This document shows positions 1-33,045 of a stretch of 33,045 nt of DNA, piece after piece. Origin of the DNA: Lachnospiraceae bacterium (GTDB lineage: Bacteria > Bacillota > Clostridia > Lachnospirales > Lachnospiraceae); the NCBI GenBank assembly GCA_022800815.1, contig JAAWRC010000037.1, positions 1 to 33,045 of the forward strand, written 5' to 3'. Under the pieces are notes generated by a model. That model was not told the DNA's origin. It ran no database searches and saw nothing but the letters and a program-made list of their open reading frames with translations. How positions within the stretch are numbered: the first letter of the stretch is position 1; each line of letters opens with the position of its first letter. A program made the translations under genes and the position numbers.

Positions 1-1
1 G

Positions 2-130
2 ATCTCCGCAGGTGCGGGCTTCATCGTGGCTCTGACCGGGGAGATCATGACCATGCCCGGACTTCCCAAGGTGCCGGCGGCCGAGAAGATCGACGTGGAT
101 GAGACCGGAAAGATCACCGGACTGTTTTAA
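2..130 (+). CDS. fhs: Formate-tetrahydrofolate ligase, C-terminal end only (partial)
   Basis: The reading frame is open from the window edge and ends at a TAA. The last 42 residues include [19 protein letters not shown] and end KITGLF, which matches the conserved C-terminus of formate-tetrahydrofolate ligase. That enzyme makes 10-formyl-tetrahydrofolate from formate, ATP and tetrahydrofolate in the cytoplasm, feeding purine synthesis and, in many Clostridia, one-carbon or acetogenic metabolism. The catalytic and nucleotide-binding parts lie outside the window, so completeness cannot be judged. A hairpin follows shortly after the stop. Confidence 0.9.
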
Positions 131-154
131 ACCAGATTAAGAAACGTAAATTTA

Positions 155-204
155 AGGGGGGAGCCGTCACGGCTCCCCTCCTTGCGTCTGTGCGGGGCTT
201 TTTT
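155..204 (+). terminator. Likely terminator after fhs
   Basis: A GC-rich hairpin pairs 157-166 (GGGGAGCCG core) with 170-178 around a 3-nt loop. A T-run sits at 199-204, about 20 nt beyond the stem, so the geometry is not canonical and the true end could be a refolded structure. It separates fhs from the cca promoter at 207. Confidence 0.5.
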
Positions 205-206
205 CA

Positions 207-235
207 TTGCATTTCACTTTTGAGTGCTGTAGAAT
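207..235 (+). promoter_or_regulatory. Promoter for cca
   Basis: TTGCAT (207-212) and TAGAAT (230-235) are separated by exactly 17 bp, fitting a vegetative sigma-A promoter. Transcription would begin near 242, about 50 nt upstream of the chosen cca start. Confidence 0.55.
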
Positions 236-290
236 GAATGTAAACGGGCGATAAAAAGGTATGAGAAAAGAGGAAGCAGGAGGCACTCTT

Positions 291-1634
291 ATGCGAATGG
301 AAATTCCGGCCCACGTGGCGTTTATCATTGATACACTGGAGAGGGCGGGCTTTGAGGCGTATGCCGTGGGAGGCTGCGTGCGGGATGCGATCCTGGGGCG
401 GGAGCCGGAGGATTGGGACATCACCACGTCGGCCAGGCCGGGGCAGGTGAAGCGGCTGTTCAGGCGGACGGTGGATACGGGTATCAAGCACGGCACGGTC
501 ACGGTGCTTCTGAAAACCTGCGGCTACGAGGTGACCACCTATCGGATAGACGGGGAATACGAAGATGCGAGGCATCCGAAGGAGGTGGCCTTCACGGCCA
601 GCCTCACGGAGGATTTAAAGAGGCGGGATTTCACCATCAATGCCATGGCCTACAGTCCGAAAGCGGGACTTATTGATGAGTTTGAGGGTATGGAGGATTT
701 GCGCAGGGGAATCATCCGTGCGGTGGGGGATGCGGGAGAGCGGTTTACGGAGGATGCGCTTCGGATTCTTCGGGCGGTCCGGTTCTCGGCCCAGCTTGGC
801 TTTGCGATTGAGGAGGAGACCGCGGCCGCCATCCGAAAGATGGCGGGGAGACTTTCCCTTATCAGCAGGGAGCGGATCCAGGTGGAGCTTGACAAGCTTC
901 TTCGCTCGGATCATCCGGAATCTATCAAGCGGGCTTATGAGCTTGGGATCACGGCGGTCCTCATGCCGGAGTTTGACCGCATCATGGAGACACCCCAGAG
1001 AAACCGCTACCATGACCTGTCCGTGGGGGAGCATACCCTCAAGGCCCTCAGGTATGTGAGGGCGGACCATCTGCTCCGTTGGACCATGCTGCTCCATGAT
1101 TTCGGAAAACCGAAGGCCAGCCTCATGGACTCGGACGGGACGATCCACTTCCACGGCCATGCCAGGATCAGTGCGGAGCTTGCAAGGGAGATCCTCAAGG
1201 GTCTCAAATTTGACAATGCCACCCTGGAGGCAGTGACAAAGCTGGTGTATTACCATGATTTCCCTTTTCCGGTCTCAAAGGCGGGAGTGAGGAAGGCCCT
1301 GAACCGCCTGGGGGAGGAGTTATTTCCGCTGTTATTGGAGGTCTGCGAGGCGGACAGCCGGGGAAAAAACCAGTATGCCCAGGAGACGTACCTGCCGAAG
1401 CTTCTTATGATCCAAAGATATTACCGGGAGATCAAAGAGGCGGGGGACTGCGTTTCCCTGAAAGACCTGGCCATCAACGGCCGCGACCTGATCGCAGCCG
1501 GCATGAAGCCGGGGAAGGAGCTGGGAAACGTCCTGGAACGGTGTCTGGAGGAGGTGCTGGAGCACCCGGAGAAGAATACGAGGGAATCCCTGTTGGAGCT
1601 TGCGGGGCTGCACTTCGATGCCCATCTTCCTTGA
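291..1634 (+). CDS. cca: CCA-adding tRNA nucleotidyltransferase
   Basis: This 447-residue cytoplasmic enzyme adds or repairs the 3'-CCA end of tRNAs. The N-terminal class II nucleotidyltransferase head shows GGCVRDAILGREPEDWDI with the metal-binding DWD, then KRRDFTINAMAY typical of the family. An RNA-binding region follows (RILRAVRFSAQLGF). The C-terminal half carries HD-domain sequence (VGEHTLKALRYV and LLHDFGKP), as in CCA enzymes that have an HD phosphohydrolase domain. The frame is also open from an ATG at 261, but I chose 291 because a GGAGG-type ribosome site at 278-284 lies the right distance ahead. It has its own promoter and appears monocistronic. Confidence 0.93.
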   Translation: MRMEIPAHVAFIIDTLERAGFEAYAVGGCVRDAILGREPEDWDITTSARPGQVKRLFRRTVDTGIKHGTVTVLLKTCGYEVTTYRIDGEYEDARHPKEVAFTASLTEDLKRRDFTINAMAYSPKAGLIDEFEGMEDLRRGIIRAVGDAGERFTEDALRILRAVRFSAQLGFAIEEETAAAIRKMAGRLSLISRERIQVELDKLLRSDHPESIKRAYELGITAVLMPEFDRIMETPQRNRYHDLSVGEHTLKALRYVRADHLLRWTMLLHDFGKPKASLMDSDGTIHFHGHARISAELAREILKGLKFDNATLEAVTKLVYYHDFPFPVSKAGVRKALNRLGEELFPLLLEVCEADSRGKNQYAQETYLPKLLMIQRYYREIKEAGDCVSLKDLAINGRDLIAAGMKPGKELGNVLERCLEEVLEHPEKNTRESLLELAGLHFDAHLP

Positions 1635-1739
1635 TTATTCCGCATCATCCGGGGATGGAGACCTTTCTTCCGGGAGCCGGCGCCGTGTGAGGAGGAGCGA
1701 TATCGGCATTTTGCCTGAAAAACCTCGTTTTCTTGTGGG

Positions 1740-1760
1740 GGGGAAAGGGTAGCCCTTTTG
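1740..1760 (+). terminator. Weak candidate terminator after cca
   Basis: AAAGGG (1744-1749) pairs with CCCTTT (1753-1758) around a 3-nt loop, followed by a short T stretch. It is small and lies about 110 nt after the cca stop, so it is only a candidate. Confidence 0.3.
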
Positions 1761-1789
1761 GTAATATGCACGAAAATGCATAAACCTCC

Positions 1790-1818
1790 TTGACAATTTC
1801 AGAAAGGAATGATATAAC
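1790..1818 (+). promoter_or_regulatory. Strong promoter for the first HPr-like gene
   Basis: A perfect TTGACA (1790-1795) and TATAAC (1813-1818) are spaced by 17 bp. Transcription would start near 1825, leaving a leader of about 50 nt before the gene at 1876. This is one of the best consensus promoters in the window, suggesting good vegetative expression of a small protein. Confidence 0.8.
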
Positions 1819-1875
1819 ATTTTCCAACATCAAGTGACAGTTTAATTTAATTCTTATTCAGAGAGGGTGTTGAAA

Positions 1876-2103
1876 ATGAAGAAGAGACAAATTAAAGTAT
1901 CAAGAGTTGAAGATGCAAAGGAACTGGTTTCGAAGGCGAGCAAATGTAGCTTTGACGTTGATGTGTATTATAACAGGATGGTGGTGGATGCCAAATCCAT
2001 CTTGGGCGTCATGAGCTTGGATCTGAGCCAGCCATGGACCGTCCAATATAGCGGGGCGGATACGGGACTGGAACACGTGCTGGATCGCTTCGCAATCTAT
2101 TGA
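1876..2103 (+). CDS. HPr-family protein lacking the phosphorylatable histidine (Crh-like)
   Basis: The 75-residue product has the HPr fold signature DAKSILGVMSLDL, which corresponds to the NAKSIMGVMSL block holding regulatory Ser46 of HPr. The N-terminal active-site block that normally reads GLHARPA is replaced by RVEDAKELV, so the His15 used to accept phosphate from Enzyme I is absent. By analogy with Crh of Bacillus, which also keeps Ser46 and lacks His15, it may have a regulatory role and not be a PTS phosphocarrier; that is inference. I chose the ATG at 1876, 9 nt after GAGAGG, over the GTG at 1867 that overlaps this site. It has a strong promoter and its own terminator. A second degenerate HPr-like gene lies at 4876. 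Confidence 0.75.
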   Translation: MKKRQIKVSRVEDAKELVSKASKCSFDVDVYYNRMVVDAKSILGVMSLDLSQPWTVQYSGADTGLEHVLDRFAIY

Positions 2104-2133
2104 TTCAAAAACTTGAGGGAAGTACAAAAACGG

Positions 2134-2169
2134 GCGGTATCCGGTCTTTTCGGCGGATATCGCTCTTTT
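2134..2169 (+). terminator. Intrinsic terminator of the HPr-like gene
   Basis: A 10-bp stem (2134-2143 with 2154-2163, one G-T pair) encloses a 10-nt loop and is followed by TCTTTT. It lies 30 nt beyond the stop codon. Confidence 0.8.
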
Positions 2170-2215
2170 GTGCAAACGCCGATGCAGAGGAAATTCAGGG
2201 AGAAGTGTTAAGGCT

Positions 2216-2341
2216 ATGAAGGTGGTTTTAGGCTCCATGAATCTGCAGAGGATCAGGGGTGCCTGCCAGGGGTCGGAGCTGCCCCTGACCCGAGAGGAAT
2301 GGTACGGACTTTATCAGGCAACCGGAAAAGTGGTCCCGTAA
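2216..2341 (+). pseudogene. Fragment resembling the C-terminus of a YdhF-type aldo/keto reductase
   Basis: A 41-codon frame starts at ATG 2216 and encodes MKVVLGSMNLQRI..., ending LTREEWYGLYQATGKVVP. From memory, YdhF-like aldo/keto reductases end with a similar block: a GSMN/GTTN cofactor-binding segment, an arginine helix, then LTR-x-x-W-[FY] and a final VP. Nothing upstream in any frame continues the reductase barrel, and there is no good ribosome site. I therefore read it as a gene remnant left between the HPr-like terminator and the helicase gene. A short real gene is possible but less likely. Confidence 0.5.
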
Positions 2342-2368
2342 AACAAATCGGCAAAGAGGGGAGACGCT

Positions 2369-4825
2369 GTGGCAAGGCTTACGGAAAACAGGATTCGAAT
2401 CTCCGTGCGGAATCTGGTGGAATTTCTTCTTCGCAGCGGCGACATCGACAACCGCAGAAAAGGGAAAAAAGAGGTGGAGGCCATGGCGGCCGGGGCGAGG
2501 ATGCATCGGAAAATTCAGAGCCGCATGGGCGCCGGGTATGAGGCGGAGGTCCCCCTGAAGGCCGACTACGAGGTGGAGGAGCTGGTGATCTCGCTGGAGG
2601 GGCGGGCCGACGGGCTGTTTGTCCGGGACGGGGTCCCCACGGTGGACGAGATCAAAGGAGTCTACTGGGATATCGGAGCCCTGGAGGAGCCCCTTCCCGT
2701 CCACAGGGCCCAGGCCATGTGCTACGCCTGCATGGCGCTGGACGGCGGACGCTGGAACCGGGAGCCGGGAGGAGGGACGCCGGCCGGGTCGGAGCCGCCC
2801 CTGGTCGGCGTCCAGATCACCTACTGCCATCTGGAGAGCGAGGAGATACGCCGTTTCGAGGAGCGGCTCTCCCCGGCGGAGGTCCGCCGCTTTGCGGCCC
2901 GTCTTCTGGAAGAATATGCGGCCTGGGGAACCTTCCTCTATCACCACAGGAGACAGAGGAACGCTTCCATCAAGGGACTCCCCTTCCCTTTTTCCTATCG
3001 GCCCGGACAGCGGAGGCTGGCAGTAGCGGCATATCGGGCCATGGAGCAGAAAAGAAACCTGTTCATCCAGGCCCCCACGGGGATTGGAAAGACCATGTCC
3101 GTCCTGTTCCCGGCGGTCATGGCCGTGGGGGAGGGCCTGGGGGACAAAATTTTTTATCTGACGGCAAAGACCATCACCAGGACGGCGGCGGAGGAAGCGC
3201 TGGAGATCCTGCGCAGGAAGGGCTTGCACATGTCTTCCATCACCCTGACGGCGAAGGAGAAGCTCTGTCCCCTGACGGAGGAGGGAAAACGACCGGAATG
3301 CAATCCGGAGGCCTGTCCACGGGCGAAGGGGCATTTTGACCGGGTGAACGAGGCGGTGTTCGATTATATTCACCGGGAGGAAAAAGCCGGCCGGGAGAGT
3401 GTGCTCGCCTGGTGCGAACGATATCGGGTCTGCCCCCACGAATTTTCATTGGATTTGAGTGACTGGCTGGACGTGGTCATCTGCGATTACAATTACGTGT
3501 TCGACCCCAACGTACAGCTCAAGCGGTATTTTGCGGAAGGGAATGACGGGGAATACCTGTTTCTGGTGGACGAGGCCCACAATCTGGTGGAGCGGGCCAG
3601 GGAGATGTACAGCGCCGGACTTTACAAAGAGGATTTTCTGACGGTCCGGACCCTGGTGAAACCCTACAGCTCCAAGCTGGCAAGACGCCTTTCCTCCTGC
3701 AACAAAATGCTTCTGGAGATGAAGCGGGAGGGCGACGGTCCCATGGTGCGGGATTCGGTGGACGCCTTTGCCATGGCCCTTGCGGGAGCCTACGGGGAAA
3801 TGGAGAAGTTTCAGGAGGAATTCCGGGTGCTGGACGGAGACGAGGACTTCGGCAATTTTTATCTGGAGGTCCGCCACTTTTTAAACATGTACGAGCAACT
3901 GGACGACTCCTACTGCGTTTACACGGAGCCGGTGAACGAGCGCTCCTTTTTGCTCAGACTTTACTGCGTGAGCCCGGCAAAAAAACTTTCCGAATGCCTG
4001 AGCAGGGGAAACAGCACCGTGTTTTTTTCGGCGACGCTTCTCCCTATCCGCTACTATAAGGAATTGCTCTGCGGAAATGCGGAGGAATATGCGGTGTATG
4101 CGCCTTCCCCCTTTGATCCATCAAAGCGGTTTCTGGCTGCGGCAGGGGACGTGAGCAGCCGCTACAAACGGAGGAACCGCCGGGAGTATGAACGCATCCT
4201 CGACTATGTCCTGACGGCCGTTTCGGGGAAGAAGGGGAATTACCTGGTGTACTTTCCTTCCTATTCTTATATGGAGGCGGTTTATCAGGCGGCCCTTCTC
4301 CGGGGGCTTGCGGACGGTCCGGAATTTCTCGTCCAGTCCCCCCGGATGACGGAGGCGGACCGGGAGGAATTTCTGGCCCGGTTTGAAAAAGAGCGGGAGG
4401 GCTCCCTGGCGGCATTCTGCGTCATGGGCGGTATTTTTTCGGAGGGAATCGACCTCAGGGGGGAGAGGCTCATCGGCGTTCTGGTGGTGGGGACGGGACT
4501 TCCGGGAATCTGCACGGAGCGGGAAATTTTAAAGGGATGGTATGAAAAACGGGGAAAAGACGGCTTTTCCTACGCCTATCGCTACCCCGGGATGAATAAA
4601 GTTTTGCAGGCGGCAGGCCGGGTGATCCGCACAAATACTGACGAAGGGATTATTTTATTGCTGGATGACAGGTTCCTTTCTGGTGAATATCGACGATTGT
4701 TTCCCGGGGAATGGGAGGACTGTCATGTGATAAATTATGAAAAATTGCCTGCCCTTCTGGAAGATTTCTGGCGAATGGCAGAAAATAGAAAGACCTATTT
4801 ACAAATGGAAGAAGGAGTGCTATGA
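2369..4825 (+). CDS. DinG/XPD-type helicase with N-terminal PD-(D/E)XK nuclease domain
   Basis: The 818-residue protein starts at GTG 2369 behind AGAGGGGAG. Residues about 1-130 look like a Cas4/RecB-type nuclease: an N-terminal helix with a histidine (MHRKIQ), GRADG, VDEIKG and Q-x-x-x-Y in HRAQAMCYACM, which together match D...ExK...QxxxY. The rest is a superfamily 2 helicase: Walker A APTGIGKT near residue 236, cysteines near 299, 310, 316 and 354 suited to an XPD-like iron-sulfur cluster, LVDEAHN near 400, FFSATLLP near 553, and QAAGRVIRTNTDEG near 748. Such proteins unwind DNA 5' to 3', probably in repair or removal of R-loops. I do not know the cellular role of this fused form. The promoter of the next gene overlaps its last codons. 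Confidence 0.85.
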   Translation: MARLTENRIRISVRNLVEFLLRSGDIDNRRKGKKEVEAMAAGARMHRKIQSRMGAGYEAEVPLKADYEVEELVISLEGRADGLFVRDGVPTVDEIKGVYWDIGALEEPLPVHRAQAMCYACMALDGGRWNREPGGGTPAGSEPPLVGVQITYCHLESEEIRRFEERLSPAEVRRFAARLLEEYAAWGTFLYHHRRQRNASIKGLPFPFSYRPGQRRLAVAAYRAMEQKRNLFIQAPTGIGKTMSVLFPAVMAVGEGLGDKIFYLTAKTITRTAAEEALEILRRKGLHMSSITLTAKEKLCPLTEEGKRPECNPEACPRAKGHFDRVNEAVFDYIHREEKAGRESVLAWCERYRVCPHEFSLDLSDWLDVVICDYNYVFDPNVQLKRYFAEGNDGEYLFLVDEAHNLVERAREMYSAGLYKEDFLTVRTLVKPYSSKLARRLSSCNKMLLEMKREGDGPMVRDSVDAFAMALAGAYGEMEKFQEEFRVLDGDEDFGNFYLEVRHFLNMYEQLDDSYCVYTEPVNERSFLLRLYCVSPAKKLSECLSRGNSTVFFSATLLPIRYYKELLCGNAEEYAVYAPSPFDPSKRFLAAAGDVSSRYKRRNRREYERILDYVLTAVSGKKGNYLVYFPSYSYMEAVYQAALLRGLADGPEFLVQSPRMTEADREEFLARFEKEREGSLAAFCVMGGIFSEGIDLRGERLIGVLVVGTGLPGICTEREILKGWYEKRGKDGFSYAYRYPGMNKVLQAAGRVIRTNTDEGIILLLDDRFLSGEYRRLFPGEWEDCHVINYEKLPALLEDFWRMAENRKTYLQMEEGVL

Positions 4826-4826
4826 T
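4798..4826 (+). promoter_or_regulatory. Promoter for the second HPr-like gene, inside the helicase 3' end
   Basis: TTTACA (4798-4803) and TATGAT (4821-4826) are separated by 17 bp. The -10 box overlaps the helicase stop codon (4823-4825). Transcription would begin near 4833. Confidence 0.7.
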
Positions 4827-4875
4827 GTAGCCAACATAAGAAAGTTATGTTAGACCAAGAAAGGAGATATCAGTT

Positions 4876-5115
4876 ATGAAGGTCAAGAATGTCAAAGATG
4901 TTGAGAAGCTTTTCAAGGTGATCGACGAGTGCAAAGGCAAGGTCGAGCTGGTAACCAATGAAGGTGACAGGCTGAACCTGAAATCCAAGCTGACGCAGTA
5001 TGTTGCTCTGGCCAATGTGTTTGCCGATAAGACCATCGGTGAGATGGAACTGATCGCTCACGAACCCGAGGATGTGCAGAAGCTTGTGATGTTCATGTAC
5101 GACGGCGAAGTGTAA
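4876..5115 (+). CDS. Small degenerate HPr-like protein
   Basis: The 79-residue product is preceded by AAGGAG at 4861-4866. The segment RLNLKSKLTQYVALANVFAD followed by MELIAHEPEDVQKLVMFM has the spacing of the Ser46 region and C-terminal helix of HPr, but the active-site histidine loop is missing and overall similarity is weak. It has its own promoter and terminator, so it is independently expressed. A regulatory or structural role is possible; no function can be assigned. It and the gene at 1876 bracket the helicase, which may reflect an old duplication or chance. Confidence 0.6.
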   Translation: MKVKNVKDVEKLFKVIDECKGKVELVTNEGDRLNLKSKLTQYVALANVFADKTIGEMELIAHEPEDVQKLVMFMYDGEV

Positions 5116-5221
5116 GAGCAGCAGCGGGAGCTGTACCAATATCCCGCATTTTAAAAAGAACCAGACGCCGCTTCCAGGACGGAAGGGCGATGATCATATA
5201 GAGAAGAGAAGTTTACTCCGT

Positions 5222-5258
5222 AAAAAGGCGCTCGAAATAGAACTTGAGCGCCTTTTTT
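5222..5258 (+). terminator. Intrinsic terminator of the second HPr-like gene
   Basis: AAAAAGGCGCTC (5222-5233) pairs perfectly with GAGCGCCTTTTT (5246-5257) around a 12-nt loop, ending in six Ts. The A-run on the left side means it could also work for minus-strand transcription. Confidence 0.88.
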
Positions 5259-5352
5259 GGTAACTTGTCGAAAGGCCGGAGAGGGCTGGTGATGAGGACC
5301 TTTCTGTGCAGATTGATGAAAAAATAAAAAAAGACTCCCAAAACGAGGAGTT

Positions 5353-5372
5353 CCCGGAGCATGTGCTCCGGG
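5353..5372. repeat. Perfect 9+9 inverted repeat
   Basis: CCCGGAGCA (5353-5361) and TGCTCCGGG (5364-5372) form a near-perfect palindrome with a 2-nt centre. No T-run follows, so it is not a standard terminator. It stands just before the A+T-rich region upstream of the pyrophosphatase and could be a protein-binding site. Confidence 0.6.
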
Positions 5373-5528
5373 ATAATTATGAAAATCTATATACATTTTG
5401 ACGAAAAACCTAGAATAAAAACAACTTTTTTGTATAAATAGGATAGCAATCATTTTTGAATAAAATATGAATGCAATATGAATAAATTGTAAATATTGCG
5501 GCTGATGCAGAAACAGGAGGAGGTAAAC

Positions 5529-7178
5529 ATGGAGGAAGCGAGGAGGGCGGTCATCGTGGTGGGACACAGGAATCCGGATACGGATTCCATCTGTTCGGCC
5601 ATCGCCTATGCGAGGCTGAAACAGTCCCGGTCGGGGAGGGAGCACAAGCCCTGCCGGGCGGGGGCGGTCAATCCGGAAACCCAGTACGTGCTGGATAAAT
5701 TTCACGTTCCTGCGCCGGAGCTCATCGAGGACGTCCGCACCCAGGTGAAGGACATTGAGATTCGAAAGACCAAGGGGGTTCGCTCCAGCATTTCTCTGAA
5801 AAAGGCGTGGACTCTCATGAAGGAGCTGGGGGTGGTGACTCTTCCCATCACCAGGGACAACCGGTTGGAGGGGCTGATCACCATCGGGGACATTGCAAAC
5901 TCCTACATGAACGTCTATGACAGCGCCATTTTGTCGGCGGCCCGCACCCAGTTCGTCAACATCAGGGAGACGCTGGAGGGGGCCGTGGTGGTCGGCGACG
6001 AGAGAAATTATTTTGACAGGGGGAAGGTTTTGGTGGCGGCGGCCAACCCGGACCTGATGGAGTCCTACATCGAGGAGCATGACCTGGTGATCCTGGGAAA
6101 CCGCTACGAGTCCCAGCTCTGCGCCATCGAGATGAATGCGGGATGTATCGTGGTCTGCGACGGCGCCCCCGTGTCCATGACCATTAAGAAGCTGGCGGAG
6201 GACCATGGGTGCACGGTGATCTCCACGCCCTTCGACACTTTCACGGCCTCCAGGCTGATCAACCAGAGCATGCCCATCGGGTACTTTATGACGACGAAGC
6301 AGATCATAAGCTTCGACCTGGAGGATTACACGGACGACATCAAGGACATCATGGCCAGCAAGAGACATCGGGATTTCCCGATCCTGGACCGGGACGGCCG
6401 TTATCAGGGGATGATTTCCAGGCGGAACCTGCTGGGCATGAAGCGCAAGGAGGTGATCCTGGTGGATCACAACGAGCGCTCCCAGGCGGTGTCCGGCATT
6501 GAGAGTGCGGAGATTCTGGAGATCATCGACCACCACCGGCTGGGAAGCCTGGAGACCATCGGGCCCGTGTTCTTCCGCAATCAGCCCCTGGGCTGCACGG
6601 GGACGATTGTCTGCCAGATGTACCGGGAGGCCGGGGTGGAGATCGGGCCGGAGGTGGCGGGGCTTCTCTGCAGCGCCATCGTCTCGGACACGCTCCTCTA
6701 CCGCTCCCCCACCTGCACCGGAGCGGACAGGGAGGCGGCGGAGGCGCTGGCGAAGATCGCTGGTATCGACACGAAGCAGCTTGCCAGGGAGATGTTCGCC
6801 GCCGGGAGCAACTTAAAAAAGAAGTCGGAGAAGGATATTTTTTATCAGGATTACAAGGTCTTCGACATCGACGGCACCACGGTGGGAATCTCACAGATCA
6901 GCTCCATGGACGTGACGGAATTCGTGGAGTTGAAGGAGCGGATGACGCCCTACATCGAGAAGATGAAGAACAAGCACAAGGTGGACATGCTGTTCTTCAT
7001 GCTGACGAGCATCCTGGACGAGTCCACGGAGGTGCTCTGCGACGGGACGGGCGGAGTCCAGCTTTTGGAGCAGGCTTTTCCCGGCTGTGCCGTTAGCGAG
7101 TTTTCCGTGACGCTGCCCGGCGTGGTGTCACGGAAGAAGCAGTTCGTGCCGGCGCTGGTGCTGGTGATGCAGGGGTGA
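5529..7178 (+). CDS. ppaC: Manganese-dependent inorganic pyrophosphatase with CBS and DRTGG domains
   Basis: The 549-residue protein is a family II (DHH) pyrophosphatase, which hydrolyses pyrophosphate from biosynthesis to phosphate. The catalytic part begins GHRNPDTDS (residues 12-20). An insert of about 240 residues follows, with two CBS halves (around TKGVRSSISLKKAWTLM and IKDIMASKRHRDFPILD) and a DRTGG-like part between them. Catalytic motifs resume with DHH at 334-336, SDT at 386-388 and the C-terminal substrate-binding SRKKQ at 534-538. In characterised CBS-pyrophosphatases the insert binds adenine nucleotides and dinucleotides that inhibit or activate the enzyme. I chose the ATG at 5529 behind AGGAGGAGGT; an upstream TTG at 5496 has no ribosome site. 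Confidence 0.92.
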   Translation: MEEARRAVIVVGHRNPDTDSICSAIAYARLKQSRSGREHKPCRAGAVNPETQYVLDKFHVPAPELIEDVRTQVKDIEIRKTKGVRSSISLKKAWTLMKELGVVTLPITRDNRLEGLITIGDIANSYMNVYDSAILSAARTQFVNIRETLEGAVVVGDERNYFDRGKVLVAAANPDLMESYIEEHDLVILGNRYESQLCAIEMNAGCIVVCDGAPVSMTIKKLAEDHGCTVISTPFDTFTASRLINQSMPIGYFMTTKQIISFDLEDYTDDIKDIMASKRHRDFPILDRDGRYQGMISRRNLLGMKRKEVILVDHNERSQAVSGIESAEILEIIDHHRLGSLETIGPVFFRNQPLGCTGTIVCQMYREAGVEIGPEVAGLLCSAIVSDTLLYRSPTCTGADREAAEALAKIAGIDTKQLAREMFAAGSNLKKKSEKDIFYQDYKVFDIDGTTVGISQISSMDVTEFVELKERMTPYIEKMKNKHKVDMLFFMLTSILDESTEVLCDGTGGVQLLEQAFPGCAVSEFSVTLPGVVSRKKQFVPALVLVMQG

Positions 7179-7269
7179 GCGGAACATCGTCAAAGTAATT
7201 GTTTAGCGAGACAGGGATTGAGGATGCCGGGCTGAGCCTGCGTCTGTGGTCGTGGAGATACACTTGGAA

Positions 7270-7447
7270 GGGGAAGAGCGGAACATCTCCATAAGCAGAC
7301 GATAGGAGGTTTGGTGGATTTTGCGAGCATAGCTGCGGGCAATTTTCGCCGCCCGGTTTGTTAGCGGTAAAATTGCCCGCAAACAGGCGGTGGAGCAAAA
7401 TCTGCCAAACCGAACGTGGTTGCGTTGGAGATGTTCCGCTCTTCCCC
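7270..7447 (+). repeat. E1: 178-bp long inverted repeat, candidate structured RNA
   Basis: Four nested paired segments are visible. P1 is a perfect 22-bp stem (7270-7291 with 7426-7447). P2 is 17 uninterrupted pairs counting two G-U (7308-7324 with 7395-7411). P3 is 12 pairs (7335-7346 with 7369-7380). P4 is CCGC/GCGG (7349-7352 with 7364-7367). The P1-P2 junction holds GCAGACGATAGG on the 5' side and GAACGTG on the 3' side. A homologous element, E2, lies at 32458-32707 on the other strand. E1 ends 8 nt before the ribosome site of the shikimate kinase gene, so it would form the 5' leader of that mRNA. It is not a terminator, since no T-run follows. Confidence 0.9.
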
Positions 7448-7471
7448 GTCGAAAGAGAAAGGATATTTGAT

Positions 7472-7984
7472 ATGAGGTATAACTGGAACAACATTACCCT
7501 GATCGGCATGCCTGCGGCCGGAAAGAGCACGGTGGGCGTGCTTCTGGCGAAACGGCTGGGCTATCGGTTCCTGGACTCGGACCTTCTGATTCAGGAGAAG
7601 GAGGAGCGCCTTTTGAAGGAGATCATTGCCGCCGAGGGCCTGGAGGGGTTCCTGGCCATCGAGGAACGGATCAACCGGGAGATTGATGCGAGACGGACGG
7701 TGATCGCACCGGGGGGTAGCGTGATCTACGGGCCGTCGGCCATAGAGCATTTCAGGGAGATCGGCACGGTCGTCTATCTGAAGATCAGCTATGAGGAGCT
7801 GGAGAAGCGTCTGGGAAACCTGGTGGACCGGGGCGTGGCCCTGAAGGACGGGATGAGCCTTCTGGATTTGTATGAGGAGCGGATCCCGCTCTATGAGAAA
7901 TATGCGGACGTCACCATCGAGGAGGCCGGAAAGTCCGGCGGACAGGTGGTCGACGAGCTTCGGATGCTGGTGGAGTGGGGATGA
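7472..7984 (+). CDS. aroK: Shikimate kinase
   Basis: The 170-residue P-loop kinase would phosphorylate shikimate at O3 with ATP in the chorismate pathway. Walker A is GMPAAGKST at residues 12-20. FLDSD (33-37) supplies the acidic residues that bind magnesium and shikimate. APGGSVIYG replaces the usual GGG substrate-binding turn with GGS, and RIPLYEKYAD resembles the R-x-x-x-Y segment after the lid in family members. The divergent turn means another small-molecule kinase is possible. I chose the ATG at 7472, 8 nt after AGAAAGGA; the frame is open further upstream but only through E1. No other aromatic-pathway gene is nearby. Confidence 0.78.
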   Translation: MRYNWNNITLIGMPAAGKSTVGVLLAKRLGYRFLDSDLLIQEKEERLLKEIIAAEGLEGFLAIEERINREIDARRTVIAPGGSVIYGPSAIEHFREIGTVVYLKISYEELEKRLGNLVDRGVALKDGMSLLDLYEERIPLYEKYADVTIEEAGKSGGQVVDELRMLVEWG

Positions 7985-8065
7985 AGGCGGGACATGGAGC
8001 GAACGGGGAATGGCCAGAATCATTTGTGAGAGGTTCTGCCAGGAAACTGCTTTGCTTATGGAAGG

Positions 8066-8108
8066 ATGTCGCTTTTGCAGATGGTTGTCTGCTAAAGCGG
8101 CATTTTTT
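8066..8108 (+). terminator. Intrinsic terminator after the shikimate kinase gene
   Basis: A 15-position stem (8066-8080 with 8089-8103, one mismatch and one G-T) encloses an 8-nt loop and ends in a run of six Ts at 8103-8108. It lies 80 nt after the aroK stop. It overlaps a hydrophobic reading frame that could be the start of the next gene, so the two readings compete. Confidence 0.75.
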
Positions 8109-8209
8109 GTGATTACATGGCTGCTCTCTTGCCAGTTTCTGCGAAAAAATTTTAGTGAAAAAATTAAGAAACACCAAAATGACTCTACCAAGAAACAGAG
8201 GAAGAAACA

Positions 8210-9034
8210 TTGCAGGTGGGAACGGGACTTTCTTACTCTGTTGTCAGGGAGAGCGTTCTTTACGGCCAGTTCACGACCCTGGAAAAACCGGGGGAACAGG
8301 AAGACCTGCCATTTTGCACCCTGGAGGAGGCGTGCCGGAACGTTGAGGAGACGGTGAAAGCACTGGGGGTGGAACAGGTTCGTCTGGAAAAGGCCTGTAC
8401 GATTGATTACAAAGCCATGCAGGAAAAGGAGGACACCTGGAAGGACGATCCGGACTTTGTAGAGAGAGTCGAGGAAAAAAACTATCCCTATAAAGGGACG
8501 TGGGAACCTGAGGACGGAATGTACACGATCTCTCTGGAAATCCTGCAGGATCAGGTGCCGGTCTATGATAAATTTTATACGGATACAAATGGAAATGAGA
8601 TCGGGGGATATGGGGCAGAAGCCAGATATACGAAAGATGGAATCATTGCCCTGCATGTGGACGGCTGTCCGGAGATTCAAAAAGAATCGGACCAATGGGA
8701 CATTTTGGGTGCGGAAGACATTGCCGACCGCCTGGAAGACAAATTTGAGCTGTTGATTATGACGGGGGATTTGAAAATTTCAGAGTTTCAGTTAATGTAT
8801 CTGACGGCGCTTGATGAACAGGGAGGCCTGCAATTGATTCCAATCTGGAGGGTAAAAACAGAGCAGGAGCGGACGGTTGACGGGATTATGGAACTGTATG
8901 GTTATAATGAGCTGCCCGAGGAGGAACAGGAGGAAGTGAGGAAATCCCTTGAGGAGGACGTGAAGGATCGTCCGGTGGAGGTCGGCTATATTTATTATCA
9001 TGCGAAATCGGGGGAGGAGCTCTTGCTGCCGTGA
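8210..9034 (+). CDS. Unrecognised ABC-cluster accessory protein, probably missing its true N-terminus
   Basis: The frame is open from 8183; TTG 8210 behind GAGGAAG is the first plausible start, giving 274 acidic residues with no signal peptide or membrane segment. The C-terminal half (ARYTKDGIIALHVDG, then a helix-rich stretch and LIPIWRVKTEQE) has a PepSY/YycH-like feel, but I do not recognise the family. A different frame just upstream (8058-8185) encodes a hydrophobic segment, AAFFVITWLLSCQFLRKNFS, that would make a natural membrane anchor. One missing base near 8183-8189 would fuse the two. The stop overlaps the next start (TGATG), so it is translationally coupled to the permease genes and likely acts with the transporter outside the membrane. 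Confidence 0.6.
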   Translation: MQVGTGLSYSVVRESVLYGQFTTLEKPGEQEDLPFCTLEEACRNVEETVKALGVEQVRLEKACTIDYKAMQEKEDTWKDDPDFVERVEEKNYPYKGTWEPEDGMYTISLEILQDQVPVYDKFYTDTNGNEIGGYGAEARYTKDGIIALHVDGCPEIQKESDQWDILGAEDIADRLEDKFELLIMTGDLKISEFQLMYLTALDEQGGLQLIPIWRVKTEQERTVDGIMELYGYNELPEEEQEEVRKSLEEDVKDRPVEVGYIYYHAKSGEELLLP

Positions 9035-9851
9035 TGGGAAAAGCTGTAAAAAGAAAACAAAGGTGTTATTTGACCGTGGACTTTAAAAGGCTGTTTACCG
9101 GATATCCGTTTTATGTCGCCGCCGGGGGAATCTGGGGAATCAATCTTTTAAACGTTTTGGACGAGATGCGGGTGGTAAGGGAGACCACGGTTCTTTATTT
9201 GTTTAACGGACGGGCCGTCGTGGGCGCTTTTGAAATGCTTTTGATCTTTTTTGCGGTTCTGCCCTATTGCATGAGCTTTGCCGTGGATTGGGATTATGGG
9301 TATTATAAACAGGCGCTGATCCGGGGAAAGAGACGATACTATCTTTTGTCAAAATAGTGACGGTGGCGGCGGGGACACTGTTGGCTACGGTTCTTGGGTA
9401 TCTGCTATTTGTCCTGACGCTCAGGATGTTTTATCCCCTGTTTCCGGAGACGGCGGAGGATCTGCGGTATTATATGGGACTGGCACCGACGGCCTTTCCG
9501 GATGCCGCTTTTACCGCCGTGCCGCAGATCTATTATCTGGTTACCATATTGCCGGAAGCATTCCTGTATGCGTTTCTGGCCTGCTTTTCACTGTATATCT
9601 CGAGCTGTTCCACAAACCGTTTCGTGATACTCAGCGCACCGGTTATTTTCTATTATATCTACAATCATTTGTCGGGAACGCTCCGGCTGCCGGATATCCT
9701 TGCGTGGCAGTTACACAGAACGGGAGTGTTTCCGGATTTGCCGTGGCGGCAGAATTTATTGTACACGGCAGGATATTATGCCATTTGGATTGTTTTCATG
9801 GGGATTTTGTTTGCCGGACGGGCAAGGAGGAAGATTCAGGGTGAGTGTTAA
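9034..9851 (+). pseudogene. ABC-2-type permease 1, split by a frameshift near 9354
   Basis: The first part (9034-9357) encodes about 107 residues with two membrane segments and ends RRYYLLSK-stop. The continuation, in the next frame, begins at the same point (IVTVAAGTLLATVLGYLLF) and carries four more membrane segments to a stop at 9851. One extra A in the AAAA run at 9351-9354 restores a single six-segment protein of about 272 residues, similar in size and layout to the permease that follows. The second frame has no ribosome site of its own. It could be a real inactivating mutation, a phase-variable A-run or a sequencing error. The start ATG 9034 overlaps the previous stop. Confidence 0.75.
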
Positions 9852-10695
9852 AAAAATATGGGCGATCATATGCGGAAACCTGTCCGTGTGCTTTCGGACA
9901 CCGAGATTTTATATTGCGGTGATACTGGTGGCGATCTTGTTTCAGCAAATGACGGGGCCGATCCGGACGTTCTGTGCGCAGACGGGCTACTCCGTCACTC
10001 CATGGCTGTTCCCGCACTTTATGGGAGAGCATTATATTCAGAATATTTTTTCTCTGGGGATTGTGTTGATTTTTTGTGACGCCCCGTTTATCAAAAATAA
10101 TACTCCTTACGTCATATTGCGCACGGGGCGGAGGAAATGGCTCTGGTCCCAGATCGGATACATCGTCGTCAATTCGTTCCTTTATTGCGCAGCGCTTTAC
10201 ATGGTCAGTTTGCTTCTGGTTCTGCCCTACCTGACAATTGACGGCGGCTGGGGAAAGGTGATCGGCACTTTGGCACAGACAAACGCTTTTTATCAGATCG
10301 GGACGATCCGGATGGACTATCAGCTGATCGTTGGTTTTGAACCGTGGCAGGCGATGTTCCTTTCCATGGCGATGGGAGTAGCCGTGTGTACGTTTATCGG
10401 CCTGCTGATGATGTGCGTCAACCTGTTCGGCCATATTTACCTTGGGCCGGTAGCGGGGGCGGCAGTCGCCTTCACGCCCTATCTGGCAGATATCTTCTCA
10501 GATATGTATGCGGGATATTATGTGGCTCCACCTGCCTGGATGGAGATTACCATGCTGGGAAAGAACTCTCTGTCCCCTTATCCGACGGTTCAATATGCGG
10601 TTTTATTTTTGGCCGGGGGAATCTTTTTGTTTATTTGCTGCGCCCACTGGAAATTCAGGAGACAGGTGATCGAGGTCATGTCGACGGAAGGCTGA
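9841..10695 (+). CDS. ABC-2-type permease 2
   Basis: The 284-residue protein has about six hydrophobic segments (for example FYIAVILVAILFQQM, IFSLGIVLIFCDAPF, FLYCAALYMVSLLLVLPYL and YAVLFLAGGIFLFICC) and the segment YVILRTGRRKWLWSQIG, which parallels the ALIRGKRRYY part of permease 1. It is likely the second half of a heterodimeric exporter or immunity-type transporter with the ATPase that follows; substrate unknown. The start is GTG 9841, behind AAGGAGGAAG, overlapping the end of permease 1 by 11 nt. Confidence 0.75.
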   Translation: MSVKKIWAIICGNLSVCFRTPRFYIAVILVAILFQQMTGPIRTFCAQTGYSVTPWLFPHFMGEHYIQNIFSLGIVLIFCDAPFIKNNTPYVILRTGRRKWLWSQIGYIVVNSFLYCAALYMVSLLLVLPYLTIDGGWGKVIGTLAQTNAFYQIGTIRMDYQLIVGFEPWQAMFLSMAMGVAVCTFIGLLMMCVNLFGHIYLGPVAGAAVAFTPYLADIFSDMYAGYYVAPPAWMEITMLGKNSLSPYPTVQYAVLFLAGGIFLFICCAHWKFRRQVIEVMSTEG

Positions 10696-10711
10696 CGGAG
10701 AGGAGAGGCAT

Positions 10712-11341
10712 ATGGATTACGTAGAAGTAAAAAATGTGACGAAACGGTTTCAGAAGTTCGTGGCGCTGGACAAGGTTTCCATTTCCTTTGAACAGGGAAA
10801 AATTCACGGGATTATCGGAAGAAATGGCAGCGGAAAAACGGTATTGTTCAAATGCATATGCGGGTTTATGCATCCGGAAGAAGGAGAAATCCTGGTCGGG
10901 GGAAGGCGGATCGGGAAAGATGCGGACATGGTGGAAGGGGCCGGAATTATCATAGAGGCCCCGGGTTTTCTGCCCGGTTATAGCGGATTTCGGAATTTGA
11001 TGTTTTTGGCTCGGTTATCGGGAGGCATGACAAAAGACGAGATCAGGAGGCTGTTAAAATTGGTGGGATTAAATCCGGCAGATCGAAAGCCGGTTTCCAA
11101 GTACTCCATGGGAATGCGCCAGAGGCTGGGCATTGCCCAGGCGATCATGGAGAATCCGCCTCTGTTGATCCTGGACGAGCCCATGAACGGGCTGGACAAT
11201 CAGGGGGTGGAAGATATCCGGGAGCTTCTGCTGAAATTGAAGGAGGAGGGAAAGACCATTCTCCTGGCCAGCCACAACAGGGAGGACATTTCTGTGCTCT
11301 GTGATACGGTGGTGGAGATCGACCGGGGAAAAATCACGTAA
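10712..11341 (+). CDS. ABC transporter ATP-binding protein
   Basis: The 209-residue cytoplasmic ATPase shows Walker A GRNGSGKT (residues 36-43), signature YSMGMRQRLG, Walker B LLILDEPMNGLD and the H-loop in LLASHNRED. It belongs to the BcrA/CcmA-like group that pairs with ABC-2 permeases for drug, peptide or bacteriocin export or protection. It is short because it ends soon after the H-loop helix, which is common in this group. A ribosome site, GAGAGGAGAGG, precedes ATG 10712. It is the last gene of the 8210-11341 cluster and is followed by a terminator. G+C and third-position usage in this cluster are visibly lower than in flanking genes. Confidence 0.88.
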   Translation: MDYVEVKNVTKRFQKFVALDKVSISFEQGKIHGIIGRNGSGKTVLFKCICGFMHPEEGEILVGGRRIGKDADMVEGAGIIIEAPGFLPGYSGFRNLMFLARLSGGMTKDEIRRLLKLVGLNPADRKPVSKYSMGMRQRLGIAQAIMENPPLLILDEPMNGLDNQGVEDIRELLLKLKEEGKTILLASHNREDISVLCDTVVEIDRGKIT

Positions 11342-11398
11342 ATGATATTTTGGGGGAACGGCCCGGCGCATTTCTGGCGGGACGGGTGACGGGATCTG

Positions 11399-11430
11399 AG
11401 GGAAGGTCGTTTCTAAGGCTTTCCCTTTTT
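11399..11430 (+). terminator. Intrinsic terminator of the ABC cluster
   Basis: A 10-bp stem (11399-11408 with 11417-11426, two G-T pairs) with an 8-nt loop is followed by five Ts. Confidence 0.8.
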
Positions 11431-11586
11431 CCATGTCTGTCACGGCACGGCATTATGGGGAATGCAGTCTTTTTTGCGTAAGAGACAGCCCCGGTTGGCA
11501 GCGAAAGTTTGTGAAAATACGGCGTTTGTGGGGATTCTCGCCTTCATTTCTTAAGAAAAGTTTAAGAATAGTCATGTTTTTTTCTA

Positions 11587-11615
11587 TTGTCCTTTGCGGA
11601 AGGATAATGTATGAT
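11587..11615 (+). promoter_or_regulatory. Promoter for the sugar transferase gene
   Basis: TTGTCC (11587-11592) and TATGAT (11610-11615) are spaced by 17 bp in an A+T-rich setting, about 55 nt before the TTG start. Confidence 0.6.
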
Positions 11616-11669
11616 ATAAAACGATAAGTTCCATGGAGACAGAGAAAGGCTGTTGCAAGGTGAGTTCTC

Positions 11670-13070
11670 TTGATTAAAGACAATCAGAAGCATCTGAACC
11701 GGATTCACGTGGTGATCGATGCTGTTATTATCGTAATCGCATATTTGGTCGCATACGGGATCATCTTCGGATTCTCAGGGAACAACGCCGGACTTCCGAG
11801 GGGCATTTATTTCAGCGCCCTGCTTTACATTGTGCCGGGCGGATTGATTTTATACTGGTTTTTCCATCTGTACGAGCCCATGCGGGTCATGGGACGGCGG
11901 CTGGAGCTTTTCAACGTCATGCGGGCCAACGTGGTGGGGGCCATGCTCATCACCCTGGTGCTGTACCTGGGGAAGGACCGGCTGATTCATTTCTCCCGCC
12001 AGATGACCTTCCTGTTCATTCTGTTTAACTTCATCCTGGAATCGGGCTTCCGCCTGACGCTGCGGAGCGTGCTGCGCTCCTTTCGCCGGAAGGGGTACAA
12101 TCAGAAGCACGTGCTGCTCATCGGTTACAGCCGGGCGGCGCAGAGCTACATTGACCGGGTGTCGGCCAATCCGGACTGGGGGTACCTGATCCGGGGGATT
12201 CTGGACGACCATGCGGAGCGGGGGACGGAGTACAAGGGGGTTCGGGTCATGGGCCCCATCGCCAACCTGGAAGAGATTCTTCCCATGAACCGTCTGGATG
12301 AAATAGCCATAACCCTGAGCATCAATGAATATGATAAACTGGAACGAATCGTGAACGCCTGTGAGAAATCCGGCGTACATACAAAGTTCATTCCGGATTA
12401 TAATAAAGTTATACCGACCAAGCCCTACACGGAGGATCTTTTGGGACTTCCGGTGATCAACATCCGGAACGTTCCCCTGACGGATTCCTTCAATGCGGCG
12501 GTAAAGCGTCTGATTGACATTCTCGGAGGCCTGTTTGCGGCCACGCTTTTTTCACCGGTCATGGTGGTCGTGGCTCTTGCCGTGAAGATTACCTCCAGGG
12601 GCCCCGTGATTTTCAGCCAGGAGCGGGTGGGACTTCACAATCGTCCCTTTAAGATGTACAAGTTCCGCTCCATGGAGGTGCAGATGCCCTCGGAGGAGAA
12701 GAGCGCCTGGACCACGAAGAATGACCCCAGGGTCACGGCGGTGGGGAAATTTATCCGCAAGACCAGCATCGACGAGCTTCCCCAGCTTTTCAATATTATC
12801 AAGGGCGACATGAGCCTGGTGGGCCCCAGGCCGGAGCGGCCTCATTTCGTGGAAAAGTTTCGGGAGGAGATCCCGAGATACATGGTGAAGCACCAGGTGC
12901 GTCCGGGACTGACCGGCTGGGCCCAGGTCAACGGTTATCGGGGAGATACCTCCATCACGAAGCGTATTGAGTATGACCTGTATTATATAGAAAACTGGAG
13001 TCTTGGCCTGGACTTCAAGATTATTTTTCTGACGTTTTTTAAGGGCTTTATCAATAAAAATGCCTATTAG
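11670..13070 (+). CDS. Polyprenyl-phosphate hexose-1-phosphate transferase
   Basis: The 466-residue membrane enzyme is of the WbaP/undecaprenyl-phosphate glucose phosphotransferase type, which loads the first sugar-phosphate onto undecaprenyl phosphate for exopolysaccharide or wall-glycan assembly. Four membrane segments lie in roughly residues 10-125, a Rossmann-like domain follows (HVLLIGYSRAAQSYIDR), then a re-entrant/membrane helix after KRLIDILGG, and the catalytic domain with FSQERVGLHNRPFKMYKFRS, the Asp-Glu pair in TSIDELPQLFN, and GDMSLVGPRPERP. The start is TTG 11670, 5 nt after AAGGTGAG. The next gene, an LCP ligase-type protein, is 29 nt downstream, fitting a two-gene glycopolymer unit. 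Confidence 0.92.
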   Translation: MIKDNQKHLNRIHVVIDAVIIVIAYLVAYGIIFGFSGNNAGLPRGIYFSALLYIVPGGLILYWFFHLYEPMRVMGRRLELFNVMRANVVGAMLITLVLYLGKDRLIHFSRQMTFLFILFNFILESGFRLTLRSVLRSFRRKGYNQKHVLLIGYSRAAQSYIDRVSANPDWGYLIRGILDDHAERGTEYKGVRVMGPIANLEEILPMNRLDEIAITLSINEYDKLERIVNACEKSGVHTKFIPDYNKVIPTKPYTEDLLGLPVINIRNVPLTDSFNAAVKRLIDILGGLFAATLFSPVMVVVALAVKITSRGPVIFSQERVGLHNRPFKMYKFRSMEVQMPSEEKSAWTTKNDPRVTAVGKFIRKTSIDELPQLFNIIKGDMSLVGPRPERPHFVEKFREEIPRYMVKHQVRPGLTGWAQVNGYRGDTSITKRIEYDLYYIENWSLGLDFKIIFLTFFKGFINKNAY

Positions 13071-13099
13071 AAGATAGAAAATACAGAAAGGAACAGGCG

Positions 13100-14611
13100 A
13101 TGAAGTACAGAGACGACGAGTATGAATACGAGAGCCGTAGGCGCAACATGGAACAGCGCAGGCGGGTACGTCCGGATGCGGAGATGACTTCACAGCGGAG
13201 AAACAGTCCGGCAGGCGGCAGGACGGCGTCCTCCGGTACAAGAAGTACGGCGAGTGCGGGGCGGGCGTCCGGAACCAGAGGCGGGGCCGACCCTTATGGA
13301 ACCAGAAGGGCGGCGGGGAGCACGTCTGGCGCAAGAGCCTCTTCGGCGGGAAGGAGTGCGTCCGGGGCGAGGAATGCATCTGCTCCCAGGACCCAGACGT
13401 CCAGGGGACGCGCCGGAGTCGATCCCTACGACAGAAGTTATCAGGCGGGCCATTACGGAGAGACCGGGCAGAGAAAGCGCCAGGGGGCGCCGCAGGATGC
13501 GGAGAGAAGAGGGAAGAGGCCTCTGTCCGCAAAGGCGAAGAAAAAGAGACGTATCAGGAGAATCCTGTTTGCGGTGGAGGGAATTCTGCTTCTGGTGGTT
13601 CTGGGCGGCCTGTTCGTGATCTCCAAGTGGGATAAGATCCAGAAGGCGACCTTTGGGAAGAAGGACGTCCATGTCAACGAGCTTTCGGAGAACACGATCC
13701 AGAGCATGGAGGGCTATCGGACCATCGCCATATTCGGGGCCGACGAAGAGGGCAGCCACAGCGACGTGATCATGATTGCCAATATCGACAATAAGACAAA
13801 GGAAGTCACGCTGACGTCGGTGCTCCGGGACACCTACTGGAACGTTCCGGACATAAGCAACGGAATCGAGGACAAATATGCGAAAGCCAACAACGCCTAC
13901 CATACGGGAGGCGACCTGGGAGCCCTCAACGCCCTCAACAAGAATCTGGATCTGAATATTACGGAGTACGTGACCGTCAACTGGTATGCGGTGTCCCAGG
14001 TGGTGGATCTTCTGGACGGCATGGAAATCGACGTGCCGGAGACCATGATGGGGGAGATCAACGGATACATCACCAACACCCAGCAGGAGGCCAGGAGCTG
14101 GGCTCCGGGCGGCCCCGGCAAGGGAGTGAAGGGCACGACGCAGATTGACGGGCCGGGCCTTCAGACCCTGGACGGTCTGCAGACGGTGGCCTACTGCCGG
14201 ATCCGTCATGGGAACGGCGGCGACGACGGCCGTGCGCAGAGACAGCGGGAAGTGGTGACTCAGATTTTGGAAAAAGCCAAGAAGGCCAGCCCGGCAAAGC
14301 TTCTGCAGATTTGCGAGGCGGTGTTCCCGGAGGTCAGAACCAACCTGACGCTGGCGGACGTGCTGGCGCTGGCACCCGACATCGGAGGCTACAAGATTGT
14401 CAGCCAATTCCCCTTCCCCTACCATCAGATCGACGCACTGGTGGGAAGCAGCGGCTCGGTGAAGGTGCCTCTCGGACTGGCGGACGACGTGACGCAGCTG
14501 CATCTGGACCTGTTCGGGGATGACAAGTACGTGCCGTCGGAAACGGTGCAGAAGATCAGCAACAAAATCGAGGACCTGACCGGCTACAGCGCCGAGGATC
14601 GGACGGATTGA
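13100..14611 (+). CDS. LytR-CpsA-Psr (LCP) family protein
   Basis: The 503-residue protein would transfer lipid-linked glycopolymers onto peptidoglycan. Residues 1 to about 150 form a cytoplasmic low-complexity tail very rich in Arg, Ser, Gly and Ala, ending in a KAKKKRRIRR basic block. One membrane helix follows (FAVEGILLLVVLGGLFVI). The outside LCP domain shows TIAIFGADEEGSHSDVIMIA, LTSVLRDTYW and CRIRHGNGGDDGRAQRQREV with the conserved arginines. It ends in a C-terminal extension after GLADDVTQL. The ribosome site is AGAAAGGAACAGG. It is coupled to the sugar transferase upstream and closed by a terminator. Confidence 0.9.
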   Translation: MKYRDDEYEYESRRRNMEQRRRVRPDAEMTSQRRNSPAGGRTASSGTRSTASAGRASGTRGGADPYGTRRAAGSTSGARASSAGRSASGARNASAPRTQTSRGRAGVDPYDRSYQAGHYGETGQRKRQGAPQDAERRGKRPLSAKAKKKRRIRRILFAVEGILLLVVLGGLFVISKWDKIQKATFGKKDVHVNELSENTIQSMEGYRTIAIFGADEEGSHSDVIMIANIDNKTKEVTLTSVLRDTYWNVPDISNGIEDKYAKANNAYHTGGDLGALNALNKNLDLNITEYVTVNWYAVSQVVDLLDGMEIDVPETMMGEINGYITNTQQEARSWAPGGPGKGVKGTTQIDGPGLQTLDGLQTVAYCRIRHGNGGDDGRAQRQREVVTQILEKAKKASPAKLLQICEAVFPEVRTNLTLADVLALAPDIGGYKIVSQFPFPYHQIDALVGSSGSVKVPLGLADDVTQLHLDLFGDDKYVPSETVQKISNKIEDLTGYSAEDRTD

Positions 14612-14616
14612 ATACA

Positions 14617-14654
14617 AAAGGCAGCCATGGACAAATGAGCCATGGCTGCTTTTT
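14617..14654. terminator. Terminator between LCP and purC, probably bidirectional
   Basis: GCAGCCATGG (14621-14630) pairs perfectly with CCATGGCTGC (14640-14649) around a 9-nt loop. Ts follow at 14650-14654 and As precede at 14616-14619, so it can end both the LCP transcript and the convergent purC transcript. Confidence 0.88.
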
Positions 14655-14700
14655 CATGATAAAAAGAAACTTTTTTTGATTGCAGGCGTCATAGTTGTGC

Positions 14701-15561
14701 TTACAGCGCTGTCCCTGTCAGCATCTCATAAGCCTGGAGATACTTCCCGATGGTCTTCTCCACAATATCCTCCGGAAGCGTCCAGCCACTTTCGGGATGG
14801 GCCTTCAGCCAGTCGCGGGCGAACTGCTTGTCGAAGGAGGGCTGTCCGTGGCCGGGCTCGTAACCGTCGGCGGGCCAAAAGCGGGAGCTGTCCGGCGTCA
14901 GCATTTCGTCGCCCAGGACGATGTCGCCGTTCTCGTCGAGGCCGAACTCGAACTTGGTGTCGGCAATGATGATGCCGTGGGTCAATGCGTAGTCTGCACA
15001 TTTTTTATAGAGGGCCAGGGTGCAGTCCCGGAGCTTCTTTGCGTATTCTTCTCCCTTTCCGGGGAAGTGCTTTTCCAGGTGGACGATGCTCTGCTCGTAG
15101 GAGATGTTCTCGTCGTGGTCGCCGATCTCCGCCTTGGTGGAAGGAGTGTAGATGGGTTCGGGAAGCTTGTCCGACTCTTTCAGGCCCTTCGGCAGGCGGA
15201 TGCCGCAGACCGTGCCCTCCTTCTGATAGCTGGCCCAGCCGCTTCCGGTAATGTAGCCGCGGACGATGCACTCCAACGGCAGCATCCGGAGCTTTTTGCA
15301 CATCATGCTGTTTCCGTCAAAGGCGGGCTGCCGGAAAAATTTAGGCATGTCTTTCACGTCGGTGGAGATCATGTGGTTGGGGAGGATGTCCGCCGTCATG
15401 TCAAACCAGAATTTGGACATCTGGGTGAGGACCGTCCCCTTCTTTGTCACCGTGTTTTTCAGAATCACGTCAAAACAACTGATCCGGTCCGTGGCGACCA
15501 TGATCAGGCTGTCGCCGTTATCGTAAATTTCTCGGACCTTGCCTTCTTTCACAGGTTTCAT
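14701..15561 (-). CDS. purC: Phosphoribosylaminoimidazole-succinocarboxamide synthase
   Basis: The 286-residue enzyme joins aspartate to CAIR with ATP in purine biosynthesis. Family landmarks are GKVREIYD at the N-terminus, ATDRISCFDVIL, ECIVRGYITGSGWASY, DTKFEFGLDENGDIVLGDEMLTPDSSRFW, and QPSFDKQFARDWL near the C-terminus. The ATG at 15561 is preceded on the minus strand by GCGAGGTATAAGAC. It is the last of three same-strand genes (zinc-ribbon protein, NYN protein, purC). No purine riboswitch is visible upstream, and no other pur gene is in the window. Confidence 0.95.
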   Translation of the reverse strand: MKPVKEGKVREIYDNGDSLIMVATDRISCFDVILKNTVTKKGTVLTQMSKFWFDMTADILPNHMISTDVKDMPKFFRQPAFDGNSMMCKKLRMLPLECIVRGYITGSGWASYQKEGTVCGIRLPKGLKESDKLPEPIYTPSTKAEIGDHDENISYEQSIVHLEKHFPGKGEEYAKKLRDCTLALYKKCADYALTHGIIIADTKFEFGLDENGDIVLGDEMLTPDSSRFWPADGYEPGHGQPSFDKQFARDWLKAHPESGWTLPEDIVEKTIGKYLQAYEMLTGTAL

Positions 15562-15687
15562 GTCTTATACCTCGCTATGTTTGAATTGAATGTCGATGCA
15601 GACGCCGGGCCTGCAATACCATATAGATACCAGATTTTAAAGCAAAGAGCAAGAGGATTCCGCCAAAAACAACGACGAGACAGGAAT

Positions 15688-16515
15688 TTATTTTTGCTTC
15701 CGGTCCTTGATCTTGAAGTACACGAGCTGCACGTTGCTGTTTCCGCTGGCTTGATTGCGCTTTACGTCGAAAAGCCCCAGGGAATTGATGAAGGGCGTAA
15801 ATTTGGAAAAGCCGAAATTCCGCACGTCGAAATCCGGAAACCGCTTGGCCAGCTGGTTGCCAAGCTCTGCGGAGAAGATCCAGCCGTCGTCGTCGGAGCA
15901 TTCCTTGGCGAGGGTCAAGATGGCCTTTTTGATCATCTTGAGGTTGGTCTGGGGCTCCGGTTCCTTGGGCTTCTGTCTGGCTTTCTTTGCGGGGGCCGTT
16001 TTCTCCTTCTTTGCAGGGGCCGCCTTTTCCTGGTCGGCGGGCGGCTCGATCTCCTTTTCCGGGTCAGAGTCGGACTCGTTGGAGAGGAGGATGTCCAGAT
16101 ATTTGAACTGGTTGCAGGCGGAGATGAATGGCTTTGGCGTCTTGCTCTCCCCCATGCCGATGACCTGCATGCCGGATTCCCGAAGCCTTGCCGCCAGCCG
16201 GGTGAAATCGCTGTCCGAGGAGGCCAGGCAGAAGCCGTCGACGGCTCCCGAATAGAGAATGTCCATGGCGTCGATGATCATGGCCGAGTCGGTGGAACTC
16301 TTCCCGGTGGTGTATCCGTACTGCTGGATGGGGATGATGGAATTGTCCAGGAGAACCCGTTTCCAGGTGGTGAGCTGAGGGTTGGTCCAGTCCCCGTAGA
16401 TTCGTTTGTAGGTGGCAATGCCGTTTTTGGCGGCTTCGTCCAGGATAATATTGATGTATTTTTCGGAAATGTTGTCTGCGTCGATCAGTATGGCGTATTT
16501 CAGTTCTTTGTTCAA
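15688..16515 (-). CDS. NYN-domain RNase-like protein with C-terminal LOTUS/OST-HTH domain
   Basis: The 275-residue protein begins with a NYN/DUF88 domain of the PIN-like fold: AILIDADNIS with two acidic residues, KRIYGDW, KSSTDSAMIIDAMD and CLASSDSDFTRLA supply the acidic cluster expected for metal-dependent RNA cleavage. A Lys/Ala/Pro-rich linker (about residues 150-190) leads to a C-terminal domain (IKKAILTLAKECSDDDGWIF, RFPDFDVRNFGFSKFTPFI, then VQLVYFKIK) typical of OST-HTH/LOTUS domains, which bind RNA in other proteins. Bacterial members are known but poorly understood. The start is TTG, 7 nt after GGAGG on the minus strand. It lies 55 nt after the zinc-ribbon gene and 126 nt before purC. 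Confidence 0.85.
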   Translation of the reverse strand: MNKELKYAILIDADNISEKYINIILDEAAKNGIATYKRIYGDWTNPQLTTWKRVLLDNSIIPIQQYGYTTGKSSTDSAMIIDAMDILYSGAVDGFCLASSDSDFTRLAARLRESGMQVIGMGESKTPKPFISACNQFKYLDILLSNESDSDPEKEIEPPADQEKAAPAKKEKTAPAKKARQKPKEPEPQTNLKMIKKAILTLAKECSDDDGWIFSAELGNQLAKRFPDFDVRNFGFSKFTPFINSLGLFDVKRNQASGNSNVQLVYFKIKDRKQK

Positions 16516-16570
16516 AAATGTGCCTCCGTTCTTTCTAATTATTACTTATGAATCATTGCTTATGAGATCA

Positions 16571-17119
16571 TCAAAAACTCCAAAAAGCGGCGTATGCGCC
16601 CCCGGTGGATAAAAGGAAAATGACAAGCATCATGGTGCCAAGCACCAGGGCGATGATGCCGAGCACCAGGCCGGCGATGGCGAGACTGCGGTTTACGGAC
16701 CGCATGCCGAGAACGGCGAAAATCACGGCCAGGATTCCAAGGGGGACGGTGACGACGGGAAGGCAGCAGCAGCACATGGCGAGGATGCCAAGGACCAGGG
16801 AGGCGATGGCAAGGCCCGCCCGTCCGGGGTCCGCAGGCGTTTCTTCCCCGTAGGGCGTTTGCCAGTAAGCGTTCTGCTCATAAGGGTTTTGCCCGTAAGA
16901 GGCCTGCTCGCGGGAATGCGGCTTATAATCCATGTAGGGCCGACGACCGTCCTTTGATTCTGCAGCCTGTACGCCGTCTGTTGTCTCCTCGTCCGGCGTC
17001 TCCGATTCTGCATCCTTGTCAGGGGAAAAGGGAAGCCCGTCCGGGGAGAGCGCCGTACCGCATTCGTCGCAGACGGGGGTGCCGTTCGGAAGCTCTTTGC
17101 CGCAGGTTGTACAATACAT
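16571..17119 (-). CDS. Zinc-ribbon membrane protein with DUF4190-like domain
   Basis: The 182-residue protein opens with a zinc ribbon (CTTCGKELPNGTPVCDECG), followed by an acidic then Tyr/Gln/Asn-rich linker, and two adjacent membrane helices (AIASLVLGILAMCCCCLP and IAGLVLGIIALVLGTMMLVIF) separated by a turn, as in DUF4190 proteins. No enzymatic motif is present. A role in sensing or scaffolding at the membrane is a guess. It has a good promoter at 17165-17193 and a ribosome site GAAAGGCGG. It heads the minus-strand trio ending in purC. Confidence 0.7.
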   Translation of the reverse strand: MYCTTCGKELPNGTPVCDECGTALSPDGLPFSPDKDAESETPDEETTDGVQAAESKDGRRPYMDYKPHSREQASYGQNPYEQNAYWQTPYGEETPADPGRAGLAIASLVLGILAMCCCCLPVVTVPLGILAVIFAVLGMRSVNRSLAIAGLVLGIIALVLGTMMLVIFLLSTGGAYAAFWSF

Positions 17120-17164
17120 AAAAAACCGCCTTTCTTCAAAAAGAGTAAAAACACCGTCTTTACC

Positions 17165-17193
17165 ATTATAAGGCAGAGCGGGATAAAACTCAA
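17165..17193 (-). promoter_or_regulatory. Minus-strand promoter for the zinc-ribbon gene
   Basis: Read on the minus strand, TTGAGT (17193-17188) and a perfect TATAAT (17170-17165) are 17 bp apart. The -35 region abuts the divergent plus-strand promoter ending at 17221. Confidence 0.75.
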
Positions 17194-17212
17194 TGAAAAT
17201 GTTTGCGGGATA

Positions 17213-17221
17213 TGTTATACT
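17213..17221 (+). promoter_or_regulatory. Extended -10 promoter for the nitroreductase gene
   Basis: TGTTATACT is a TGnTATAmT-type extended -10 element. No good -35 is present 17 bp upstream, which is usual for extended -10 promoters. Confidence 0.5.
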
Positions 17222-17283
17222 ATAGGAAGCGGCAGAACAATTTGCCGTTCGCCATAAAAGAAAAGCAGGAGGTCTCGGAGATT

Positions 17284-17808
17284 ATGAAAGAAACCATACA
17301 GGACTTGAAAACCAGGAGAAGCGTAAAAAGCTATAAGCCGGAGCAGATTACGAAGAACGAACTGGTCCAGGTGCTGGAGGCGGGCATGAACGCCCCCAGC
17401 GGCATGAACCGGCAGGCGGCGGTGATGGTGGCGGTGCAGGAGCCGGAGACGGTGAAAAAGCTCTCGGCCATGAACGCCGCCGTCATGGGTGTCTCCTCGG
17501 ACCCCTTCTACGGGGCGCCCACGGTGATCGTGGTGCTGGCGGACAGGAGGGTCCCCACGTATCAGTATGACGGGAGCCTGGTCATGGGGAACCTGCTGAA
17601 CGCAGCCCACGCCCTGGGGCTTGGGGCCTGCTGGGTCCATCGGGCAAAGGAGGTGTTTTCCTCGCAGGAGGGGAAAAAGCTGCTGGAAAAGTGGGGGCTT
17701 GACGAAAACTACGAGGGGATCGGCCACTGCGTGATCGGCTACGGCGAGGGTGCCTACCCGGAGGCGAAGGCCAGAAAGGAAGGGTATGTCATCTGGGATG
17801 AAGCGTGA
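17284..17808 (+). CDS. Nitroreductase-family FMN oxidoreductase
   Basis: The 174-residue protein has the family opening TRRSVKSYKPEQI, where the Arg-Arg-Ser block binds FMN phosphate, then NAPSGMNRQ, GSLVMGNLLNAAHALGLGACW and GHCVIGYGEG. It is at the short end for the family. Members reduce nitroaromatics, quinones or flavins; the natural substrate is unknown. I chose ATG 17284 with AGGAGG at 17267-17272. It overlaps the next gene by 23 nt, so the two are probably co-translated. Confidence 0.88.
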   Translation: MKETIQDLKTRRSVKSYKPEQITKNELVQVLEAGMNAPSGMNRQAAVMVAVQEPETVKKLSAMNAAVMGVSSDPFYGAPTVIVVLADRRVPTYQYDGSLVMGNLLNAAHALGLGACWVHRAKEVFSSQEGKKLLEKWGLDENYEGIGHCVIGYGEGAYPEAKARKEGYVIWDEA

Positions 17809-18373
17809 GGAGGAGCGCCTGACGCTGGCCCGGCACGAGATTTCGCCGATTTATGATGCATGTTCCAAAATTCTGATTCTGGGGAGCTTTCCCTCGGTAA
17901 AATCCAGGGAGGTTCGGTTCTTTTACGGTCATCCCCGGAATCGTTTCTGGAAGGTGCTGGCAATGCTGTGCGGCGGGGAGAGAGATCCCGCCGCACAGGA
18001 AGCCGGGGGAGGAACCCCGCCCGTGCCGGAAACCATTGCGGAAAAGAAAGGGTTTCTTCTGGAGAACGGGATTGCGGTGTGGGACGTGATTGCCAGCTGT
18101 GAGATCAAAGGCTCCAGCGACCAGAGCATCCGAAACGTCATTCCCAACGACCTGTCGCCGATTTTGGAAACGGCGGACATCCGGCGGATTTTCTGCAACG
18201 GGGGAACTTCATACAGACTGTACGAAAAATACCTGAGAGGGAGGAACGGGCGGGAGGCGGTGAGGCTTCCCTCCACCAGCCCGGCCAATGCCGCCTGCTC
18301 CCTGGAGAGGCTGGCAGAGCTGTGGCGGGAAGCGGGGGTGGTGCGGGCATTGCGGATGGATGGCGTTTTGTGA
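17786..18373 (+). CDS. DNA-deoxyinosine glycosylase (uracil-DNA glycosylase superfamily)
   Basis: The 195-residue protein shows LILGSFPSVKSR and FFYGHPRNRFWKVL, the active-site and Asn block of the hypoxanthine-DNA glycosylase branch, then NGIAVWDVIASCEIKGSSD and the C-terminal DNA-intercalation motif LPSTSPAN. It would remove hypoxanthine from deaminated adenine in DNA as the first step of base excision repair. The start ATG 17786 follows AAGGA by 5 nt and lies inside the end of the nitroreductase gene; ATG 17798 is an alternative. A strong terminator follows. Confidence 0.85.
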   Translation: MSSGMKREEERLTLARHEISPIYDACSKILILGSFPSVKSREVRFFYGHPRNRFWKVLAMLCGGERDPAAQEAGGGTPPVPETIAEKKGFLLENGIAVWDVIASCEIKGSSDQSIRNVIPNDLSPILETADIRRIFCNGGTSYRLYEKYLRGRNGREAVRLPSTSPANAACSLERLAELWREAGVVRALRMDGVL

Positions 18374-18414
18374 AAATAAAATCATGGAAAGCGAGATCCC
18401 GGGAAGCCCAGGGG

Positions 18415-18451
18415 AAGGAACCGTCGCATAGAGATATGGCGGTTCCTTTTT
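18415..18451 (+). terminator. Intrinsic terminator
   Basis: AAGGAACCG (18415-18423) pairs with CGGTTCCTT (18440-18448), with further inner pairing, and is followed by a T-run to 18451. Confidence 0.85.
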
Positions 18452-18500
18452 CCGTGCGGGAGGGCAGTGAGTCGGAGGCGGAGAAATGTAAAAAAAACAC

Positions 18501-18529
18501 TGGCAATTGCCGAATGTTTATGCTATAAT
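18501..18529 (+). promoter_or_regulatory. Promoter of the tig-clpP-clpX-lon-engB operon
   Basis: A perfect TATAAT (18524-18529) with extended TG (18521-18522) lies 17 bp after TGGCAA (18501-18506). The leader of about 120 nt before tig shows no HrcA CIRCE inverted repeat and no clear CtsR heptad repeat, so heat-shock control is not evident here. Confidence 0.75.
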
Positions 18530-18655
18530 TGTAATTTGCCGGATTATAGTTACAAAGTACCAGTTGCGGAGGCTTTTCGCAGTGCTTTGACGATGTGCGA
18601 GTAACTGTCGACTGGAGGCGGCGTTTACATTATATACAGGAGGAATACACGGACA

Positions 18656-19942
18656 ATGAGTGTACAGGTGGAGAATTTAGAGAGGAACATGGCGAAGCTG
18701 ACGATCGAGGTGCCGGCCGCGGAGGTCACGAAGGCGATTCAGGGAGCATACCAGAAGAATAAAAACAGATTCAACGTCCCGGGCTTTCGTCGGGGCAAGG
18801 TGCCGCAGAAGATGATTGAGAAGATGTACGGTGTCGGCGTCTTTTATGAGGATGCGGTCAATGCGATGATTCCGGACGCCTACGAGAAGGCGGTGACGGA
18901 GAGCGGGCTCGAGATCGTCTCCCGCCCGGAAATCGATGTGACTCAGATCGAGGCCGGGAAGCCCATGATCTTTACCGCCGAGGTGGCGGTGAAGCCGGAG
19001 GTGACCCTTGGAGAATATAAGGGACTGGAGGTGGCGAGGCAGGATGTCTTCGTGACCGACGACGACGTGATGGAGGAGATCAGGAAGGAGCAGGAGAAGA
19101 ACGCCACGGTCGTGACCGTGGAGGATCGTCCCGTGCGGGAGGAGGATACCGCCGTGATCGATTTTGAGGGCTTTTGCGACGGCGAGGCCTTCGAGGGCGG
19201 CAAGGGAGAGGATTTCCCGCTGGTGATCGGCTCCGGACAGTTCATCCCCGGATTCGAGGAGCAGCTGGTCGGCAAGAGCGTCGGCGAGGAGGTGGAAGTC
19301 AACGTGACCTTCCCGACCCCTTACCAGGCCAAGGAGCTGGAGGGCAAGGACGCCATGTTCAAGGTGACGGTCAAGGAGATCAAGGCCAGAGAGCTGCCGG
19401 AGATTGACGACGAGTTCGCCAGCGAGGTGTCCGAGTTCGAGACCCTGGAGGAATATAAGAAAGAGGTTGCTGATAAGTTAAAGGAGCGGAAGGAGGCCGA
19501 CGCAAAGAGGGCGAAGGAGGACGAAGCGGTGCAGAAGGCCGTGGAGAACGCCGACATGGAGATTCCCGAGGCGATGATAAGGACCCAGGCCTCCAACTTG
19601 GTAAACGAGTTCGCCCAGAGGATGCAGATGCAGGGCCTGACCATGGACCAGTACATGCAGTATACCGGGACCACCAGGGAGCAGATGGAAAAGCAGATGG
19701 AGGAGCAGGCGAAGAAGAGGATTGAAGTTCGCCTGACCCTGGAGGCCGTCGTGAAGGCGGAGGACATCCAGGTGTCTGACGAGGAGCTTGCCAAAGAGAT
19801 CGCCGAGATGGCGGAAACCTATAAGATGGAAGCAGACAAGTTTAAAGAGCTGATGGGCGAAGAGGAGATCGACCGGATGAAGACGGACATTGCGGTTCAG
19901 AAGGCGGTCGACCTGATTGCGGCGGAGGCAAAGGAAGTCTGA
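18656..19942 (+). CDS. tig: Trigger factor
   Basis: The 428-residue ribosome-associated chaperone has the ribosome-docking signature in [15 protein letters not shown] (about residues 39-53), the FKBP-type prolyl isomerase domain (about 155-245, [13 protein letters not shown] to [12 protein letters not shown]), and the long helical C-terminal chaperone domain rich in Glu and Lys. It binds nascent chains at the exit tunnel. The ribosome site is AGGAGG ahead of ATG 18656. It leads an operon with clpP and clpX, the classic arrangement. Confidence 0.96.
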
Positions 19943-19964
19943 GTATAAGACAGGAGGCATTACC

Positions 19965-20552
19965 ATGAGTTTAGTTCCCTACGTACTGGAATCCACGAGC
20001 AGGGGAGAGCGTTCCTATGACATCTATTCCAGGCTTTTGAAGGACAGGATTATTTTTCTCGGCGAGGAGGTCAATGACGTGACCGCCAGCCTGGTGGTGG
20101 CGCAGCTTCTCTTTTTGGAGTCGGAGGATCCGGGAAAGGATATTCAGCTTTATATCAACAGCCCCGGCGGGGTCATCACCGCCGGCATGGCCATTTACGA
20201 CACCATGCATTATATCAAATGCGACGTGTCCACGATCTGCATCGGCATGGCGGCCAGCATGGGGGCGTTCCTTCTGGCCGGCGGGACGAAGGGCAAGCGG
20301 ATGGCCCTTCCCAATGCGGAGATCATGATTCATCAGCCCTCCGGCGGAGCCAAGGGGCAGGCGACCGACATCAAGATCGTTGCCGACAAGATCATTGCCA
20401 CCAGGAAGAAGATGAACCAGATCCTGGCGGCGAACACGGGACAGCCGCTGGACGTCATCGAGGTGGACACGGAGCGGGACCACTACATGAGTGCGGCGGA
20501 GGCCGTGGAGTACGGTATCATTGACCAGGTAATCGAAAGTCGTCAGAGGTAA
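19965..20552 (+). CDS. clpP: ATP-dependent Clp protease proteolytic subunit
   Basis: The 195-residue serine protease keeps its full catalytic triad: Ser98 in GMAASMGAF, His123 in MIHQPSGG and Asp172 in ERDHYMSA. The N-terminal [22 protein letters not shown] is typical of forms that assemble into the 14-subunit chamber and dock with ClpX. The ATG at 19965 follows CAGGAGG. It starts 22 nt after tig and 5 nt before clpX. Confidence 0.97.
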
Positions 20553-20557
20553 GGCGG

Positions 20558-21814
20558 ATGGCAGGAAAATTTGATGTTCGCTGCTCTTTCTGCGGAAAGA
20601 GCCAGGAACAGGTGAGAAAGCTGATTGCGGGCGGAAAAGACATTTATATCTGCGACGAGTGCGTGGAGCTTTGTGCGGAGCTGATTTCGGAGGACCCGCC
20701 CGAGGAGGAGAGCCGAATCGAGGGAATCAACCTTTTGAAGCCGAGAGAGATCAAGGCGTACCTGGACCAGTACGTGATCGGACAGGATCAGGCCAAAAAG
20801 GTGCTTTCCGTGGCTGTGTATAATCATTACAAACGGATAACGGCGCCGGATGATTCCGACGTGGAGGTTCAGAAGAGCAATATCCTGCTCCTGGGCCCCA
20901 CCGGTTCCGGCAAGACCTTCCTTGCCCAGACCATGGCCAGGATCCTGAACGTGCCCTTCGCCATTGCGGATGCGACGGCGCTGACGGAGGCCGGCTACGT
21001 GGGCGAGGACGTGGAGAACATCCTCTTAAAGATCATTCAGGCGGCGGATTACGATATCGGCCGGGCGGAATACGGAATTATCTATATCGACGAGATCGAC
21101 AAGATCACCAAGAAATCGGAGAACGTGTCCATTACCAGGGACGTGTCCGGCGAGGGCGTGCAGCAGGCACTCCTCAAGATTCTGGAGGGAACGGTGGCCA
21201 GCGTTCCGCCCCAGGGCGGCAGGAAGCACCCCCACCAGGAGATGTACCAGATCGACACCACCAACATTTTGTTTGTCTGCGGGGGAGCCTTCGACGGGTT
21301 GGAGCAGATCATCGAGAGTAGGCTGGGGGCCGGTTCCATCGGTTTCGAGAATAACCTGAAGGATGAGAGCAAGCGGGAGGTCAGCCAACTTTTGGCCCAG
21401 GTGCTGCCGCAGGATCTGATCAAGTTTGGCCTGATTCCGGAATTTATCGGCCGCGTTCCCATGGTGGAATCGCTGGAGCTTTTAGACAAGGACGCCCTGG
21501 TCCGCATCCTGACGGAGCCGAAAAACGCTATTGTGAAGCAGTATAAGCGGCTCTTCGACCTGGACGGCGTGGAACTGGAGTTTACGGACGACGCCCTGGA
21601 CGCCATTGCGGAGCGGGCCGTGGAACGCAAAATCGGAGCCAGGGGCCTGCGGGCGATTCTGGAAAAGGTGATGACGGACATTATGTATGAGATCCCGTCC
21701 GATGACAACATTGGGCGCTGCCTGATCACCAAGGACGTGATCGAGGGGCTGGATCTGCCGAAGCTGACTTATCGAAGTACGGAAGTGAAGAAACGAAAAG
21801 GCGAGACAGCCTGA
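20558..21814 (+). CDS. clpX: Clp protease ATP-binding unfoldase subunit
   Basis: The 418-residue AAA+ unfoldase has an N-terminal zinc finger (Cys9, Cys12, Cys32, Cys35), Walker A GPTGSGKT, Walker [11 protein letters not shown], the sensor and arginine-finger region, and the IGF loop (GSIGFENN) that docks into ClpP. It recognises and unfolds substrates for ClpP degradation. Length and motifs are complete. It lies 5 nt after clpP. Confidence 0.97.
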
Positions 21815-21936
21815 AATTTCGGGGGGCCGCAGGTGTGATGAACGGCAGTTTGACGTTTGTCATCCATTGCGGCGCCCCGTGCCTGTGCAGGGAGACAGGC
21901 GGGGATGAAGAACTGGATGCAGAAGGAGGAGACGAC

Positions 21937-24237
21937 ATGACGATACCTGCAATTGCATTGAGAGGTTTGTGTGTGCTGCCGAAGATGGTGGTGCATTTTG
22001 ATGTCAGCAGGAAGAAGTCAATTACGGCACTGGAAAAGGCCATGGTGAAGGATCAGAAGGTTTTTCTCGTGGCACAGAAATCCGTGCAGGAGGAGGAGCC
22101 GGGACAGGACGACCTGTATGAAATGGGAACCATTGGGAGCATCCGGCAGATCCTCAGGCTGCCCGGCGGCATGGTGCGGGTTCTGACGGAGGGGCTTCTG
22201 CGCGCCAGGCTCCGTGAACTGGAGGACGAGGACGGCTATCTTCAGGCGGAGATTGAGCCCTGTCCCACGGAGCCGTTTCTGGAGGCGGACGGCGTGACCA
22301 GGGAAGCCATGAGCCGGGTCCTCAAAGAGCACGTGGAACAGTACGGCACGGTCAATCCCGCCCTGAGCCGGGACATTATCGCCGAGCTTCTGGAGACGGA
22401 GAGCTTGGAGGAGCTTTTGGACGAGATCGCAATCAACATTCCCTTCAGCCTGGAGAACAGGCAGCAGCTGGTGGAGACGGTTTCCCTGCCGGAGCGGTAC
22501 GTGCTGGTGGAAAAGATTCTGGCCACCGAGGTCGAGATCGGCCAGTTGAAAAGGGATTTTCAGGAGAAGGTGCGGGAACGGGTGGACCAGAACCAGAAGG
22601 AATACATTTTGCGGGAGCAGATGAAGTTAATCCGGGAGGAGCTGGGGGAGGACACGGTTCAGTCGGATGCCGACCGGTTTGAAGCGCAGCTTAAGAGGCT
22701 GAAGGCGGGCAGGGAGGTGAAGGAGAGGATCGCAAAGGAGATCGGCCGTTACCGGATGATGCCCATGGGAAGCCAGGAGGCCTACGTGAGCCGCAATTAT
22801 ATCGAGCAGCTTCTGGAGCTCCCCTGGAACAAGATGTCCAAGGACAATAAGGACCTGGTCCGGGCGGAGGAGATCCTGGAGGAGGACCATTACGGGCTGG
22901 AAAAGGTCAAGGAGAGGATTATGGAGTTTCTGGCGGTCCGCTCCCTGACGGGAAAGGGCGAGAGTCCCATCGTCTGTCTGGTGGGCCCTCCGGGCACCGG
23001 GAAGACCTCCGTCGCCAAGTCCATTGCCAGGTGCCTCGGAAAGAAATATGTGCGCATCTGTCTGGGCGGAGTCCGGGACGAGGCGGAGATCCGGGGCCAC
23101 AGGAGGACTTACGTGGGAGCCATGCCGGGGCGGATCGCAGCGGCCCTTAAGCAGGCCGGAACCTCCAATCCGCTCATCCTCCTTGACGAGGTGGATAAGC
23201 TGGGGAGCGATTACAAGGGCGATCCATCCTCGGCGCTTTTGGAGATTCTGGACGGCGCCCAGAATGACAAGTTCCGGGATCATTTCATCGAGCTGCCCCT
23301 GGACCTTTCCAACGTGCTGTTCGTGGCGACGGCCAACACGACGGACACCATCCCGAAACCGCTTCTGGACCGGATGGAGATCATCGAGGTCAGCAGTTAT
23401 ACGGAAAACGAGAAGTATCACATTGCGGAAAAATACCTGGTGCCGAAGCAGCGGGAGAAGAACGGGCTTCTGGAGGCGCAGTTCACCGTTTCCGGGAAGG
23501 CCCTCCGGCGGATCATCCACGGCTATACGAGAGAGGCCGGCGTCCGCAGTCTGGAGAGGAAGATCGGACAGCTCTGCAGAAAGGTGGCCAGGGAGCTTTT
23601 GGACGGCAAAAAGAAGAAGGTCCGGGTCACGGAGGGAAATCTGGAGAAGTATCTGGGGAAGGAGCCTGTCAGGAGCGACAAGTCCGTGGGGCAGGATGCG
23701 GTGGGCATCGTCCGCGGCCTTGCCTGGACCAGCGTGGGCGGCGACACCCTGGAGATCGAGGTCAACCTCCTCCCTGGCCACGGAAAGCTGCAGCTCACCG
23801 GACAGATGGGCGACGTGATGAAGGAATCGGCAAAGGCGGCCCTGTCCTACGTCCGCTCCGTCAGTCCGGCCTACGAGGTGGACAGCGCCGTTTACGAGAA
23901 GAATGACATTCATATCCATATTCCGGAGGGCGCGGTGCCCAAGGACGGCCCCTCGGCGGGAATTACCATGGCGACGGCCATGATGTCCGCCGTGACGGGG
24001 AAGAAGGTCCGGGCGGACCTGGCCATGACCGGCGAGGTGACCCTGCGGGGAAGGGTGCTGCCCATCGGCGGTCTGAAGGAAAAACTTCTGGCGGCCAGGA
24101 TGGCGGACATCCACACGGTCCTGGTGCCGGGAACCAACGAGTCCAACGTGCAGGAATTGTCCAGGGAGATTGTGGACGGCATGGACATCAAATACGTGGG
24201 AACCATGGACGAGGTATTGAAGGAGGCGCTTCGTTGA
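21937..24237 (+). CDS. lon: ATP-dependent protease Lon
   Basis: The 766-residue enzyme has the LonN substrate domain (about 1-200), coiled-coil linker, AAA+ module with Walker A GPPGTGKT near residue 349 and Walker B LILLDEVDKL, and the protease domain with catalytic Ser673 (PKDGPSAGI) and Lys716 (GGLKEKLLA), the 43-residue spacing seen in Lon proteins. It degrades damaged and regulatory proteins. The frame is open from 21835, but ATG 21937 has AAGGAGGAG at ideal spacing and matches the family N-terminus (IPAIALRGLCVLP). Confidence 0.96.
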   Translation: MTIPAIALRGLCVLPKMVVHFDVSRKKSITALEKAMVKDQKVFLVAQKSVQEEEPGQDDLYEMGTIGSIRQILRLPGGMVRVLTEGLLRARLRELEDEDGYLQAEIEPCPTEPFLEADGVTREAMSRVLKEHVEQYGTVNPALSRDIIAELLETESLEELLDEIAINIPFSLENRQQLVETVSLPERYVLVEKILATEVEIGQLKRDFQEKVRERVDQNQKEYILREQMKLIREELGEDTVQSDADRFEAQLKRLKAGREVKERIAKEIGRYRMMPMGSQEAYVSRNYIEQLLELPWNKMSKDNKDLVRAEEILEEDHYGLEKVKERIMEFLAVRSLTGKGESPIVCLVGPPGTGKTSVAKSIARCLGKKYVRICLGGVRDEAEIRGHRRTYVGAMPGRIAAALKQAGTSNPLILLDEVDKLGSDYKGDPSSALLEILDGAQNDKFRDHFIELPLDLSNVLFVATANTTDTIPKPLLDRMEIIEVSSYTENEKYHIAEKYLVPKQREKNGLLEAQFTVSGKALRRIIHGYTREAGVRSLERKIGQLCRKVARELLDGKKKKVRVTEGNLEKYLGKEPVRSDKSVGQDAVGIVRGLAWTSVGGDTLEIEVNLLPGHGKLQLTGQMGDVMKESAKAALSYVRSVSPAYEVDSAVYEKNDIHIHIPEGAVPKDGPSAGITMATAMMSAVTGKKVRADLAMTGEVTLRGRVLPIGGLKEKLLAARMADIHTVLVPGTNESNVQELSREIVDGMDIKYVGTMDEVLKEALR

Positions 24238-24818
24238 TCATAAAGACAGTGAATCTGGAGACGGTCTGCGGCGTGACCAGCCGCCTGCCGGAAAACGACA
24301 AACCGGAGATCGCTTTTGCGGGCAAGTCCAACGTGGGGAAATCCTCCCTGATCAATGCGCTCATGAACCGGAAGGCTTATGCGCGCACATCCTCTCAGCC
24401 GGGGAAGACCCAGACCATCAACTTTTACAATGTCAACGATGCGCTCTATTACGTGGATCTTCCCGGTTACGGATATGCGAAGATTTCCCAGAGGGAAAAA
24501 GAGAAATGGGGGCGGATGGTGGAAAATTACCTGAAGAAATCCGCCCAGCTTCGCTGTGTGTTCCTTTTGGTGGACATTCGTCATGAACCGTCAGCCAATG
24601 ACAGGCAGATGTACGAGTGGGTGACGGGAAACGGCTACCGGCCGGTGGTCGTCGCCACCAAGCTGGACAAGATCAAGCGGAGCCAGGTCGCAAAACAGGT
24701 GAAGCTGGTGCGTACGGGCCTCGGAATCGGGCCGGACGTCACGGTGATCCCCTTCTCCGCCGAGACGAAGCAGGGACGGGAGGAGATCTGGGCCCTCATC
24801 GAGGAGCTGGCGGGGTAG
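24234..24818 (+). CDS. engB: Ribosome biogenesis GTP-binding protein
   Basis: The 194-residue GTPase of the YsxC/YihA family helps assemble the large ribosomal subunit. Its GTPase motifs are G1 GKSNVGKSS, G2 threonine region SSQPGKTQT, G3 DLPGYG, G4 TKLDK and G5 SAE. The TTG start at 24234 overlaps the lon stop (TTGA) and has AAGGAGG upstream within lon, so it is translationally coupled. The lon-engB pairing is widely conserved in Firmicutes. Only 10 nt separate its stop from the convergent degV stop, with just a 6-bp hairpin (24822-24827 with 24835-24840) and no T-run. Confidence 0.95.
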   Translation: MIIKTVNLETVCGVTSRLPENDKPEIAFAGKSNVGKSSLINALMNRKAYARTSSQPGKTQTINFYNVNDALYYVDLPGYGYAKISQREKEKWGRMVENYLKKSAQLRCVFLLVDIRHEPSANDRQMYEWVTGNGYRPVVVATKLDKIKRSQVAKQVKLVRTGLGIGPDVTVIPFSAETKQGREEIWALIEELAG

Positions 24819-24828
24819 GGGGCGGCAT

Positions 24829-25665
24829 TCATTTTGCCGCAAACACGATCCCAAATGCCTCCGGTCCGATGTGGGCTCCGATGGTGGGTCCGATCTGGAG
24901 CATTTCATCCGTCCGATACCTGGCGGCAGAGAGCTTTTCGCAGAGCTTCGTGCAGTTTTCCGTGCCGTAGCTGTAGATGGGATACAGGGGGAAGGCCTCG
25001 TCCCGGCCGATGGCGGTCAGCTGCTTCAGGATCTGGCCGATGGCCTTGTTTCTGCCGACGCATTTGCCGATGACGTCCACCTGCCCCTCCTGCGAGATGG
25101 TGATGATGGGTTTGATGCCGGCCAGGTTTCCGATGGCGGCGGCCGTTTTGGAGATCCGTCCACCCCGCTCCAGGTAATCCAGGGTATTGGGGGCGGCCAG
25201 AACCCTGACACGGGAGCGCAGGCCCTCCAAAAGGGCGGCGATTTCCCCGGCGCCGATCCCCTGGGAGACCAGGGCGAGCGCATGGTCCGCCAGGATCTTG
25301 ATGGTGTAGGAGGCGGAGAGGGAATCAATGATATAGACCTTGTCGTAAGCGGCCATGGATTTGGCCAGGAAGGCGCTCTGACAGGTGCCGCTGAGGGCGG
25401 AGGAGAGCAGGATGCAGATCAGCTCGTCGCCCTTTTTCTTTGCGTCAAGAAACACCTCCAGGAAGGCCTGGGGGGAGGGCTGGGCGGTCTTGGGGAAGCT
25501 TCCGGTTCTTTCCAGGATTTCGTAAAATTCGTCCCGGTCCAGGTTCAGCCCGTCGACATAATCGGTCTCGCCGATGGTTATGGTGATGGGGACCAGCTCC
25601 AGTCCCTTTTCACGGATCTCTTCCATTTTATAATCGGAAGCAGAGTCTACAAGGATACGTATCAT
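24829..25665 (-). CDS. DegV family fatty-acid-binding protein
   Basis: The 278-residue protein has the DegV opening ILVDSASDYKMEEIREKGLELVPI, TAQPSPQAFLEVF, SSALSGTCQSA and LDYLERGGRIS, all typical. FakB-type members bind fatty acids and hand them to the FakA kinase for phosphorylation; no fakA is in this window. The frame is open to 25707, but the ATG at 25665 is the natural family start, with GGAG 11 nt upstream. Expression is from a strong minus-strand promoter at 25764-25792. Confidence 0.9.
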   Translation of the reverse strand: MIRILVDSASDYKMEEIREKGLELVPITITIGETDYVDGLNLDRDEFYEILERTGSFPKTAQPSPQAFLEVFLDAKKKGDELICILLSSALSGTCQSAFLAKSMAAYDKVYIIDSLSASYTIKILADHALALVSQGIGAGEIAALLEGLRSRVRVLAAPNTLDYLERGGRISKTAAAIGNLAGIKPIITISQEGQVDVIGKCVGRNKAIGQILKQLTAIGRDEAFPLYPIYSYGTENCTKLCEKLSAARYRTDEMLQIGPTIGAHIGPEAFGIVFAAK

Positions 25666-25763
25666 GAGAGCGACACTCCAGTTAATCGTTATGGTGACCT
25701 GCCGCAATGCGGGGTATCATCAAATAGAATAGTTTGAAACACAAAATAAAGCACATATGTTGT

Positions 25764-25792
25764 AGCATATTACATTCCGCACCCTCTGTCAA
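25764..25792 (-). promoter_or_regulatory. Promoter for degV
   Basis: On the minus strand, a perfect TTGACA (25792-25787) and TATGCT (25769-25764) are 17 bp apart, leaving a leader of about 90 nt before degV. Confidence 0.78.
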
Positions 25793-25832
25793 TGGTGAAA
25801 TATAGCTTTTTTGACGGTTTTTTGCGAAAGGC

Positions 25833-25861
25833 TTGAAAAAAATTCCAGATAGCAGTATGAT
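25833..25861 (+). promoter_or_regulatory. Promoter for the DUF6465-like gene
   Basis: TTGAAA (25833-25838) and TATGAT (25856-25861) are 17 bp apart. It is divergent from the degV promoter, with about 40 bp between the two -35 boxes. Confidence 0.7.
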
Positions 25862-25925
25862 AAGTAACGGCATCGTGCCCGGATAGAACTGCGCATTTGG
25901 AGGGCAAAAAAAGACGAGGAGAATT

Positions 25926-26501
25926 ATGATGGCAAGAGGAAAGAAACAGACGGCCGTGAAAGCCGTGGCGCCGGAGGCAGCGGGCAAGGCAGTGGAGAAG
26001 AAGGAGATCTTGCAGACGGAGCAGATGAAGCGGGCGGCAGAGGAACTGGCAAAGGTAGTGGCGGAGAAGAAGGAAGTGCCCGCTCCCGAGTCCACAAAGA
26101 AGACGGAGAAGACCGCCGAGAAGAAGGCGGCGGAGAAAACGGAGACGGAGAAGCCGGCGGATGCACCGAAGGATACGGCGCTGAAAGCGGCGAAGAAAAC
26201 GACTGAAGAGAAGAAGACGACCACGAGGAAAGCGAAGGCCGTGGCCGAGAAGAAGGCGGCGGAAAAGCCGGCAGAAGAGAAAAAGTCCGTGAAGGAACCG
26301 GAGGTCAAAACTTCGATTTCCGTTCAGTACATGGGGAAGGACGTTTCCGACAAGGACATGATCGCCCTGGTCAAGAACGACTGGGCGGATGCGGGGCACA
26401 AGGTTGGCGACATCGAGACCATGGACCTTTACGTGAAGACGGAAGAGAACAGAGTGTACTACGTGATTAACGGTGCGGAGACGGGGAGCGTGGAGATCTG
26501 A
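25926..26501 (+). CDS. Lys/Ala/Glu-rich protein with DUF6465-like C-terminal domain
   Basis: The product has 191 residues. About residues 1-125 are low-complexity Lys, Ala, Glu and Thr with repeated KKAAEK-like blocks, resembling a histone H1-like or disordered tail. The last 60 residues form a compact domain (SISVQYMGKDVSDKDMIALV ... TEENRVYYVINGAETGSVEI) that I associate with DUF6465 of Clostridia; the family name is from memory. No signal peptide or membrane helix is present, so it is cytoplasmic. Possible roles include nucleic-acid or protein binding, but no function is established. It has its own promoter, a GAGGAG ribosome site and a very strong terminator. Confidence 0.75.
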   Translation: MMARGKKQTAVKAVAPEAAGKAVEKKEILQTEQMKRAAEELAKVVAEKKEVPAPESTKKTEKTAEKKAAEKTETEKPADAPKDTALKAAKKTTEEKKTTTRKAKAVAEKKAAEKPAEEKKSVKEPEVKTSISVQYMGKDVSDKDMIALVKNDWADAGHKVGDIETMDLYVKTEENRVYYVINGAETGSVEI

Positions 26502-26515
26502 GCATCCCCGGAAAC

Positions 26516-26568
26516 AAAAAGGCTGCTGCAGGAGAGGAGTTCAAGTTACCTCCTGCAGCAGCCTTTTT
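26516..26568. terminator. Very strong intrinsic terminator
   Basis: An 18-bp perfect stem (26516-26533 with 26551-26568), starting AAAAAGGCTGCTGC and ending in TTTTT, encloses a 17-nt loop. The A-run on the left makes it usable in either direction. Confidence 0.92.
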
Positions 26569-26580
26569 GGCTTTCCCCTG

Positions 26581-26609
26581 TTGAACCCTGTCGCATTTTG
26601 TAGTATAAT
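26581..26609 (+). promoter_or_regulatory. Promoter for the cell-wall hydrolase gene
   Basis: TTGAAC (26581-26586) and a perfect TATAAT (26604-26609) are 17 bp apart. An ATG inside the -10 box (26608) cannot be the start of translation. Confidence 0.8.
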
Positions 26610-26673
26610 GGCAATGTTCCTATATAAAAATGACTTTGAAAACGGGGCACATGGCCCATACAGAAAAAACTAT

Positions 26674-28041
26674 ATGAAAAGACAGGGTGCGAAAAAGGAT
26701 GTAAAGAAAAGATTCCGCAGGTCTCCTTCTTTTGGCACGTGCCTGTTTCTGGTGGTCGCATTGGCGTTGGGCGAGCTATTTGGAGCCGGGGCCCTGCCCG
26801 TCCTTGCGACGGACGAGGAGGTGGAGGAGGCCAGGGAACAGGTGGCGGAGGCGGAGGAGAAGGCCAAAGACCTGGAGGAGGCCAAGGAGCGGTTTGCCGG
26901 TTACCTGGACGAATTAAACGGACAGCTGGACGGATTGACGGCGGAGCTTTCAGATTTGTCGGAAAGGCAGGAGGAACTCCGGAACAGTCTGGAAGTGACG
27001 GCGAAAGAGCTTCTTGCGGCCAAGGAGACGGAGGCCGAACAGTACGAGGCCATGAAGAAACGGATCCAGTATATGTATGAGAACGGGGATACCGGTTTTA
27101 TCGAGCTCGTTTTTTCGGCGGAGAGCCTTTCCTCCATACTAAACAGGGCGGAGTACGCCATGGAGTTAGCCGAGTATGACCGAAACATGCTGACCGAGTA
27201 TCAGGAGACCAGGGCGCTGGTGGCGAAAAAGGAACAGGATCTGAGGACATCGCAGGCGGAACTGGACCAGGTGGTGGCGGAGACGCAGGAGAAACAGAAT
27301 CAGGTTCTCTCTGCGGTGGCGGAAACCAACATCAAGATGGAGGAATGTGCCGGGGAACTGGAGGATGCCAAAGACGAGCTGGCCTGGTACCGGACCGAGC
27401 TTCAGAAAAAGGAGCTGGAAGCGGAGGAGCGGATGGCCAGGTTGGCCGAGGAGGCCAGGAGGAGAGAGGAGGAGGAACGGAGGAAGGAGCAGCAGGTGGC
27501 GGCCGGAGTGGGCAGCAACGCCGGCACGCCCGGAGGGGCCGCACAGCCGCCGTCTTCAGGTGGAAGCAGTTCGGAAGAGCCTGGAAACGGCGGAGACTCC
27601 GACGTTTCGGACCCGCCTGCGGCAGATCAGACGCCCGGAGGTTCCTCCCCCGATCCTCAGCCCACGGAGCCGGAGGAACCGGCAGGCTTTGATTACTCCG
27701 CCTACAGCGACGTGGAGCTTCTGGCGGCCATGATCTACCGGGAGGCCAACATGGAGCCCTGGAAGGGAAAGGTGGCCGTCGGTAACGTGGTCATGAACCG
27801 GCTTGCAAGCAGCCGCTACCCCAATACCATGATCGGCGTTCTCTCCCAGCCCTATCAGTTCACTCCCTGGGACGGTCCCAAATATCAGAACGCCCTGAAA
27901 AACGGAGTCAATGCGGAGTGCAGGAGGGCGGCGGAGGCAGCCATGAGCGGAAGTGAAAATTACATCGGCGATCTTCTTCATTTCCGGACGATCCGTCCGG
28001 GCTATGACGGGATCATCATCGGCGGCCACGTGTTTTATTAG
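26674..28041 (+). CDS. Secreted cell-wall hydrolase with coiled coil and SleB-type domain
   Basis: The 455-residue protein has a basic N-terminus and signal peptide (FGTCLFLVVALALGELFGAG, likely cleaved near LATD), then a coiled coil of about 220 residues rich in Glu, Lys and Ala that resembles the PcsB/CwlO regulatory type. A Gly/Ser/Pro-rich linker follows (about 275-345). The C-terminal domain is hydrolase_2/SleB-like: LLAAMIYREANMEPWKGKVA, NVVMNRLASSRYPNT, QFTPWDG and HVFY, where the glutamate of YREA is the expected catalytic acid. It probably cleaves peptidoglycan during growth, division or sporulation. ATG 26674 is the first usable codon after the promoter, but its ribosome site is poor. 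Confidence 0.85.
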   Translation: MKRQGAKKDVKKRFRRSPSFGTCLFLVVALALGELFGAGALPVLATDEEVEEAREQVAEAEEKAKDLEEAKERFAGYLDELNGQLDGLTAELSDLSERQEELRNSLEVTAKELLAAKETEAEQYEAMKKRIQYMYENGDTGFIELVFSAESLSSILNRAEYAMELAEYDRNMLTEYQETRALVAKKEQDLRTSQAELDQVVAETQEKQNQVLSAVAETNIKMEECAGELEDAKDELAWYRTELQKKELEAEERMARLAEEARRREEEERRKEQQVAAGVGSNAGTPGGAAQPPSSGGSSSEEPGNGGDSDVSDPPAADQTPGGSSPDPQPTEPEEPAGFDYSAYSDVELLAAMIYREANMEPWKGKVAVGNVVMNRLASSRYPNTMIGVLSQPYQFTPWDGPKYQNALKNGVNAECRRAAEAAMSGSENYIGDLLHFRTIRPGYDGIIIGGHVFY

Positions 28042-28394
28042 TCCTTCATCTTCGGGTCAAAGACCAGGGAGCCGACGTAGCCGAAGACCAGGGCGGCGCT
28101 GATTCCGGCGGCGGAGGCCTTTAAGCCTCCCAGGAACAGGCCGAGGATGCCCTCCTCGCCGATGCTCTCCTTCACTCCCTTAAAGAGGGTGTTTCCGAAG
28201 CCGAGAAGTGGGACGGAGGCCCCGGAGCCGGCCCACTCGATAAAAGGCTCGTAGACGCCGAGAAAGCCCAGGGCCACGCCGGAGCAGACTAAGAGCACCA
28301 TGATGCGGCCCGGCATCAGCTTCGTCTTGTCCATGAGGATCTGGACCAGGGCGCAGATGAGCCCGCCCACCAGAAACGCTTTTAAATAATCCAT
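28038..28394 (-). CDS. spoVAE: Stage V sporulation protein AE
   Basis: The 118-residue membrane protein has about four hydrophobic segments and family sequence: YLKAFLVGGLICALVQILMD, TKLMPGRIMVLLVCSGVALG, LGFGNTLFKGVKES and ALVFGYVGSLVFDPKMKD. SpoVAE helps form the channel that moves dipicolinic acid into the forespore and out during germination. spoVAC and spoVAD, usually adjacent, are not in this window. Its stop overlaps the stop of the convergent hydrolase gene by 4 nt. The start ATG 28394 follows AGAAAGG. I see no convincing sigma-G promoter. Confidence 0.9.
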   Translation of the reverse strand: MDYLKAFLVGGLICALVQILMDKTKLMPGRIMVLLVCSGVALGFLGVYEPFIEWAGSGASVPLLGFGNTLFKGVKESIGEEGILGLFLGGLKASAAGISAALVFGYVGSLVFDPKMKD

Positions 28395-28480
28395 ATTGTC
28401 GCACGACCTTTCTGAATGAAATTCCTGAGAGTAGTCTGCGCAGTGTGGATTTTTTTTATACCAAAAGGGCGCTCTGCCTT

Positions 28481-28526
28481 AAACAGGCCGCAGGCCGGGA
28501 ATCAATCCCGTACCTGCGGCCTGTTT
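28481..28526 (-). terminator. Terminator of argG
   Basis: AAACAGGCCGCAGG (28481-28494) pairs perfectly with CCTGCGGCCTGTTT (28513-28526), with inner pairing of CCGGGA-like bases in the loop. It lies 44 nt beyond the argG stop on the minus strand. T-runs are short on both sides, so strength is moderate. Confidence 0.75.
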
Positions 28527-28569
28527 CTTTCAGAGACTTTTCACAGCCCTTTTATTTTTTATAGGTGCA

Positions 28570-29787
28570 TTATTTTGCGTTCTTTGCGATTTCTTCCATC
28601 TTCATGGCCCGCACCATGGTGGAGAGGCCGTAAAGGTTGATGAAACCCTCCGCATCGTGATGGTCATAGAGGTCGCCGGTGGTGAAGGAGGCGATGCTCT
28701 CGTTGTACATGGAGTAGGGGGACGTGGTCCCCTGCTTGATGATGTTGCCCTTGTAGAGCTTCATCTTACACTCGCCGGTCACGAATTTCTGGGTGGACTC
28801 CACGAACGCCTGGCAGGCTTCCCGCAGGGGGGAGAACCACTTGGCGGAGTAGACCAGGTCGGCGAACTTGTTGCCCACGTCCTTCTTCATGGCCAGGGTC
28901 TCCTTGTCGAGGATCAGCTCCTCCAGCTGGTCATGGGCTTCCATGAGGATGGTGCCGCCGGGAGTCTCGTAAACGCCCCGGGACTTCATTCCCACCATCC
29001 GGTTTTCCACGATGTCCACGATGCCGATGCCGTGTTTGCCGCCCAGGGCATTTAACTCGGCGATGATCTCGGACAGCTTCATCTCCCTGCCGTTTAAGGC
29101 GACGGGAACGCCTTCCTTAAAAGTGAGGGAAAGGGTCTCGCCCTCGTCGGGAGCTTTCTCCGGGGTCTGTCCCAGGACCAGCATGTGGTCGTAGTTAGGG
29201 GCGTTGCCGGGGTCCTCGAGCTCCAGTCCTTCGTGGCTGATGTGCCACAGGTTCCGGTCGCGGCTGTAGCTGCTGTCCGCCTTGAAGGGAAGCTTGATTC
29301 CGCGGCTCTCGCAGTAGCGCAGCTCGTCCTCGCGGGACTTCATGTCCCAGATCCGCCAGGGGGCGATGATCTTCAGGTGGGGAGCCAGGGCCTTGATGCC
29401 CAGCTCGAACCGCACCTGGTCGTTGCCCTTGCCGGTGGCCCCATGGCAGATGGCCACGGCGCCCTCTTTCTCAGCGATATCCACCAGGATCTTGGCGATC
29501 AGCGGACGGGCCATGGCCGTACCCAGCAGATATTTGTGTTCGTACACGGCACCCGCCTTGATGCAGGGGAGAATGTATTCGTCGCAGAATTCATCGACCA
29601 CGTGCTCGATGTAGAGCTTGGAAGCGCCGGTGGAGAGGGCCCGCTCCTCCAGGCCGTCCAGCTCGCTTCCCTGTCCCACGTCGATGCAGACGCAGATCAC
29701 TTCGTAATCATAGTTTTCCTTGAGCCAGGGGATCAGCACCGAGGTGTCCAGGCCGCCGGAGTACGCAAGAACTACTTTCTCTTTCAT
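28570..29787 (-). CDS. argG: Argininosuccinate synthase
   Basis: The 405-residue enzyme joins citrulline and aspartate with ATP to make argininosuccinate, the penultimate step of arginine synthesis. It begins [19 protein letters not shown], the ATP-pyrophosphatase P-loop. It then shows [38 protein letters not shown] with the substrate-binding arginines, and [25 protein letters not shown]. The start ATG 29787 has AGGAGG 9 nt upstream; the frame extends to 29865, but that part lacks family sequence. argH, which normally follows, is not present downstream. It is divergent from argC-argJ. Confidence 0.96.
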
Positions 29788-29853
29788 AATATGTATTCCT
29801 CCTCGTAAAAATAAAATGCCATGTGGAAAAGGTGGCTGTCTGCCACGGGAATA

Positions 29854-29882
29854 AATATACAACAAAACGAAGGGAAATGCAA
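29854..29882 (-). promoter_or_regulatory. Promoter for argG
   Basis: On the minus strand, TTGCAT (29882-29877) and TATATT (29859-29854) are 17 bp apart. The same TTGCAT -35 is used for argC on the other strand. Confidence 0.68.
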
Positions 29883-29909
29883 CCCCTAAATAAAAATTTT
29901 AAAAAAAGG

Positions 29910-29938
29910 TTGCATATTATGCAATGATAATGTATAAT
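29910..29938 (+). promoter_or_regulatory. Promoter for argC with overlapping palindromic operator
   Basis: TTGCAT (29910-29915) and TATAAT (29933-29938) are 17 bp apart. The -35 lies in a perfect 15-bp palindrome, TTGCATATTATGCAA (29910-29924). The core TGCAT-ATT-ATGCA resembles an ArgR box (TGAAT-N4-ATTCA) in layout, but is one base shorter in the centre and has C for A in each half. A repressor there would block the -35. Assigning it to ArgR is inference. Confidence 0.7.
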
Positions 29939-30074
29939 TATGAAACGTTCCGAGGAGGACAGAGATCTTTATGGGAAAGAGGCTGGACAAACGGGGAGCG
30001 GATGTGTAAAATAGGCCTGGATGCGGCTTTTGACACCCGAATTTTGAATATTGAAGAAAGGACAGAAGGATATC

Positions 30075-31115
30075 ATGATCAAGGCAGGGATTATCGGCTC
30101 CACCGGATATGCGGGGGCGGAACTGGCGGGGCTTCTTCTGGGTCACCCGGAGGCAGAGGTGGTCTGGTACGGCTCCAGGAGCTACGTGGGAGAGGAGTAT
30201 TCTTCCATATACAGGAACATGTTCCGGATGGTGGACGCCAAATGTATGGACGACAACATGGAGGAGCTGGCGGCACAAGCGGACGTGATCTTTACGGCAA
30301 CGCCCCAGGGCCTCTGCGCTTCACTGATAAACGACGGGATCCTGGAGAAGGCGAAGGTTGTGGATTTAAGTGCGGATTTCCGTATTAAAGATGTAAAAAT
30401 ATACGAGAAATGGTACGGGCTGGAGCATAAAAGCCCCCAGTATATCGGGGAGGCCGTTTACGGCCTCTGCGAGATCAACCGGGAGGACGTGAGGAAGGCC
30501 AGGCTGGTGGCCAATCCGGGCTGCTACACCACCTGCTCCATTTTGACGCTGTATCCGCTGGTGAAGGAAGGGCTGGTGGATGTTTCTACCATTATAATTG
30601 ACGCCAAGTCGGGAACCTCCGGGGCCGGGAGGGGGGCCAAGGTGCCGAACCTCTTCTGCGAGGTCAACGAGAGCATCAAGGCATACGGCGTCGCAAGCCA
30701 CCGCCACACGCCGGAGATCGAGGAACAGCTGGGTTACGCCTGCGGGAAGAAAGTGCTCCTGAACTTCACCCCCCACCTGGTGCCCATGAACCGGGGGATC
30801 CTAGCCACGGCCTACGCCTCCCTCACGAAGCCGGTTTCCAGCGGGGAGGTAAGGGCGGCTTACGAGAAATATTATGGGAACGAATATTTCATCCGTCTTC
30901 TGCCGGAGGGGGTCTACCCGGAGACCCGCTGGGTGGAGGGCAGCAACTTCGTGGACATCAATTTCAAGGTTGACGAGCGGACAGGGAGGATCATCGCCAT
31001 CGGCGCCCTGGACAATCTGGTGAAAGGCGCGGCAGGGCAGGCGGTTCAGAATATGAACCTGATGTTCGGGCTTCCGGAGACCATGGGGCTTGGAAGGGTT
31101 CCCATGTTTCCATAA
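30075..31115 (+). CDS. argC: N-acetyl-gamma-glutamyl-phosphate reductase
   Basis: The 346-residue enzyme carries out the third step of ornithine/arginine synthesis, reducing N-acetylglutamyl phosphate with NADPH. The Rossmann opening is AGIIGSTGYAGAELAGLL; the catalytic cysteine is Cys150 in NPGCYTT; SGTSGAGRGAK and the histidine in SHRHTPEIEEQ follow. I chose ATG 30075 behind AGAAGGAT over a TTG at 30051. It is followed 94 nt later by argJ. Confidence 0.96.
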   Translation: MIKAGIIGSTGYAGAELAGLLLGHPEAEVVWYGSRSYVGEEYSSIYRNMFRMVDAKCMDDNMEELAAQADVIFTATPQGLCASLINDGILEKAKVVDLSADFRIKDVKIYEKWYGLEHKSPQYIGEAVYGLCEINREDVRKARLVANPGCYTTCSILTLYPLVKEGLVDVSTIIIDAKSGTSGAGRGAKVPNLFCEVNESIKAYGVASHRHTPEIEEQLGYACGKKVLLNFTPHLVPMNRGILATAYASLTKPVSSGEVRAAYEKYYGNEYFIRLLPEGVYPETRWVEGSNFVDINFKVDERTGRIIAIGALDNLVKGAAGQAVQNMNLMFGLPETMGLGRVPMFP

Positions 31116-31209
31116 AAGGAATGGCGGCGTAGGACGGAAGAGGACCGATTTTCTTCCTGTCGGTATATGGAATATGAAGTTTTAAAAGTGAATGAGGAGG
31201 AAATGGAAT

Positions 31210-32433
31210 ATGAAGTGGATAGACGGCGGCGTGACGGCGCCGAAGGGATTTTCGGCGGCGGGAGTGAGCGCCGGGATCAAAAAGGCCGGGATCAAGGACA
31301 TGGCCATGGTTTACAGTGAGGTGCCTTGTCGGGCAGCGGGGGTCTTTACCACAAACGTGGTAAAAGCGGCCCCGGTCAAATGGGATCACCAGGTAGTCCA
31401 TGAGAGTGCATTTGCCCAGGCGATGGTGGTCAACAGCGGCATCGCCAACGCCTGTACCGGGGCGGAGGGCTTCGGCCACTGCAGGGAGACCGCCGAAACG
31501 GCGGGGGGGGCCCTGGGGATCCCGGCGGATGCGGTGCTTGTGGCCTCCACCGGCGTGATCGGTGCAAAGCTCCCCATGGATAAGATAAAGGCGGGAGTCG
31601 GGATCTTAAAGGGGGCCCTGGGAGCCGACAGGAAGGCGGGAGCTCTGGCGGCAGAGGCCATTATGACGACGGACACAAAGCCCAAGGAGGCGGCCGTGGA
31701 GACGGTGATCGGCGGGAAGACGGTGACCGTGGCCGGAATGTGCAAGGGCTCCGGCATGATCCATCCCAACATGGCCACCATGCTCTGCTTCGTGGTGAGC
31801 GATGTCAGCATTTCCCATGGGCTTCTGCAGAAGGCTCTCAGCGACGACGTGGTGGATACCTTCAACATGATCTCCGTGGACGGGGACACCTCCACCAACG
31901 ACAGCGTCCTCCTGCTGGCCAACGGCCTGGCGGGCAATGCCGAGATCACGGAGGAGAATGAGGATTACCATGCCTTCTGTGAGGCGCTGCACGCAGTCAT
32001 GGAGGCGCTCTCCAAAAAGATCGCCGGGGACGGCGAGGGGGCCACCTGTCTCTTTGAGGTGAAGGTTCTCGGTGCGCCCACGAAGGAGGCGGCCAGGACG
32101 CTGGCGAAATCCGTGGTCACATCCAGCCTCACCAAGGCGGCCATTTACGGTCACGACGCCAACTGGGGAAGGATCCTCTGCGCCCTGGGCTATTCCGGCG
32201 TGTCCTTCGACCCGGAGCGGGTGGACATCTGGTTCGAGAGCGGGGCCGGGAAGCTTAAGATCGTGGAAAACGGCGTCTCCACCGGCTACAGCGAGGAGCA
32301 AGCCACGAAGATCCTCTCCGAGGAGGAAGTGACCGCCATCGCCGACATGAAGGCCGGAGAGGAAACCGCCACCGCCTGGGGCTGCGATCTCACCTACGAT
32401 TACGTGAAAATAAACGCCGACTACCGGTCCTGA
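31210..32433 (+). CDS. argJ: Glutamate N-acetyltransferase / ornithine acetyltransferase
   Basis: The 407-residue precursor self-cleaves between Ala and Thr in KGSGMIHPNMATML (nucleophile Thr near residue 189) to give alpha and beta chains. It moves the acetyl group from N-acetylornithine to glutamate, the cyclic arginine route, and may also use acetyl-CoA. Other family sequence is VFTTNVVKAAPVKWD, VNSGIANACTG and DANWGRILCALGYSG. ATG 31210 has AGGAGG 10 nt upstream, preferred over ATG 31192, which overlaps that site. argB and argD, which often follow, are absent; only repeats follow to the window edge. Confidence 0.95.
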   Translation: MKWIDGGVTAPKGFSAAGVSAGIKKAGIKDMAMVYSEVPCRAAGVFTTNVVKAAPVKWDHQVVHESAFAQAMVVNSGIANACTGAEGFGHCRETAETAGGALGIPADAVLVASTGVIGAKLPMDKIKAGVGILKGALGADRKAGALAAEAIMTTDTKPKEAAVETVIGGKTVTVAGMCKGSGMIHPNMATMLCFVVSDVSISHGLLQKALSDDVVDTFNMISVDGDTSTNDSVLLLANGLAGNAEITEENEDYHAFCEALHAVMEALSKKIAGDGEGATCLFEVKVLGAPTKEAARTLAKSVVTSSLTKAAIYGHDANWGRILCALGYSGVSFDPERVDIWFESGAGKLKIVENGVSTGYSEEQATKILSEEEVTAIADMKAGEETATAWGCDLTYDYVKINADYRS

Positions 32434-32457
32434 GATTCGGACTTTTGGTGAACTGAC

Positions 32458-32707
32458 GGAAGAAAAATGGTTCTTTTTACAGGATTGTCCAGGAAAGCCC
32501 CCGCCCGTGTTCCTCTTCAGACACGTTCGGTTTCAGGGATTTCACTGCGCCGCCCATGACAGGCAATTTCACCTCCATCAAACCGGGTCGGCTGAAATTG
32601 CCTGCGCTATACTCGTGAAATCCCCAAAACCTTCCTATCGTCTGCCGAGGAACACGGACGGGGGCTTTCTAAACAAGCTTCGGCTTAGAAAGAACCATTT
32701 TTCTTCC
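32458..32707 (-). repeat. E2: 250-bp long inverted repeat homologous to E1, opposite strand
   Basis: Outer stem P1b is 19 perfect pairs (32458-32476 with 32689-32707). Inner P1a is 22 positions with one mismatch (32494-32515 with 32647-32668). On the minus strand the junction reads GGCAGACGATAGGA (32646-32633) and CCGAACGTG (32530-32522). P2 is 17 pairs including two G-U, with its two arms in 32526-32545 and 32615-32631. P3 is 12 pairs (32560-32571 with 32593-32604). The terminal loop keeps CCCGGTTTG, as in E1. It begins 24 nt after the argJ stop. There is no T-run, so it is not a simple terminator. Confidence 0.9.
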
Positions 32708-32787
32708 TGTGTTGTACTGAGAGACGGAATCTCAGGGCCCGGCAGAGATTACCCAGGCAGGAGAGGGACCCGGGAGGCGTTTCGCCC

Positions 32788-33045
32788 GAGACTTGGGAGG
32801 AGGGAGGGTGTGGAGACTGTTTCCGTGAGCAAACGATAGGCATGTTTTAAGCCGTGTTTGCGAGACTTGGGAGGAGGGAGAGTGTGGAGACTGTTTCCGT
32901 GAGCAAACGATAGGCGTGTTTTAAGCCGTGTTTGCGAGACTTGGGAGGAGGGAGAGTGTGGAGACTGTTTCCGTGAGCAAACGATAGGCGAGTTTTGAGC
33001 CGTGTTTGCGAAACTTGGAGGGAGGGAGAGTGTGGAGACTGTTTC
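32788..33045 (+). repeat. 74-bp tandem repeat array, running off the window end
   Basis: Units begin at 32788, 32862, 32936 and 33010 (the last partial), with an exact period of 74 bp and only a few differences between copies. Each unit begins GAGACTTGGGAGG, holds GTGTGGAGACTGTTTCC, then a small hairpin: GCAAAC, GATA, GGC, a 9-nt loop, GCC, GT, GTTTGC. The motif GCAAACGATAGG (32829, 32903, 32977) matches GCAGACGATAGG of E1 and E2. There are no unique spacers, so it is not CRISPR. The full array length cannot be seen. Together with E2 it fills the 612 bp after argJ, where I see no gene. Confidence 0.92.

Follow-up and report, generated by a model that had tools for sequence, protein, structure and literature searches.

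Two places in a 33,045-nt stretch of DNA from a gut bacterium of the Lachnospiraceae (the window), here called E1 and E2, probably belong to a family of MITE-like foldback DNA elements in the Lachnospiraceae that are non-autonomous and whose arms are kept paired largely by arm copying. The element is dispersed and intergenic, and its presence varies between related species. It forms one long rod, in which conserved asymmetric loops lie between copy-specific arms, a base stem and the stems P2 and P3. A first-pass annotation of the window had described E1 and E2 as a candidate unrecognised structured RNA. The underlying observation is real, and stronger than the annotation stated: the stems covary, the loops are conserved and there is no Rfam match, although RNA is not clearly favoured over DNA. 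The fold is taken as real, and an RNA function as not established. The dispersal of the element, the larger nested repeats around E2 and the near-copies in a tandem array had escaped the annotation.

Fold and surroundings of E1 and E2

E1 occupies positions 7264-7453 of the forward strand. Its copy-specific outer arms (7264-7291 and 7426-7453) are an inverted repeat of 28 nt each with 93% complementarity, and the covariance model matches at 7273-7445 with 146.7 bits. Folded as RNA, the segment 7255-7460 reaches -114.6 kcal/mol (z -12.95, with none of 200 shuffles as low), and the opposite strand gives a z of -10.81. The motif-bounded core of 129 nt runs from GCAGACGATAGG to GGTTGC (7295-7423). 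Within it, P2 pairs 7308-7324 with 7395-7411 (17 pairs) and P3 pairs 7335-7346 with 7369-7380 (span 7335-7380), both read by eye and supported by the fold. The 5' patch between P2 and P3, GAGCATAGC (7325-7333), is among the most conserved stretches across genera. The apical loop above P3 contains CCCGGTTTG at 7352-7360, and the 3' junction of 14 nt (7381-7394, by eye) contains GGCGG and is also kept across genera. All of these features lie on the forward strand.

E2 lies on the reverse strand at about 32493-32669, with outer arms of 30 nt (32493-32522 and 32640-32669) that are 90% complementary, a covariance-model match at 32494-32667 (166.2 bits) and GCAGACGATAGG at 32634-32645. The overall fold is common to E1 and E2: the outer arms, the base stem P1, P2, P3 and a small stem at the apex are separated by unpaired patches that are conserved. 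That the two share fold and loops, as had been claimed, is borne out by folding, inverted repeats and motif counts. Chance is excluded, since GCAGACGATAGG has five matches in the window at no more than one mismatch against 0.10 expected, and the genome holds 29 near-complete copies. Inspection of the sequence by eye agrees with the annotation: P2 has 17 pairs in both copies, its positions 15 and 16 change from T-A to C-G and from G-C to A-T, its positions 6-9 alternate between Watson-Crick and G-U, and a G-C pair of P3 becomes A-T. The unpaired parts common to both copies are GCAGACGATAGG, GAGYATAGC, GGCGG, CCGAACGTG and CCCGGTTTG. The equal length attributed to the 3' junction holds for the 14 nt of E1; in E2 it is 13 or 14 nt, depending on a single pair. 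Outer stems that differ from copy to copy yet pair with themselves were likewise seen, outside subfamily B (described below).

E1 sits between a gene for a DHH/DRTGG/CBS/DHHA2 protein (5529-7178, forward strand) and one for a shikimate kinase family protein (7472-7984, forward strand), both assigned by Pfam, and the start codon of the latter lies about 20 nt past the arm. The sequence GAGCGGAACATC of the left arm (7279-7290) is repeated at the stop codon of the upstream gene (7177-7188), perhaps as a partial duplication. At another locus, L011, the element has a comparable repeat of its own left arm upstream. E2 is neighboured by ArgJ (31210-32433, forward strand; Pfam) and is enclosed by a larger nested inverted repeat (32426-32739), in which 32426-32479 pairs with 32686-32739 (54 nt, 74% complementary). 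Within this repeat the AGGAAGAAAA frame pattern occurs at 32457-32476 and 32689-32708. Further on, a 74-nt tandem array of 3.5 copies (32787-33045) continues to the end of the contig, which falls inside it. Every full unit of the array has a GCAAACGATAGG...GTTTGC hairpin (GCAAACGATAGG...CGTGTTTGC) that resembles the base module of the element, and the array holds three more near-copies of the GCAGACGATAGG motif.

Distribution, frames and occupied sites

Twenty-one full copies (alignment A1) were used to build a covariance model, R1, which gave 47 matches in the own genome; these were sorted manually into 29 near-complete copies, six partial copies and 12 antisense shadows. BLAST gave 27 matches there, one of which is E1's own antisense. 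Cores without insertions measure 126-130 nt. At L006, L017 and L022, another hairpin sequence is inserted within an E-family core; the inserts at L006 and L022 are alike and lie beside the GAGCAT patch. The notion that any long hairpin triggers the model was discarded, given that none of the 11 paired hairpins of a second family (see below) is among its own-genome matches.

By DNA search, seven of 61 genomes have a match, including the own genome, and all belong to its genus, of which 11 members were searched. The covariance-model search that the annotation had proposed reaches much further: 23 of 299 genomes of the family match at E<=1e-3, namely the own genome, 18 strong relatives (best E 1.8e-12 or lower, one genome per genus, all Lachnospiraceae) and four weak ones (best E 9e-6 to 1.6e-9). 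An order-wide sample under stricter filters contained no carrier among 195 genomes beyond the own one (1 of 196), which points to a patchy spread. Loci found by pattern have model support in 16 of 20 cases, in two uncultured Lachnospiraceae assemblies (one labelled Lachnotalea) and a Eubacteriales bin. Pattern matches outside the Lachnospiraceae (L038, L041, L044 and L053) have no model match and were dropped. The phage, plasmid and viral collections searched gave no match.

Copies from other genera mostly retain GCARACGATAGG, GCGAGCATAGCG, ATAGGCGGCGCAG and ACGTGTYTGC, with substituted stems and apical hairpin; the first motif deviates in some (e.g., L098, L101 and L113). In many of them (L088-L114) the apical hairpin reads CTGTYTGAGC...GCGAGTTT, flanked by GA steps that we take to be reminiscent of a kink-turn. 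The pattern TGTYTGAGC...GCGAGTTT has no exact match in the own genome.

Comparison with Rfam, likewise proposed by the annotation, yielded no match in the window at the gathering score of release 15. At E<=5, six loci gave six sub-threshold matches. The best of these, MIR918 (59.3 bits against a cut-off of 268, E 3e-8), was set aside on reading as a generic long hairpin. Searches of the open-licence PMC literature found no description of such an element. The element is thus undescribed as far as Rfam 15 and open-licence papers reach. A match to a known transposon family had been named as grounds for abandoning the RNA proposal; the family is indeed dispersed and transposon-like, but no named family matched.

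None of 34 places examined lies within a called gene (gene calls came from a custom script rather than a standard finder). Where both neighbours are available (31 places), they are codirectional in 26 cases, convergent in five and divergent in none; among spacers 60 nt or longer, 13.1% are divergent (p = 0.013), and with all gene pairs as the reference p is 0.09. The orientation of copies to genes (17:9) is not significant, and neither is that to replication in two complete genomes counted by hand (19:14 in G315, a one-contig genome with 33 matches, and 5:5 in G224), with the terminus taken as opposite dnaA.

Some copies are framed. Subfamily B has the ends CCACCTGTGCGGTT..., and exact 8-bp flanking repeats occur in three of seven of its elements (eight loci scanned): L126, L131 and L184, the last a core-less derivative. 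Two of these three repeats are A/T runs. Subfamily B has clear terminal inverted repeats, and so do framed copies such as L129, where an E core lies within a 312-bp frame with similar ends and without an exact repeat; no inverted-repeat frame was seen beyond the arms of E1 and several other copies. The frame sequence AGGAAGAAAACCGGTTCTTT has 48 matches at up to three mismatches, against none in the reversed control. Inverted pairs account for 34 of the 48: 11 pairs spaced 133-134 nt apart, four around E cores and two others (sorted manually). The 11 pairs belong to a second nested-hairpin family with other loops (GAAAGCCGTCGGTACTTAG...) and CTTGAGTTTCCG ends, represented by L212, L215, L222, L223, L228, L229, L233 and L235, which shares the AGGAAGAAAA frame with E-core elements. 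Exact 8-bp repeats flank four of the eight elements found (L212, L222, L233 and L235). Target duplications are inexact or absent in the remaining four of seven in subfamily B and four of eight in the second family. Overall, the cores look like interchangeable cargo of common frames. An autonomous partner with the same ends was not found within 4 kb in the scanned loci (the window and L115-L182). Two long pairs of middle frames were considered and rejected, as they enclose ordinary genes (open reading frames judged by eye).

The E1 spacer, between the DHH-family and shikimate kinase genes, contains no element in seven of ten congeners (G001, G002, G003, G005, G007, G008 and G009), where it measures about 9-110 nt. 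For this spacer, the seven congeners without the element argue for gain over loss. In the sister species G004, the spacer holds an E1 ortholog in the same orientation, with upper arms altered yet pairing and a different apical part, together with a second element. G006 has an element in the opposite orientation, and in G010 an element lies at the contig end.

Comparison of other G000 sites with the fetched portion of G004 shows elements in both genomes at L115, L116, L123, L133 (two), L135 and L136; at L115 and L135 the arms are strongly different and still pair. The element at L121 is core-deleted in G000 and full-length in G004, and that at L138 (7024) is truncated in G004. The orientation at L118 is reversed between the two genomes, as expected from the spacer inversion described in the accessible part of PMC8604942. 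G004 has no element at L125, L134, L138 (13337), L139 and L140, and a plain hairpin remains at L138 (13337) and L140. L124 and L129 are absent there too, but these sites are too diverged to read. Around L125, L133, L116 and L136, flank identity to G004 switches between about 80% and 99%, as if recently recombined.

Covariation and pairing chemistry

In A1, 92.9% of cells pair against 77.5% in shuffles, and 203 cells show changes on both sides against 73.5. Under a tree-preserving null (custom script), A1 has four significant pairs, all among its 54 structure pairs. A larger alignment, A3, comprises 95 distinct sequences of 98 matches at E<=1e-14 and, being fitted to the model, is biased toward the structure. 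The four weak genomes were excluded from it; as an exception, L105, from a weak genome, is among the alignment sources and has no match at that threshold. A3 has 36 significant column pairs, of which 30 are among its 51 structure pairs and the other six, read from the list, lie on the same outer-helix diagonal. The covariation described by the annotation holds against a null that preserves phylogeny.

Significant covariation of this kind may come from selection on an RNA or from copying between arms. G-U and A-C pairs were scored alike, and a position was counted only if flanked on both sides by two Watson-Crick pairs. The 95 copies yielded 2329 Watson-Crick, 57 G-U, 33 A-C and 84 other cells, summed over regions. 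G-U thus makes up about 2% of helix-internal pairs, a fraction that the neighbour filter also lowers and that has no control RNA to be set against. As a control, RNase P class B was ill suited, with 0 of 60 above its cut-off, and when 140 kb was scanned with Rfam for control RNAs, only three tRNAs came up. The excess of G-U over A-C is significant in raw counts (57:33, p = 0.015) but not when every column and genome contributes a single count (42:29, p = 0.15). In an earlier run with 70 copies, the ratio was 47:24, made up of 30:10 in P2 plus P3 and 17:14 in the outer arms.

Close copies give a similar picture. Across five sites shared by G000 and G004, 14 pairs changed on both sides and are still Watson-Crick, and six changes are one-sided (two G-U, three A-C, one other). 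Six copies of subfamily B, in 15 non-independent comparisons, show 41 paired against 27 one-sided changes (10 G-U, nine A-C, eight other), plus 10 double changes with a mismatch. These counts indicate close copies with few intermediates and without a wobble preference. The arms of four core-deleted copies (L121, L122, L131 at 5088, and L157 of G004) are still nearly perfect.

The pairing pattern is that expected from arm-to-arm copying, which the annotation had named as the main alternative to its own proposal and among the grounds for abandoning it. On the annotation's own terms, this pattern and the transposon-like nature of the family largely speak against the RNA proposal. Arm-to-arm homogenisation explains it best, and the pairing of the arms needs no structural selection. 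Such homogenisation, with spacer inversion, has been attributed to template switching (PMC8604942, accessible part), and in Escherichia coli quasipalindromes are perfected by the same route, according to the portion of PMC7202029 available. As presented in these excerpts, quasipalindrome correction resembles the present family in making repeat arms identical and inverting spacers, but it is a mutational process rather than a family of elements, and in the present case its substrate would be a mobile family. The loops are another matter: their conservation over some 18 further genera demands selection and probably reflects a recognised fold. Selection on RNA or single-stranded DNA structure, as the annotation had it, holds up in the case of the loops; the arms do not require it.

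Competing explanations and significance

The mobile foldback element is the favoured explanation on the strength of its 29 near-complete and six partial places, the empty sites, the 8-bp repeats, the reversal at L118, the few intermediates, the core-deleted copies and the conserved loops. The framed versions would depend for their movement on a transposase from the host or a helper element, arm complementarity would be maintained mainly by copying one arm onto the other through template switching in the hairpin, and the unpaired patches may be kept through a protein that recognises the folded hairpin, as a cruciform, single-stranded DNA or a transcript. Counting against this account are the lack of an autonomous partner in the scanned loci, the missing frames of E1 and several other copies and the inexact or absent target duplications; in addition, a plain MITE would not predict conservation of inner loops in place of ends, and raw G-U exceeds A-C, most of all in P2 plus P3 of the first run. 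Another reading is a class of structured RNAs, regulatory or acting in trans, that transposition has spread, with each copy transcribed together with its neighbour genes and binding protein or RNA through its loops. The raw G-U excess, the tree-corrected covariation in 30 of 51 structure pairs, the strand-specific loops conserved across genera and the lack of copies between divergent genes, which suggests a tendency toward transcribed spacers, would all fit. Such a class is nevertheless rather unlikely, as G-U is scarce and its excess disappears once relatedness is reduced, both orientations to genes occur, arms are still paired in core-deleted copies and intermediates between close copies are few. 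The distribution of copies among spacers would equally suit elaborate transcription terminators, gene-end hairpins extended by nested hairpins, as would the plain hairpin that the sister genome retains at two sites where G000 carries the element and the AGGAAGAAAA...TTTTCTTCC frame, which resembles a bidirectional terminator. This is improbable, given that E1 lies in a short spacer right before a start codon with no T-run past its arm, and that termination does not require loop conservation.

Integron attC sites combine conserved unpaired bases with variable stems. The element resembles such sites and might, like attC or REP/RAYT, be recognised by its fold as single-stranded DNA and mobilised by an HUH or tyrosine enzyme; REP families also bear an unpaired tag at one end (PMC3733652, part available). 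This is the least probable of the explanations weighed here: the GTAG/CGTC tag is not kept across genera, with GCAAAC often in place of GCAGAC, the core of about 130 nt far exceeds REPs of 20-40 bp, the two complete genomes show no replication-strand bias and the 8-bp duplications fit a DDE enzyme. As a tentative possibility, the copies may belong to a family-wide, fold-addressed class in which a dedicated protein reads the conserved internal loops of a strand-specific rod, in a transcript or in single-stranded DNA, and arms and cores can be exchanged freely; the loops would then be the address, and not the ends or stems. If so, this would amount either to a fold-addressed system of transposition or to an unrecognised RNA class of the Lachnospiraceae that transposition carries along.

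Among known systems, the bacterial MITEs (Correia/NEMIS, ERIC, RUP and YPAL/RU-2) have transcripts predicted as long stem-loops, as the consulted part of PMC2229807 reports. Like the MITEs in that account, the present elements are small, dispersed and intergenic, with inverted repeats and, in some, target duplications; unlike them, they conserve inner loops, have copy-specific arms and exchange cores between common frames. With REP/REPIN and RAYT they share dispersed palindromes and conserved unpaired bases. The available section of PMC3733652 defines REPs as palindromes of 20-40 bp that bear a conserved GTAG or CGTC tag at the end, whereas the present element is much longer and has no such tag conserved across genera. 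As in the structured RNA classes of Rfam, loops are conserved and stems covary, although the window has no match to any class of release 15 at the gathering score.

The family provides a natural many-copy record of arm homogenisation. It also carries a caution for RNA discovery, as arm homogenisation in mobile foldback DNA can yield strong tree-corrected covariation. The conserved loops appear to be the unexplained part, for which a binding partner would be needed. If the loops do bind something, a common gut family would harbour an undescribed structure-recognition system.
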